Virus record (IMG/VR): IMGVR_UViG_3300050821_005090 | Span: 1 to 46,891 of that record | DNA length: 46,891 nt | Source: a virus | Strand: one strand, 5' to 3' | Shown here: positions 1 through 46,891 of the stretch, piece by piece | Position numbering within the stretch: the stretch's first letter is position 1 | Layout of the letters: each line of letters opens with the position of its first letter | Translations under genes and position numbers: made by a program | Notes under the pieces: generated by a model | Told to the model about the DNA's origin: nothing | Database searches by the model: none | What the model saw: the letters and a program-made list of their open reading frames with translations, nothing else

Positions 1-97
1 CAAGCGATGCAAGCGCGTATAGCATGAGTTGGTAGTTGGGCTCAACGCTAACTTGGACTTCGGAATCCTCAATCCACGCATCCATAACAAACGGCGA
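1..97. repeat. Terminal direct repeat, left copy
   Basis: These 97 bases are identical to 46795-46891 at the other end. The repeat lies inside an open reading frame that continues in frame from one end to the other, so it reads as the overlap left when a circular or circularly permuted genome is assembled, not as a biological terminal repeat with its own signals. Confidence 0.97.
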
Positions 98-586
98 ATC
101 CGGCCGAGCATGCGTCCACGCATAGACTTTCTCCCCTTGACCAAATTTTAAGTCTTCCACCACACCATACGGGTAGCGCTCATATTTACTTTTGGTTGCT
201 ACCCCGATGATAGCATCACTGGTGCCGTAGTTTGACTCATCAAACCCCTCGACGCCATCGAGCGTTACCCGCTGTTCAACCATCAAATAGCCGCCGATCG
301 CGCGCCGCTGCACGTCATCGACGTAGGTTTGCACATGGCCGGCAAACTCTTCAGTGATTTCAAACTCGCGCGTTCCGCCGCGGATGACTTTGCCGATCCA
401 ATCCTCGGCCGTCATGCCGCTTTTGGACTTGAGCAAGAGTGCGGCTAGCTTGTGAGCGGCCGTGCCTTCATCGGCGTACTCGCCAGCGTCGACGCCCTCG
501 GCCGTATTCTCGGGGTACGCCATCGAGCCGGGGCACGGTATCCAACGCGGGGACGCCGAAAAGGCGAAGACAGAGTGCTCACTCAT
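1..586 (-). CDS. Cas4/RecB-like Fe-S nuclease (DUF2800), N-terminal part
   Basis: This is the first 195 codons of a 451-residue protein that continues at 46891-46025. The start ATG (586-584) overlaps the stop of the upstream 69-residue gene by 8 bases, so translation is probably coupled. Visible family features are C18, the GTAAH motif with H45, D124 in GTSDAIIG and D145-L-K147, which fit the PD-(D/E)xK active site. Q186 and Y190 and a C270/C273/C279 cluster follow in the other part, as in Cas4/AddB-type nucleases whose four cysteines hold an iron-sulphur cluster. In phages DUF2800 proteins usually sit beside DUF2815 ssDNA-binding proteins and a family A polymerase, as here. A role in recombination or end processing during replication is inferred. 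Confidence 0.85.
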   Translation of the reverse strand, partial: MSEHSVFAFSASPRWIPCPGSMAYPENTAEGVDAGEYADEGTAAHKLAALLLKSKSGMTAEDWIGKVIRGGTREFEITEEFAGHVQTYVDDVQRRAIGGYLMVEQRVTLDGVEGFDESNYGTSDAIIGVATKSKYERYPYGVVEDLKFGQGEKVYAWTHARPDSPFVMDAWIEDSEVQVSVEPNYQLMLYALASL

Positions 587-788
587 TAATAGCCCCGAGG
601 ACCGGCCGCGTGCTTGGCGAAACGCTTGACGAGTTTGGTACCTGCCGGATTACGCTTAGGAAAATTACTTTCGTCGGCAATCGCTCGGGCAATGCGATTT
701 CTTCCATAGTAATCGGCTTGGGGATTTCAGTGCGAACGGTTTTAAGCACTTTAGAAAATAATGCTCTTGCACGTTGAAATAAATTCAT
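579..788 (-). CDS. Small hypothetical protein, 69 aa
   Basis: I do not recognise this family. The N-terminal 20 residues are basic and amphipathic; the rest is proline- and serine-rich without cysteines or a membrane segment. The start is supported by an AAGAGG ribosome site 6 bases upstream, and its stop overlaps the start of the DUF2800 nuclease gene, so it may act partly as a coupling leader for it. A strong hairpin (811-839) lies just upstream. Confidence 0.6.
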   Translation of the reverse strand: MNLFQRARALFSKVLKTVRTEIPKPITMEEIALPERLPTKVIFLSVIRQVPNSSSVSPSTRPVLGAINE

Positions 789-810
789 GGTTGCCTCTTA
801 TTTCTCACGG

Positions 811-839
811 AGCCCGCCAGCTTGATTGCTGGCGGGGCT
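811..839 (-). promoter_or_regulatory. Intergenic RNA hairpin, no T-tract
   Basis: The arms CCCGCCAGC and GCTGGCGGG pair perfectly around a 6-base loop and extend to AGCC/GGCT with one bulge. It lies between the 135-residue gene (stop 885) and the 69-residue gene (start 788) on the transcribed strand. No run of T follows, so an RNA-processing, stability or attenuation element is more likely than a terminator. Confidence 0.55.
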
Positions 840-884
840 GTCTCCGCTTTCCCTATCACAGGCGACAGCATCGCCTACAGGTAC

Positions 885-1292
885 TCAAGCGCTCATTAAG
901 ATGTCTTCGGCTTCCTGCTTGACGACGGCGTAATTGTCCGCCGACAAGGACGACAGACTTGTGGCGCCGTACTTCTTGAACAACCCCAGTGCCTTGGGCC
1001 GCAAGTTGGCGTTGAGCAACGCCTCAATGGCTTCACCTACTTGCTCCTTGGTCACTTCCGTCTCATCGGGCGCATCCTCTTCGGCTGGCGGCGCTACGGG
1101 CTTCGCTGGCTTTGCCGGTTTGGGGGGAGCCTTGGCCGCTACCGGTTTGGTAGGTTTTGCCGTTTCTTCTGCGGCGCCTGTAATAAAGGCGTGAAACGCT
1201 TCAGCCGTAATCAATGTACCGCCTGGATCGGCTGACCCATGATGTACGGCTGCCGCGTGGGCCAAGGCTGCCGCTCTGCTTGCTTCTGACAT
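885..1292 (-). CDS. Phage hypothetical protein with Lys/Ala/Pro linker, 135 aa
   Basis: The protein has an alanine-rich N-terminus, a Lys-Pro-Ala repeat linker at about 46-72 and a C-terminal helical domain containing LGLFKKYGATSLSSL. I associate this pattern with uncharacterised small proteins near phage recombination genes. It ends in EDILMSA, a variant of the acidic D-x-L-(L/M) tail seen on five other proteins here. A CAGGAG ribosome site precedes the start. It lies directly downstream of the PrimPol-helicase gene. The function is unknown; an accessory role in replication or recombination is inferred from position only. Confidence 0.75.
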   Translation of the reverse strand: MSEASRAAALAHAAAVHHGSADPGGTLITAEAFHAFITGAAEETAKPTKPVAAKAPPKPAKPAKPVAPPAEEDAPDETEVTKEQVGEAIEALLNANLRPKALGLFKKYGATSLSSLSADNYAVVKQEAEDILMSA

Positions 1293-1336
1293 GTAAACTC
1301 CTGATCGATTGTTGGGTTTTGAAAAGATACCACTTG

Positions 1337-3523
1337 CTAACTCATTAAGTCAATATCGTCGTCGTTTCCTCCTGTAATGTGCTCCATCACTTGTCTACCG
1401 GATGCCGTCAACCATTTATCGTGATTCCTGATAATCACCGCTCGATAGAACTTTTTTCCGTCCCGGTACCGCTTTGCTTTCCCGTTAAAAGGAGGTTTTG
1501 CGAGTAGTTTTCCTACCCGTGTCAAGGTAGGGCGCGCTACCGAATTTTTATGGACATAGCGGTGCACTTCTCCTACTAAAACCACATCGCGGGCAAAAAA
1601 TTCTGCTTGTTCTTCCAGCAATAATTCCAATAACTCCATGTCTGCCGGCATTGACGCTCTGACCATTTCATGCTTAGCCTCTGTCATCGGAGCGCCACTT
1701 GCGGGGAAGAAGCCGGTTAAATCAACGTGCAAAAAGTAGTGTCGCAACACGGCCGCGGCTCTTGGCAATAACAGAAACTGATAGTAAATCCATTGGCGCT
1801 CGGCTTCTGTATATTCGGGGGCTTTCATTTCGTGAATGCCCCACCGCTTATCGTTATTGCTGATCGCGGCCGCATCCTCTTCGTTGCTCGATGCCGTCAC
1901 AAAAAAGTGATTTGGCATCTCATACGCGCGGCTGCCTTTCGGGTGCAATTGAATCATGTCATCCGCGATATAGGCTTTGAGTTTGTTATGAATCATGGCG
2001 CGCTCGCCGCGCGTCCCGGCTCGAAACTCCGTCAAGTTTACATGCCAGGCGCCTTGTAGATAATCGTTAAACGCGCTGTTGAGCGTATCGTACCCCACAT
2101 CCACCGAAAACTCGCGCCCCACGAGCAGCGCCGGAATGGTTTTTAAGAGCGTACTTTTGCCATTGCGCTCAGTTTCCGACCACAATAACGGCGCGGTTTT
2201 GATCTTGATTGCAGGGTGCTGCACGATGTGCCCCAAATACTGTTTGAGCCACGTTCGGTAATGATCCTCATCGATCCGCGCAAACAGCCATTCTATTTTT
2301 TCTAATTCTAAAAGCGTGGGCTCCAGCGGTTGTGGCAATCGGTTGCGATAAAGATTTGCGAATGTGTCATCTCCTACTTTGAACAAGGCGCTTTCACCCG
2401 GATGGAACCCTAAACCTTCGACCATACGTTTTGTAGTTGACTGCTTCAACACATACGCGGGGTTAATTCGTTTGCCGTTTTTACGCGGCATCATAAAAGT
2501 GAATTGATGCTCCAGTGCCGAATCGCTGCCGATGAGTTGGTGGCGCGTCGTGTCGAAATACTTCTCAGAAGCCAGCACATACACTACTCGTTTTTCAAGA
2601 GCGGCAAAGGATTCGGCCTTTTGCTGTCTTGCTGCTTTGGGCGGCTCGGGGGCAATCGTTTCAAACTCATCGGCCTCGGCGGGGAGCTCGTTATCGAGCG
2701 TCGCGATGACTTTGCCTTTGGGACTGGAGAACGAGACCCAATGCACGCGGCAGGTTCGATCGCCTTGGTAGGCGGGCAAGGTGGGGTTGCTGAACTGCTG
2801 GCGGGTCGCTTTCGAGGACCAATGATCCCAGAGCGCGAGCCCCTCACTTGCGCCTTGAGTAGCATGGTGCAATTTCATGCCGACTTTGAGCCAGGCGTCG
2901 TAAGGTAAATTCGGATCTTGAGCCGAGAGCCATTGGTGCAGTGCATTAAGGGCGACGTCGACATGCCCGCCGTTGGTAGGCTGCGGCGCGGGGCTGTCGG
3001 CCAATAAATCGAGCCACGCGGCCTTGAGGGTCGCCGGAATTGGCGGCACGCGGCCCCAATCTCCGAGCAACGGCTCATCAAACACCCAAACATAGGGCTT
3101 CTTCGTGTCTGGATGAACGGAGGGCGGCAGAACATCTTGCACCGACTTGCCCCCTGCGGTTGCGCAGCGCAGTTCTACGCCGCTCCCTGGCGGTTTAATG
3201 GTGCGTAAGGGGGTCTTCAGCCGATAAAGCAGTTTGGCCCGCCCCACGCGCCCCGAGCTGATCTGCACGCGATCCTTGGCGTTTAGCAGCCCATCGATAT
3301 CGACCCCGCGCTCAGCCAGCCAGAGCCGTGCGGCCGGCAAGTCATCGACATCGAGCGCGCAGGTTCCGGATTGAACGTGAAGCAAGCCGGCGCCGTCAAT
3401 CCCGCCAGCGGTTTCAAGATCGATCGGGCGCTCATTCCAACGCGGATAGTCGGGCGCTTTGGCGCCTTTGGGGATGATGCATAGCGCCCAACGATGTTGG
3501 ACGTACTGCTGGAATGGCCCCAC
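1337..3523 (-). CDS. PrimPol-helicase fusion (primase/polymerase plus SF3-like helicase)
   Basis: This 728-residue replication protein has three parts. Residues about 10-160 resemble a bifunctional primase/polymerase domain, with the acidic motif CALDVDD (D58, D60, D61) and the later HPDT..YVW segment. Residues about 187-245 resemble PriCT_2. Residues about 420-600 are a DUF5906/D5-like SF3 helicase with a Walker A variant at 448-458 (key residues N454-G-K-S-T), a sensor-like TASSN at 543-547 and an arginine in NNDKRW. It should unwind DNA and lay primers for the family A polymerase at 42601. The GTG start lacks a clear ribosome site and follows the Cro-like gene by 13 bases. It ends in DDDIDLMS. 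Confidence 0.88.
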   Translation of the reverse strand: MGPFQQYVQHRWALCIIPKGAKAPDYPRWNERPIDLETAGGIDGAGLLHVQSGTCALDVDDLPAARLWLAERGVDIDGLLNAKDRVQISSGRVGRAKLLYRLKTPLRTIKPPGSGVELRCATAGGKSVQDVLPPSVHPDTKKPYVWVFDEPLLGDWGRVPPIPATLKAAWLDLLADSPAPQPTNGGHVDVALNALHQWLSAQDPNLPYDAWLKVGMKLHHATQGASEGLALWDHWSSKATRQQFSNPTLPAYQGDRTCRVHWVSFSSPKGKVIATLDNELPAEADEFETIAPEPPKAARQQKAESFAALEKRVVYVLASEKYFDTTRHQLIGSDSALEHQFTFMMPRKNGKRINPAYVLKQSTTKRMVEGLGFHPGESALFKVGDDTFANLYRNRLPQPLEPTLLELEKIEWLFARIDEDHYRTWLKQYLGHIVQHPAIKIKTAPLLWSETERNGKSTLLKTIPALLVGREFSVDVGYDTLNSAFNDYLQGAWHVNLTEFRAGTRGERAMIHNKLKAYIADDMIQLHPKGSRAYEMPNHFFVTASSNEEDAAAISNNDKRWGIHEMKAPEYTEAERQWIYYQFLLLPRAAAVLRHYFLHVDLTGFFPASGAPMTEAKHEMVRASMPADMELLELLLEEQAEFFARDVVLVGEVHRYVHKNSVARPTLTRVGKLLAKPPFNGKAKRYRDGKKFYRAVIIRNHDKWLTASGRQVMEHITGGNDDDIDLMS

Positions 3524-3536
3524 GGGATCGAGCGGC

Positions 3537-3785
3537 TTACAGTTTCCGAGCGATCGGGCACACGCCGCACGCGGGGCACAGCGCCCGCTGATCCAGATAC
3601 AGCGCGCGTACTCCCAGCGTCTTACTCGCAGCGGCGAGCCGCTGGCCCATCTCGGCCGATACAGAGCGCCGGCCGGCCGCGATATGTCTTAGGTGGGGTA
3701 CGGAAGTCTTGGCGGCTTTCGCAAACTGCCTGGCTTGGGTCGGGGTCGCGATATCCAGCCATTGGCGCACGGCATTGGAGGGCAT
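3537..3785 (-). CDS. Cro-like helix-turn-helix regulator, 82 aa
   Basis: The protein resembles small phage Cro/YdaS-type DNA-binding proteins: an N-terminal helical region, then SVPHLRHIAAGRRSVSAEMG as the likely helix-turn-helix, and a C-terminal CPACGVCP segment that could bind zinc. Its ribosome site AAGGA is well placed. It lies immediately upstream of the PrimPol gene in the leftward operon. As the most typical regulator in the genome it is a candidate reader of the GAGACAAT operator-like motifs at 7535-7626, 8258-8349 and 8811-9000, but that pairing is inference. Confidence 0.8.
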   Translation of the reverse strand: MPSNAVRQWLDIATPTQARQFAKAAKTSVPHLRHIAAGRRSVSAEMGQRLAAASKTLGVRALYLDQRALCPACGVCPIARKL

Positions 3786-3824
3786 GGGAGAATCCTTGTC
3801 GTTTTAGGGAATCAAACGCTACCA

Positions 3825-4232
3825 CTAGCGCAACAGTGGGTCAATTTCTTCAAATTCGTTTGCATCCGCAGCGGGGCTATTGATCTTTGCCGTATGTTCA
3901 ATACTCGATTGCTTTGACAAATGCCAGTACCCGCACGCGCATTCATACGGGTGCTGGTTCCATCTGGCAGCATCGTGATGAGTGTGAGCAAGATTGGAGT
4001 ACTTGCGTTTTGCTGGTGTTGGGCATATCGGCGGAACATATTCGTCTGTGGGCTCTGCACGTTCCTGGCGATTCAAGATATCGTTGCGGATGTTCATGAG
4101 TTCCGTGACGACGGGCGTGTACTCAGGCGCTTCATTGAGCCAGCAACGGATCATGTAGGCAACTGCCGCAACAGCCTCAGGGCTCATCTTCTCATGCCCC
4201 GCACAAAACGGGCATTGAATGAAGCCGTTCAT
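3825..4232 (-). CDS. Hypothetical protein with Cys/His clusters, 135 aa
   Basis: The N-terminus has CPFC followed by H13, the centre has PPICPTP and the C-terminal third has HTHHD and CACGYWHLS, so one or two zinc sites are plausible (CACGxWHL resembles zinc-ribbon ends). The last residues are EFEEIDPLLR, the D-P-L-L tail shared with TerS and other proteins here. The start codon directly follows the stop of the methyltransferase gene (TGAATG), indicating coupling. The family is not recognised. Confidence 0.7.
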   Translation of the reverse strand: MNGFIQCPFCAGHEKMSPEAVAAVAYMIRCWLNEAPEYTPVVTELMNIRNDILNRQERAEPTDEYVPPICPTPAKRKYSNLAHTHHDAARWNQHPYECACGYWHLSKQSSIEHTAKINSPAADANEFEEIDPLLR

Positions 4233-4784
4233 TCAGACTCCATATAGATTCCTCGCGTTGACTTCATCCGGGCGCAATTCGCGCGATGGGATGCCTTTGA
4301 TCATCCGCTGTTCGCGCTCGCAAACGACAACCCAAGAATAGTACTTCGTCAATGACGGATGTGGCCGCAGCTTTGGGTAGATGCCGTGGCAATCCTCAAT
4401 CAAGTAAATGCCTTTGCAAATCGGCCACAGGTTTTGGAAGGCTGTTTCTTGATCCTCGATCCGATGCGAACCATCGTCAATGATGATATCGAACGGGTCC
4501 AGAGACCCAAGTGCGGGGTTTTTCTGATCGGCAATCAGGATACCGATTTGTTCCTCTTCGTACTCTTTGCAGCGCGGATCGATATCAACGCCGATAATGG
4601 TTGCGCGCTTGCCAAAGTAGGCTTTCCAGAGCTGTAGCGAGCCGCCATGATCCACGCCGATTTCGAGCACGCGCACCGGTTTGTCTCGATAGCGCGCGAA
4701 ATGCGTTTCGTAGATCGCGAAATAATGACGCCATTTGTCGATCTGGCGCCCGGTATGGTTTTGAAACGTGCCCCAGACGGTCAT
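4233..4784 (-). CDS. SAM-dependent methyltransferase, sugar/macrocin O-methyltransferase type
   Basis: This 183-residue class I methyltransferase shows motif I at 41-48 (EIGVDHGG), an acidic motif II (VDID, 66-69) and IIDDGSH at 101-107. This set resembles the CmcI/ElmMI/TylE-like group that methylates sugars or natural products. Length and motifs look intact. The start overlaps the stop of the 25-residue membrane peptide gene by ATGA. Since the late arm carries two glycosyltransferases, O-methylation of a phage- or host-derived glycan is a reasonable hypothesis, but the gene is in the early arm and no substrate can be read from sequence. Confidence 0.78.
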   Translation of the reverse strand: MTVWGTFQNHTGRQIDKWRHYFAIYETHFARYRDKPVRVLEIGVDHGGSLQLWKAYFGKRATIIGVDIDPRCKEYEEEQIGILIADQKNPALGSLDPFDIIIDDGSHRIEDQETAFQNLWPICKGIYLIEDCHGIYPKLRPHPSLTKYYSWVVVCEREQRMIKGIPSRELRPDEVNARNLYGV

Positions 4785-4858
4785 CGCGTCACAATGCTTG
4801 CGCTGACGGCGATCAAGACGGCGATAAAGAATGCGACTCGGATGATTCGATCGAACAT
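4781..4858 (-). CDS. Micro membrane peptide, 25 aa (paralogue of 5378-5458)
   Basis: The 25 codons begin with a DRIIR motif, follow with a hydrophobic run that can cross the membrane once, and end SASIVTR. A near-ideal AAGGAG ribosome site lies 6 bases before the ATG and the stop overlaps the methyltransferase start (ATGA). The 26-residue peptide at 5378-5458 has the same DRIIR, hydrophobic core and SASI pattern, so this is a real, duplicated micro-gene. The function is unknown; inner-membrane location is inferred. Confidence 0.65.
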   Translation of the reverse strand: MFDRIIRVAFFIAVLIAVSASIVTR

Positions 4859-4870
4859 GGTACGCTCCTT

Positions 4871-4900
4871 AAAAATGTCCGGGCCACGGGCGCCCGGACA
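4871..4900 (-). terminator. Rho-independent terminator inside the early operon
   Basis: On the minus strand TGTCCGGGC and GCCCGGACA form a perfect 9-bp stem around a 7-base loop and are followed by TTTTT. It lies after the 44-residue gene and before the 25-residue membrane peptide, so the Cro-like, PrimPol and further genes lie beyond it. Confidence 0.85.
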
Positions 4901-4908
4901 ACGCGGGG

Positions 4909-5043
4909 TTACGCCGCACCATCGGTCGCAACGGCGTAGCCTTCAGGCTCGAAGTAAATACCCTTCAGATAGTAGCGCGTATCCTTGACCGCTGCGAAAC
5001 GCAGTAGTGCTTTCAATTTGCCAGTTTGAATTAAAGTCGTCAT
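4909..5043 (-). CDS. Short sliding-clamp-like fragment, 44 aa
   Basis: The sequence reads like the first segment of a phage DnaN-like clamp: a LKALLRFAAVKDTRYYLKGI stretch followed by the ATDG motif, after which it stops at residue 44. Full-length clamps continue for hundreds of residues. It has an AAGGA ribosome site and is followed by the terminator at 4871-4900. It may be a decayed clamp, or a small protein keeping one clamp-like element. The family resemblance is from memory of the motif order and is only moderately sure. Confidence 0.5.
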   Translation of the reverse strand: MTTLIQTGKLKALLRFAAVKDTRYYLKGIYFEPEGYAVATDGAA

Positions 5044-5070
5044 GTGGGGGTCCTTAGTTGTTAGCGAATG

Positions 5071-5211
5071 CTACTCATTCCAAGCTGGAGTGTCAAATCC
5101 CGCATGCAGCGCATACAACGCGCTCCAGGCAGCCATGAAACTCGAACAGGATATGAGCGGTCGGGAATTGGAAAAGATAGTCCAATAGCCTTTGTAGTGG
5201 CGTAAGGTCAT
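5071..5211 (-). CDS. Small protein, 46 aa (paralogue of 6211-6339)
   Basis: It begins MTLRHYKGYWTIF, as does the 42-residue protein at 6211-6339, and both share SC-S/T-SFMAAWS and LYA further on; the rest has diverged. The first 10 codons lie in a 108-bp repeat identical in the two loci. The start overlaps the stop of the 57-residue gene by ATGA. The function is unknown. Confidence 0.65.
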   Translation of the reverse strand: MTLRHYKGYWTIFSNSRPLISCSSFMAAWSALYALHAGFDTPAWNE

Positions 5212-5288
5212 ACGCCCATCCTTTCGAGCGCTTTGTACGCGCCCGTCGATGTGCTGTCAGGATGTTCCTTGGCGTATTCAGCCGATGC
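5181..5288. repeat. 108-bp direct repeat, copy 1
   Basis: The 108 bases are identical to 6309-6416. They carry the last 23 codons of the upstream gene, the ATGA overlap and the first 10 codons of the downstream gene. Flanking sequences diverge on both sides, with amino-acid similarity persisting only in the downstream gene. Confidence 0.95.
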
Positions 5289-5381
5289 GTTGGCTAATTC
5301 GCCTGGTTGCGCGATTGCATAACAGCCGGTTGCAGCGTCGAAAAACTGTAGTTGCCTGGTATCTTTGGGCTGAGCGCTCAC
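5208..5381 (-). CDS. Small hybrid protein, 57 aa, shares C-terminus with 83-aa protein
   Basis: The GTG start overlaps the TGA of the 26-residue membrane peptide (GTGA) and its stop overlaps the 46-residue gene start (ATGA). Residues 34-57 match the C-terminus of the 83-residue protein at 6336-6587, from the segment AEYAKEHPDSTSTGAYK onward. Residues 1-33 (with DAATGCYAI in the middle) are unrelated to that protein. The gene therefore looks like a recombinant with a swapped N-terminal half. The function is unknown. Confidence 0.6.
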   Translation of the reverse strand: MSAQPKDTRQLQFFDAATGCYAIAQPGELANASAEYAKEHPDSTSTGAYKALERMGV

Positions 5382-5458
5382 GAGCGCACCGCAATACTGG
5401 CGCTCACAGTCAGCAACACGGCGAAGAGAAAAATCAAACGAATGATTCTGTCAACCAT
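5378..5458 (-). CDS. Micro membrane peptide, 26 aa (paralogue of 4781-4858)
   Basis: MVDRIIR is followed by about 12 hydrophobic residues and SASIAVRS, matching the layout of the 25-residue peptide at 4781-4858. The start lies 2 bases after the stop of the repeat-rich 240-residue gene, and the stop is overlapped by the next start. A single inner-membrane segment is likely. The function is unknown. Confidence 0.6.
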   Translation of the reverse strand: MVDRIIRLIFLFAVLLTVSASIAVRS

Positions 5459-5460
5459 GA

Positions 5461-6183
5461 TTACGCCGCCTTTAGTAGTTCAACGAGCTTATCAGCCATC
5501 CGAACGTATGCCGACCGCGCCGCCCGCGCCGCCGACTCCGCCGCCCGCGCCGCCGACCACGTCGACCGCGCCGCCGACCCCGCCGACTCCGCCGCCCGCG
5601 CCGCCGACCACGTCGACCGCGCCGCCGACTCCGCCGCCCGCGCCGCCGACCACGCCGCCGACCCCGCCGACCACGTCGACCGCGCCGCCGACCACGCCGC
5701 CGACTCCGCCGCCCGCGCCGCCGACCACGCCGCCGACCGCGCCGCCGACTCCGCCGACTGATCTACAGCCAAGCCTTTCGTCAACGGCAGTAGTACGTCA
5801 GCGCATTGCTTGATAGCTACAGACACCAATGGGTGATCGCGGCCCGCTAATTCTTCCGTCAACAGCCAATGCAAAAACTTCCAGTGAACGGTCGATAAAT
5901 CTGCACCTGGTTTGATTGCGGCGAGAAACCGCGCAGGGAACGTTTTGGCCGCACCATTCGACTGGCCTTCAAATAGCGTATCTTCTAATCGCGCCAACGC
6001 TAGCGGGATTCCTAGTTCAGTTTCATAAGCCGAATGGCTAGAAGAGTGAATGGTGCATCCCACGGCGCAGCCTTTACCTTCTTCCCAGTACTTGCCGTGA
6101 ACGATTTCATCCGCTTTGGCATGCGCGCGGACGCGGGCCAAGTACTTGCGCTTGATTTTCGGATCGTTATGGAATGCGAGCAT
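5461..6183 (-). CDS. Phage protein with SAAR/SAAW low-complexity repeats, 240 aa
   Basis: The N-terminal 150 residues begin MLAFHNDPKIKRKYLARVRAH and contain GKGCAVGCTIHSSSHSAYE. I recognise this arrangement from uncharacterised phage proteins that combine a conserved N-terminal domain with alanine/serine/arginine repeats. Residues about 143-230 are repeats of Ser-Ala-Ala-Arg, Ser-Ala-Ala-Trp and Ala-Glu-Ser-Ala units encoded by a GC-rich tandem array (5510-5760). The final helix (MADKLVELLKAA) is normal. A GGAAC ribosome site precedes the start. The function is unknown. Confidence 0.8.
   Translation of the reverse strand: MLAFHNDPKIKRKYLARVRAHAKADEIVHGKYWEEGKGCAVGCTIHSSSHSAYETELGIPLALARLEDTLFEGQSNGAAKTFPARFLAAIKPGADLSTVHWKFLHWLLTEELAGRDHPLVSVAIKQCADVLLPLTKGLAVDQSAESAARSAAWSAARAAESAAWSAARSTWSAGSAAWSAARAAESAARSTWSAARAAESAGSAARSTWSAARAAESAARAARSAYVRMADKLVELLKAA
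5505..5760. repeat. GC-rich tandem repeat array within coding sequence
   Basis: About 250 bases consist of permuted GCCGCC, GAC, CGC and CACGTC units with periods in multiples of 3, so unit gain or loss would keep the 240-residue frame. All three plus-strand frames stay open through it as an artefact of composition. Confidence 0.9.
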
Positions 6184-6210
6184 GACAGGGGTTCCTTTTG
6201 AATGTGGTTA

Positions 6211-6339
6211 TCAGATGCTATCAAAGTCGGCGTAGATTGCATAGAGGGTGCTCCATGCCGCCATGAATGAGGTACAGGACACGATGGGGACAGGGCCGTC
6301 GAAGATCGTCCAATAGCCTTTGTAGTGGCGTAAGGTCAT
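6211..6339 (-). CDS. Small protein, 42 aa (paralogue of 5071-5211)
   Basis: It begins MTLRHYKGYWTIFDGPVPIV and ends in DFDSI. The first 10 codons are identical at DNA level to those of the 46-residue gene and the rest is diverged but alignable. The start overlaps the stop of the 83-residue gene (ATGA). The function is unknown. Confidence 0.65.
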   Translation of the reverse strand: MTLRHYKGYWTIFDGPVPIVSCTSFMAAWSTLYAIYADFDSI

Positions 6340-6416
6340 ACGCCCATCCTTTCGAGCGCTTTGTACGCGCCCGTCGATGTGCTGTCAGGATGTTCCTTGG
6401 CGTATTCAGCCGATGC
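6309..6416. repeat. 108-bp direct repeat, copy 2
   Basis: It is identical to 5181-5288. Here it joins the 3' end of the 83-residue gene to the 5' end of the 42-residue gene. Confidence 0.95.
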
Positions 6417-6587
6417 CCATAGCAATCGCGGGTAGCGCTTCAGACCGGTAGCGGCGCATGCCGTGCGCGAGATGTGCCACAGTTCTGACAGTCGCGATTC
6501 GAGATAGGTATGGTTGCCAATTGTCAGTTGCGGCTGTTTGCGATCCATCAACAGGGCGTCCGCTTGATCGAGTAGCGATAGGCTCAT
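6336..6587 (-). CDS. Hypothetical protein, 83 aa
   Basis: No recognisable domain. The N-terminal half (MSLSLLDQADALLMDRK, then HTYLESRLSELWHISRTAC) looks helical. The last 24 residues are shared with the 57-residue protein at 5208-5381 through the 108-bp repeat. Starts and stops overlap the neighbours by ATGA on both sides, so it belongs to the coupled run of small early genes. Confidence 0.7.
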   Translation of the reverse strand: MSLSLLDQADALLMDRKQPQLTIGNHTYLESRLSELWHISRTACAATGLKRYPRLLWASAEYAKEHPDSTSTGAYKALERMGV

Positions 6588-6781
6588 GATATGCCCTCCT
6601 CATGCGCGGCGTTCGCCGCCTCGCACAGCCAAGACAGGTTGTATTGATCCGGTATCTGATCGATTGCTCTATACGCCGAAGCGCTTGGGCTCCGTGCGAT
6701 AATCACGTAGTCCGCGTCTACAATGCACAGCTGCTCGCCGTGTGAATCCTGATCAGGCTCAACGTGTAACGGGAACTTCAT
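6584..6781 (-). CDS. Hypothetical protein, 65 aa
   Basis: I choose the start MKFPLH because it overlaps the preceding stop by ATGA; an in-frame ATG 15 bases upstream lies inside the preceding gene. The protein has DADYVIIARSPSASAYRAID and a C-terminal EAANAAHEEG; this IVDxDYxxIA pattern is common in small phage proteins of unknown function. Second gene of a leader/junction cassette. Confidence 0.7.
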   Translation of the reverse strand: MKFPLHVEPDQDSHGEQLCIVDADYVIIARSPSASAYRAIDQIPDQYNLSWLCEAANAAHEEGIS

Positions 6782-6963
6782 GATTGCACCGCGCACGCAT
6801 TGAGAAAGCGCTGGCGATCAAAGCGCGGATTATCGCGTGCCAGCATATCGGCCAGTTTGAACGTCAGCGTATCGATCGCGTAGACGGGCTCTTCGTAATC
6901 GCGTACCGCGACGCGCGACTCAGCGCATACGCGCGCAATGGCAATGTAGTCTTTTCTGGTCAT
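6778..6963 (-). CDS. Phage hypothetical protein MTRKDY, 61 aa
   Basis: It begins MTRKDYIAIARV and ends FDRQRFLNACAVQS. The pattern MTRKDY...FDRxRFLxAC is familiar from small uncharacterised phage proteins. It is preceded by the leader TTAGGAGTAAAGAGCC-ATG, identical at two other early genes, and ends in the GTGCAATCATGA junction shared with them. Confidence 0.75.
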   Translation of the reverse strand: MTRKDYIAIARVCAESRVAVRDYEEPVYAIDTLTFKLADMLARDNPRFDRQRFLNACAVQS

Positions 6964-6979
6964 GGCTCTTTACTCCTAA
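6961..6979 (-). repeat. Translation leader repeat, copy 1
   Basis: The 19 bases from ATG back through GAGCC to TTAGGAG are identical at 7509-7527 and 8235-8253. The AGGAG core lies about 9 bases before each ATG, so the repeated unit is a ribosome-binding leader. Confidence 0.9.
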
Positions 6980-7035
6980 TGGCGCGAATTGCACCCCATA
7001 ACGGCCGCGTGATCGCAGCCGCTACAGGGTGAAAT

Positions 7036-7236
7036 TTACGCTCGGTTGCGTTCCATTTCCTCGCGCCATACCGCGTCTGCGGCTAACTTGACAGTCAGCG
7101 CCGCGTTGACGCCTTTGTCGGTGTGCGCGTAGGCGTAGCGCATGTCGCACGCCTTTGTGCCATACACGCGGCAGAGCTCGACGGTGAAAGCGTTGTCGGC
7201 ATTGATGGCCGCTTCGTAGAGTTTGAAGTTTGTCAT
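7036..7236 (-). CDS. Hypothetical protein, 66 aa
   Basis: No assigned family. It begins MTNFKLYEAAINADNAF and ends in a helical, charged EEMERNRA. The start overlaps the previous stop by ATGA inside the GTGCAATCATGA junction. A 72-base gap with the leader of the next cassette follows. Confidence 0.7.
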   Translation of the reverse strand: MTNFKLYEAAINADNAFTVELCRVYGTKACDMRYAYAHTDKGVNAALTVKLAADAVWREEMERNRA

Positions 7237-7511
7237 GATTGCACCTCACCATAGGCGATTGCGAACAGCGGTTCACGCGTACCGCGTGCAATCACTACAA
7301 TGTTGTATTGGTCGTCTTCAATCGCGACACGGCCAGCGCTCGAATGCGTGATGTAGCCTTCTGCGCGCATGTAGCGAAGGATTGCGCGAGGGCTGCGGTC
7401 ACAGACCGATACGTGACACGCGCCTACCTTGTGCCAGTTATTCCATTGCCAGCCACCACCATCACGCCATGCGTCGATTGACAGAATTGAAACAGTTTGC
7501 GGTTCATTCAT
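7233..7511 (-). CDS. Hypothetical protein, 92 aa
   Basis: The sequence contains GGGWQWNNWHKVG and a later SPRAILRYMRAEGYI that could be a small winged-helix-like fold. It is expressed from the promoter/operator repeat 7508-7626 through the shared AGGAG leader, and ends in VQS at the shared junction. The function is unknown. Confidence 0.72.
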   Translation of the reverse strand: MNEPQTVSILSIDAWRDGGGWQWNNWHKVGACHVSVCDRSPRAILRYMRAEGYITHSSAGRVAIEDDQYNIVVIARGTREPLFAIAYGEVQS

Positions 7512-7626
7512 GGCTCTTTACTCCTAAATAATGTGAGACAATTCGAGACAATGCCAAGGTAACACAGTCTCAAATTGTGTCAAGTTTTATTTTCACAAAA
7601 GAAGCGGATCGGTCGATTGCGTCTCA
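7508..7626 (-). repeat. Promoter/operator repeat, copy A
   Basis: About 119 bases align with 8234-8349 at roughly 90 percent identity with one 4-base gap. Read on the minus strand the unit holds a remnant of the 3' end of an HTH gene (codons for ETQSTDPLLL and stop), a TTGACA promoter, GAGAC-type half-sites and the ribosome leader. Confidence 0.93.
7556..7583 (-). promoter_or_regulatory. Sigma70-type early promoter A with operator-like half-sites
   Basis: The -35 is TTGACA (7583-7578), the spacer 16 bases and the -10 TACCTT (7561-7556). GAGACAAT half-sites at 7535-7542 and 7545-7552 lie 10 bp apart just downstream of the -10, and further GAGAC copies lie in the spacer and upstream of the -35. 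That layout suggests repression by a protein covering the promoter. Confidence 0.6.
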
Positions 7627-7827
7627 TGACGGTAAACCGTAATAGATTGCTTTGAGCGCTTGGAGCTTGGCGTAGCCTTCCGGCCAATTGCTGCGCAGCG
7701 TCGGCCAGTCCCAGCCAAACGCGCCACCACCGTCAAATGCGCGCTTGTAGGCGCGAAGGATCGCCGAGTATTGGCGATTCGCTCCACGCTTGCTACGCGG
7801 TTCGCTATTGGCAATGGCGGGCATCAT
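7624..7827 (-). CDS. Hypothetical protein, 67 aa
   Basis: The protein contains a basic N-terminus and the well-ordered segment GGAFGWDWPTLRSNWPEGY followed by a C-terminal helix. Its start overlaps the preceding stop within the GTGCAATCATGA junction; a second in-frame ATG follows immediately. The overlapping minus frame at 7593-7814 is rejected because it merely runs into the decayed HTH tail. Confidence 0.68.
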   Translation of the reverse strand: MMPAIANSEPRSKRGANRQYSAILRAYKRAFDGGGAFGWDWPTLRSNWPEGYAKLQALKAIYYGLPS

Positions 7828-8237
7828 GATTGCACCAGTTCGGTCGGATATTCATATGGCGCCGATAGCGTCTGTTCAAACACTTCGGCAATGTAGTCTT
7901 TGATATCGCGCACATTGCGGCCGGACACGCGAATATCGAAGCCACCAATGAATGACGGGGTAATCGTGACCACATGCTCGGACCAACCACAATATCCGCC
8001 ATGCTCGTCCATGTGGTGAAATGAAGTGTTAATCACGATGCGCGAATCGGTGCACGCGTCGATATCGACATGCGAGTCGCTGTCGAAGCCTGAACCGCTC
8101 GGCAATACGTGCTTGTCAATGTGTTCGATGCGATCGGACCAGCGCTCAAACCATTCGCGATGCGTGTCTAGCGTCTTGGCGCAATGGCGCCGAGCCTGCA
8201 GAATGTTGGCAAGCTCCTCATATAGCTTTTTAGTCAT
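7824..8237 (-). CDS. Hypothetical protein, 137 aa
   Basis: It begins MTKKLYEELANILQARRHC with a helical N-terminus, followed by acidic and histidine-rich sequence (GFDSDSHVDIDACTD, FHHMDEHGGYCGWSEH) and a C-terminal region with FDIRVSGRNVRDIKDYI. Metal binding is conceivable. It is driven by promoter copy B with the shared leader and ends in VQS. It is the first gene of its cassette. Confidence 0.72.
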   Translation of the reverse strand: MTKKLYEELANILQARRHCAKTLDTHREWFERWSDRIEHIDKHVLPSGSGFDSDSHVDIDACTDSRIVINTSFHHMDEHGGYCGWSEHVVTITPSFIGGFDIRVSGRNVRDIKDYIAEVFEQTLSAPYEYPTELVQS

Positions 8238-8349
8238 GGCTCTTTACTCCTAATGTTGAAACAATTCGAGACAATGCCAAAGTAACACAGTCTCACGTTG
8301 TGTCAAGTTTTATTTTCACAATAGTAGCGGATCTGTCGATTGTGTCTCA
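8234..8349 (-). repeat. Promoter/operator repeat, copy B
   Basis: It aligns with 7508-7626. In this copy the upstream end is the intact 3' end of the 62-residue HTH gene (8316-8504), so the duplicated unit originally spanned the end of that gene, its downstream promoter and the leader of the next gene. Confidence 0.93.
8279..8306 (-). promoter_or_regulatory. Sigma70-type early promoter B with operator-like half-sites
   Basis: The -35 TTGACA (8306-8301) and -10 TACTTT (8284-8279) are separated by 16 bases. Half-sites GAAACAAT (8258-8265) and GAGACAAT (8268-8275) lie 10 bp apart downstream of the -10, with GAGAC motifs in the spacer and upstream as in copy A. Confidence 0.62.
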
Positions 8350-8504
8350 CTTTCGACCGTTTTAAGCGCGCGATAGAGCCGCGCACGCGAGCCACCGACC
8401 ACTAACAGCACATCGGCCGGCTTGAGGCCGGTGTCGATGAGCGCATGGGCTTTTAGCCCGTCCAGGCGAAGCTGCTGGCGTTGAATTTTGCGGCGATGCA
8501 TCAT
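8316..8504 (-). CDS. Small HTH protein, resolvase-type helix-turn-helix, 62 aa
   Basis: Residues about 18-47 (LKAHALIDTGLKPADVLLV then GSRARLYRAL) resemble the HTH_7 domain at the end of serine resolvases and invertases, without a catalytic domain. It ends in QSTDPLLL, the D-P-L-L tail. It is the first gene of the leftward arm, behind the promoter at 8532-8560, with AGGGG 6 bases before the ATG. A DNA-binding regulator is inferred. Confidence 0.65.
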   Translation of the reverse strand: MMHRRKIQRQQLRLDGLKAHALIDTGLKPADVLLVVGGSRARLYRALKTVESETQSTDPLLL

Positions 8505-8531
8505 ATTTACCCCTAAGCTGTTGAATACTAA

Positions 8532-8560
8532 TGTATATCACGGATTGTGAGTAAAAGCAA
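8532..8560 (-). promoter_or_regulatory. Leftward early promoter
   Basis: The -35 TTGCTT (8560-8555), a 17-base spacer ending in TGA (extended -10 context) and -10 TATACA (8537-8532) stand about 28 bases upstream of the HTH gene start. Confidence 0.55.
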
Positions 8561-8655
8561 GAAATGTTGAGAATAGCTAGTTGTGCATATGTGCATACAT
8601 GTGCAGCGTAACTGAGTATCAGTCTCCCCGCCAGGATTATTAGGCTCCCTATTTT

Positions 8656-8692
8656 TATATATATATATATATACACTAGGAACACTAGGAAC
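8656..8692. repeat. (TA)9 tract plus tandem ACTAGGAAC
   Basis: Eighteen bases of alternating TA are followed by two adjacent copies of ACTAGGAAC. TAGGAACAC (8677-8685) has an exact inverted match at 8722-8730. This is easily melted DNA next to paired sites. Confidence 0.85.
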
Positions 8693-8827
8693 ATGAACAT
8701 TCTTTTCCCCGGGAAATACAGGTGTTCCTACTTCGACCGTCTTAAAATTATCGACTAGGCACAACAGGCACAGCCGCGCCAGGCGTATGGCGATCTCATA
8801 ACATCGCATGTTGTCTCGCATCGTCTT

Positions 8828-8962
8828 GTTTGTTGCAGCGCAAGAGAGTTTGTTGCATCGCGGCATTGATGACGGCCGCCGATTTTTAGAAATGAGGGAA
8901 GGCCCCGGGGGAGCCCCTTTCGAGGAGGTAGGCTTCTGGCGGCGAGCGGCCGCTTTGTTGCA
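8828..8962. repeat. Three TTTGTTGCA iterons
   Basis: Copies start at 8829, 8849 and 8954. The first two are exactly 20 bp apart and the third 105 bp further on, both near whole numbers of helical turns. They may be binding sites for a replication or regulatory protein. Confidence 0.6.
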
Positions 8963-9045
8963 AGCGCCACCAGCAAATAGTTAAGACGTACAGAGACAAT
9001 CTAAGACGCTACCGCTGCCCCCTCTTTTCCGGTACCTTGATACCT

Positions 9046-9417
9046 ATGGCAAACGAAGACGACGCCGATATATCTGAATTAGCCAGAAGCCACGCGCCCC
9101 GGGCGATCGAGTTGCTGGCTGATGCGATGGAGGTGGCCGAGACGGACAAGGATCGCATTCGCGCAGCCGAAGCGATCCTGGACCGGGGGTATGGGAAGCC
9201 TTCTCAGGCGATCATCGCGATTCCCGCGACCCGCCGCCAGGCCCTCGCCGCCGCGGCGTTCAACGATGATCAGTTGGTGGCCATCATCGAGCGCAAGGCG
9301 CTGCCTAAGTTGGCCCCCTCGCAGCCGATGGTCACGATTGGCGCCAAGCCTCGCGGCTTCTATGCCTCGCACGGCCCCGCCGAGTCGTTTCCTGATTTAG
9401 ATCCGCTGCTCAAGTGA
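9046..9417 (+). CDS. terS: Terminase small subunit
   Basis: The 123-residue protein begins MANEDDADISELARSHAPRA and contains a helical segment ending in AAEAILDRGYGKPSQAI, a pattern I recognise in phage small terminase subunits. Its gene ends in a GTGA overlap with the large subunit gene. It would recognise the packaging site and assemble on DNA. No ribosome site precedes either ATG 9046 or the in-frame TTG 9037, so initiation is unusual. The protein ends SFPDLDPLLK, the shared D-P-L-L tail. Confidence 0.75.
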   Translation: MANEDDADISELARSHAPRAIELLADAMEVAETDKDRIRAAEAILDRGYGKPSQAIIAIPATRRQALAAAAFNDDQLVAIIERKALPKLAPSQPMVTIGAKPRGFYASHGPAESFPDLDPLLK

Positions 9418-10490
9418 ACCAAACCCTCTCGCCCGAGTTTGCGGCACAGGAATATCTAAGACGAACCCGCGCCCGCGCATCCCTGCTAGAGTATTCCCAA
9501 GCGATTGATATTCCAGGCGTGCCGTTGCTCGACACCCCGGATGAAGCCGAAGATATCGAGATTGGCGAAACCATCATCGAGGGCGCGGGCAGGCTCAAGA
9601 ATCGGTTTGAGGAAACACCGACCGTTTACGAGCCGGTCGAGCTGCGTCTGGCCGTGCACCACGCCTTGATGATGCAGAAGATTCAAAAGTGCATCGAGAC
9701 CAAGCGCGGCCGGCAAATTATTTTGGCGCCCCCCGGCTCGGCCAAGTCGACCTATGTCAGTGTCGTCGGCTCCAGTTGGGCGATGGGGCGCAAAAAGAAC
9801 ACGCAAGTCATTCTCGGCTCCTATGCGACCGGCATTGCCGCCAAGCAATCGCGCAAAGTCAGGGCCATCGTGCGCGATCCGCGCTGGAGCGCCATTTGGC
9901 CTTCTCGTCCGACGCTTGCCGATGATCAACGCGCGATCGATGATTGGTCCTTGACCAATGGCTCCTCGATGATGGCGGCAGGGATGCTCGCCGGCATCAC
10001 CGGTAATCGATGCGATCTGTTGCTACTCGATGATCCGGTGGCGAATCGCGAGCAAGCGGACTCCGCCACCATCCGCGAGAAGATCTATTCAGAATACATC
10101 GATACTGCGATGACGCGCGCGAAGCCGTGGATGTCTGTGGTACTGGTAATGACTCGTTGGCACGAAGAGGACTTGGTCGGCCTGATTCTCCCCGAGAACT
10201 ACGAAGGCGAGTCGGGCCTGATCCACTGCCGCGACGGCCAGTATTGGGACGTACTGTGTATTCCGGCCGAGTGCGAGCGCGAAGATGACGTGCTTAATCG
10301 TAAGATCGGAGAGTTTCTCTGGCCTGAGTTCTGGCCGCGCGAGCATTGGTCAGTGTGGCGGGACAACCCGCGTGCCGCGCGCACCTGGGCCGCGCTCTTT
10401 CAACAGCGCCCCGCGCCCTATGGGGGTATCCATTTCAATCGCGAGATGTTTCAGTACTACAATGCCGATTTGCCCCGGAGCGATGCATGA
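9414..10490 (+). CDS. terL: Terminase large subunit, ATPase half (split gene)
   Basis: The 358-residue product carries the packaging ATPase: Walker A APPGSAKST at 105-113, Walker B DLLLLDDPV at 201-209, and the TRWHEEDL motif at about 247. It ends after FNREMFQYYNADLP, exactly where phage TerL proteins normally pass from ATPase to nuclease domain. The nuclease is encoded separately at 10744-11391. The GTG start overlaps the terS stop (GTGA), and its own stop overlaps the start of the inserted 86-residue gene (ATGA). The split is between domains and both halves look intact, so function as two interacting polypeptides is plausible. Confidence 0.9.
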   Translation: MNQTLSPEFAAQEYLRRTRARASLLEYSQAIDIPGVPLLDTPDEAEDIEIGETIIEGAGRLKNRFEETPTVYEPVELRLAVHHALMMQKIQKCIETKRGRQIILAPPGSAKSTYVSVVGSSWAMGRKKNTQVILGSYATGIAAKQSRKVRAIVRDPRWSAIWPSRPTLADDQRAIDDWSLTNGSSMMAAGMLAGITGNRCDLLLLDDPVANREQADSATIREKIYSEYIDTAMTRAKPWMSVVLVMTRWHEEDLVGLILPENYEGESGLIHCRDGQYWDVLCIPAECEREDDVLNRKIGEFLWPEFWPREHWSVWRDNPRAARTWAALFQQRPAPYGGIHFNREMFQYYNADLPRSDA

Positions 10491-10747
10491 TCACTACTAA
10501 AAGCTACGCTTACAAAGTGCTACTATTCATGGATCTATTTGTCTGCGCCTTGGTGTTTCGCGATCCTGACGTGACGATATCTTCGGAAGTCGGCTTGGCG
10601 ATGCAGCGCGCGATACCGCCGTGGTGGGCGACTTTCACCAATTCGTTTCTTAATCTGATCAGAAAAGGCCATTGCCAACTGGCGATCGGCGAGGACATCG
10701 AGCGGGCGCAAGTTGCGATCAAATACCTGCAGACGAAACAAGTGTGA
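10487..10747 (+). CDS. Small phage protein inserted between TerL halves, 86 aa
   Basis: The protein has a hydrophobic N-terminal segment (YKVLLFMDLFVCALVF), then DPDVTISSEVG, a central PPWWATFTNSF and KGHCQLAIGEDIERAQ. This D-E/V-TISS...HC arrangement recalls small uncharacterised phage proteins usually found elsewhere in late regions. Both ends are coupled: ATGA with the ATPase gene and GTGA with the nuclease gene. It contains no nuclease, intein or intron motif, so it looks like an ordinary gene sitting inside the terminase. Confidence 0.75.
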   Translation: MITTKSYAYKVLLFMDLFVCALVFRDPDVTISSEVGLAMQRAIPPWWATFTNSFLNLIRKGHCQLAIGEDIERAQVAIKYLQTKQV

Positions 10748-11391
10748 GCTACGCGTATCTGCTGCCATATGAGGATAAAGCACTACCGCTCTCCTTGCGC
10801 ATGTACGGGGCCTCGGACTACGCGACGATGGAGATCCAGCACGGCAAGCGTGAACCGGATTTCACCGAGCACGGGGTTTGGGGCGTCGATCGGGTGGGGG
10901 ATCTGTGGTTCACCGACTGGTTTTTTAAGCAGTGCGAAACGGATGTCGGCATTGCGCAGTTCATTCGCTTGGTGGGGCTCTACAAACCGGTTCGATGGGC
11001 GAATGAAGGCGGTCTGATCGATAAGGCGATCGGCCCTGCGATTCGCAGCGCCATGCAGCATGCGCAAAAGTTCACCGCAATCGAGATGCTGCCTTCGCTC
11101 GATGACAAATCGATCAAGCTGCAGGCGTTCCATGCGCGGGCGACCGCTCGAACGGTTCACTTTCCGTTGCGGCGTGCCTGGACCGATCATGTGGTTGATC
11201 AACTGTGCAAGTTCCCCGGGGGCAAGCACGATGATGCCTGCGATGTGTGCGGGCTCGCGGGGCGGTTGGTTGATAAAATGATGGACGCGCGTATAGTATC
11301 GGCGGAAGCTAAGCCCTTACTCATCCCGTTCACGGAAAAATGGATCGAGTATAACGATCGCGAGACGAAGCCGAAGGTTCGCTATTTCTAG
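10744..11391 (+). CDS. terL: Terminase large subunit, nuclease half (split gene)
   Basis: The 215-residue product carries the RNase H-like nuclease domain of TerL: D25 in YGASDY, the HGVWGVD strand at 43-49, ANEGG at 86-90, and the final KHDDACD at 161-167. It starts with GTG overlapping the preceding stop, and residues 1-19 appear to be the former interdomain linker. Together with the ATPase half it gives about 573 residues, a normal TerL total. It should cut the concatemer into genome lengths. Confidence 0.88.
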   Translation: MSYAYLLPYEDKALPLSLRMYGASDYATMEIQHGKREPDFTEHGVWGVDRVGDLWFTDWFFKQCETDVGIAQFIRLVGLYKPVRWANEGGLIDKAIGPAIRSAMQHAQKFTAIEMLPSLDDKSIKLQAFHARATARTVHFPLRRAWTDHVVDQLCKFPGGKHDDACDVCGLAGRLVDKMMDARIVSAEAKPLLIPFTEKWIEYNDRETKPKVRYF

Positions 11392-11399
11392 GAGGTACG

Positions 11400-11582
11400 G
11401 TGGCGCAAGTCAACTCAGAACCCGGCAAGAATCAGATCTTCGCCAACGTCACAGTATCTTCAGCGGTGGCTGAAGTGGGCACCACGGACACCAAGGTCAA
11501 AGCAGCCGCTATCATCGTCCCTTACAGTCAAATCGAACCAGGCACGACGAACGATCCTGCCTTGAAGCCCAAAAGGAGTTAG
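11400..11582 (+). CDS. Tandem duplicated small protein, copy 1, 60 aa
   Basis: A GTG start sits behind a GGAGG ribosome site. It shares MAQVNSEPGKNQ, a central IVPY and the C-terminal PKRS with the next gene, so the two are tandem duplicates. No domain is recognised; possibly a minor head protein because of its place between terminase and portal. Confidence 0.7.
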   Translation: MAQVNSEPGKNQIFANVTVSSAVAEVGTTDTKVKAAAIIVPYSQIEPGTTNDPALKPKRS

Positions 11583-11583
11583 C

Positions 11584-11766
11584 ATGGCACAAGTCAATTC
11601 GGAGCCTGGCAAGAATCAGACTTCTGCCAATGTCGCGGTGCCCCCTGATGTCCCTGAATACGGGGCGTCCGCTTCCCGCGCATCAGCCACGGCTACCATC
11701 GTGCCGTATATGCAGCATGAACCAGGCACGACCAGTGATATCGTGCTCAGACCGAAGAGGAGTTAA
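11584..11766 (+). CDS. Tandem duplicated small protein, copy 2, 60 aa
   Basis: It is the same length as the gene before it and shares its N- and C-termini, with a diverged middle. Its ribosome site AGGAG is formed by the last codons of copy 1. The function is unknown. Confidence 0.7.
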   Translation: MAQVNSEPGKNQTSANVAVPPDVPEYGASASRASATATIVPYMQHEPGTTSDIVLRPKRS

Positions 11767-11769
11767 GAC

Positions 11770-11985
11770 ATGGCCGCACAAACAGGACTCGGCAGCTCCC
11801 CAGGAGTTCCCACCAATCTGCCCACGGTGACGGCGCAGCTCACGACGCAGACCAATACGTCGGTGCTGGGGGCCACGGGGCTTAATTCCGTGGTTCAGGC
11901 CGAACAGGCGCTTGCTGTCGCCGGTCCCAATTACTATTCGCCTGGGCAGCAAAACATCGGCGCTCCTGCAGGCGGGGGGCCGTAA
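11770..11985 (+). CDS. Small Ser/Thr/Gly-rich protein, 71 aa
   Basis: The segment SSPGVPTNLPTV recurs as SSPGVPNVLPTV in the next gene, so they appear to be a second duplicated pair. The end is glycine-rich (APAGGGP). AGGAG precedes the ATG. The function is unknown; minor virion component possible. Confidence 0.65.
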   Translation: MAAQTGLGSSPGVPTNLPTVTAQLTTQTNTSVLGATGLNSVVQAEQALAVAGPNYYSPGQQNIGAPAGGGP

Positions 11986-11988
11986 TTT

Positions 11989-12225
11989 GTGGCTCAAAGT
12001 TCGCCTGGCGTGCCGAATGTGCTACCGACGGTGGCGGCTTCATCGGCTACCCCCATCCTCACCGGCCCTCCGCTGACGGTCGGCGTTACGACCAACAGCA
12101 ACGTCTTTGCGACAGGCCAGACGAATGTATGGCCCGCGGTGCTGACTGAACGGGGGGTTGTCGTGACGCCGTTCAAGTACTCCACTCCGATTGTGTTACC
12201 CAACCAAGCAGGGCTCTTCCCATGA
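11989..12225 (+). CDS. Small Ser/Thr-rich protein, 78 aa
   Basis: It uses a GTG start 3 bases after the previous stop and shares the SSPGVP..LPTV N-terminus with it. The C-terminal half (FKYSTPIVLPNQAGLFP) is beta-prone. The stop overlaps the next start by ATGA. The function is unknown. Confidence 0.62.
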   Translation: MAQSSPGVPNVLPTVAASSATPILTGPPLTVGVTTNSNVFATGQTNVWPAVLTERGVVVTPFKYSTPIVLPNQAGLFP

Positions 12226-12467
12226 AACACTCGCGTCCTGGGTTTGCCGTTCGGTATAGCGATCAAGCGATTGCGAAACTGAATGACGATATGATTCCGG
12301 CAATCAATCGCAAGCAGGCGGCGCCCAATACGAATTTAAAAGAAGGCTCGCTCGATGAGCGCACGGCCGCGGCAATGGCGAAGCTCGCGAAAGAGCACCC
12401 CGCGCCCAATATTCTGGTCAACCCCAGCCCGACCGAACCGCCCAAAGTGTTGGAGCCAGGAAAATAG
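12222..12467 (+). CDS. Hypothetical protein before portal, 81 aa
   Basis: A helical, charged N-terminal half (YSDQAIAKLNDDMIPAINRK) is followed by a second helix (DERTAAAMAKLAKEH) and a proline-rich tail. It is coupled to the previous gene and ends 3 bases before the portal gene. The function is unknown. Confidence 0.68.
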   Translation: MKHSRPGFAVRYSDQAIAKLNDDMIPAINRKQAAPNTNLKEGSLDERTAAAMAKLAKEHPAPNILVNPSPTEPPKVLEPGK

Positions 12468-12470
12468 TCC

Positions 12471-14657
12471 ATGTCTACATCGGGCGGTTCCACCAGCATC
12501 AGCGGCGGTACGGCCGGCATCTTGAAAGATCCGCGTCAGGACGTGGAAGGCAAAGACGAGGGTGTGGATCAACCGGAAGCCGAAACGGAGGACGAGCAAG
12601 AAGAATTGCTGGTTGAGAAAAAGTGGAAGGAGTATGACGACGCCCGCAAGTTCGATGAAAACTTTCGCAAGCAAGTGGCTATCGATCGTAGGTACGCTGC
12701 TGGCACAAGTGATCTGTCTTGGGCTGTTACTACCAATCTTATTGGTGCTTTCATCGATATATTGGTCGCGCTACTGTATGCGCGTAATCCGGATGTATCT
12801 GTACGCAAAGCTCCCCAGGTTGATGAGTCGAATACGTACCAGATTCAAACCTTCGCCCGCACCTTAGAAATCGTTATCTCCAGTCTGTGGCGCAAGGGCA
12901 ATTTGAAAAAGCCCGCGCGCAAAGGCGTGCGCTCTGTGCTCTCCAATGGTGAGGGCTGGTTCAAGGCGACGATGGTGTCTGAGAAGCGCCCTATGCCGGA
13001 AGTCGAACGAGCCTTGAACGATGCACAGGAAACCCACGAGCGCATCATCGCGCAGCAAAAGTTACTGGAAGATCCGGGAGACCGTGACCCTGAAACACTG
13101 GAGGCCGAGAAGGCGGAGAAAGAAGCGCTGATCGAGGAGCTTGAAGAAAAGCTGGAAGTGGCGGTCATCAAGATGTTCGTCATCGACTATGTCGAAACGG
13201 AGAACATGCAAGTTTCGACCGACATCAACTGCATCGAGAACTACACGGATGCGGATTGGATCGCGAACGAACTGTACTTGACCAAAGACGATGCGCTATC
13301 GCGTTTCCCGCGGCTCAAGCCCGAAGACATCAAATCGGCCAAGGCGTATTTTCAGCGGGCGCCGAAAGAATTGACGACGCGCGAGACGGACAACATTTTG
13401 CCGCAGGGCACAATGACAGCGGAGAGTGCGCAGGCGTATACCACTCAGACGAGTGCTACTGAATCTCCGATGTTTCTACGGGCGGTCGAAATTTGGGATC
13501 GGCGTGATAAACAGATTCGCACCATCATCGATGGGGTGAAGAAGTGGGCCAAAAAGCCGTATCCGCCTCCTTATCCGACCAGTCGGTTCTATCCTTATTT
13601 CTACTTCGCATTTTACGAAGTCGACGGTCAGCGGCACGCCCAATCTCTGTCCTGGCGCCTCTACAAATTGCAGGACGAGTACAGCTCATCGAGGTCAAAC
13701 TTCCGCCTTACCCGGGAGAGGAGTATTCCTGGCGTCTTGTTCAACGCGACTATGTTGGACGAGGTGGAAGCGAAGAAATTGGTGGAATCCAAGAGTCAAG
13801 AGTTCACGGCGTTGAGGCCGAGCGACCCCGCTATACCCCTCGCAAACATGTTCGCCGCAAAGCCCGTGCCCGCGATTGATATGAGGCTCTATGATCCTAC
13901 ACTTATCCTCAACGACATGGAGCGCATCAGCGGTGTACAGGAAGCCTTGTCCGCTGCGATCAACTCTCCGGGTAATCCGAAAACTGCTACTGAAGCCAAC
14001 ATCCAGCAAAGCGGAACGCAAGCTCGGACGACTTCTGACCGGGATAACCTGGAGGGAATGCTCACCGACATGGCACAGTACACGGCGGAGCAAGCGCTAC
14101 AATGTCTCGAAACACGAGATGTACAACGGCTGGCTGGCAAGGCGGCGTATTGGCCTTCGGGTATGGATATCGAGGACTTGTTTACCCTAGTCGAGGTTAC
14201 CATCGAGGCGGGGTCCACGGGCAAGCCGCGGCAAGCGACCGACATGCAAGCGTGGGGCACGATCTTGCCGCTGATCCAAAAATCGCTTCAGACGATCGAA
14301 CAAGCCTTTGCATCCGGCAACACGCCGATGGCGAATGCTGAGATCGAACTGGTCAAGGAAACCATGCTGCGCTTGGGCGATGAAAGCGATGTCGAGCGGT
14401 TCATTCCCCGTAAGCCCCCGCCAGGCTCCCCGGGCGCGGGCGGACCGCCCCCGGCGATCACGCCGCAAGTCTCGGTCAGCATCAAAGGCGTCATCGATTC
14501 ATCGACCGCTCAGCAGCTCGTGCAGCCCGCGTTGACGCGCGATGCCGCGAGCGCGCCGCCCCCAACCCCCGCTCCTGGTGGCCAACCGGCCCCAGGTCAA
14601 CCACCACCGTTATCCCCGGCTGGAGCGTCCGCGCCGCCGCCAGGGGCGGGGCCTTGA
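12471..14657 (+). CDS. Portal protein
   Basis: This 728-residue protein matches the large podovirus-type portal in position and features. It has an acidic N-terminus, then DDARKFDENFRKQVAIDRRYAAG, LIGAFIDILVALLYARNPD, a charged coiled-coil insert at about 180-235 and RFYPYFYFAFYEVDGQRH. A long C-terminal helix follows, ending in a proline/glycine-rich tail from about 650. It forms the dodecameric channel at the capsid vertex used for packaging and ejection. It lies between packaging and scaffold genes as usual. Confidence 0.85.
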   Translation: MSTSGGSTSISGGTAGILKDPRQDVEGKDEGVDQPEAETEDEQEELLVEKKWKEYDDARKFDENFRKQVAIDRRYAAGTSDLSWAVTTNLIGAFIDILVALLYARNPDVSVRKAPQVDESNTYQIQTFARTLEIVISSLWRKGNLKKPARKGVRSVLSNGEGWFKATMVSEKRPMPEVERALNDAQETHERIIAQQKLLEDPGDRDPETLEAEKAEKEALIEELEEKLEVAVIKMFVIDYVETENMQVSTDINCIENYTDADWIANELYLTKDDALSRFPRLKPEDIKSAKAYFQRAPKELTTRETDNILPQGTMTAESAQAYTTQTSATESPMFLRAVEIWDRRDKQIRTIIDGVKKWAKKPYPPPYPTSRFYPYFYFAFYEVDGQRHAQSLSWRLYKLQDEYSSSRSNFRLTRERSIPGVLFNATMLDEVEAKKLVESKSQEFTALRPSDPAIPLANMFAAKPVPAIDMRLYDPTLILNDMERISGVQEALSAAINSPGNPKTATEANIQQSGTQARTTSDRDNLEGMLTDMAQYTAEQALQCLETRDVQRLAGKAAYWPSGMDIEDLFTLVEVTIEAGSTGKPRQATDMQAWGTILPLIQKSLQTIEQAFASGNTPMANAEIELVKETMLRLGDESDVERFIPRKPPPGSPGAGGPPPAITPQVSVSIKGVIDSSTAQQLVQPALTRDAASAPPPTPAPGGQPAPGQPPPLSPAGASAPPPGAGP

Positions 14658-14681
14658 TATAACACGACAGGAAGCCCCCAC

Positions 14682-15731
14682 ATGGCCGAAAAAACAGCAA
14701 TGGAAGAAATGGACGAAGCACTTGGCGATGTCGTCGAAGAGCCGGCGTCAGAATTAGAAACGCCTGAAGGCGAAGAGGCGCCAGAGGAAACGTCTGAAGA
14801 AACACCGGAAGGGGAGGAGACGCCTGAAGAGGAAGAAGGCGAAGAGGAACGCGGTCCTAATGGCGAGCGCGAACGCAATCCGGACGGTACGTGGAAAGCA
14901 GCGCCGAAGCTCGATGAGAAAGGCAAGCCGATTGCGGAGCCTAAAAAGCCGGACCCACTCAATGATCCGATTCCGAAGGAGCTGAAGAAAGACACCCAGG
15001 AGCGCATCCGCACGCTGATCGATACCGCCAAGACGGTGACGGCCGAGCGCGATGAGTTGAAAACCAATTTTGACTTCATGGTGAACGGCATTCAAGCCAC
15101 GGGCGCAACGCCTGCGCAGTATGGCGAGACGCTCTCATGGCTCGCGCTTTTCAACAGTGGCGACCCGAAGCAGCAGGAGAAAGCCCTTGAGCTGGTTGAA
15201 AACGTTGCCGAACGACTCGCTACCCTTCTCGGAAAAGAACGCGCTATTGGCGATCCGTTGGGGGCTCATGCGGATCTCAAAGAGGCGGTGCGAACTGGAA
15301 AGCTCACTCCAGAGTTTGCAAAAGAAATTGCACGAACTCGTAACGGCCAGCAATTCCGCACGGAACTCACCACGAGCGCGACTCAGGAGCAGCAGCGCCA
15401 GCAGCAAGCGCAGCGTGAAGAGGCGGATGGGCGCAAAGCGCTTACCGAGCTAGAACAAACGCTGATCGCAAGTGATCCTGATTACGCGCGCAAGAAGGCA
15501 ATTCTGGTTCCGGCGTTGAAGCCTTTGATGTTGACGGTCCCGTGGCCGCAGCGGAAGGATAAATTCTTGGAGGCATATAAAAACTTGAAGCTCCCGAAAG
15601 CCGCGCCCAAGAAAGAGATACCGGCGAACCAGCCGCTACGGGCGGGCAAGCAGCCGGCCGGGGGGCAGACTCGGGCGCCTGCGAATGCGTTGGAAGCGAT
15701 GAATGCAGCCCTCTCAGGAATGAACAAATGA
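14682..15731 (+). CDS. Scaffolding protein
   Basis: The 349-residue protein is highly charged. Residues 1-70 are mostly Glu with Pro/Thr; NPDGTWK and a Lys-rich linker follow. A long helical stretch contains DTQERIRTLIDTAKTVTAE and, at about 235-255, a Gln-rich TQEQQRQQQAQ. This composition, the portal-scaffold-capsid order and the size fit a podovirus scaffold that guides procapsid assembly. Its stop overlaps the first glycosyltransferase start (ATGA). Confidence 0.8.
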   Translation: MAEKTAMEEMDEALGDVVEEPASELETPEGEEAPEETSEETPEGEETPEEEEGEEERGPNGERERNPDGTWKAAPKLDEKGKPIAEPKKPDPLNDPIPKELKKDTQERIRTLIDTAKTVTAERDELKTNFDFMVNGIQATGATPAQYGETLSWLALFNSGDPKQQEKALELVENVAERLATLLGKERAIGDPLGAHADLKEAVRTGKLTPEFAKEIARTRNGQQFRTELTTSATQEQQRQQQAQREEADGRKALTELEQTLIASDPDYARKKAILVPALKPLMLTVPWPQRKDKFLEAYKNLKLPKAAPKKEIPANQPLRAGKQPAGGQTRAPANALEAMNAALSGMNK

Positions 15732-16444
15732 AAAACTACAGCAAGGTTTTAATTGCAACGCCAATCAGGGGCAACACCACCATCACGCTCTACACGGCCG
15801 GCATGCTGGCCTCCACCGGTTTGCACGGCGGCTGGCTCCCCTTGGCAGGGCAGTCGGATATTTACGTCGCGCGCAACGTCTTGGCGAATGAATTTTTGCG
15901 CCGTACCGAATACGATACGATGATCTGTATCGACAGCGATATGGGGTTTTCGCGCACCGATCTGCAAAACCTGATCGATACGGAGGAACCTTTCGTCAGC
16001 GGGTTGTATACGGATAAGTGCCAGCCGCCGATGCCGTTCTGTCGCGATAATGCCGGCATGCAGGTGCCGCTGGAGGACATCCCGCGGCAGGGGATGCTCA
16101 AGGCGCGGTTTGTTCCGGGCGGCTTTTTGAAGATCGATCGCACGGTGCTACAAACGCTGATTGACAAAAAGTTGGTGGCTTCTTATGGAAAAGGTACTTT
16201 TTATCATTTCTTTTTTGGTCGCATTGCGCTCGATAATCTACTCTCAGAGGACTACTCCTTTTCAGATTTAGTTTATAGCGCCGGCATTCAGCCGTGGATC
16301 AATTGCGGTATTCGCTTGAGCCACGATGGCCGCACGTTGGACCCGCAACCGCCGCAGCCTAAGACAGATACCATAACGACGGAAACAATTGCGTTGCCGC
16401 CGCCTGCGAGTTTGAACGGAGCGAGCGCGCATGCAGACGCTTGA
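15728..16444 (+). CDS. GT-A fold glycosyltransferase 1, 238 aa
   Basis: It begins VLIATPIRG, followed by SDIYVARNVLANEFL and the metal-binding CIDSDMGF (DSD at 69-71), then FVSGLYTDK. These are marks of a compact GT-A glycosyltransferase related to ANP1-like enzymes found in phages. The last 30 residues are a Pro/Thr tail. It starts within the scaffold stop and is overlapped at its end by the HNH gene. Likely role: adding a sugar to a virion or other phage product; the acceptor cannot be read. Confidence 0.78.
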   Translation: MKNYSKVLIATPIRGNTTITLYTAGMLASTGLHGGWLPLAGQSDIYVARNVLANEFLRRTEYDTMICIDSDMGFSRTDLQNLIDTEEPFVSGLYTDKCQPPMPFCRDNAGMQVPLEDIPRQGMLKARFVPGGFLKIDRTVLQTLIDKKLVASYGKGTFYHFFFGRIALDNLLSEDYSFSDLVYSAGIQPWINCGIRLSHDGRTLDPQPPQPKTDTITTETIALPPPASLNGASAHADA

Positions 16445-16916
16445 AGAAAAACGCGCACGTAATCGTGCATACAACCGCAAACGTTACGCAGCGAATCCGG
16501 CAAAAGTGCTTGCTAGTAATCGTAAATGGGCCGTAGCTAACCCAGAAAATATGCGCGCGAACGGTCGCAGATATTATGCAGCAAACAAAGAAAAGGAGCG
16601 CGATAGGAAGCACGAGGCTTATGCGGCAAACCCAAAGAAGTATCTTGCACGCGCTAAAAAATGGCATGCAGCAAACTTAGATAGATCACGTGCGAAGCGT
16701 CGCAAGCGTCAAGGGTTGCCCCTTCCGACACGGCCGATGCCTGAATTGTGCGAGATGAATTGCGGACGTAAGGCGGTACATCTTGACCACTGCCATATTA
16801 CGGGTGTTTTTCGCGGCTGGCTTTGTTACGGATGTAATTTAGGCTTGGGGGCGCTTGGTGATACAGCGGAAAGTTTGCGTAATGGCCTTGATTACTTAGC
16901 TCGGGTTGGGGTATGA
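16431..16916 (+). CDS. Endonuclease VII-like HNH nuclease
   Basis: The N-terminal 90 residues repeat a basic YAANPxK/RKWxAANP motif typical of DNA-binding extensions. The C-terminal domain has C107 and C111, HLDHCHITG (H117, D119, H120, H122), RGWLCYGCN (C132, C135, N136) and LGDTAESL, the recombination endonuclease VII signature. It overlaps the preceding glycosyltransferase by 14 bases and the next by ATGA. It could resolve branched DNA before packaging, or be a mobile HNH gene that entered the glycosyltransferase pair. Lower GC than its neighbours favours the latter. Confidence 0.85.
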   Translation: MQTLEEKRARNRAYNRKRYAANPAKVLASNRKWAVANPENMRANGRRYYAANKEKERDRKHEAYAANPKKYLARAKKWHAANLDRSRAKRRKRQGLPLPTRPMPELCEMNCGRKAVHLDHCHITGVFRGWLCYGCNLGLGALGDTAESLRNGLDYLARVGV

Positions 16917-17785
16917 AAAATCTGTCAATTTGTATCCCGACATACGGCAGAGACCCATGGCTGGCCTGGACGCTAGAACGAACGGCTGCCGATTTTCCTG
17001 ATGCGAAGCTCATAGTATCTGATAACGGTAGAAGTGAGATCACATTGCCACCTGGAACTCGGTACATTCGTCAAGCAGGTAACGTAGCGCAGGGGGGCAT
17101 CGGCCCCTTCCCCAATATGCGTGCTGCGCTCCTGGCGTCTCACACTAAGTATTGCATGTACTTGGGCGATGATGACTATCTGTTGCCTGGCGAAGTAGCC
17201 AAGGGCGTGGACTTTCTCGACCATCACCCGGACGTACTCGCTTACTTTGCCCCGTGCCAGCTCTATGATGAAGTCGAGCAGAAACCCGCATGGGATGCGT
17301 TCTACGTAGCAGAAGATGAAACCTTCACGCGGGCCGACACGCTTTGGAATTTTGTGATGCATAAGCACGTCTGGCCCGAGCATGCGATTTATCGCCGGGA
17401 TCGGCTCGATGAAATCATGCAGCCGCGCGTTAATGCCTATTGGTGCTTCGTGGATCTGGCGAATGCGGCGCTGCGCGGTCCTGTTCATTTTGCGAAGACG
17501 CCTTACTATCGCAATCTGACCCAGCACCCCATCGGCCCGCGCGTTAAGTTAGGCGATCAGCAGTGTTTGACGGATTTTGATGCGTATCGCGCAGGGCTTG
17601 AAGTGTTAGCACATGATCTCTTCCCGCAAGCGGGCACCGACTTGGATTTGAAGAAAAATTTGAACGAGATGATCCGGCAATTCATCTGGTCGCGCTATGA
17701 AGTGGCTTCACGCATCCTGACTGCGCAGGGTAGACTGCCTGAAGCGGATGTGCTAAAGAAGCGCATGGCGATGACCGGCTACTAG
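16913..17785 (+). CDS. Family 2 glycosyltransferase, 290 aa
   Basis: Residues 1-120 are a GT2 catalytic core: LSICIPTYGR at 4-13, LIVSDNGR at 33-40 and LGDDDYLLPGE with GDDD at 85-88. The rest is a longer C-terminal domain with many aromatic residues. Its start overlaps the HNH stop. With the other glycosyltransferase it forms a likely two-enzyme glycan module next to the capsid genes. Confidence 0.85.
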   Translation: MKNLSICIPTYGRDPWLAWTLERTAADFPDAKLIVSDNGRSEITLPPGTRYIRQAGNVAQGGIGPFPNMRAALLASHTKYCMYLGDDDYLLPGEVAKGVDFLDHHPDVLAYFAPCQLYDEVEQKPAWDAFYVAEDETFTRADTLWNFVMHKHVWPEHAIYRRDRLDEIMQPRVNAYWCFVDLANAALRGPVHFAKTPYYRNLTQHPIGPRVKLGDQQCLTDFDAYRAGLEVLAHDLFPQAGTDLDLKKNLNEMIRQFIWSRYEVASRILTAQGRLPEADVLKKRMAMTGY

Positions 17786-17796
17786 GAGAAACCGTA

Positions 17797-18258
17797 ATGG
17801 CAATGGTGACAATGACATCCAAGGTCAAGAGCGAGAAGGGCTCGTCCACCGGCTCGCTCGCGCGGGATAACACCGAGCATCAGCGACCGCCCACGGTGTA
17901 TCTGGAGCACCACCACTTGGAAAAGCTGGGGCTCACCAAGATGCCCGCTGTAGGCTCCAAGATTCACATCCACGGGCTCGCGCATGTGGGCGCGACCAGC
18001 GAGAATCAGGAAACGCCGCCAAGCGGCGGCAAGGCGCCCGGGAAAGAAGGCTCGACCAAGCGCAGCATGACGCTGCATTTTCACAAGATGGAAATCGGTC
18101 GTGACAACAGTGAAGTGGATCAAGATGCCGAGAAAGCCAAGGGCGCCAAAGCGGAAATGGACAAAGCCTTGAAGCGCGAAGAAGGCGGCAAGAAGTCCAC
18201 GGAATCCGAGGGCGAAGAGGACGGCGGCGGGGACGTGCCGAGAGGCGGAGAAGACTAG
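17797..18258 (+). CDS. Capsid staple protein
   Basis: The 153-residue protein contains PPTVYLEHHHLEKLG, then MPAVGSKIHIHGLAHVGATSE and later MTLHFHKMEI. I recognise this series from small capsid staple or cement proteins encoded just before the major capsid gene. The C-terminal 50 residues are very acidic and glycine-rich. It should reinforce contacts between capsid subunits. An AGGAG ribosome site lies upstream. Confidence 0.75.
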   Translation: MAMVTMTSKVKSEKGSSTGSLARDNTEHQRPPTVYLEHHHLEKLGLTKMPAVGSKIHIHGLAHVGATSENQETPPSGGKAPGKEGSTKRSMTLHFHKMEIGRDNSEVDQDAEKAKGAKAEMDKALKREEGGKKSTESEGEEDGGGDVPRGGED

Positions 18259-18262
18259 CGAT

Positions 18263-18290
18263 TTGACACGTGATCCTCTCTTGGCATAGT
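18263..18290 (+). promoter_or_regulatory. Sigma70-type promoter before the capsid gene
   Basis: TTGACA (18263-18268), a 16-base spacer and CATAGT (18285-18290) lie between the staple and capsid genes. It uses the same -35 and the same 16-base spacing as the early promoter repeats. The 125-base leader up to 18415 contains no gene. Confidence 0.6.
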
Positions 18291-18415
18291 CTCCGCAATA
18301 TCGATGGCTGCAGCCTGTGACTTGAGTGGGTCCTGACAACGAGGACGGCGCCCCACAAATTCTGAACGGCCTCTCAGGAAGAACCCCTAGTGTTTTTCCT
18401 TTTGGGAGTCATAAC

Positions 18416-19486
18416 ATGCCGTTTACCTCAGAGCAGCTCCAATACGCCGGTACAGCTGCGATCAATTACTTTCTCCGTAACGACCCGATTGACCAGGTTA
18501 ACGTCGCTCGGCCTCTCATCAAAAAGTTGATGGAGGAAAAGAAGCCCTACATCGGCGGGCTCCAGTATGTCGTGGAGCAGCTGCGTTACAGCAACGACTC
18601 GAATTTCCAGTCCTACTTCGGGGACACTCAGGTTACGTATAACCGGAAGCGCACCCTTCAACAGGTCAAGTACACATGGGGGTCGTTTCATGACGGTTTC
18701 GGCCTTAACGAAGATGAACTGACGCAAAACGGTATCGTCATGACGGACGATAAATCGAACGTCCCGAGCGAGGCCGAGAAAGTTCAGCTCACCAATCTTC
18801 TGCAGGAGAACAGCGAGACGTTGAAGCTGGGCTTTCAAGAAAACTTTGACTACATGCTGCATCTGGACGGCACGCAGTCAGCGACCAACATCCCGGGCCT
18901 CGACCTTCTGGTATCGACCGTTCCGACAACCTCTCAAGTCGTCGGCGGCTTGGATCAGTCGATCTACACCTGGTGGCAGAACACGGCGATCACTGGCATC
19001 TCGACGACTACGGCCGGAAATTTGACGCAGCAGATGGAAATCGGCTGGCGCGACTGCACCCGGTATGGCGGCATGGCGCCGAACTACATCCTGGTCGGTG
19101 AACTCTTTCTGGACGCTTACCGGCTCGATGCGAAGAACACCATCAATCGCACGGTGTACATGAAGGATGACGCCGAGCCGACCAAGCTCGACGCCTCGGT
19201 GGGTGAAGGCATTCGCACCGGCATGTATTTCAAGAATGTCGAAATCATTTGGGACCCGGTGATGACGGTGCTCGACGGCCTGTACGCCCCCGCGATCCCG
19301 TGGGAGAAGCGCTGCTACTTCCTGAACACGAAGTTCTTGAAACTGCGCCCCATTCAAGGGCACTGGATGATCAATCGCACGCCCCCGCGGGTGTACGACC
19401 GGTACGTCCACTACTTCGCATTGACGGCGAAGGCGGCACTCACCACGGGCAAGCGCAACGCGCACGCCGTTCTCAGCATTCAATAA
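18416..19486 (+). CDS. Major capsid protein
   Basis: I start at MPFTSEQLQYAG because a GGGAG ribosome site precedes it; the frame is open to 18326, but that extension is not capsid-like. The 356-residue protein shows the usual capsid series IDQVNVARPL, FGDTQVTYNRKRTLQQVKYTWG and WMINRTPPRVYDRYVHYFALTA. Size and context fit an HK97-fold coat of a podovirus. The product should be the most abundant late protein, which agrees with a private promoter. Confidence 0.88.
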   Translation: MPFTSEQLQYAGTAAINYFLRNDPIDQVNVARPLIKKLMEEKKPYIGGLQYVVEQLRYSNDSNFQSYFGDTQVTYNRKRTLQQVKYTWGSFHDGFGLNEDELTQNGIVMTDDKSNVPSEAEKVQLTNLLQENSETLKLGFQENFDYMLHLDGTQSATNIPGLDLLVSTVPTTSQVVGGLDQSIYTWWQNTAITGISTTTAGNLTQQMEIGWRDCTRYGGMAPNYILVGELFLDAYRLDAKNTINRTVYMKDDAEPTKLDASVGEGIRTGMYFKNVEIIWDPVMTVLDGLYAPAIPWEKRCYFLNTKFLKLRPIQGHWMINRTPPRVYDRYVHYFALTAKAALTTGKRNAHAVLSIQ

Positions 19487-19498
19487 GGGGCAGCACAC

Positions 19499-20191
19499 AT
19501 GCAACTTTTACTGACGACAGCAACGGCGGCGGGCACCCAGCCGATCTATCTTCCCTACGACAAGGCGCCCGTGCCCTTTGGCGATCCCCTGGCGGCAACC
19601 TGGACCGCCGCGACGCCCACGGTGGTCACGGTGCCGGGGTATCTGCCGACCAATGGCGATGCGGTGGCACTCTCGATCGCAGGCACGTCGGGGTTCCTGA
19701 CCTCGCTCGCAGGCTTGACCACGATCTCGGCGCAGCTCAACACCACGTACTACGTGTCCTCGGCCTCGACCGACACCTTTACGCTCTCGACGCAGAAGGC
19801 ATCCGCTGCGACGCCGGCCGGGGTCTTGTCGATGATCACGACGGGCATGCAATTGGGTGGACAGAACTTCGTTCACTTGCTTTCCAATCAGCCGGACGGC
19901 CCGACGCTGCCGTTCAAGCCCAATAACACGGTGCTCGCCATGAATGGCGGTGCGGCGGGCATTGGCTCTTTCGGGTTCTCAGGACCGATCACGATCTTGG
20001 GCGCTCCGGATCTGAACACGGTGCTGGCAACGGGTACCTACGGAGCGCCGCTTGGCCCCAATGCCTTGGGCACCACGGGGTGGAACGTCATCGGCACCAT
20101 CGGGTTTGGCACGCCGAAACTGGTGACGTTGGGCTATGATTGGATCGTGGCGTCCGGTTCGACCTCGACGCTGATTCTGCTTCAAAACTAA
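19499..20191 (+). CDS. Probable head decoration or head-associated protein, 230 aa
   Basis: The sequence is rich in Thr, Gly and Val and looks all-beta. The middle (PGYLPTNGDAVALSIAG, then TYYVSSASTDTFTLS) matches a domain often seen in phage structural proteins and binding adhesins. It follows the capsid gene by 12 bases behind GGGGCAGC. A capsid decoration role is inferred from context only. Confidence 0.62.
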   Translation: MQLLLTTATAAGTQPIYLPYDKAPVPFGDPLAATWTAATPTVVTVPGYLPTNGDAVALSIAGTSGFLTSLAGLTTISAQLNTTYYVSSASTDTFTLSTQKASAATPAGVLSMITTGMQLGGQNFVHLLSNQPDGPTLPFKPNNTVLAMNGGAAGIGSFGFSGPITILGAPDLNTVLATGTYGAPLGPNALGTTGWNVIGTIGFGTPKLVTLGYDWIVASGSTSTLILLQN

Positions 20192-20202
20192 GAGGGGCCT
20201 CT

Positions 20203-20610
20203 ATGCTGCGCTACGAAAGAGTGAAAGTGACTCGCGATACCAACACGGTACACAACCGCGAGGTTCCGCCGTGGGAAATCCCGATGCTAGAGCATCTCTT
20301 TGGTGATGAAGGCAACGTGGTGCGCACGGGCGAGTTCGTCACGCCAACGCCTGGCAAGCTGATCAATCAGGGCGATTACCCGGATGCCAAAGTGGAGTTG
20401 AAGCGCTTGATCGATGCGTACAAGGGCGATCCGAAAAGCGGCATCCCGTACGCGATTTCCGTGTATGGCAACGGCCGGCAAGGCGAACGCGCCTTGCAGA
20501 AACTGATTGATGAGGCGCGCGAAGCGGATGAGGAGGCCGCGATTGCCGCGCAGCCCTCTCGCATTCGCAGAAACGGCCGCGCGCGGCCCGTGGACAGTCT
20601 ATTGGCTTGA
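20203..20610 (+). CDS. Hypothetical head-region protein, 135 aa
   Basis: I use the ATG at 20203 with AGAGGGG in front. An earlier in-frame ATG would overlap the previous gene. The protein has REVPPWEIPMLEHLFGDEGNV at about 18-38, AYKGDPKSGIPYAISVYG, and a basic C-terminal tail. It resembles uncharacterised proteins downstream of podovirus capsid genes. Function unknown. Confidence 0.68.
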   Translation: MLRYERVKVTRDTNTVHNREVPPWEIPMLEHLFGDEGNVVRTGEFVTPTPGKLINQGDYPDAKVELKRLIDAYKGDPKSGIPYAISVYGNGRQGERALQKLIDEAREADEEAAIAAQPSRIRRNGRARPVDSLLA

Positions 20611-20639
20611 GTGGGGCTCCTATCGATGGATAGGGTTCA

Positions 20640-20669
20640 CGGCCCCGAGCCTTGCTCGGGGCCGTTTTT
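20640..20669 (+). terminator. Rho-independent terminator after the capsid cluster
   Basis: CGGCCCCGAGC and GCTCGGGGCCG pair perfectly around CTT and are followed by TTTTTC. It ends the capsid transcription unit; tail genes downstream then depend on read-through or another start. Confidence 0.92.
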
Positions 20670-20687
20670 CTTTGAAAGGAGCAACTT

Positions 20688-20906
20688 ATGGTGCTGCCGA
20701 TTGGGAATGGAGATATTTTTGACCCCAATGCGTGGACCAATACGACTTCAACGCTAGGAGTTGGCGTCATTGCTTCAGCAGTAGCCCAAGGAGACATTGT
20801 GAACCCCAATGCTTGGAACACAGGGTCGATAACGACATTTAGCATTCTTCTTACCGAACTTGGGTTTCCGATCACGGCAGAAACCGGCGAATTTATTTTG
20901 GTGTAA
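20688..20906 (+). CDS. Small protein with internal repeat, 72 aa
   Basis: GDIFDPNAWTN and GDIVNPNAWNT are internal repeats about 30 residues apart. AAGGAG precedes the ATG. It lies just before the tailspike gene and may be a small tail-associated protein; function unknown. Confidence 0.62.
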   Translation: MVLPIGNGDIFDPNAWTNTTSTLGVGVIASAVAQGDIVNPNAWNTGSITTFSILLTELGFPITAETGEFILV

Positions 20907-20909
20907 CGC

Positions 20910-22511
20910 ATGCCTAAGATTTCACAACTCCCCGCCGGTACTGCTCCTACCGGCATAGAAATTCTCCCCGCAGTCCAAGGGGGCGTGACTTCCTCTTTTA
21001 GCTTCAATCAGCTCGCGGCATTGAGCGCCACTCTGGGCACCTACACCCCTCCAGGCGCGGGGGCGGTTCCCACCACGATTGCGGCGAAACTTGCGCCCTA
21101 TCGAAGCATCTTCGATTTCATGACGGCCGCGCAGATTGCGGATGTTCAGGCGCGCACGTCCTTGGTGCCGATTGAAGCGGCGGTATCTTCGGCTACAGCG
21201 GCCTTTCCGAATGGCGGTACGCTCTACTGCCCCACGGGGCTGTACGACCTCACTACGATCACTTCGATTCTGACGTCCAACTTCACCTTGCTTGGGGATG
21301 GTCAGGGGGCGACGGTGTTTCGTGCGAAAGCGGCGGCAAATAGTTCCGGCGTTATTCAGAGCTTGGTGGCGAATGTGACGTTGGAGCGCATCACGTTCGA
21401 TGGCAATCGTGCGAATGGGGGGCTGAATCCGACGCCGAGTTTTGAGTCTTGCGTGCGCTTGAGCGGATCGAACAACAAGATCATCAACTGCGAAGTTCGC
21501 TTTGGGACCGGGTACGGCATGTATACGGGCGCGGCAGCGGGCACGCCCACACAGTTGGTGGTGGACGGTTGCTGGATTCACGATAATGGCGGGGTCATCA
21601 GCTCCACCGGTTACGGCATCGGCATCGAAGGCACCGCGCCTGCGCCCACGACCGATATCACGATTGTCAATAATCGTTTTGAGAACAACTACAACACCGT
21701 CACCGGCCCCGGAACTTCGGCTGCGATCAACATAGCAGGCACGCGGATCGTCGTAGCGAATAACTATTTTTTGAATAACTACAACGTCAACGGCGGGCAG
21801 TGTGTTCTGTACTCCGACCAAGTGTTGGGCGCTACCGATGGGCTGATGGTGGTGTGTAACAACGTCATCGAGCAGACGGGAAATTTCGGCGGGGACCTCA
21901 CCTGCGGCTTTGAGATTGAAGCCAATAAGGTGGTGTGCTGCAACAACGTGGTCAAAGAAGCGTTGGGGGTCGATGCGATTCGCTTCGAGGTATCGGCCGG
22001 GGACTCGGTGATTTCCAACAATGTCCTCGTGGCAGGGCTTAACACGGGCAATTCCGGTATCAATCTGATCAAGACGATTGGCGTCGGAGTTGGGCGCACA
22101 CGCATCAACGACAACCACATACTGTCCGGCAACATCGGCATTAACGTTCAGGCGAACCCTGGTAATGTGATTGTGATCGATAATTATATCGATTCTTCGA
22201 TTACTAAGCCCATCGTTGGAAATACCAACATCGCCATCATCCGCAACAACCAATGCGGCGCTATTGCGGGGGTTACGGGGACTACGACGACAGCGGGTGC
22301 TTCCCCGTTCACCTTCCCGGTGCTCAATTATGATGCGACGTATCAGTTGGGAAATCCGCAAGGAATTACCTCTTGGGGGCTTGATTCAGCATCAGGACCG
22401 TTCTTGGCGCCGATTGGGGTCAACACACAAATCTTTTGCAAGGCGGGGCATAGCGTCACCCTCTGGTGGCTGACGACCGCCTCCGTGATCAACATCCAGC
22501 CGCAGCAGTGA
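20910..22511 (+). CDS. Tailspike, right-handed beta-helix
   Basis: The 533-residue protein begins MPKISQLPAGTAPTG, a usual phage tail-fibre start. After a linker it shows the pectate-lyase-like beta-helix: YRSIFDFMTAAQIADVQ, TLYCPTGLYDLTTI, then many NxxxxN turns such as IVNNRFENNYN, ANNYFLNNYN and INDNHILSGN. The C-terminal 60 residues form another beta domain. It likely binds and cleaves a surface polysaccharide of the host. Catalytic residues cannot be assigned by eye. Confidence 0.82.
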   Translation: MPKISQLPAGTAPTGIEILPAVQGGVTSSFSFNQLAALSATLGTYTPPGAGAVPTTIAAKLAPYRSIFDFMTAAQIADVQARTSLVPIEAAVSSATAAFPNGGTLYCPTGLYDLTTITSILTSNFTLLGDGQGATVFRAKAAANSSGVIQSLVANVTLERITFDGNRANGGLNPTPSFESCVRLSGSNNKIINCEVRFGTGYGMYTGAAAGTPTQLVVDGCWIHDNGGVISSTGYGIGIEGTAPAPTTDITIVNNRFENNYNTVTGPGTSAAINIAGTRIVVANNYFLNNYNVNGGQCVLYSDQVLGATDGLMVVCNNVIEQTGNFGGDLTCGFEIEANKVVCCNNVVKEALGVDAIRFEVSAGDSVISNNVLVAGLNTGNSGINLIKTIGVGVGRTRINDNHILSGNIGINVQANPGNVIVIDNYIDSSITKPIVGNTNIAIIRNNQCGAIAGVTGTTTTAGASPFTFPVLNYDATYQLGNPQGITSWGLDSASGPFLAPIGVNTQIFCKAGHSVTLWWLTTASVINIQPQQ

Positions 22512-22517
22512 GGATTT

Positions 22518-23684
22518 ATGGCAGACGTTCCCGCGCCGATGTCGGACAGCGGATACTCCTGGACTGGAAACGCTAACGGCGTCACGGGTGGTCAAATTAA
22601 TTTTGTCGGGTCCGCCGCGCTTTTGACTGGCAGCGGGGCAATCGGGTGGGTGATTACGCAGCGCGCGAGTGATGGCAGCTATCCAGTAATCACGTACTCG
22701 ACTGATGGCGGTGTGACGCTGCATAGCTTTCAAGTCGGTAGTGAAGGTACTCCACAAGAAACGATTAATGAAAGCGGCAGTATAAACGTGTCGCTTGCGG
22801 GAGCTGTTGGTTTTTTAGTTAACGTGACTTCCAACGGGGGTGTGGCAACTCCGGGCGCTGTGCAGTGGGCACTTCGCGTCACGATTACACGCAACATCAA
22901 CGAAGGGCTCGCGTGGGACAGCCCTAATCCGTTTGACCCGCTCAACTACAACGCCTCGTGTGTCGATAACGTGGTTCCGACCGATACGATGGCGGATCTT
23001 CAGTATCGCATTTTGGTGCGGCTGGGCTTCTCTAATCAGGCGTCCAACCCGCCTCCGGGGATGCCGGCGCTCGTGCAAGATTTTCTATCGAGCGGGCAGA
23101 AGTACTTGTACCGCCGTTATCTTCAGTTGCACACGAAACGGTTGTTCCGCTGGAAGGTTATTCCAGGGCAACGGTTCTACTCGCTTAAAGACAATGATGA
23201 AGACGTGCTGTGCAACTTCACGATGGACCCGTTAAAAAGCATCGAATGGGCCGGCATTCAAGATACGCGCAATGTCTGGTATCCGTTGATTCAAGGCATT
23301 CCGCCGCAGCTCTATACGATGATCACGAAGCCGTGGCGCCCCGCACGTTACGATATCCGCCAGGCAATTGAGATTTACCCCGCGCCCGATCAAATCTACT
23401 GGCTGTGGATGAAAGGGCATTTTGGGCTCATGTCATTCGTCAACCCGACCGATACCACGACGCTCGATTGCGAGCTGGTATTTTTGCATGCGTTGGCGAA
23501 TGCCAAAGCGCATTACGGACAGCCCGATGCGAACAACATTGAAGCGCAGGCGAACGCCTATCGTGCCGAGCTGATCGCAGGAACCCATCAAACGGCGCAC
23601 TACGTACCAGGAACAATCGCGGTACCCCCGGCTGTGCGGCCGACGTTGATTCAGTTTGATTCTTCGGGAAGCGGTACTTCGTGA
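22518..23684 (+). CDS. Head-to-tail adaptor with N-terminal extension
   Basis: Residues about 150-388 resemble P22 gp4-like tail accessory proteins: TDTMADLQYRILVRLGF, QDFLSSGQKYLYRRY, then RFYSLKDNDEDVLCNFTMDPL and a C-terminal LHALANAKAHYGQPDA. Residues 1-145 are an extra beta-rich domain with VTYSTDGGV-type sequence. The fusion is unusual compared with a plain adaptor. It should sit between portal and tail. The stop overlaps the next start by GTGA. Confidence 0.75.
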   Translation: MADVPAPMSDSGYSWTGNANGVTGGQINFVGSAALLTGSGAIGWVITQRASDGSYPVITYSTDGGVTLHSFQVGSEGTPQETINESGSINVSLAGAVGFLVNVTSNGGVATPGAVQWALRVTITRNINEGLAWDSPNPFDPLNYNASCVDNVVPTDTMADLQYRILVRLGFSNQASNPPPGMPALVQDFLSSGQKYLYRRYLQLHTKRLFRWKVIPGQRFYSLKDNDEDVLCNFTMDPLKSIEWAGIQDTRNVWYPLIQGIPPQLYTMITKPWRPARYDIRQAIEIYPAPDQIYWLWMKGHFGLMSFVNPTDTTTLDCELVFLHALANAKAHYGQPDANNIEAQANAYRAELIAGTHQTAHYVPGTIAVPPAVRPTLIQFDSSGSGTS

Positions 23685-26461
23685 GGCCGTTTCCTATTAC
23701 CGTCCTTGGCGGCGGCATCAATCGGCTGCGCGTAAAGGGGGGCGCGGCGGCGAATCAGCTTTATGATTTGCAAAATGCTTGGATCACGAATGCGGGGGCG
23801 GTCGGGCCGCGAGAAGGGACGATTCGTACTGCGACGCTTGATAGCTCGACAGTCGGGCTTGCAGCGGCAAACGGGCAATTCAACATCTTCTCCAGCGCTT
23901 TTTCAACCGCTACGCTACCGGCCGGGTATGTGCTAAACGTACTGTCAGATCCTAACAATACCTCGGCTTCCCCGGTCAAGATTTGGTTTGCAAAGCCTTT
24001 CATGGGGTTCCCTTATGTGGTCGCGCAATTCTCAAACGGGGACATTTTTCACTACTGGTTGCAGAACAGCGGCGTATGGACGAGCGGCACGGATTACACC
24101 AGCGCGAGTATTGTACTTCCCCCCGTGGCGAACGGACTGGCATATCAAGGGGTACGTGATTTTCCTTTGCAACCTTTGTGGACGCCTGAGACAATCATCA
24201 CGTCGGGGTCTTATGTTGAACCCAATACGTCTACAGGGTTTACGTACCAGGCGATAGCGACGACAGGCACTCCGGTGCATACCGGAGCAACTGAGCCAGT
24301 ATGGCCAACGCTGGCGGGGGGTATCGTTCAAGAGTTTGGCGATTTTGATCTTTCCGCAAGCGATGCAGGAACGACACAAGCCTCTTTAAATCAAATTTCT
24401 ACCGCATCGCCTCTTGGGGCCAATATTACGGATCGGTACGGTGACTCCAACACGATATCAAATGCGGGTATTTTTGCGACATCTTCGACGCTTTCAACCT
24501 TCACATTGGCATCCACCAAGGTAACGACGTGGAAAGCGGGTACGACCTATGCATCAGGGGCGGTCGTTATCCCGACTTCGACTCAAGGGGCGTTTACTAA
24601 TGCAATCCCCAACGGGGATTTTGAAGGCGGCAGCGGTGCGGGCGGCTGGACGTTTACCGATCCTGGGGGTGTGACGCAATGGGGGTACTCCAGCACACTT
24701 CCGTATCAAGGATTGGAATGCATTTCGTTTCCTAACGGCGCGCAGCCCGGAGCTGGGGGCGCCTTTGCGACCATGACGAGCTACAGCTTGGTGACTCCAG
24801 GGCAAAGCGTGACTGCTTCTGCATATCTTGACCCTAATAATGCAGGGGCGAACCTGACGCTTTGGTTGCAACTTAATTGGTATGACGTGACCGATACGAT
24901 TATTAGTTCTTCCGGCTGGCGGCAAAATGTACAAGAAGGCGGGGGGTATCGACAAACATCGGTAACGGGAGCAGCGCCGCATAATGCGGCGCATGTACGT
25001 GTGTCGATTGGCGCCGGCAGCGGTACGACCAGTCGTAATGCGGGGTTTGCGGATTTGGTAACGTGGAACTTGGAAACGCCAGCACCTATTACCAATTTCC
25101 TATTTGAAGCAGTGCAGCCAACCTCCGCTCCTTCAGCAGCGACGGAGCCCACATGGCCTACAGTATTGGGGAATGAGGTTATCGATGGCGGGGTGACGTG
25201 GAAGGCGATTGGTACTTCGATCATTACGTGGCAAGCGATTCCGCTCATGCAATCGGGAACAACAGCACCAATATTCCCTACCGTTATTGGCAATGCGGTT
25301 CACGATCCGAGTAGCTATACCAATTTGAATGGGTACGTCACGACATTCAGCGGTATGTCTTGGGCAGCGGTGGATCGGCACATCTCGGATGTCAAAGATC
25401 CTAATACGGTAGCGGTGGCTATCGGCGCATCCCATGTGTTTGCAGGGGATAACGATATCGTTGACTACTCGGCCGCGGTAGATCCCACGGACTGGACTAG
25501 CAGTAACAATGCGGGGTACTTACCGACAGGGCTCAACAATTACGGGGATAACCCCGTTAAGGCGCTTGCGCTTTATCGAGGCAACCTAATTGTGTTTAAT
25601 GCTGGCGGCTATCAGATGTGGCAGATCGATCCTGATCCGCAAAACATGGCTTTCCTCGATGCGCAGCCTGTGGGGTCTATCTGGCCGCGTGCGGCGCAGT
25701 CGGTGGCAAACGATCTATTGTTCTTGACTGAAATTGGGGTACGCAATCTAGGTACCATCGGAGCAACCGCCAACATGGCGATCGGCAATACCGGGCATCC
25801 GATTGATCCTTTGGTGCTTAAGCAGATTCAGGCAGCAACGTACGATCCGTTGTCAATCTACTATCCGGGTCGCGGCCAGTACTGGCTGATTTACGGTCCC
25901 CAAGTATTCGTGTTGACGATTAACGGCAACAGCTTGAAGTCATGGAGCCGGTATATTTTTCCTCAAGTAATCACTGATGCGACTTTGAACGGAGGTTTTA
26001 TTTACTTGCGTACTGCTAGCAATGTGGTGTGGCAAGTGAATGCGCAAGCGATTGGTATAGATGATGCCAATACGGTTATTTCATCAGCCACACCGACTGC
26101 GTTCAACGGGCTTATGCAATGGCCGTATCTCGATATGGGCGCTCTTGGGCGCAACAAAATGATGGTGGGCGTTGATTTGGTGGGTGAGGGTAGCTGCTCG
26201 ATTCAAGTAGCGTTCAACCAGGCGGATAAATCGACATTTAATGACAACCCGGGGTTTGCAACCTCAACGGGGGTGACCGCACCGTATTTCGTGGCGATTG
26301 ATGACACGGTGCCCGGACAGCCGCTACCGATTCCAATCAATGCGCCGAGCTATTCGGTTATTTTGACCTTCCCCGGAAATGTCACGACTGCCAATGCGTG
26401 GAGCTGGCAAGCGGCCAACCTTTACGTAACGGACGCTGCCAGTGCAGGAGCAATGGGGTGA
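23681..26461 (+). CDS. Tail stabilisation protein with carbohydrate-binding modules, 926 aa
   Basis: The N-terminus (VLGGGINRLRVKG..ANQLYDLQNAWITNAGAV) and C-terminal third (DRHISDVKDPN, AGDNDIVDYSAAVDPTDWT, DVLVLTING-like strands) resemble P22 gp10-type tail proteins. Inserted are three modules with EPVWPT (205-210), EPTWPT and PIFPT motifs and a jelly-roll-like domain from NGDFEGG (311) to about 460. These resemble small carbohydrate-binding modules. The tail may therefore both stabilise packaged DNA and bind host glycans. Confidence 0.78.
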   Translation: MRPFPITVLGGGINRLRVKGGAAANQLYDLQNAWITNAGAVGPREGTIRTATLDSSTVGLAAANGQFNIFSSAFSTATLPAGYVLNVLSDPNNTSASPVKIWFAKPFMGFPYVVAQFSNGDIFHYWLQNSGVWTSGTDYTSASIVLPPVANGLAYQGVRDFPLQPLWTPETIITSGSYVEPNTSTGFTYQAIATTGTPVHTGATEPVWPTLAGGIVQEFGDFDLSASDAGTTQASLNQISTASPLGANITDRYGDSNTISNAGIFATSSTLSTFTLASTKVTTWKAGTTYASGAVVIPTSTQGAFTNAIPNGDFEGGSGAGGWTFTDPGGVTQWGYSSTLPYQGLECISFPNGAQPGAGGAFATMTSYSLVTPGQSVTASAYLDPNNAGANLTLWLQLNWYDVTDTIISSSGWRQNVQEGGGYRQTSVTGAAPHNAAHVRVSIGAGSGTTSRNAGFADLVTWNLETPAPITNFLFEAVQPTSAPSAATEPTWPTVLGNEVIDGGVTWKAIGTSIITWQAIPLMQSGTTAPIFPTVIGNAVHDPSSYTNLNGYVTTFSGMSWAAVDRHISDVKDPNTVAVAIGASHVFAGDNDIVDYSAAVDPTDWTSSNNAGYLPTGLNNYGDNPVKALALYRGNLIVFNAGGYQMWQIDPDPQNMAFLDAQPVGSIWPRAAQSVANDLLFLTEIGVRNLGTIGATANMAIGNTGHPIDPLVLKQIQAATYDPLSIYYPGRGQYWLIYGPQVFVLTINGNSLKSWSRYIFPQVITDATLNGGFIYLRTASNVVWQVNAQAIGIDDANTVISSATPTAFNGLMQWPYLDMGALGRNKMMVGVDLVGEGSCSIQVAFNQADKSTFNDNPGFATSTGVTAPYFVAIDDTVPGQPLPIPINAPSYSVILTFPGNVTTANAWSWQAANLYVTDAASAGAMG

Positions 26462-26937
26462 TCGTGGTATACACCGATCCGCTGTTGCTTGATTTCATCA
26501 AGGTGTGCTTGAACATGCCGCAAGATGAACGCGAGCAGTTGGAAGCCTTTACCGGGGAGGCGTACAACATCGACAGTGCAGCGGTCGGTAATTTTGTCGT
26601 GCCAGGGCCGAAATGGGTCATTAAAGTGGATGGCGAACCGATTTGTATTGGCGGATTCGTGCCGCAGCGTCCGGGAGTGTATCGCGACTTTATGCTGACG
26701 ACGCCGCAAGCGTGGGAGCATTGGTTTGCTGTGACGCGTACTGCGCGCCGCGTCATGGACGGGATGCTAGCCAATGGCGCGCACCGTTTAGAGTGCGTAG
26801 CTCCTGCGGCCCGGTTGGCTAACCGGCCGAAGATTGAGGAATGGTACAAAGTTTTGGGGTACACTCGGGAAGCCCCGCTCTGGAGATATTGTGCTAACGG
26901 CGCCGATGCCGTGATCTTTTCGCGGGTGAAACATTGA
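26458..26937 (+). CDS. GNAT-fold acetyltransferase-like protein, 159 aa
   Basis: I start at GTG 26458 because it overlaps the preceding stop and has AGGAG 8 bases upstream. VIKVDGEPICIGGF, then RPGVYRDFMLTTPQAWEHW and ARRVMDG...HRLECVAP..NRPKIEEWYKVLGY follow the GNAT fold. Podophages often encode such a protein beside internal virion genes (T7 gp13-like position). Whether it acetylates anything is unknown. Confidence 0.72.
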   Translation: MIVVYTDPLLLDFIKVCLNMPQDEREQLEAFTGEAYNIDSAAVGNFVVPGPKWVIKVDGEPICIGGFVPQRPGVYRDFMLTTPQAWEHWFAVTRTARRVMDGMLANGAHRLECVAPAARLANRPKIEEWYKVLGYTREAPLWRYCANGADAVIFSRVKH

Positions 26938-27410
26938 ATACTGAAATTTGGAAACCAATACCGGAGTACGAAGGCTACTATGAAGTTAGCAGTTTGGGGC
27001 GTGTACGTAGTTTACGCACAAAGAAACTGCTTAAATTAAATGGCGTTCGTTATGTGCACGTAGCGCTTCAAGTAGATGGAGTGCGTGAAGATCGCAGCGT
27101 CCATAAGTTGGTGCTATCTGCTTTTGCCGGTCCGTGCCCCGCAGGTATGTTGGCTCTTCATTGGGATGACGTTAAAAAGAATAATGTTCTCTCTAATTTA
27201 TACTACGGAACGGCCGAGGATAACTGCGCTGATGCAGCACGAAACGGCGCTCGTAGACGCGGTCCTGTTATGGTTTCTGGCGATGTGTCTCGTATATTAG
27301 ATTTGAATCGTGCTGGTTTTGGGGTTATGGCAATTTCCAGATGGCTCGGCTTAAATCGCGGGCTTGTACCGCGAGTATTAAAAGGGGAATTTTACGGGCA
27401 CCGGGAATAG
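26934..27410 (+). CDS. Homing-type HNH endonuclease (NUMOD4 plus HNH)
   Basis: It starts with IWKPIPEYEGYYEVSSLGRVRSL, a clear NUMOD4 motif. An HNH core follows (VHKLVLSAFAG, ALHWDDVKKNNVLSNLYYGT, EDN), then a C-terminal helix-turn-helix (GFGVMAISRWLGLNRGLV). A TTG start overlaps the previous stop. It is AT-richer than the neighbouring structural genes. It lies between two virion genes and its 3' end overlaps the open frame of the next, so it is probably a mobile insertion. Confidence 0.85.
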   Translation: MNTEIWKPIPEYEGYYEVSSLGRVRSLRTKKLLKLNGVRYVHVALQVDGVREDRSVHKLVLSAFAGPCPAGMLALHWDDVKKNNVLSNLYYGTAEDNCADAARNGARRRGPVMVSGDVSRILDLNRAGFGVMAISRWLGLNRGLVPRVLKGEFYGHRE

Positions 27411-27468
27411 CGCTGCGAATGCCGCCAATGCTGCCAACGCACAGCAACAGCAAGCGATTCAAAATTCA
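27411..27468 (+). other. Open frame lacking a start, upstream part of 27469 gene
   Basis: The frame of the next gene is open back to about 27377, and the 27417-27468 part encodes SAANAANAANAQQQQAIQNS-like sequence typical of internal virion protein N-termini. No ATG, GTG or TTG in that frame is present before 27469. It probably is coding sequence that lost its start when the HNH gene entered. Confidence 0.45.
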
Positions 27469-27975
27469 GTGGGTCAGATTACCTCTGCCTACTCGAATCC
27501 GAATCGAGCGAATCAGTACGCGCAGTACAACCAGAATTTGTCCAACTACTATACGGGGCAAGTCAACAATCAAGAAGCAATCAACGCGCGCAATTTGAAA
27601 TTTGCGATGGCGCGCAGTGGATTGACGGGGGGCTCGGCGGCAGTTGATTCCAATACGCAGCTCCAAAAGGACTACACCCAAGGATTGCTTAATGCGAGTC
27701 AGGCAGCGACGGCGGGTACCTCGGCGCTGGAGCAATCAGACGTCAACGCCAAGAATCAGTTGATCGGTTTGGCGCAGCAGGGCAATTTTACTGGCGCGAT
27801 CCCAACGCAAATTGCGCAAGCGCAGAACGCTTCGCTGGGGGCAGCAGCTAATTACGGGCAGGCCAACAACTTGGGCAACGTATTCGCGGGTACGGCAGGG
27901 ATCTACCAGAACGAACAGACAGCAGCGGCGAATCGCAAGGCGCAAACATCCCCGTTCGGGAGCCTCTATGGGTAG
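27469..27975 (+). CDS. Internal virion protein, Asn/Gln/Ala-rich, 168 aa
   Basis: The protein is rich in Asn, Gln and Ala with long helices (QYAQYNQNLSNYYTG, QAATAGTSALEQSDVNAKN). This composition is typical of small ejected podovirus proteins. The first available start is GTG 27469, without a ribosome site, although coding-like sequence continues upstream. The gene ends overlapping the next start by 8 bases. Confidence 0.62.
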   Translation: MGQITSAYSNPNRANQYAQYNQNLSNYYTGQVNNQEAINARNLKFAMARSGLTGGSAAVDSNTQLQKDYTQGLLNASQAATAGTSALEQSDVNAKNQLIGLAQQGNFTGAIPTQIAQAQNASLGAAANYGQANNLGNVFAGTAGIYQNEQTAAANRKAQTSPFGSLYG

Positions 27976-28423
27976 TAATAGTTTTTTCTCAAAAGCAATG
28001 GCGCTTAACCCTTTTGCACAAGAGTTGGATCTTCCTGGTGCACACAAATATGCGCAAGGCGTGGCGCAAGCGGCTGCGGGCGCTACGGATACGAATGGGG
28101 GCGCATATACTGGGGTCGCACCGACACTTGCAGGTGCTAATGCAGGTTACCAGCCTGGCGGCCCTGGTGCGACGGTAGGATTTAAACCGACACAGTACGC
28201 ACCTGGGGCCATGCAAACAGGCCCTCTTGGTGCTGCGTACAAAGCAGCTAACCTGTCAGGAAACGCCATTTCAGTGCCCACCTTCAACGGAGGTAAATTT
28301 GGGTTGACTGCGCCTAATTACTCTACGAATAACAATTTTGTTCAAGGCAATCAGACTCAAAACCCTTGGGTGCTCGCAGCGGGTAATGCCGCGCGGCAAT
28401 CCTCCACTGGAGGGCCGTACTAA
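27968..28423 (+). CDS. Small virion protein MGSNSFFSKA, 151 aa
   Basis: The start ATG at 27968 has GGGAG 5 bases upstream. The N-terminus MGSNSFFSKAMA is repeated as MGSSFFSKAGAP in the next gene. The remainder is Gly/Ala/Asn-rich, like ejected or tail-tip proteins. Function unknown. Confidence 0.65.
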   Translation: MGSNSFFSKAMALNPFAQELDLPGAHKYAQGVAQAAAGATDTNGGAYTGVAPTLAGANAGYQPGGPGATVGFKPTQYAPGAMQTGPLGAAYKAANLSGNAISVPTFNGGKFGLTAPNYSTNNNFVQGNQTQNPWVLAAGNAARQSSTGGPY

Positions 28424-28641
28424 TGGGTAGCAGCTTTTTCTCTAAAGCAGGGGCGCCCAAGGCTATTACCGGAGGTAATCCGGGGCTGGAATCTCGCGCC
28501 ATTGGTGCATCGAGCTATGGCGTGCGAGGCTCCGCGCAAGGCGCACAGAAAAATTTGGGTGCTGCAATGGCGATCAACAAAGCGGGAGCATTCAAGCCGA
28601 TGAAGCGTAGCGCGGCGTATCCGAAGGGGCCAGTCACATGA
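28423..28641 (+). CDS. Small virion protein MGSSFFSKA, 72 aa
   Basis: It shares the first 9-10 residues with the gene before and starts on its stop codon (TAATG). The middle (AIGASSYGVRGSAQGAQKN) is small-residue-rich and the end is basic. Function unknown. Confidence 0.6.
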   Translation: MGSSFFSKAGAPKAITGGNPGLESRAIGASSYGVRGSAQGAQKNLGAAMAINKAGAFKPMKRSAAYPKGPVT

Positions 28642-29390
28642 GCTTGATCCCTCGACTCTGGCATGAAAGGGTAGCATTTGGTACTGAGGAATTTTGGATA
28701 CCTGCTGCTATCTCCGCGATTGGCGCCATTGGGGGCGGCATCAACCAGATGAATGCGACCAAGCGGGCGCAGAATGCGGAAGTTGGTGCGATTGATGACC
28801 AGCAGCAGTATCGCCAAGAAGCGAATGATCAAGTCAAGAATTTGACGCAGCAGATTGCGACCAACAACCCGCAGCAGATTGCGAATCAAGAACAGAGTCA
28901 GTTTGTGAACACGTTGCGTAAAAATCAGGCAGGGAGCGCGGCCGGGGGCTCAACCAGCACCAACCCCACGAACTTTGGTCAGCCCGTTTCGGCGTTGGCG
29001 CCGGCCGCGGGCGCTAGCTCGCGCTATAAATCGGACGCTGCCAGCTCACAAAAGCAGACACAGCAATACGGTAACGATTATGCGGGCGAGATGAGCGCCA
29101 TCGATGCCGCGGTACGCCAGCGGCAGAATGAAGGCTTGGCGTTGAATACACTCGGCACCAATTTGAACGTACTGGGAGCGGAATCGTACACCAAGAACTT
29201 TGCCGATCAGTTGCGAGCGCAAGCGGCAAGCCAAACTAATCCGTACGCTTCGCTATTTGCTAGCATGCTCCAGAAAGGGGCTGGGGCTTATGCCAAGAAT
29301 CCGGGTAGTTCAAGTGATCCTCCAACGCTCTATTCGCAGTACAGCCCTGGCGGCAGCGGCGGCAACGTGATTTCAGGAGCGCCAACGTGA
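28638..29390 (+). CDS. Internal virion protein, 250 aa
   Basis: An ATGA overlap couples it to the preceding gene. A hydrophobic IPAAISAIGAIGGGI segment at about 21-35 is followed by a long Gln/Asn-rich helical region (DDQQQYRQEANDQVKN) and Ser/Gly/Ala-rich sequence. This is typical of the smaller ejected proteins of podoviruses. Confidence 0.68.
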   Translation: MSLIPRLWHERVAFGTEEFWIPAAISAIGAIGGGINQMNATKRAQNAEVGAIDDQQQYRQEANDQVKNLTQQIATNNPQQIANQEQSQFVNTLRKNQAGSAAGGSTSTNPTNFGQPVSALAPAAGASSRYKSDAASSQKQTQQYGNDYAGEMSAIDAAVRQRQNEGLALNTLGTNLNVLGAESYTKNFADQLRAQAASQTNPYASLFASMLQKGAGAYAKNPGSSSDPPTLYSQYSPGGSGGNVISGAPT

Positions 29391-29408
29391 TTTCAGGAGG
29401 ATAGCATT

Positions 29409-30617
29409 ATGCCTACCGGACAAGGACTCGCGGATTTGCTCTCAGGCGCGGCCGGCGCTCCGATTGACCGTCCGGGGCTGAACGCTTTTGTCGCGAACTC
29501 TCAAGCGCGCAACGGGTTGGTGTCTGCGCAAACGCAAGATGCGCTGATTAAGGCGAGTCAAGCGCAGGAGCAAATGGCGGCGCACGACGCTATTAAAACT
29601 CATTTAATGGCAATGGGGGCACCTGATTCGGAGGCTTCTTTAATACGCGATTTTATAGTGGGCTCAAACAATAACGATCCGGTAGCCGGCATGAAAGCGC
29701 TTGATATGGCGAAGTTGACGTATGGCAACCCGCAAAGTGCAATAGCCGGACAGCAAGGGTTTGAAGGTAAAGCAGCCGCACCAGTGGCCATACCTAACAC
29801 ATCTATCATGCCCCCGGGATCAGCACTTGCGGGGGTAACGCCTACGCAGACAGCACAAGGGGCGGCGCAAACAGCTGAGATGAATGCTTTGGCGGGGTTG
29901 AACGCTCACAAGGATGCGGACCCCGCAGCGTTTCGGGCTGCAACCTGGGGGGCTACTTCACCCGAAGGAATTGCCGCCCTTACCGGAGCTGTTCACGAAG
30001 GGCGGCTTGACCCCACACGGATCAACAGTCGTACCGCGCCCATTCTTGCGCAAATAGAGCAAAACACTCCGGGAATGAATTTCAATCGGCTGCATGCGGA
30101 TGCCGCGTTGCAGTCGAACGCCACCTTCCAGCAAAAAGCAATGAGCGTCGATATGCTGCCAGGGCTTTTGCAAAACGTGACCTCATTGGGGAAAAAACTC
30201 AACGGAGGTACAGGCTACAACGATTTGAAAACAGTCGGCATGATGCAGCAGTTTATGAACGGTCAGACGAATGATCCGGATTACACGGAGTACATGACGG
30301 CGCGTAACGATACCTTGCTGCGACTCGCGAGCGTCATGCGCGGCACCGGCATGTCGGACCAAGCACATACGGCCGAAGTTGAAGCGATGTCCCCCACGCT
30401 GGCCCCTTACGCGCTCGACGCATGGCTCAAGGGACAAATGTCCGTAGTGACCCCGTTGCTCGCAAGACAGAATCGTATTACGCATTTGGGTGAACCAGGC
30501 GGGGGTACGGCACCCATGAATGCACCTGCAGCAGTCCCTGCGACAGCGCCAGTAACTCCAGCCCCAGCGGGTGCAGCGATACCGTTGGATCAATACTTAA
30601 AGAGCAAGGGTTTCTAG
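29409..30617 (+). CDS. Internal virion protein, 402 aa
   Basis: The ribosome site AGGAGG precedes MPTGQGLADLLSGAAGAP. The protein is mostly helical, ending in a Pro/Ala linker and LDQYLKSKGF. Size, order and composition fit the middle ejected protein of a P22/T7-like set. No enzyme motif is visible. Confidence 0.7.
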   Translation: MPTGQGLADLLSGAAGAPIDRPGLNAFVANSQARNGLVSAQTQDALIKASQAQEQMAAHDAIKTHLMAMGAPDSEASLIRDFIVGSNNNDPVAGMKALDMAKLTYGNPQSAIAGQQGFEGKAAAPVAIPNTSIMPPGSALAGVTPTQTAQGAAQTAEMNALAGLNAHKDADPAAFRAATWGATSPEGIAALTGAVHEGRLDPTRINSRTAPILAQIEQNTPGMNFNRLHADAALQSNATFQQKAMSVDMLPGLLQNVTSLGKKLNGGTGYNDLKTVGMMQQFMNGQTNDPDYTEYMTARNDTLLRLASVMRGTGMSDQAHTAEVEAMSPTLAPYALDAWLKGQMSVVTPLLARQNRITHLGEPGGGTAPMNAPAAVPATAPVTPAPAGAAIPLDQYLKSKGF

Positions 30618-30618
30618 T

Positions 30619-32832
30619 ATGGCGGCTGTTGTCATGCCCGATGGCCAAACAGTAGAAATGCCAGATCAGCTCGATTCGGCAACGGGTGCGCGTCTGCGGG
30701 CATTTCATGATTCGCAAGTGACGCAAAACCCTGGCGTTGGCGATATCGTGAAAGGCGTAGGGGATGCCGCGCTTTCAGGGGCCGCGAAAGTCTCTACTGG
30801 TATCGTTGGCGGTGCCGTAGGTTTTATAAACCGCATTATCGCAGCCGCCAATAACGGCGATCCTGAAGGCGCCGCGCAAGCCGCAAAAGATTACGTCAAC
30901 GCAAAATTCGGGCACGACACCACAACCCCGGTAGGTAAAGCGATTGGGGGCGCCGTCTCTGGTGCGCTAGCCCCCATCGGTCAATCCGCGCAAGCGGATG
31001 CCAATCTGCTTGCGCAAGGCGGCGAGAAAATAGGTATTCCACAGGGAGAGACACGCGGTGCGTTGAACGAAATGGGAGAGCTTGCGAATGTGGTGCCGCT
31101 AGCCGCTGGAGTCAAAGCAGGGGCGACTGCATCGAGGGGGGCAGCAGAATTGGCGGCGCAGAATGCGCCGGCTGCTGTCACCAAATACGGCATGCGTACA
31201 TTAACGAGCCACCCTATAGCAGCGGGTGCTGCAGGGCCATCAGGAGCACAAGCGGTAGCGCTACATAATCAACCCCTCGGCAATACGGTGTTGGGTGCGG
31301 AAGCAGGTGTTCCTCACGGCCAAGCGCTCGTACCGGGGGAGAATGGCAGCCTCGCGCAAGCGCGTGCCGCCCCGGGTTCTGTTTACGATCGTTTGCAAGC
31401 CTCTTTACCCACGGCACCTTTAAGCGCTGACGCCACGCATCTAATGCGAAGTGCGGGCACGACGGAGAACGTTCTCACGGCTCCTTCTGAAGCCACGCAA
31501 GCCACGATCGATGCTCAAAAAGCCCGGCTTCTCCAAGGACCGCTCACAGGCCCTCAAGTGGTGCAGACTTCCCGTGCGCTGCGACAAGAAGGCGGCGCGC
31601 GATTGGGTTCCGATGATGTGGAGCAACAGAATCTCGGGGGCGCGCAGCTTCAAATGGCTCGCGCCTTGGAGCAGCACGTAGCGGATACGCTTCAACCAAA
31701 CGCTCCTGTTTCGTTGGAGCAGTTTCAGGCTGCACGTACCGCGCTTGCTAAAAACTATGCGGTTCAAGGCGCGGTGAAAGGCGGCAACGTCGATATGCAA
31801 GCGATTGCCCGCATGCAGTTGCGCGATCCTGATTTGCTCACCGGGCCGATGAAAGACATTGCGGATTTTGCGAACCAGCACCCGGCCGTGACTTCATTGA
31901 CCAATCGCATCGAAGTGCCGCCTAGTTTTGCGAATGATTTGGGTAAAGCGATCGGAACGGGCAACCATCAAGGGGTGTTAGATCGGCTGTTTGGCGCTTC
32001 CGGTATTCAAGCCGGGGCGCGTCGAGTCTTAACGGGTAGTCGGGGGGCAGCAACTGAGGCCGCACAGCAAACACCCGTCAGCGGCCTTGGGGGCGAGTTC
32101 GGTCCTCTTGCACCGCGTCAACCACCGCCTTTGACACTTGAACCCGCTCCGGGGCAAGCGTTTACCCCTCACCAACCGCAAGCGGCGACGGCTGAGCCGC
32201 AACAGGACTTCTTCGGTACGGGTGCGAACAATTTCACGGCAAGCCCTCCAACGGCCCCCGCGCCTGCCGCTGCTCAAGCCCCTGGGCAGATCCCTCTGGC
32301 AGACGTGCTATCGCACGGGGTCGAACAGCCCCCGCCAGCGGGGCTCTCCTTGGGTTCTAGCGAGCCTCGAACTTATGGCGGGGTGCCGTTTCGACCCAAT
32401 ACGAGCTTTATGAGCGGCCCCCTGTCCTTGGCGGATGACTTGGCGGGGCCGGCCGCACAAAGCACGCAAAGCAACAAGGATGTGGCGCCCGTGATGAGTC
32501 AAGGCGTGCCGGAAGATATCATGGCACGGGCCAATAACGCTTCCGGCGCCGGGGGCAAACGCAACCCGGCAAGTATCGAAGGGGTCCACGCACGCGATGA
32601 AGGGCTCGCTCAAGGCGTGCAGCCGGTGTCTTTTGGCGCAGATGATATGGAACATCCGATGTCGCCGCATGATATCGAACGGCGCGACTTGAACCCCGCA
32701 CCCGATTCGATTTTTATCAACAAGAAGGATGGCAGCATCATCAACAGCGGCGGCATGGCTCCCCGCTTAGCGCAAGGGTTGCTCGCGCGCTGGAAGGCGT
32801 TGCACGGGCCGCTCGGGAGCGCATACGAATGA
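30619..32832 (+). CDS. Large internal virion protein, 737 aa
   Basis: It begins VVMPDGQTVEMPD, as do large ejected proteins of related podoviruses, followed by Gly/Ala-rich amphipathic stretches (VGDAALSGAAKVSTGIVGGAVGF and similar) that may form the ejection conduit through the membrane. A helical region spans about 230-470 and a Pro/Gln-rich part follows. The C-terminal helix overlaps the fibre gene by ATGA. No lytic domain is seen. Confidence 0.72.
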   Translation: MAAVVMPDGQTVEMPDQLDSATGARLRAFHDSQVTQNPGVGDIVKGVGDAALSGAAKVSTGIVGGAVGFINRIIAAANNGDPEGAAQAAKDYVNAKFGHDTTTPVGKAIGGAVSGALAPIGQSAQADANLLAQGGEKIGIPQGETRGALNEMGELANVVPLAAGVKAGATASRGAAELAAQNAPAAVTKYGMRTLTSHPIAAGAAGPSGAQAVALHNQPLGNTVLGAEAGVPHGQALVPGENGSLAQARAAPGSVYDRLQASLPTAPLSADATHLMRSAGTTENVLTAPSEATQATIDAQKARLLQGPLTGPQVVQTSRALRQEGGARLGSDDVEQQNLGGAQLQMARALEQHVADTLQPNAPVSLEQFQAARTALAKNYAVQGAVKGGNVDMQAIARMQLRDPDLLTGPMKDIADFANQHPAVTSLTNRIEVPPSFANDLGKAIGTGNHQGVLDRLFGASGIQAGARRVLTGSRGAATEAAQQTPVSGLGGEFGPLAPRQPPPLTLEPAPGQAFTPHQPQAATAEPQQDFFGTGANNFTASPPTAPAPAAAQAPGQIPLADVLSHGVEQPPPAGLSLGSSEPRTYGGVPFRPNTSFMSGPLSLADDLAGPAAQSTQSNKDVAPVMSQGVPEDIMARANNASGAGGKRNPASIEGVHARDEGLAQGVQPVSFGADDMEHPMSPHDIERRDLNPAPDSIFINKKDGSIINSGGMAPRLAQGLLARWKALHGPLGSAYE

Positions 32833-34265
32833 AAAAGGTGCAACTCCCCGTCATCGGTGGCGTTCGCAAGGTCATTCAAACCGGACAACAAACTTCCGTG
32901 GGCACCACGATTGCGGAAGTAGGTTCAGGCACCATCACACTCGCGCAGCTCGCGGCCATCATCACGCAGATTCAAGCGCAGCAGCAAAATACGGGCGGGG
33001 GCAATATTGGCGGGGGCGATGAAGCGACGCTTTCCCTAGGCCCAGGGCTCTCGGGTGGCGGCGTATTGGTTGGTAACGTGCCTATTCGGTTGACGATCCC
33101 CACTCCGTTGATAGTGGAGGATGGCACGCCGGGGGATGATGGTGCTCCAGGGGTTCAGGGCGTAGCGGGCGCTCCTGGTGCTCAAGGTCCGGTTGGCCCT
33201 CCAGGGCTGGGGTTGCAGGGCATGCAAGGCGAAGATGGCGCTGACGGGCTTGACGGTCAGCCGGGGCTTGCGGGGCCACCAGGGGCGCCGGGGGCTTCGG
33301 GTGTTCAAGGCTCACCAGGGCAGCCGATTTATTTGATGCCGGAAGATGGCGCTGATGGTGACTGGGGGCCGCAAGGCGCACCAGGGCTTCTCGGGCCGCA
33401 AGGCTCCCCCGGAGTGATGGGAACGCAAGGCATTCAAGGCCCTCCGGGAATCCAAGGTCCGACAGGAGGCCAGGGGCCGTCAGGAAGCCAAGGGCCAATC
33501 GGCATGATCGCGCTAGTAGAGGATGGCGCTGATGGCGATTGGGGGCCGCAAGGGTCGCAGGGCATTCAAGGAGTAGCGGGCGCTACGGGGCTCCCCGGGG
33601 CAACGCAATTATTTCCTGAAGATTCTACTGATAACGATACGTTTGGGCTCATACCTATTTTACAGCCGTCTGCATCACGAACGCTAACGGCAAACACCCC
33701 GTTGACGATGCTTTTTCCTGAGGATGTCCAAGCGGAAGAATTGTTGCCGCAGCCCCTTCCAAATACGTTTGGTACATTGAACGTTATAGGGCCGTTGAAT
33801 GTTTATCTCCCCTCTAACACAGCAGCGACTTTTTTAGGAACCGATAGCACATCCCTTGCTTTGAGGGCAAACGGGTCAGCAAACGTTTCGGTTGTTAGTT
33901 TCATTCAATCTTTGTCGGCAAATACAGGCAGAGCGCGATTAGGATTGGATGGGGGTAATACGCTACTTTCGGATTCCGCCAACGGGGATTTTTGCGCTAC
34001 CGTCACTAGCGGTATATGGCGTTGGGGCATGAACGGCAGCACATCCAAAATGACGCTGACAACGGCGGGGTTGCTTACCGCATCAGTCCATGCAGCGACT
34101 GGCGCTACGCCTGCGGTTGTTGCAGGCACTACGGCGATCGGTATCACTACCACGGCTACTGTGATCACCACGGCAGGCGGAATTGCGCTACCCGCTCTAG
34201 CTTCAACTTTTGGGGTCATCAATTGGAACGGGGTTCAGTACGGATTTCCGCTTTTCGCTCTTTAG
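32829..34265 (+). CDS. Collagen-like tail fibre, 478 aa
   Basis: After 90 residues, residues about 95-260 are Gly-X-Y triplets (GVQGVAGAPGAQGPVGPPG and similar) interrupted by repeated EDGADGDWGPQG units, which are common in trimeric phage fibres. The C-terminal 200 residues form a beta-rich domain (LTANTPLTMLFPED, later TVITTAGGIALPALASTFG). It is likely a receptor-binding or spacer fibre separate from the beta-helix tailspike. Confidence 0.82.
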   Translation: MKKVQLPVIGGVRKVIQTGQQTSVGTTIAEVGSGTITLAQLAAIITQIQAQQQNTGGGNIGGGDEATLSLGPGLSGGGVLVGNVPIRLTIPTPLIVEDGTPGDDGAPGVQGVAGAPGAQGPVGPPGLGLQGMQGEDGADGLDGQPGLAGPPGAPGASGVQGSPGQPIYLMPEDGADGDWGPQGAPGLLGPQGSPGVMGTQGIQGPPGIQGPTGGQGPSGSQGPIGMIALVEDGADGDWGPQGSQGIQGVAGATGLPGATQLFPEDSTDNDTFGLIPILQPSASRTLTANTPLTMLFPEDVQAEELLPQPLPNTFGTLNVIGPLNVYLPSNTAATFLGTDSTSLALRANGSANVSVVSFIQSLSANTGRARLGLDGGNTLLSDSANGDFCATVTSGIWRWGMNGSTSKMTLTTAGLLTASVHAATGATPAVVAGTTAIGITTTATVITTAGGIALPALASTFGVINWNGVQYGFPLFAL

Positions 34266-34296
34266 AGCTACTATTCACTATCAGTAGGAGATTTCG

Positions 34297-34692
34297 ATGC
34301 AGAACAAGATCTTGAACATGCCGATGGCGTATCTAGCCACCGTTTCGCTCTCCACGGTGCAAGCGGGCGGCAACTTGATGAATTGCACAGTCACCACGTT
34401 GACGCCAGGCGGTATAGGCTTCACCGGCACGCAGCCCTACGTCATCATGAAGCACATGCGCATCGGCAATGCGTTGACGACTTCAGCCGTCACCGTGAGC
34501 CTTTACAAAGGGGCGACGATATCGAGTGTGGGCGGCACGCAGTTTGCGTGGAACAACGTCTCGCTTCCCGCGCAAGGGTATCTCGATTGGGTCGGGCAAG
34601 AGCGCTTTGATACGGCCGACTATTTGACAGGCTATGCCAGTCTCGTCAATTCGGTCGTCATTGAAATGAACGGGGAGATTGGACTCGCATGA
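34297..34692 (+). CDS. Structural beta-rich protein, 131 aa
   Basis: The ribosome site AGGAG precedes the ATG. The protein has alternating strands (YVIMKHMRIGNALTTSAVTVSLYKG) and reads like a phage structural or fibre-attachment domain. It is coupled to the next gene by ATGA. Function unknown. Confidence 0.65.
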   Translation: MQNKILNMPMAYLATVSLSTVQAGGNLMNCTVTTLTPGGIGFTGTQPYVIMKHMRIGNALTTSAVTVSLYKGATISSVGGTQFAWNNVSLPAQGYLDWVGQERFDTADYLTGYASLVNSVVIEMNGEIGLA

Positions 34693-35039
34693 GCAAAATC
34701 TACGTTGCAGAGTTCCCGAGCTTGGGCACAACCGATCAAAGCGATTCGGTCAACATCTTGCCGGTTCCCGCCAGTGTTGAATACACCGTCATCGTATCAG
34801 CGGGGGTCAGCGGCGCGGCGCAGCCGTTCTTACCGACAACGAAGTTCATTGAAGTCAGCGCTGATACCACGTGCTCGTTTGCTATCGGGCTATTTCCAGG
34901 GGTCATCGGGACAGGAACAGCCGCGCTAACGAACTGCCGTTTGCAAACGAACGAGCGAATTATCCGGCGCGTACCGTTCTCGCAAGCAACCGTACAGACG
35001 GCGACTCAGTACGCGATCTTCACTACGGCCAATGCATGA
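34689..35039 (+). CDS. Structural beta-rich protein, 116 aa
   Basis: It has similar composition to the previous gene, with NILPVPASVEYTVIVSAGV and TCSFAIGLFPGVIGTG. It lies between fibre and endolysin genes with overlaps on both sides. Function unknown. Confidence 0.62.
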   Translation: MSKIYVAEFPSLGTTDQSDSVNILPVPASVEYTVIVSAGVSGAAQPFLPTTKFIEVSADTTCSFAIGLFPGVIGTGTAALTNCRLQTNERIIRRVPFSQATVQTATQYAIFTTANA

Positions 35040-35440
35040 CGATTCTCGCACAGCAATTTGAGGGTTGCGTATTGAATGCCTATCAGGATCAAGGCGGCGT
35101 CTGGACGATCGGCTGGGGGCATACAGGCAAAGAAGTCTATGCAGGGCTCGTCTGGACGCAAGATCAGGCGGATGAAGCCTTGCAGCACGACTGGGTAGCG
35201 GCACAAAATTTGCTTGCGCTTTACAGTCCGGGGCTCACCAACGGCCCGCAAGACGCGTTGACCGATTTCGTGTTCAATCTGGGTGTGGGCGCGTACCGCA
35301 CGAGTACGCTCTGCCAGTTGGTCAATGCGCAAGATTTTGCCAGCGCGGCAATTGAAATTTTGAAGTGGGATCACGTTCACGGCGTCGTGATCCCCGGACT
35401 CTTGACGCGCCGCCAGGCGGAAGCCGCATTGCTCAACTAG
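35036..35440 (+). CDS. Endolysin, T4-type muramidase (GH24)
   Basis: The 134-residue enzyme starts at ATG 35036, overlapping the previous stop. It carries the GH24 catalytic set E9 (FEG), D18 and T24 in AYQDQGGVWTIGWGHTG. The rest (QDALTDFVFNLGVGAYRTSTL, LLTRRQAE) matches short lysozymes. With no signal peptide it needs a holin to reach peptidoglycan. Confidence 0.93.
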   Translation: MTILAQQFEGCVLNAYQDQGGVWTIGWGHTGKEVYAGLVWTQDQADEALQHDWVAAQNLLALYSPGLTNGPQDALTDFVFNLGVGAYRTSTLCQLVNAQDFASAAIEILKWDHVHGVVIPGLLTRRQAEAALLN

Positions 35441-35449
35441 GAGAATTTT

Positions 35450-35638
35450 ATGTCTACCCCAACTCCGGTTCCCGCGCCCCCCGCGCAATCAACCGTGGCT
35501 CAAATCGAAGCGGCCGTGGCCGCGGCGTTAGCGAAAGCCAAAGGCGAGGAAAGTAAAGTGTGGGCATGGATCAAAGGCAACATCCCCCATTTCGTGACCT
35601 GGGCCGGCATGGCCTTTGCGATTTTCAAAAAACTGTGA
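35450..35638 (+). CDS. Small protein with C-terminal hydrophobic helix, 62 aa
   Basis: A Pro/Ala N-terminus and a basic-amphipathic middle lead to a hydrophobic end (HFVTWAGMAFAIFKKL). It may be a membrane-associated lysis accessory. It has AGGAG before the start, and GTGA overlap with the next gene. Confidence 0.6.
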   Translation: MSTPTPVPAPPAQSTVAQIEAAVAAALAKAKGEESKVWAWIKGNIPHFVTWAGMAFAIFKKL

Positions 35639-35856
35639 CGATCGGGGACGGCGCTACGATCTGCATTGCCGTTTGTGCGGTCGTCTCCGTCGTGCTGCAA
35701 TTGATCGGGCTTTTTTGGATTAATGTCATCCATACCGCCACCAACAGCATGAAAGATGCGTTGGTGGCGACGACCGCTAAAGCATCGGAAGCCCAAGGCC
35801 ACGCGGCCGGCTTAGAGCAAGGACGCGCGGAGCATGAACAAAACAAAGTGGCTTGA
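35635..35856 (+). CDS. Small membrane protein, holin candidate, 73 aa
   Basis: GTG start overlapping the previous stop. Residues about 8-31 are a single strong membrane segment (ICIAVCAVVSVVLQLIGLF), followed by a charged helical tail (AAGLEQGRAEHEQNK). The lysis cluster position suggests a holin or antiholin role. Confidence 0.62.
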   Translation: MTIGDGATICIAVCAVVSVVLQLIGLFWINVIHTATNSMKDALVATTAKASEAQGHAAGLEQGRAEHEQNKVA

Positions 35857-36106
35857 TTGGGCCGAGATCTTTGATTCATGGCGCCTTGTCCCCCGCACCA
35901 TTCTTTACGCTTTCGGTGCCTGGACGATCTATATCGCCGATCGAACCCTCTTTTGGTACTTCCATTTGCCCCTAGCAGAGCGTACGGTACAAGATGCAGG
36001 ATTGGTAACCGGAGTCATTACCGCCGTGACCAGCATTTTTGGCCTCTGTATCAAGTTCTACAATACCAGTGGCCGCGACTGGGATAAGCGAGATCCGCCG
36101 CCATGA
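35834..36106 (+). CDS. Holin candidate, two membrane segments, 90 aa
   Basis: WRLVPRTILYAFGAWTIYIAD and GLVTGVITAVTSIFGLCIKFY are two likely membrane helices with a short soluble tail (SGRDWDKRDPPP), the usual class II holin layout. It starts 23 bases inside the previous gene and ends overlapping Rz by ATGA. Confidence 0.72.
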   Translation: MNKTKWLDWAEIFDSWRLVPRTILYAFGAWTIYIADRTLFWYFHLPLAERTVQDAGLVTGVITAVTSIFGLCIKFYNTSGRDWDKRDPPP

Positions 36107-36582
36107 TCAAACTCTATGCCTATGCGGCCGGTGCCATTGCCTTAGTTGCGCTGAGCGCTTTCGGCTACCACGCCATTTACTCTTCAGGGAAGACTGCCGG
36201 GGAAGCGCTCATTCAAACTCAATGGGACGCGAACAAAGAAGCGATTCAGAAAACGACTGATGCCGCCATCGCCCAGGCGATTAAAGCCCGGGACGACGCT
36301 CTACAAGCCAACGAAGGAGTCAAGAATGATTACGAAGCCCAGTTGCTCGCGGCTAACGCTAACGCTGCTGTGTTTGCTCAGCGGTTGCGCAACTACCAAG
36401 CTCATCCCTCAACCGATCGCGGTACCGTGCCAAAAACCGGTAGTGGACCCGCAGCTCCTGCAACCGGCGCGTCGGGAGGCGATGGCGCGCTTACAAACGC
36501 TCTTGGCGATGCCCTTGCCGAATGCTCAGCCAACACCGCCCAGCTCGATGCACTGATCATCGAATTGAAGCCGCAACTATAA
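36103..36582 (+). CDS. Rz: Rz-like i-spanin
   Basis: An N-terminal membrane anchor (YAYAAGAIALVALSAFGYHA) is followed by a long charged helix (residues about 40-105), the usual inner-membrane spanin. It contains the Rz1-like gene in another frame. Together they should fuse inner and outer membranes in the last lysis step. Confidence 0.85.
   Translation: MIKLYAYAAGAIALVALSAFGYHAIYSSGKTAGEALIQTQWDANKEAIQKTTDAAIAQAIKARDDALQANEGVKNDYEAQLLAANANAAVFAQRLRNYQAHPSTDRGTVPKTGSGPAAPATGASGGDGALTNALGDALAECSANTAQLDALIIELKPQL
36326..36556 (+). CDS. Rz1: Rz1-like o-spanin lipoprotein, nested in Rz
   Basis: This 76-residue gene lies wholly within Rz in a different frame, with a perfect AAGGAGT ribosome site before ATG 36326. 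The signal sequence ends in the lipobox LLSGC (C21 modified), then a proline-containing periplasmic segment. It is the expected outer-membrane partner of Rz. Confidence 0.85.
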   Translation: MITKPSCSRLTLTLLCLLSGCATTKLIPQPIAVPCQKPVVDPQLLQPARREAMARLQTLLAMPLPNAQPTPPSSMH

Positions 36583-36640
36583 CCCTTTTGTGCGGTACCG
36601 TACGCTTTTTGTCATAATAGGGGTGTATCATCACGCCTGA
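36583..36640 (+). promoter_or_regulatory. Possible promoter before the last late genes
   Basis: CATAAT at 36613-36618 is a good -10, but no good -35 stands 16-18 bases upstream. A CGGTACCG palindrome and a T5 run lie just before. The next gene has its own strong ribosome site after a 52-base leader. Confidence 0.3.
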
Positions 36641-36670
36641 TCGAATCCTCAACCTTTAAAGGAATTTCCC

Positions 36671-37039
36671 ATGTCTGCTCCTCTCGTTTCTGTGATTGTC
36701 GCAATTTCTCGCGCGACCACTGCGGTCAATACCCAGACGGGTGCCGCGTTTGCCTCCACCAGTGTCACCGTCACCGATTCAACTGGCACGCCCCAGGCGG
36801 CAGTTATTTTGACCGGTAAAGAGACGCCGATGCCGTGGGCCTTCTCAACGTCTGTCGCTCCGGGTACCGGCTCCGTGACCGCCACCGACCTCGACGTAAA
36901 TGGCGCCGCATTGGGTGCGCAGCTCGTCCAGACCTTCACCGAAGCAGGCTCTCCGCCGACGTTCTTCCCTGCGACCGGCATTAGCGTGACTCCGGTCACC
37001 GCCGCGGTTGCCGCAGCCTCGGCCGTTAAGAAAGCGTAA
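36671..37039 (+). CDS. Beta-rich protein after lysis genes, 122 aa
   Basis: The sequence is Thr/Val/Ala-rich with alternating strands (TSVTVTDSTGTPQAAVILTG), like an Ig-like or head/tail decoration domain. It has AAAGGA before the ATG and may be expressed from a separate promoter. Function unknown. Confidence 0.6.
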   Translation: MSAPLVSVIVAISRATTAVNTQTGAAFASTSVTVTDSTGTPQAAVILTGKETPMPWAFSTSVAPGTGSVTATDLDVNGAALGAQLVQTFTEAGSPPTFFPATGISVTPVTAAVAAASAVKKA

Positions 37040-37201
37040 ATGGCCGAGGGCTACAACTCAGGGATGTCGGAAGGATGCAAGCAGGAGCTAGATCGCCTGC
37101 TGCGAGAGGAGATACGGTTGCTGAAGGAGGAAATCAAACTCCTTCAGCAGCTCCTCCCAAAGTACTATCCGGCGATCGGGATCACCATCACTCAGAATTG
37201 A
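37040..37201 (+). CDS. Leucine-zipper-like microprotein, 53 aa
   Basis: The ATG shares a base with the stop of the gene before (TAAATG). Residues 14-39 hold regularly spaced Leu/Ile ([20 protein letters not shown]) suggesting a coiled coil. Its last 10 bases overlap the end of the convergent 57-residue gene. It is the last gene of the rightward arm. Confidence 0.55.
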
Positions 37202-37365
37202 TCCCCGAGCGGCTTGTCTTTCTTGGGCGCTTTCTCTGGCAGATTCTTGCTGGCAGGGCCGGCTGCGACAAAATCCTTACCGACTGACGGAGGAATACCC
37301 AAAGTCGATTTGCCGGCTGCGGCAGCATACATGGCCCGTCGCTGCGACTCGCTCACGATCGGCAT
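37192..37365 (-). CDS. Small basic phage protein, 57 aa
   Basis: [19 protein letters not shown] then [14 protein letters not shown] is a recurrent small phage protein pattern of unknown role. It starts on the stop codon of the previous gene (TAATG) and is the last gene of the leftward arm, meeting the rightward arm tail to tail. Confidence 0.75.
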
Positions 37366-37571
37366 TAGAACTGGCTCCCGAGATCCCCCGATTGCGCCTC
37401 GACCGCCTGGTTCACCTTCGCCGGACGCTGTACCAGCCCCCGCGGGGCAACAGCACTGACCAAAGCAGCAATGGCGTCATGGATCGGGCCTGCGGCCGTG
37501 GCGGAGGTTGTTTGCAACACACCGTTTTTGAAGGTGCGCCCTTGCTCATCGTGGGTGATGACATCCGCCAT
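37365..37571 (-). CDS. Hypothetical protein, 68 aa
   Basis: I choose [11 protein letters not shown] at 37571, which overlaps the upstream gene by 26 bases. The frame is open to an ATG at 37664, but that would lie mostly within the zinc protein gene. The product has a charged N-terminus and an Ala/Val-rich helix. Function unknown. Confidence 0.55.
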
Positions 37572-37767
37572 TGCCCCATCTTGACACAACGACCATTTTC
37601 CGGCAAGCCAAGCATTGGCGCTCCCCGTTGGGGTAGTAATAGAGATTGCCGTCAACGAGCGCATGACCGCGTTTGCAATGGCTTAATTTCTTGCGGCCTC
37701 CTCGATTAGGTTTTGGCTTGAACGCAAAGCCGCTGACAGGAGCGAGTGATACGATGGGTACTTTCAT
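37546..37767 (-). CDS. Zinc-binding HNH-related protein, 73 aa
   Basis: CKRGHALVDGNLYYYPNG followed by CLACRK forms a Cys-His/Cys-Cys zinc site found in small phage HNH-like proteins; the catalytic HNH residues themselves are not evident. The start overlaps the helicase stop by ATGA. Confidence 0.7.
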   Translation of the reverse strand: MKVPIVSLAPVSGFAFKPKPNRGGRKKLSHCKRGHALVDGNLYYYPNGERQCLACRKMVVVSRWGNGGCHHPR

Positions 37768-39179
37768 GCGCGGCGCTTCATCGCTAAAAGCAATTGGTCC
37801 TGAACGCTGCGTCGATTCTGGTGGGCTTCCAGGACATCCTCATCCAACGTGTCCGCGGCAATAATTTGATGCTCGAATACGGCTCGATTGTAGCCGGCAT
37901 TGAACTGTCGCATCGGTCCGATGCGCTCTAGGAATTGCATTGTCTCCCCCCACTTCCATACATGGCCTACTCGGACGATTTGATTGGTTACGTGTTGAAG
38001 GCCATCAATACCGTGACCCATCGAGCCAGGGTGAGCCACGCCCATAGGAGAATCGCCAGATTTAAAAGCAGCAAGACCGCGGGGCGTAGAAATATCGACG
38101 CTGCGTTTAAAGTGAGCCAGGATACGCGCTTTATCACTCTTGAAGGAGTACTGGACAAGGAGCGGCATCCCTCCTGATTCCGAAGATACCGATTCAAGCG
38201 CTTCGAGTTTTGCACGGTGAATTTCCTCCCAGGCGGGGTAATCGGTATACATGGCGCCATTGGCGAGCTGCAAGCATTTGTTGGTCAAGCCCGCAGCCGT
38301 GAGCGCATCGATACGGTGGCCGCTTTCGAGTTTTACAAACATTTCTTTTTCGAGTTTGGCGTAGAGCGCCATAGCTCTTGGGGGGAGATGGACTCTGATC
38401 GGGTTGACGATGGGTTTTTTAAGGTCGTAGTAGTCGGCCGGGTCCACGGTGAGACAGATGTCAGCCAGAGCCGCATGAATTTCTCTTGCTGCATGTGGCA
38501 GAGGTTCAATACCTTGTCCACTCCAACGAAGTCTAAACCAACGGTCTTTAAAAGCCGTAAAAGTTCGTCCCAGCCTTTCGCCTCGATCGAGAAACCAGGT
38601 GCTACCCCATAGGTCTGCGAGACCGGCAGGCGCAGGTGTACCGCCCAAGTTAATCCACCGATCTGTGAGGTTATGCGCAATTCTTCCGACTGAATGGGCG
38701 CGTTTACCGCTGGCACCAGACTTAACACTGTGAAGGTTTGTTCCATGCGCTTTCTCCCGAAATCCTTTAAGACGTTCAAGTTCATCGGCAAACACCACTC
38801 GATACGGCCATTTGGCCAGCCAATAGTCAACTAGCCACGGCAACAATTCGTAGCTTACGGTATAGATGTGTGCTGGAATTTTGAGCTTCTTGAATCGCTC
38901 TTCTGGCGTTCCGCACAGCGATACAATCCGTAGATGCGCAAGTTGCGACCATTTAGCGGCTTCCTCGATCCAGGTATCTCGTGCCACTCGCGCAGGGCCG
39001 ATGACGAGTACCGGGTTGCGTAAGTCGATTTCTCCTAGTAAATCCATCAAGACGATCGCAAAGAGCGCGGAACTGGATTTGCCGATCCCCATGCCGCCCC
39101 AGACACCACAGCGTTTGACGTTGCGAATAAACTCGATCATAGGCGGCTGCGGAGGCCGCAAAATCAGTGGTTCAGCCAT
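37764..39179 (-). CDS. SF2/SNF2-like helicase
   Basis: The 471-residue protein has Walker A GGMGIGKSS at 28-36, the DEAD-like ADELERLKG at 131-139, a motif III-like NLGGTPAPAG at about 178 and a late QIVRVGHVW/QFLERIGPMRQ that fits motifs V-VI. This is the compact DEAD/SNF2 helicase common in phages with DUF2800/DUF2815 and family A polymerase. The start has no ribosome site and is preceded by repeated CTACTAAT elements. Confidence 0.87.
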   Translation of the reverse strand: MAEPLILRPPQPPMIEFIRNVKRCGVWGGMGIGKSSSALFAIVLMDLLGEIDLRNPVLVIGPARVARDTWIEEAAKWSQLAHLRIVSLCGTPEERFKKLKIPAHIYTVSYELLPWLVDYWLAKWPYRVVFADELERLKGFREKAHGTNLHSVKSGASGKRAHSVGRIAHNLTDRWINLGGTPAPAGLADLWGSTWFLDRGERLGRTFTAFKDRWFRLRWSGQGIEPLPHAAREIHAALADICLTVDPADYYDLKKPIVNPIRVHLPPRAMALYAKLEKEMFVKLESGHRIDALTAAGLTNKCLQLANGAMYTDYPAWEEIHRAKLEALESVSSESGGMPLLVQYSFKSDKARILAHFKRSVDISTPRGLAAFKSGDSPMGVAHPGSMGHGIDGLQHVTNQIVRVGHVWKWGETMQFLERIGPMRQFNAGYNRAVFEHQIIAADTLDEDVLEAHQNRRSVQDQLLLAMKRRA

Positions 39180-39183
39180 ACAA

Positions 39184-39219
39184 CTACTAATTAGCTACTA
39201 ATAAACACAGAATTAGTAG
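39184..39219. repeat. CTACTAAT direct and inverted repeats before the helicase
   Basis: CTACTAAT occurs at 39184-39191 and 39195-39202, and its inverse ATTAGTAG at 39212-39219. In leader RNA, one arm can pair with either of two partners, directly before the helicase ATG, which lacks a ribosome site. It could be an operator or a two-state RNA. Confidence 0.75.
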
Positions 39220-39220
39220 T

Positions 39221-39469
39221 TCAATCATGCTTCTCGCCGGCATCAGACTGTGAGCGTTTCAGTGGGGCCATCCCTAAAGAAGTCATTTCCCTGACCCATT
39301 CTCGCAATTCGCTGTCGGCCAGCAACGTCTTGACCGCAGCATAGTCGAACCAGTTGCCATCCGCCTCGATGGCTTCTTCTACATGAACCGTGAGAGAGGC
39401 CAGCTTGCACAGTAAAGCGGTTGTCGTGTTGCCTGTGCCTTTTTTCACTTTGATCTTTCGGCGCGGCAT
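39221..39469 (-). CDS. Hypothetical protein, 82 aa
   Basis: The N-terminus is very basic (MPRRKIKVKKGTGN), the rest helical with acidic residues. The start immediately follows the stop of the previous gene (TAAATG). Function unknown. Confidence 0.68.
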   Translation of the reverse strand: MPRRKIKVKKGTGNTTTALLCKLASLTVHVEEAIEADGNWFDYAAVKTLLADSELREWVREMTSLGMAPLKRSQSDAGEKHD

Positions 39470-39700
39470 TTACTTCACCTCTCCGCTGTTAGGTGACTGT
39501 GCGAGCCGCTGAGCCATCTTTTCACACTTCCACGCGATATCCTCGCTCATCCCCCGGCTTGGTTCCTGCACCCTAGCGAATAGCAACGCGCCAGCCAATT
39601 CAAACCCATCGACTTTTGCCTGCAAAAGATCGCGCTGGCGACGCAGATCGCGAATCTCAAAGGCTGCTGATTCAAGCGTCGATTTGATTTCGTCGTTCAC
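39470..39700 (-). CDS. Hypothetical coiled-coil protein, 76 aa
   Basis: FEIRDLRRQRDLLQAKVDGFELAGAL at 13-38 is a charged helix familiar from small phage proteins. A GTG start overlaps the previous stop (GTGA). Function unknown. Confidence 0.7.
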   Translation of the reverse strand: MNDEIKSTLESAAFEIRDLRRQRDLLQAKVDGFELAGALLFARVQEPSRGMSEDIAWKCEKMAQRLAQSPNSGEVK

Positions 39701-40035
39701 TGGGTACGTCCTGGTGCGGTGTGGTGGCTGGTCACTTCCTTGCGGAAGGCTTCTAGTTCTTTGTGGATCAGCGTCATGCGGTCCAAGTCTTTTTCTGTTG
39801 GCTCTGCGCCCGGATCGAGGATTGACATGATGCTGCTGAACAGGTGTTCGGCACCCATGAAGAACGCCTTGCGCATGTCATCGACCTGCACCTCTGGCGC
39901 ATCCTTCGGAACCACGTATCGCAGCATTGAGATCCAACCGAGTTCGAGGATCAGTCCCTTATCGGTGGCAACCTTTGCGAGTTCGGCGGCGACAATCTCG
40001 GTGATGCGGTGCCGATCAATCTTGTGTTCACCCAT
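39697..40035 (-). CDS. Phage hypothetical protein, 112 aa
   Basis: I start at MGEHKIDRHRITEIVAAEL because GGAGG stands 8 bases before that ATG, inside the longer frame. The helical protein contains ELGWISMLRYVVP and AFFMGAEHLFSSIMSIL. I recognise it as a recurring phage protein of unknown function. Confidence 0.72.
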   Translation of the reverse strand: MGEHKIDRHRITEIVAAELAKVATDKGLILELGWISMLRYVVPKDAPEVQVDDMRKAFFMGAEHLFSSIMSILDPGAEPTEKDLDRMTLIHKELEAFRKEVTSHHTAPGRTQ

Positions 40036-40073
40036 GCTCATCGCCTCCATCGACAGTGATCGATATATGGTTA

Positions 40074-40346
40074 TTAATCGTCATGCTGATCTCGTGTATT
40101 ATCAGTAATACCAAGTGCTGCGGCGATCTTTCGATTCGATTCGGCTGGCAACCACTCGTTGAAAACCTCGTGCAGTACAGCCTCCAACTCTTGAATGCGC
40201 TTCGTCTGGCGCTCGACTACCGGCAGGCCGAAGTTGCCGCAGTCGCAACTGGGACAGATCCCATCGCCACCGTAGGATCGGCTGTAGTAAGTCAGGCCGC
40301 AAATCTTGCAAAGCATGCCGCCCGGAATCGTATACGGGTCGTTCAT
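40074..40346 (-). CDS. Zinc-ribbon protein, 90 aa
   Basis: CKICG at 13-17 and CPSCDCG at 31-37 form a zinc ribbon. The C-terminal half is helical (TKRIQELEAVLHEVFNEW). It is coupled to the previous gene by ATGA. A DNA/RNA or protein-binding role is plausible. Confidence 0.72.
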   Translation of the reverse strand: MNDPYTIPGGMLCKICGLTYYSRSYGGDGICPSCDCGNFGLPVVERQTKRIQELEAVLHEVFNEWLPAESNRKIAAALGITDNTRDQHDD

Positions 40347-40555
40347 TTCGCCTCTGGATTGGCCTTAGGGTGATCGTGGCAGAGGATCGCGTTAGGCTTC
40401 GGGCCAACACCCTGCTGCCACAGCACGATGTCTTCCTCGACCGTCTTCATATGCTCGTAAGTCGCACGCGCAGACGGGGATAACCGCGCAATGATCGTGT
40501 GTTCGTCAGGGTCTCCGGCGATGCCTAGATATACGGCAAGTTCCTGGTCGTTCAC
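40343..40555 (-). CDS. Hypothetical protein, 70 aa
   Basis: Begins MNDQELAVYLGIAGDPDEH and ends with LCHDHPKANPEAK. Coupled by overlaps on both sides. No family assigned. Confidence 0.68.
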   Translation of the reverse strand: MNDQELAVYLGIAGDPDEHTIIARLSPSARATYEHMKTVEEDIVLWQQGVGPKPNAILCHDHPKANPEAK

Positions 40556-40755
40556 TGCTCATCTCCGGTTTTGGCAGTAATGATCGAGCCGCAAAGAGGA
40601 CACCACTTGTCCCATGGCATCGGTTCACCGACCGCATCGGCATCTCGCATTAGGTGCGCCATCAACGCTTGCAAGCGCACAGCCTCGCGTTCGTCATTCG
40701 TGAGCAGCGCCGTGTGCAAACGGTTGCGAACGTTGTCCATGTATTCAGAAATCAT
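40552..40755 (-). CDS. Hypothetical protein with C-terminal zinc knuckle, 67 aa
   Basis: A helical first half (NVRNRLHTALLTNDEREAV) ends in WCPLCGSIITAKTGDEQ with one CxxC pair. Start overlaps the previous frame by ATGA. Function unknown. Confidence 0.68.
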   Translation of the reverse strand: MISEYMDNVRNRLHTALLTNDEREAVRLQALMAHLMRDADAVGEPMPWDKWCPLCGSIITAKTGDEQ

Positions 40756-40913
40756 TTCGGCTCCGCAGCGGATGTACGAGTGAAGGGGTGACGCTGAGAG
40801 GGATTCGAACCGACAACCTTCCCCTGCCGGGGCCGCTCTACCACGCGATGCCTCGCGCTCGGCTTTCGCTCATGCGCTATCCCGAGATATTGAGCTACCA
40901 GCGCCATAATCAT
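40752..40913 (-). CDS. ATGA-bounded 53-aa frame containing a tRNA-like segment
   Basis: The frame starts with an ATGA overlap on the 62-residue gene and ends with an ATGA overlap on the 67-residue gene, as real genes do here. Yet its product includes KVVGSNPSQR, the typical translation of a tRNA T-arm. It is flanked by direct repeats of AAATGATT. Either a tRNA-derived sequence has been taken into a coding frame, or the frame is accidental and the DNA is an RNA gene remnant. Confidence 0.4.
   Translation of the reverse strand: MIMALVAQYLGIAHERKPSARHRVVERPRQGKVVGSNPSQRHPFTRTSAAEPK
40790..40905 (-). tRNA. Degenerate tRNA-like element, probably not functional
   Basis: The ends GGCGCTG and CAGCGTC pair over 7 positions (one G-U) like an acceptor stem, TAGCTC resembles the start of a D-arm, GGTAGAGC its end and GGTTCGAATCC a T-arm. 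The D-loop is expanded by about 40 bases, the anticodon arm (CCCC-GGCA-GGGG) has no standard 7-base loop, and the T-stem has two mismatches. No anticodon can be named. Confidence 0.35.
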
Positions 40914-41098
40914 TTTCCTTGTGAAGTAGATTGTGATGCACGCCAAGCGCGAAGCTCGTCGGCCAGCGCCCAACGCCTTGGGCCACTCCCGCCGCTGAAC
41001 AGGCGCGGGAAGTCCAAACGCCCTTGATTCTCTGGTGCGCCTACAATCGCCAGTTCGGCGTCGGTCAACTCAGCGTATTTTTCCATTGGCTCATTCAT
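40910..41098 (-). CDS. Hypothetical protein, 62 aa
   Basis: I start at MNEPMEKYAELTDAE (41098). The upstream in-frame extension would overlap the next gene. It contains LDFPRLFSGGSGPRRWALADELRAW. Function unknown. Confidence 0.65.
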   Translation of the reverse strand: MNEPMEKYAELTDAELAIVGAPENQGRLDFPRLFSGGSGPRRWALADELRAWRASQSTSQGK

Positions 41099-41109
41099 CT
41101 TCGTCACTC

Positions 41110-41307
41110 TTAGTTGCGCACGCGAGTTAGAGCGGCCAGCGCTCGGCCATAAGCTCGCGCCGCTTTCAACAATGCGCGACGGTCGCATGCTATGGCGTAG
41201 CCGTCGCGATTCAACACAGCCCAACGTTCGGCGGACCCGAGCAATTCGACATAGCGATTGTCGCAACGATCCATCGCCGCTTGGATTCTCTGTGCCTTAG
41301 TCATCAT
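41110..41307 (-). CDS. Phage hypothetical protein MTKAQRIQ, 65 aa
   Basis: MTKAQRIQAAMDRCDNRY and ERWAVLNRDGYAI are familiar from small phage proteins. The start overlaps the previous stop (ATGATGA); the second ATG is an equal candidate. Function unknown. Confidence 0.7.
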   Translation of the reverse strand: MMTKAQRIQAAMDRCDNRYVELLGSAERWAVLNRDGYAIACDRRALLKAARAYGRALAALTRVRN

Positions 41308-41480
41308 GGCTTCGCTGCCCGGTCAGACTGAGATTCCAAAGCGGCGCGCATACACCAGCCATTCCAAGCCCCATCTAGCCACGTTGCGACATAGCCGCCA
41401 TCCAACTGACGTTGAAAATACCAGCCTGGAAACTTCTTGGCTATCAGCCGCTCGAATTCCTTTCGGTCTTTGGCTTTCAT
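41304..41480 (-). CDS. Hypothetical protein, 58 aa
   Basis: MKAKDRKEFERLIAKKFPGW is followed by an aromatic-rich YVATWLDGAWNGWCM. It has the normal ATGA overlap with the next gene. No family assigned. Confidence 0.65.
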   Translation of the reverse strand: MKAKDRKEFERLIAKKFPGWYFQRQLDGGYVATWLDGAWNGWCMRAALESQSDRAAKP

Positions 41481-41499
41481 GTGATTTTCGACGTGAATC

Positions 41500-41673
41500 C
41501 TAGCCCTTGAGATATGCCGGATCGGCGAAGCCAGGAGTCACGGCCTCCAGCACTTCGCGGATCGACAGTTCGCGACCGACGCGCTTTTCCTCTTCGAGCT
41601 TCAATTGCTTCAGCGCCGCTTTGTCCTCAGCGCTCATGGCCGAATAGACTTGAGAGAAACTTTGAATACCCAT
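41500..41673 (-). CDS. Hypothetical protein, 57 aa
   Basis: AAAGGAG, formed by the end of the previous gene, is 6 bases from the ATG. The protein is helical and charged (MSAEDKAALKQLKLEEEKRVG) and ends FADPAYLKG. Function unknown. Confidence 0.65.
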   Translation of the reverse strand: MGIQSFSQVYSAMSAEDKAALKQLKLEEEKRVGRELSIREVLEAVTPGFADPAYLKG

Positions 41674-41674
41674 T

Positions 41675-42001
41675 TCATTCTCCTTTCGTTGGTTGATCTA
41701 CTTTCGTTTCCGCCTGTGGCGTGATGGATATATCGTTATTATCCGTCACGGGAATGAACGCTTTCGGCCATCCACCGGGCGGCGGGGTTGCGGGAGGGTG
41801 GCCTGGCGTTTCCGAGGCTGGGCATAATTTGTAGTACAGTTCATAGCCCTTACAGCCGGTCTCGGCGTTACAGTTCATGGCTACCTGCTTCAGCGCCGCC
41901 TCCAGTTCGCGAATGTGCTCGATGGCTTCCTTCACCAATTCGTCGGTGTCGGTCGTGCCGGTGTGGTAGTAGTGATGTTGCAGACGTTCGATTAGCGTCA
42001 T
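41675..42001 (-). CDS. Hypothetical protein, 108 aa
   Basis: MTLIERLQHHYYHTGTTDTDELVKEAI is followed by CNAETGCKGYELYYKLC and a Pro-rich tail. The first 60 residues look like small phage proteins of unknown role. Coupled to neighbours by overlap. Confidence 0.66.
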   Translation of the reverse strand: MTLIERLQHHYYHTGTTDTDELVKEAIEHIRELEAALKQVAMNCNAETGCKGYELYYKLCPASETPGHPPATPPPGGWPKAFIPVTDNNDISITPQAETKVDQPTKGE

Positions 42002-42153
42002 GGCTTCATCTCGTTTTGCGCAGCAAAGCTATTCATGGTTTCACCAGTTTATAAATTGCGATCACGAGGTAGAACGCTCCGACAACCGCAAGCACGTATT
42101 TCACCGCGTCAAGATTGCGCATCAGAGGCCTTTGCAGCAGTAAAGCTATCCAT
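41998..42153 (-). repeat. Imperfect repeat of a tiny start region
   Basis: ATGAATAGCTTTGCTGCGCAAA (start 42036) and ATGGATAGCTTTACTGCTGCAAA (start 42153) are related and open frames of 12 and 14 codons, one on each side of the 29-residue membrane peptide. The 12-codon frame overlaps the next start by ATGA. Confidence 0.6.
42033..42122 (-). CDS. Micro membrane peptide, 29 aa
   Basis: MRNLDAVKYVLAVVGAFYLV continues to a Lys-rich end, a single membrane segment. An AAGG ribosome site precedes it and its stop overlaps the following tiny frame by ATGA. Function unknown. Confidence 0.55.
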   Translation of the reverse strand: MRNLDAVKYVLAVVGAFYLVIAIYKLVKP

Positions 42154-42439
42154 AAACGCCTCGATCGTAATCAGCGAAAAAGCCTTCTACCTGTGGAGTT
42201 GTCCACAATACTAGCACAACGTAGCCTAAGCTACGCAAGTCTTTATGGTATTCATCTTGCCACGGCTCCAGGCGCCCCCCGATAGCTTTGGTTTCCACGT
42301 AAATCGTGTTTCCTGGAAAGCGCAAGGTCCGGTCAGGATGCCCTCGGCGCCCTGCATCGATTAATTTGGAGCACATACCGCCTCGCGTAAGCGTCTCCTG
42401 GCGCAAATAATCCTCTACTTTGGCTTCCGGCTTACTCAA
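42146..42439 (-). CDS. VRR-NUC nuclease
   Basis: I choose TTG at 42439, whose TTGAGTAAG overlaps the preceding stop, giving a product that begins MSKPEAKVEDYL like other phage VRR-NUC proteins. GHPDRTLRFPGNTIYVETKA holds the PD...ExK active site, and WQDEYHKDLRSLGYVVLVL the family end. It likely cleaves branched or damaged DNA. The 97-residue size is normal. Confidence 0.83.
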   Translation of the reverse strand: MSKPEAKVEDYLRQETLTRGGMCSKLIDAGRRGHPDRTLRFPGNTIYVETKAIGGRLEPWQDEYHKDLRSLGYVVLVLWTTPQVEGFFADYDRGVYG

Positions 42440-42587
42440 GCAGCAACCGCTCGTACGCGATGGTAGAGGCGTGCATCGAGCACTGTTTCTCAAGAATCCG
42501 ATTACCATCCTTGCCAAATACCGGCTGGCCGTTCTCTTTACGCATGTAGACGCAACGACAGGGGTAGGATTTCAGGGACAGGTACAT
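42432..42587 (-). CDS. Cysteine-containing small protein, 51 aa
   Basis: MYLSLKSYPCRCVYMRKENG then FGKDGNRILEKQC; ends YERLLLE. It lies between DNA polymerase and VRR-NUC genes, overlapping the latter by 8 bases. Function unknown. Confidence 0.62.
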   Translation of the reverse strand: MYLSLKSYPCRCVYMRKENGQPVFGKDGNRILEKQCSMHASTIAYERLLLE

Positions 42588-42600
42588 GGCTTCAACAATA

Positions 42601-44709
42601 CTATTTGGTGTATCGATATGTCACCTTGCCTTTGGCGGACATCGGCATGCCATCTGCCCAGAGACTTGATTCCACCAGCAGTTGACTCAGTTCCTTGTCG
42701 TTATATCGATCTTCATCAGGCGGTTCGGTAATCGCTTCATCATGCACTGACAGAACCGGATTGTAGCCAGCCTCATCGGCCGCAAGCAATCCATCCATGA
42801 GAATGTCCGCACAGCCGCCTTGGCAGACATTCTCCGCATCCTTTGGCCCGTAGGTCGAAATGCGCCCCCATTGCTTCGTGTAAGGATCTACCCCAATGAA
42901 CGAGCGACTCGTGTAGCGCCCGTCAATTCGCAGACGGGGTGCGGGATAGTTAAGGTAGCGGCCACTGGGTAATTTGATCCGTAACCAGTTCCCGACGCGA
43001 TCAACGCTGATACGCTCCCCGGCGCGAAACTTCTTGCCGCGGCTGCGGATCGCGTCTTTGGCCGCGTTATCGAGCGCTTCCCAGAAAGCGACAATTTGGG
43101 GGTGGGCCGCGCGCCACATAAGTACCAGGGATTGACAGACGATCCAGGTGCGCTCGGGGAGCCCATAAGTACGCCGTTGTTTGATGGCCTTGATCCAGAG
43201 GCGTTGAGCCTCGCGCTTAAGCTCAAGCGGGATTGCGGCCCAGGCGCTAATCGCAAGCTCATCGAGACGCAAGCCATATGTTTCTGCCATCGAGCAGAAG
43301 GCACCGACTCTCCCGCCGAATTGGAGGGCCAGTTCCATGACTTTGCCGACTTGCCGGCGCCAGTCGCCTTCATCGGCAATGCTGTTGGGATCAATGTTGA
43401 ACGGTCTTGCATATGCCACCTTGTATAAATCAGGGCCTTCTTTTCGGTCATACGCAGCATACGCTGCAATCTTCCATTCTTCACCCGCAATCCACGCCAT
43501 AAAGCGGCCTTCGATGTTGGCCAGATCCGCCGTGACTAGGCGCTTACCCGGAGCTGCGATAATGAGCCCGCGCAGGCAGCTCGCCGCGAGCCCCATGATG
43601 TCGTCGGGGTCTAGGAGTTCGATCGCCCCGGCCAGAAAGAACTTGATAGCGAGCGCAATTTGCGCAGGCGGGAATTGAGGGCGAGGTAGAGACTGTGGCT
43701 GAAAAGTACGGCCAGCCCAACGGCCAGTGCGCATAGCCCCACAGAAAACCAGCAGATTAAAAAGCCGACCCAGCACATGCTGATTAAGCACACGCTGACA
43801 CTTTGCTGTGCTTGCCTTGCTTGCCTGCTGGCGAATGCGCAGCAATTCCTTGATATGTTCGGGTAAAGATTCATCTTCAAGCCTCCGTTCCACCGTATCG
43901 GCGGTTAAATCGGGCAACGAGACGCCAAACTCCGCCATGTAGGCAAGCAGCCGATCGCGCTGCGTGGTGCGCTCCAAGGCGCTCTCTGAGCCTTCCAGGC
44001 CATCCGCCTGGAGCTTGGATAGCTTTGCCGTTCGTGCGGCCAGGCGGCTCTTGGCGCGCGTCGTGGCATCGACGATGGCGGATGCCAGCTTTAGATCCAT
44101 TGCCACACCGCGATGGTTCATGCGGTAATCGAGCGCCCACATTGCCCACATGCGCGGTGTCGCGTTCCATTTCGGGATCTTGCGCCAGATATAGCGCATC
44201 GCCTCCACATCACGGCCCCCGTAGCGCAAGAATTGCGTCCATTCCTTGGGGTGCGTTTCCGGGGTGTTGTACTCGCCTCGGGAGTTTGGGCTCCAGAACA
44301 CCGCGCCGATATCTTTGCCTTTGAGCTTGGCAAATGTTTCAGGCACTTTGAAAATATCGCAGAGCTTATCGAGGCCCCCTGGCAGACCATGCATCCGTGC
44401 GAGCGCCGCGGTACAACGCCATTTGGATTCAGGAATATCGAGTGTTTTAGTCGCTTCAAGCATCGTGCGATCAAACTCTGCTTGATGCGCCCAGACTTCA
44501 TCGGCTTTGCCAATCGCGTGTTTGAGGATTTTGAGAGAATGCTGGCGATCGGGCGCCGCTTTTTTCGATAGCATGTCGATGACGACGACTGGCCCGTTGT
44601 CGATTGCGTATTGCACCATCGTCATTTCGACTTGGGTTGCGTATTTAACGTTTCCTTGTCGAATGGGGACTCGACTTCTGGTTTCTGTATCGAGCCAAAG
44701 GCGACGCAT
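42601..44709 (-). CDS. Family A DNA polymerase with 3'-5' exonuclease
   Basis: The 702-residue enzyme has an exonuclease domain (LDTET at 6-10, HQAEFD at 75-80, YGGRD at 163-167) and a polymerase domain: motif A TADLANIEGR (D395, E400, R402), motif B R452-x3-K456, motif C VHDE (H656, D657). It is the replicative polymerase of the phage. Position 464, normally the tyrosine of the O-helix, is phenylalanine (QFGGRVG) here. Its exonuclease II asparagine is replaced by glutamine. Confidence 0.95.
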   Translation of the reverse strand: MRRLWLDTETRSRVPIRQGNVKYATQVEMTMVQYAIDNGPVVVIDMLSKKAAPDRQHSLKILKHAIGKADEVWAHQAEFDRTMLEATKTLDIPESKWRCTAALARMHGLPGGLDKLCDIFKVPETFAKLKGKDIGAVFWSPNSRGEYNTPETHPKEWTQFLRYGGRDVEAMRYIWRKIPKWNATPRMWAMWALDYRMNHRGVAMDLKLASAIVDATTRAKSRLAARTAKLSKLQADGLEGSESALERTTQRDRLLAYMAEFGVSLPDLTADTVERRLEDESLPEHIKELLRIRQQASKASTAKCQRVLNQHVLGRLFNLLVFCGAMRTGRWAGRTFQPQSLPRPQFPPAQIALAIKFFLAGAIELLDPDDIMGLAASCLRGLIIAAPGKRLVTADLANIEGRFMAWIAGEEWKIAAYAAYDRKEGPDLYKVAYARPFNIDPNSIADEGDWRRQVGKVMELALQFGGRVGAFCSMAETYGLRLDELAISAWAAIPLELKREAQRLWIKAIKQRRTYGLPERTWIVCQSLVLMWRAAHPQIVAFWEALDNAAKDAIRSRGKKFRAGERISVDRVGNWLRIKLPSGRYLNYPAPRLRIDGRYTSRSFIGVDPYTKQWGRISTYGPKDAENVCQGGCADILMDGLLAADEAGYNPVLSVHDEAITEPPDEDRYNDKELSQLLVESSLWADGMPMSAKGKVTYRYTK

Positions 44710-44710
44710 T

Positions 44711-44899
44711 TTATTGCAGCTTTTTTTCTGCTCTAACTAATGCATCTAATAGCTTTTCTGTCGAGGGCAACCTGCCTAAAGTTTGGCGCTCTTGCCCATC
44801 GTAATGTTGAGCAACAGCGTATAAAATTTCATTAAATTCACTTTTAGTGAACTCTATAAGAATTGACGGCTCTTTATTTTGTACAGTTATTATTTTCAT
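44711..44899 (-). CDS. Hypothetical protein before polymerase, 62 aa
   Basis: MKIITVQNKEPSILIEFTK is followed by a helical region. AT-richer than neighbours. It stops just before the polymerase start and is coupled upstream by ATGA. Function unknown. Confidence 0.66.
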   Translation of the reverse strand: MKIITVQNKEPSILIEFTKSEFNEILYAVAQHYDGQERQTLGRLPSTEKLLDALVRAEKKLQ

Positions 44900-45150
44900 T
44901 GCAGTAGCTGAATCAAGTTCTCGCCGGGGCTTTCTTTGGCTTGCTCTACGATCCGCGCGCCAATCATGTAGATTGCAAAGGCAGCGCCCAAGGCAACGGC
45001 CGCGTCCTTCGGGTAGTCTTTCTGCAGATCGGTGAATGCTTTCTCGATTTTAGCCGCCGCGCGCTTGGCTTTATTGCGCTGACTCGGCGGAATGCCGCGA
45101 ATCAGCTCTCTGAGAATCTCGCAGTTTTCTTCAATATTTTGGCTGAACAT
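44896..45150 (-). CDS. Hypothetical helical protein, 84 aa
   Basis: Charged helix (ILRELIRGIPPSQRNKAKRA) then a hydrophobic VALGAAFAIYMIGARI segment that may bind a membrane. GGGAG precedes the start. Function unknown. Confidence 0.66.
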   Translation of the reverse strand: MFSQNIEENCEILRELIRGIPPSQRNKAKRAAAKIEKAFTDLQKDYPKDAAVALGAAFAIYMIGARIVEQAKESPGENLIQLLQ

Positions 45151-45157
45151 GGCGACT

Positions 45158-45222
45158 CCCGCCCATCTCCCGCACGTTGCTAGCGGACCCGGTCCGACTC
45201 ATCACAACAACGCGCGGGCGGG
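45158..45222 (-). promoter_or_regulatory. Nested inverted repeat after the ssDNA-binding protein gene
   Basis: Arms CCCGCACGTTG (45169-45179) and CAACGCGCGGG (45208-45218) match at 10 of 11 positions, with a CGGACC-C-GGTCCG palindrome in the loop and CCCGCCC/GGGCGGG outside. No T-tract follows. Probably an RNA stability or attenuation element. Confidence 0.6.
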
Positions 45223-45228
45223 ACTCGG

Positions 45229-45846
45229 TTAGCTCATCAACGGATCGGTTTCGCCTTCCTCTTCCGGAGCGTCGATTTCATCGAACTCCGAATCATCCGC
45301 GGGCGGTCCGCCGCCGCCGAAGGCTTCGCCATCGCGCAGCTTCTGAACCCCGCGCAGGCGCGCTCCTAAGCCGTTATTGCCCTTGGTATAGGGGTAGGCT
45401 TCCAGCGTCACGTTCACATAGCAACCACTGTAGAGCAAGCCTTGCTCCTCCTGGATCGGTTGCTTTTGCTGGTCGAAGTAGTTCGGCCGTACTTTGGAAC
45501 GTGAAGACACGAAGAACGTACCCGGAAAGCCTTCATAGTCGGGTTTGGTGTCCCCGTCCCGATAGAAGATTTTCCCCGTCATTTTGATGGCCTTCAAGAT
45601 CGCGGGGCCTTTCTTGCCCCATTTCTCGTTGGTCAAGGCCACGCCGATTTTCTCCAGCTCCGGGAGCGCCGGCAGCTTCTTCGGCAGCAACGTCTTGTTG
45701 TCATCCGAGTAGTACTGCACCTTGGAGTCAGGGGTCAAAAGATACGTGCCGCTGAAGTAGGGGGTCGGATCGTTGCCACCAGGATAGGGTTCTGCCGTCC
45801 AGTAGCACATGAAGGATTGGCGAACATCGAGCAATTTGAATCTCAT
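45229..45846 (-). CDS. ssDNA-binding protein, DUF2815 (Enc34-type)
   Basis: The 205-residue protein has the DUF2815 pattern FKLLDVRQSFMCYWTAEPY, then WGKKGPAILKAIKM, GTFFVSSRSKVRPNYFDQQ and LYSGCYVNVTLEAYPYTKGNNG. Such proteins bind ssDNA in phages with DUF2800 and family A polymerase. The C-terminus is very acidic (DDSEFDEIDAPEEEGETDPLMS), as in SSB tails that recruit partners. Confidence 0.87.
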   Translation of the reverse strand: MRFKLLDVRQSFMCYWTAEPYPGGNDPTPYFSGTYLLTPDSKVQYYSDDNKTLLPKKLPALPELEKIGVALTNEKWGKKGPAILKAIKMTGKIFYRDGDTKPDYEGFPGTFFVSSRSKVRPNYFDQQKQPIQEEQGLLYSGCYVNVTLEAYPYTKGNNGLGARLRGVQKLRDGEAFGGGGPPADDSEFDEIDAPEEEGETDPLMS

Positions 45847-46028
45847 CGTTTTGTTCCTTTGCGAGTTGTGTTTATGAGTGCGCCCCTGAAATACAGCGAG
45901 CGCGGGTTGGATGGTAGCATACGCTTTTCACGCTTTGCAACTTCACCGACGCCGCCACAAATGACACAGATTCCGTGGTGCGTGTTGCCCGAACCTTCAC
46001 ATGTCACGCAAGGCACTTTCTCGATCAT
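45843..46028 (-). CDS. DnaJ-type zinc-knuckle protein, 61 aa
   Basis: CVTCEGSGNTHHGICVICGG is two CxxCxGxG-like units of a DnaJ-type zinc finger without J domain. Basic C-terminus. It is coupled by ATGA to both the DUF2800 and DUF2815 genes. May bind nucleic acid or help partners fold. Confidence 0.75.
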   Translation of the reverse strand: MIEKVPCVTCEGSGNTHHGICVICGGVGEVAKREKRMLPSNPRSLYFRGALINTTRKGTKR

Positions 46029-46891
46029 TCAGGGATGCTCCAATCGGCCTCGATCTCAAATTCATCCGCCCCCGAGGCGGGAATGTATGCCGGCCGAGGA
46101 TCGCTGCCCATGACCAGCATCGGCTTGCCTGGCGCGCGTTTGATCAAAGGGACGAAAATATCGTTCCACGTGGCTTTGGTTTTGGCCTTGTCCAGCACTT
46201 TGGACGCGCCGCCCGCGGTTAGGATTTCTTGCGGCTTGTAGGCTTTTGGCCCCAGTACGCCGACGAGTGCGGCCTCTGCCGCCTTTGGATCGGCCCATTT
46301 ACGATCCCCCTGCTTTCCTTCGACAAACTTGTACGGCTTGTTGTCCGGGCCAATGATGTCGGTTCCCGCGCCCACCAGTTCGTTCGCTCGCTGCATGACC
46401 GCTCGGCACCAGTCGGAGACAAAGGGAACGGCGAGCATGGCCTTGGCAATCTGCGGCGCGTTCACGGGCACAACCGGGGGCTCTGAGCCGATGACTTCAA
46501 AATCCGCAGCTGTTTCCTTCTGGATTTTGGCCGCAGCAGCGGGACACCGCGCGAGGGCGCGACACCAGCGGCATTGCTTCTCGCCCGGGTTTAAGAATCG
46601 AGCGGATTCAAACTCGACATTGACAACGCCAAGGCTCATGGCCAATTCGGCCTTTTTGAGCGCATCCGCCGCAAACAACGCAAAGCGCTCCAGTACCGCG
46701 ATCGGCACGCGCAGCTCGGACAGGTTTCCGAGTCGGGGCTGGTTGATGACAATCAGGATATAGCTCGGATCTTCAATCAGAAGCCTAAGGTCTGCAAGCG
46801 ATGCAAGCGCGTATAGCATGAGTTGGTAGTTGGGCTCAACGCTAACTTGGACTTCGGAATCCTCAATCCACGCATCCATAACAAACGGCGA
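46025..46891 (-). CDS. Cas4/RecB-like Fe-S nuclease (DUF2800), C-terminal part
   Basis: This is the C-terminal two thirds of the gene that begins at 586 on the other side of the join. It includes Q186/Y190 (QLMLYA), the cysteine trio QCRWCRALARC (270, 273, 279) and a long C-terminal region ending in the acidic FEIEADWSIPE. The frame runs unbroken across the join, supporting circular closure. The stop overlaps the zinc-protein start by ATGA. Confidence 0.87.
   Translation of the reverse strand, partial: SPFVMDAWIEDSEVQVSVEPNYQLMLYALASLADLRLLIEDPSYILIVINQPRLGNLSELRVPIAVLERFALFAADALKKAELAMSLGVVNVEFESARFLNPGEKQCRWCRALARCPAAAAKIQKETAADFEVIGSEPPVVPVNAPQIAKAMLAVPFVSDWCRAVMQRANELVGAGTDIIGPDNKPYKFVEGKQGDRKWADPKAAEAALVGVLGPKAYKPQEILTAGGASKVLDKAKTKATWNDIFVPLIKRAPGKPMLVMGSDPRPAYIPASGADEFEIEADWSIPE
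46795..46891. repeat. Terminal direct repeat, right copy
   Basis: It is identical to bases 1-97 (see left copy). The unique circular length is therefore 46,794 bases. Confidence 0.97.

Follow-up and report, generated by a model that had tools for sequence, protein, structure and literature searches.

Separate genes for the ATPase and nuclease halves of the terminase large subunit in one clade of uncultured phages

The terminase large subunit (TerL) in the stretch of viral DNA analysed here (IMG/VR record IMGVR_UViG_3300050821_005090, 46,891 nucleotides, hereafter the window) is encoded by two open reading frames (ORFs), one for the ATPase half and the other for the nuclease half (Table 1), and all of its close relatives in IMG/VR (approximately 70 distinct, 51-87% identical) were split at the same place. 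An old, single fission of the gene very probably gave rise to this arrangement, producing a motor of two polypeptides and leaving a junction that became an ordinary, cargo-collecting gene boundary. TerL is ordinarily a single protein that combines an engine half with a cutting half, and terminase is among the strongest molecular motors known. In the standard model, the ATPase drives the DNA by moving the nuclease/translocation domain that is tethered to it by a hinge.

Packaging operon and the two halves of TerL

The packaging operon is ordered as TerS (terminase small subunit), the ATPase half of TerL, an 86-codon gene, the nuclease half of TerL, small ORFs and the portal gene, and from TerS through the nuclease gene the adjacent genes share four bases each (GTGA, ATGA and GTGA, respectively). 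The coordinates, the reading frames and the ATGA and GTGA overlaps of the three genes given in the initial annotation all matched the sequence. The N-terminal SYAY of the nuclease half was conserved, with ATG as the start, in L006, L008 and L016. A promoter and terminator scan of positions 8900-11700 gave a yield no higher than about chance. On the 3' side of the nuclease gene, four small ORFs are placed in a row (11400-12225, plus strand); the first two, of 60 aa each (MAQVNSEPGKNQ...), are tandem copies with 62% identity, and the other two are distantly similar. Elsewhere in the window, an ORF of 240 aa (5461-6183, minus strand) has a long Ala/Ser/Arg-rich tail that comes from a 21-bp tandem array at 5510-5758, and a Pfam search with this ORF found nothing.

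Table 1. Features of the packaging region in the window
Feature	Position	Strand	Remarks
Probable TerS	9046..9417	+	Immediately before TerL; weak matches to PHROG terminase-small-subunit families; same place in relatives
GTGA overlap, TerS/ATPase gene	9414-9417	+	Read from the sequence
terL-a, ATPase (motor) half	9414..10490	+	358 aa; GTG start 9414, stop TGA 10488-10490
ATGA stop/start overlap, ATPase gene/small gene	10487..10490	+	Read from the sequence
Small gene (cargo), phrog_3342	10487..10747	+	86 aa; ATG 10487-10489, TGA 10745-10747
GTGA stop/start overlap, small gene/nuclease gene	10744..10747	+	Read from the sequence
terL-b, RNase H-type nuclease half	10744..11391	+	215 aa; GTG start 10744, stop ends 11391

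The ATPase half matched Pfam Terminase_6N (PF03237; 3.9e-11) and the TerL family phrog_38 (1.4e-58), and the nuclease half matched phrog_38 (1.9e-10) and the terminase model TIGR01630 (2e-7, under that model's cut-off). No Pfam model matched the nuclease half at the cut-off, and the phages of this clade can therefore look TerL-truncated to annotators. The ATPase ORF was covered at positions 266-539 of the phrog_38 model and the nuclease ORF at positions 547-745, abutting at the linker, and a phrog_38 search of the whole record gave no TerL match outside the two halves. Since the two matches abut and were found only here, the break lies in the linker, where the initial annotation had placed it as the usual domain boundary, and no part of the enzyme is missing. 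A second copy was not found in the record with a profile of the ATPase halves of the clade, and in ten related records (38 kb long in one case, 45-48 kb in the other nine) phrog_38 matched the split TerL only.

The invariant residues in the ATPase half (alignment of 16 sequences) were the P106-T113 region (Walker A), D206/D207 (Walker B/catalytic) and T247-R248-W249 (motif III), and those in the nuclease half (alignment of 15-16 sequences) were D25, E88 and D163/D164/D167; the motor and nuclease motifs are thus all kept, as the initial annotation had held. Compared with an ordinary TerL, the gene pair has the ATPase motifs and the acidic cluster of the nuclease, but not both domains in one polypeptide. 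Pairwise dN/dS was approximately 0.01-0.19 for the ATPase and nuclease halves alike (pairs with unsaturated dS), and approximately 0.05-0.07 for terL-a against its nearest relatives; judging from these ratios, both halves of TerL are under strong purifying selection. AlphaFold2 gave poor models of the two halves (mean pLDDT of 57 and 61). The best fold match of the nuclease model in the PDB was a TerL, 8dgc_E (a weak match of a low-confidence model, E = 0.14), and the fold matches of the ATPase model, which was also of low confidence, included T4 gp17 and T7 terminase; the predicted structures are weakly suggestive of TerL identity. Nothing was found with blastn against isolated phages.

The split among relatives and the cargo at the junction

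Relatives were collected by IMG/VR scans with the nuclease, the ATPase and an alignment of the nuclease as queries, together with a genome scan. With duplicates included, 103 of the rows were split and 80 were fused; removal of the duplicates left approximately 70 distinct split loci. The halves were joined by a stop/start overlap in 36 of these loci (ATGA in 18, GTGA in 14, TTGA in two, and ATG on the last base of the stop in two), by a short gap in 13 and by an insert in 21, and no gene was present between the halves in 49 of the 70. No fused TerL was found within the clade among these relatives, and the unsplit form that the initial annotation had proposed to look for in related phages was found in the nearest outgroups (Pan3, Devosia, Rhizorhapis, Methyloversatilis and others), which have single ORFs with 42-47% identity in the ATPase. 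The fused relatives suggest hosts among the Pseudomonadota. In the tree of the ATPase domains reconstructed with IQ-TREE (57 split and 15 outgroup sequences), the split genes were placed on one side of a branch (SH-aLRT of 99), with one change. A wider tree reconstructed with FastTree had two changes, the second of which was L181, a Bradyrhizobium copy that is a distant relative and in which the nuclease is merely frame-shifted. L182 and L185, which resemble broken copies, were assigned to neither state in the wide tree; the smaller tree had L182 among its outgroups. On the evidence of the trees, the TerL split is that of one clade and very probably an old single event.

Two observations concern TerL genes of other forms. 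The fused TerLs of L174 (Methyloversatilis) and L183 (Veronia) have an ATPase close to that of the split clade and a nuclease that, unlike that of the clade, matches Terminase_6C; this pattern suggests exchange of the nuclease domain. The models of two PHROG families, 4758 and 5573, have half the length of a TerL, and their matches to the window protein suggest another cut point, inside the ATPase domain.

In the 21 loci with inserts, the inserts were mutually unrelated and reached 1 kb between the halves. They included an Endonuclease VII-type HNH gene (PF02945) in L100, L136, L142 and L148, a gene for a TylF-type methyltransferase in L131, a tRNA-His in L151, a recurrent ORF of approximately 62 aa in L011, L113, L114 and L131, and several unrelated small ORFs. 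A homing endonuclease was absent at the split in the window and in most relatives, the HNH genes being those of the four loci above. In the occupied/empty pair L023/L024, the nuclease starts with ATGATCCGCAC in both, after a 56-codon ORF in one case and directly on the ATPase stop in the other. An enlarged gap was found at the TerS/ATPase boundary in 8 of 52 cases, as compared with an insert at the TerL junction in 21 of 70 (Fisher p = 0.085, with length cut-offs that differ between the two); thus, a special insertion hot spot at the TerL junction, being weakly supported by this comparison, was not adopted. Because insertions are present at the TerS/ATPase boundary too, the TerL junction looks like a normal gene boundary. 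The junction of L148/L149 has the HNH gene and an apparent frameshift soon after the nuclease start. In the window, an Endonuclease VII-type HNH gene (16431-16916, plus strand; PF02945, 5.8e-15) is located in the head-gene region, overlapping an unknown gene (15728-16444) and a gene for a family 2 glycosyltransferase (16913-17785); the HNH genes at the TerL junction of the relatives belong to this family too.

The variety of these junctions bears on the ways in which the split might be apparent only. A mistake in assembly or sequencing, or decay into a pseudogene, is a practically negligible explanation: L181 does look like a simple frameshifted copy, and L148/L149 have the apparent frameshift mentioned above, but approximately 70 distinct contigs have the split, their junctions vary, and dN/dS is low for the two halves alike, so that TerL is genuinely split, as had been claimed from the sequence of the window. 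One chain might also be made from the two ORFs if ribosomes were programmed to shift frame, or read through the stop, where the ORFs overlap, as many of the junctions are 4-base ATGA or GTGA overlaps with a -1 relation. However, the relative reading frame of the halves differed among the relatives (47/16/7 over all, and 41/3/5 among those free of inserts), which argues against conserved frameshifting, and in L008, L016 and L025 the halves were separated by stops and gaps of 35-39 nt, in addition to the loci with inserts up to 1 kb; we consider this explanation extremely unlikely. The interrupted TerL genes found in the literature search are intron-split, and a single chain restored from the halves by RNA splicing, or through a split intein, would be in line with them. 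This is nevertheless very improbable, as both halves start and stop on codons of their own, no Rfam match was obtained at E up to 1 in positions 9000-11800, only a tRNA was found in 17 insert-bearing loci, and in the 36 relatives with halves overlapping by 1-4 bases there is nothing to splice and intein halves would have no room. The view that there is no sign of an intron or intein, reached before any relative was compared, thus held.

The 86-aa protein of the window was assigned to phrog_3342 (6.7e-10 over residues 3-84; 2.1e-11 in the genome profile search). The nearest copy (64% identical, pN/pS of 0.36) was found in record G001 (L243) at 32318-32566, approximately 10 kb from TerL, and the TerL of G001 is split without an insert. 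Other members of the family were located directly upstream of TerS (L242, L245, L246 and L247) or at the TerL junction (L139); the row labelled L248 in the family alignment was disregarded. A search for the family in 20 records gave no match in 13 (several of the records are fragments), a tblastn search with the 86-aa protein as query yielded nothing significant, and no relative was found with this protein in the IMG/VR scan. As copies of the family are found far from TerL, upstream of TerS and at the junction of L139, the gene changes its place within the packaging region, unlike a fixed linker; it is exchangeable cargo, outside TerL.

The initial annotation proposed that the inserted small gene had split TerL, which does not agree with the 49 of 70 split relatives that have no gene at this place; these insert-free relatives also rule out the small gene as a universal linker. 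Its further suggestion that the small protein is perhaps a linker was not upheld, since the other 21 relatives carry unrelated inserts and the 64%-identical copy lies remote from TerL. A role of the 86-residue protein as a third subunit of the motor, forming a bridge from the ATPase chain to the nuclease chain, is, for the same reasons, very unlikely: the gene separates the halves and overlaps each of them, its family is conserved under purifying selection with members often beside packaging genes, and the member in L139 occupies the same junction, but most split relatives have no gene there, the others hold unrelated genes or a tRNA, and the close copy of G001 and the 13 unmatched records out of 20, several of them fragments, speak against a bridging function.

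Origin and working of the two-gene motor

In the fission that we favour, the ancestral terL of the clade would have been cut at the flexible linker that joins the ATPase domain to the nuclease domain, and both pieces would have been kept in the packaging operon as separate genes, which are probably translationally coupled because of the ATGA and GTGA overlaps. The two proteins would assemble non-covalently on the portal to form a working motor-plus-nuclease; we infer this because the halves are complete, catalytically invariant and under purifying selection, and are the only TerL found. Thereafter, the junction would have been an ordinary boundary at which the phrog_3342 gene, Endonuclease VII-type HNH genes and a tRNA come and go, leaving the halves untouched. 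Two working chains are most likely in view of this conservation, in agreement with the earlier proposal that the motor may work as two chains, and they would associate and package DNA together.

As for the first cut, insertion of an HNH homing endonuclease gene that was later lost is plausible, because some members have HNH genes at the site to this day; a gene of this type is also present elsewhere in the window. Alternatively, a short duplication of the linker with a frameshift may have made the cut, in which case each half would keep a copy of the linker; the two routes would lead to one and the same outcome. A linker-like motif was found on both sides, namely, Y[DN]PDLPR in the tail of the ATPase half and YDPDxLDALPKSLRIYG (YDPD..LDALPKSLRIYG) in the head of the nuclease half. 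The likeness of the tail and head motifs was not reached by any of 2000 shuffled heads, a zero that is not to be read as a probability because the sequences are related.

Tentatively, and with rather less than even confidence, we suggest that the ATPase and nuclease chains are held non-covalently in a stoichiometry that is not necessarily fixed at 1:1, so that translocation and headful cutting would be naturally separable functions.

Comparison with known systems

An experimental counterpart of the split TerL is T4 gp17 cut at the linker, in which the ATPase and nuclease activities stay and DNA translocation is lost (Kanamaru et al. 2004, reviewed in PMC3012670). Both domains are separate polypeptides cut at the hinge in the split gp17 and in the TerL of the clade; however, the cut of gp17 is artificial and abolishes translocation, whereas that of the clade is natural and conserved. 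As the split gp17 loses translocation, a two-chain motor would need something that T4 lacks, and a natural, conserved two-chain TerL is informative in this respect. If the clade has a two-subunit motor with separable functions, the view from the split gp17 that translocation requires a covalent hinge would be overturned. With its two parts kept as separate, conserved proteins, the clade is a natural system in which to ask whether the tether is needed, what joins the parts, and whether the cutter can come and go on its own.

Pseudanabaena phage Pan3 and Microcystis phage Mwe-JY13 are among the nearest relatives in isolated phages (43-45% identity in the ATPase and 37-39% in the nuclease). The TerL halves of Pan3 are in a single 507-aa ORF, unlike those of the clade, and the match in Mwe-JY13 is terL by annotation alone. 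Intron-interrupted terL genes have been described in ICP1 (PMC10448857), in SIOphi and phiAGATE (PMC11878797) and in Twort-like phages (PMC5618024). They share with the TerL of the clade two or more ORFs with DNA between them; however, they are rejoined by splicing, whereas in the clade most relatives have overlapping halves and no intron model was matched. A literature search, mostly outside subscription journals, turned up no account of a split TerL without splicing.

The large subunit of T4 topoisomerase is encoded by genes 39 and 60, with mobA, an HNH homing endonuclease gene, alongside (PMC2988022). In this case too, a phage enzyme gene is in separate coding regions; it differs from the TerL of the clade in that it is no packaging motor and that the T4 split still has the mobile endonuclease. 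The ribonucleotide reductase of Aeh1, in an Aeromonas phage, is encoded by 'genes-in-pieces', nrdA-a/mobE/nrdA-b (Friedrich et al. 2007, cited in PMC8351571; also described in PMC2988022). Aeh1 nrdA and the TerL of the clade have in common that an essential phage enzyme is made as two ORFs, with the break at a site of insertion, and that an HNH endonuclease gene can occupy the gap; the pieces of Aeh1 nrdA function as two polypeptides, and the equivalent would hold for the TerL of the clade, to judge from its genes. However, the enzyme is different, the split of TerL is fixed throughout the clade, the gap is mostly empty or filled with unrelated cargo, and in the window an endonuclease is absent at the split site. 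As in genes in pieces, the two ORFs of TerL jointly span an intact enzyme of which unsplit relatives are known. By analogy, the nearest known kind for the TerL of this clade would thus be, functionally, the "genes in pieces" represented by Aeh1 nrdA/mobE and T4 39/60/mobA.
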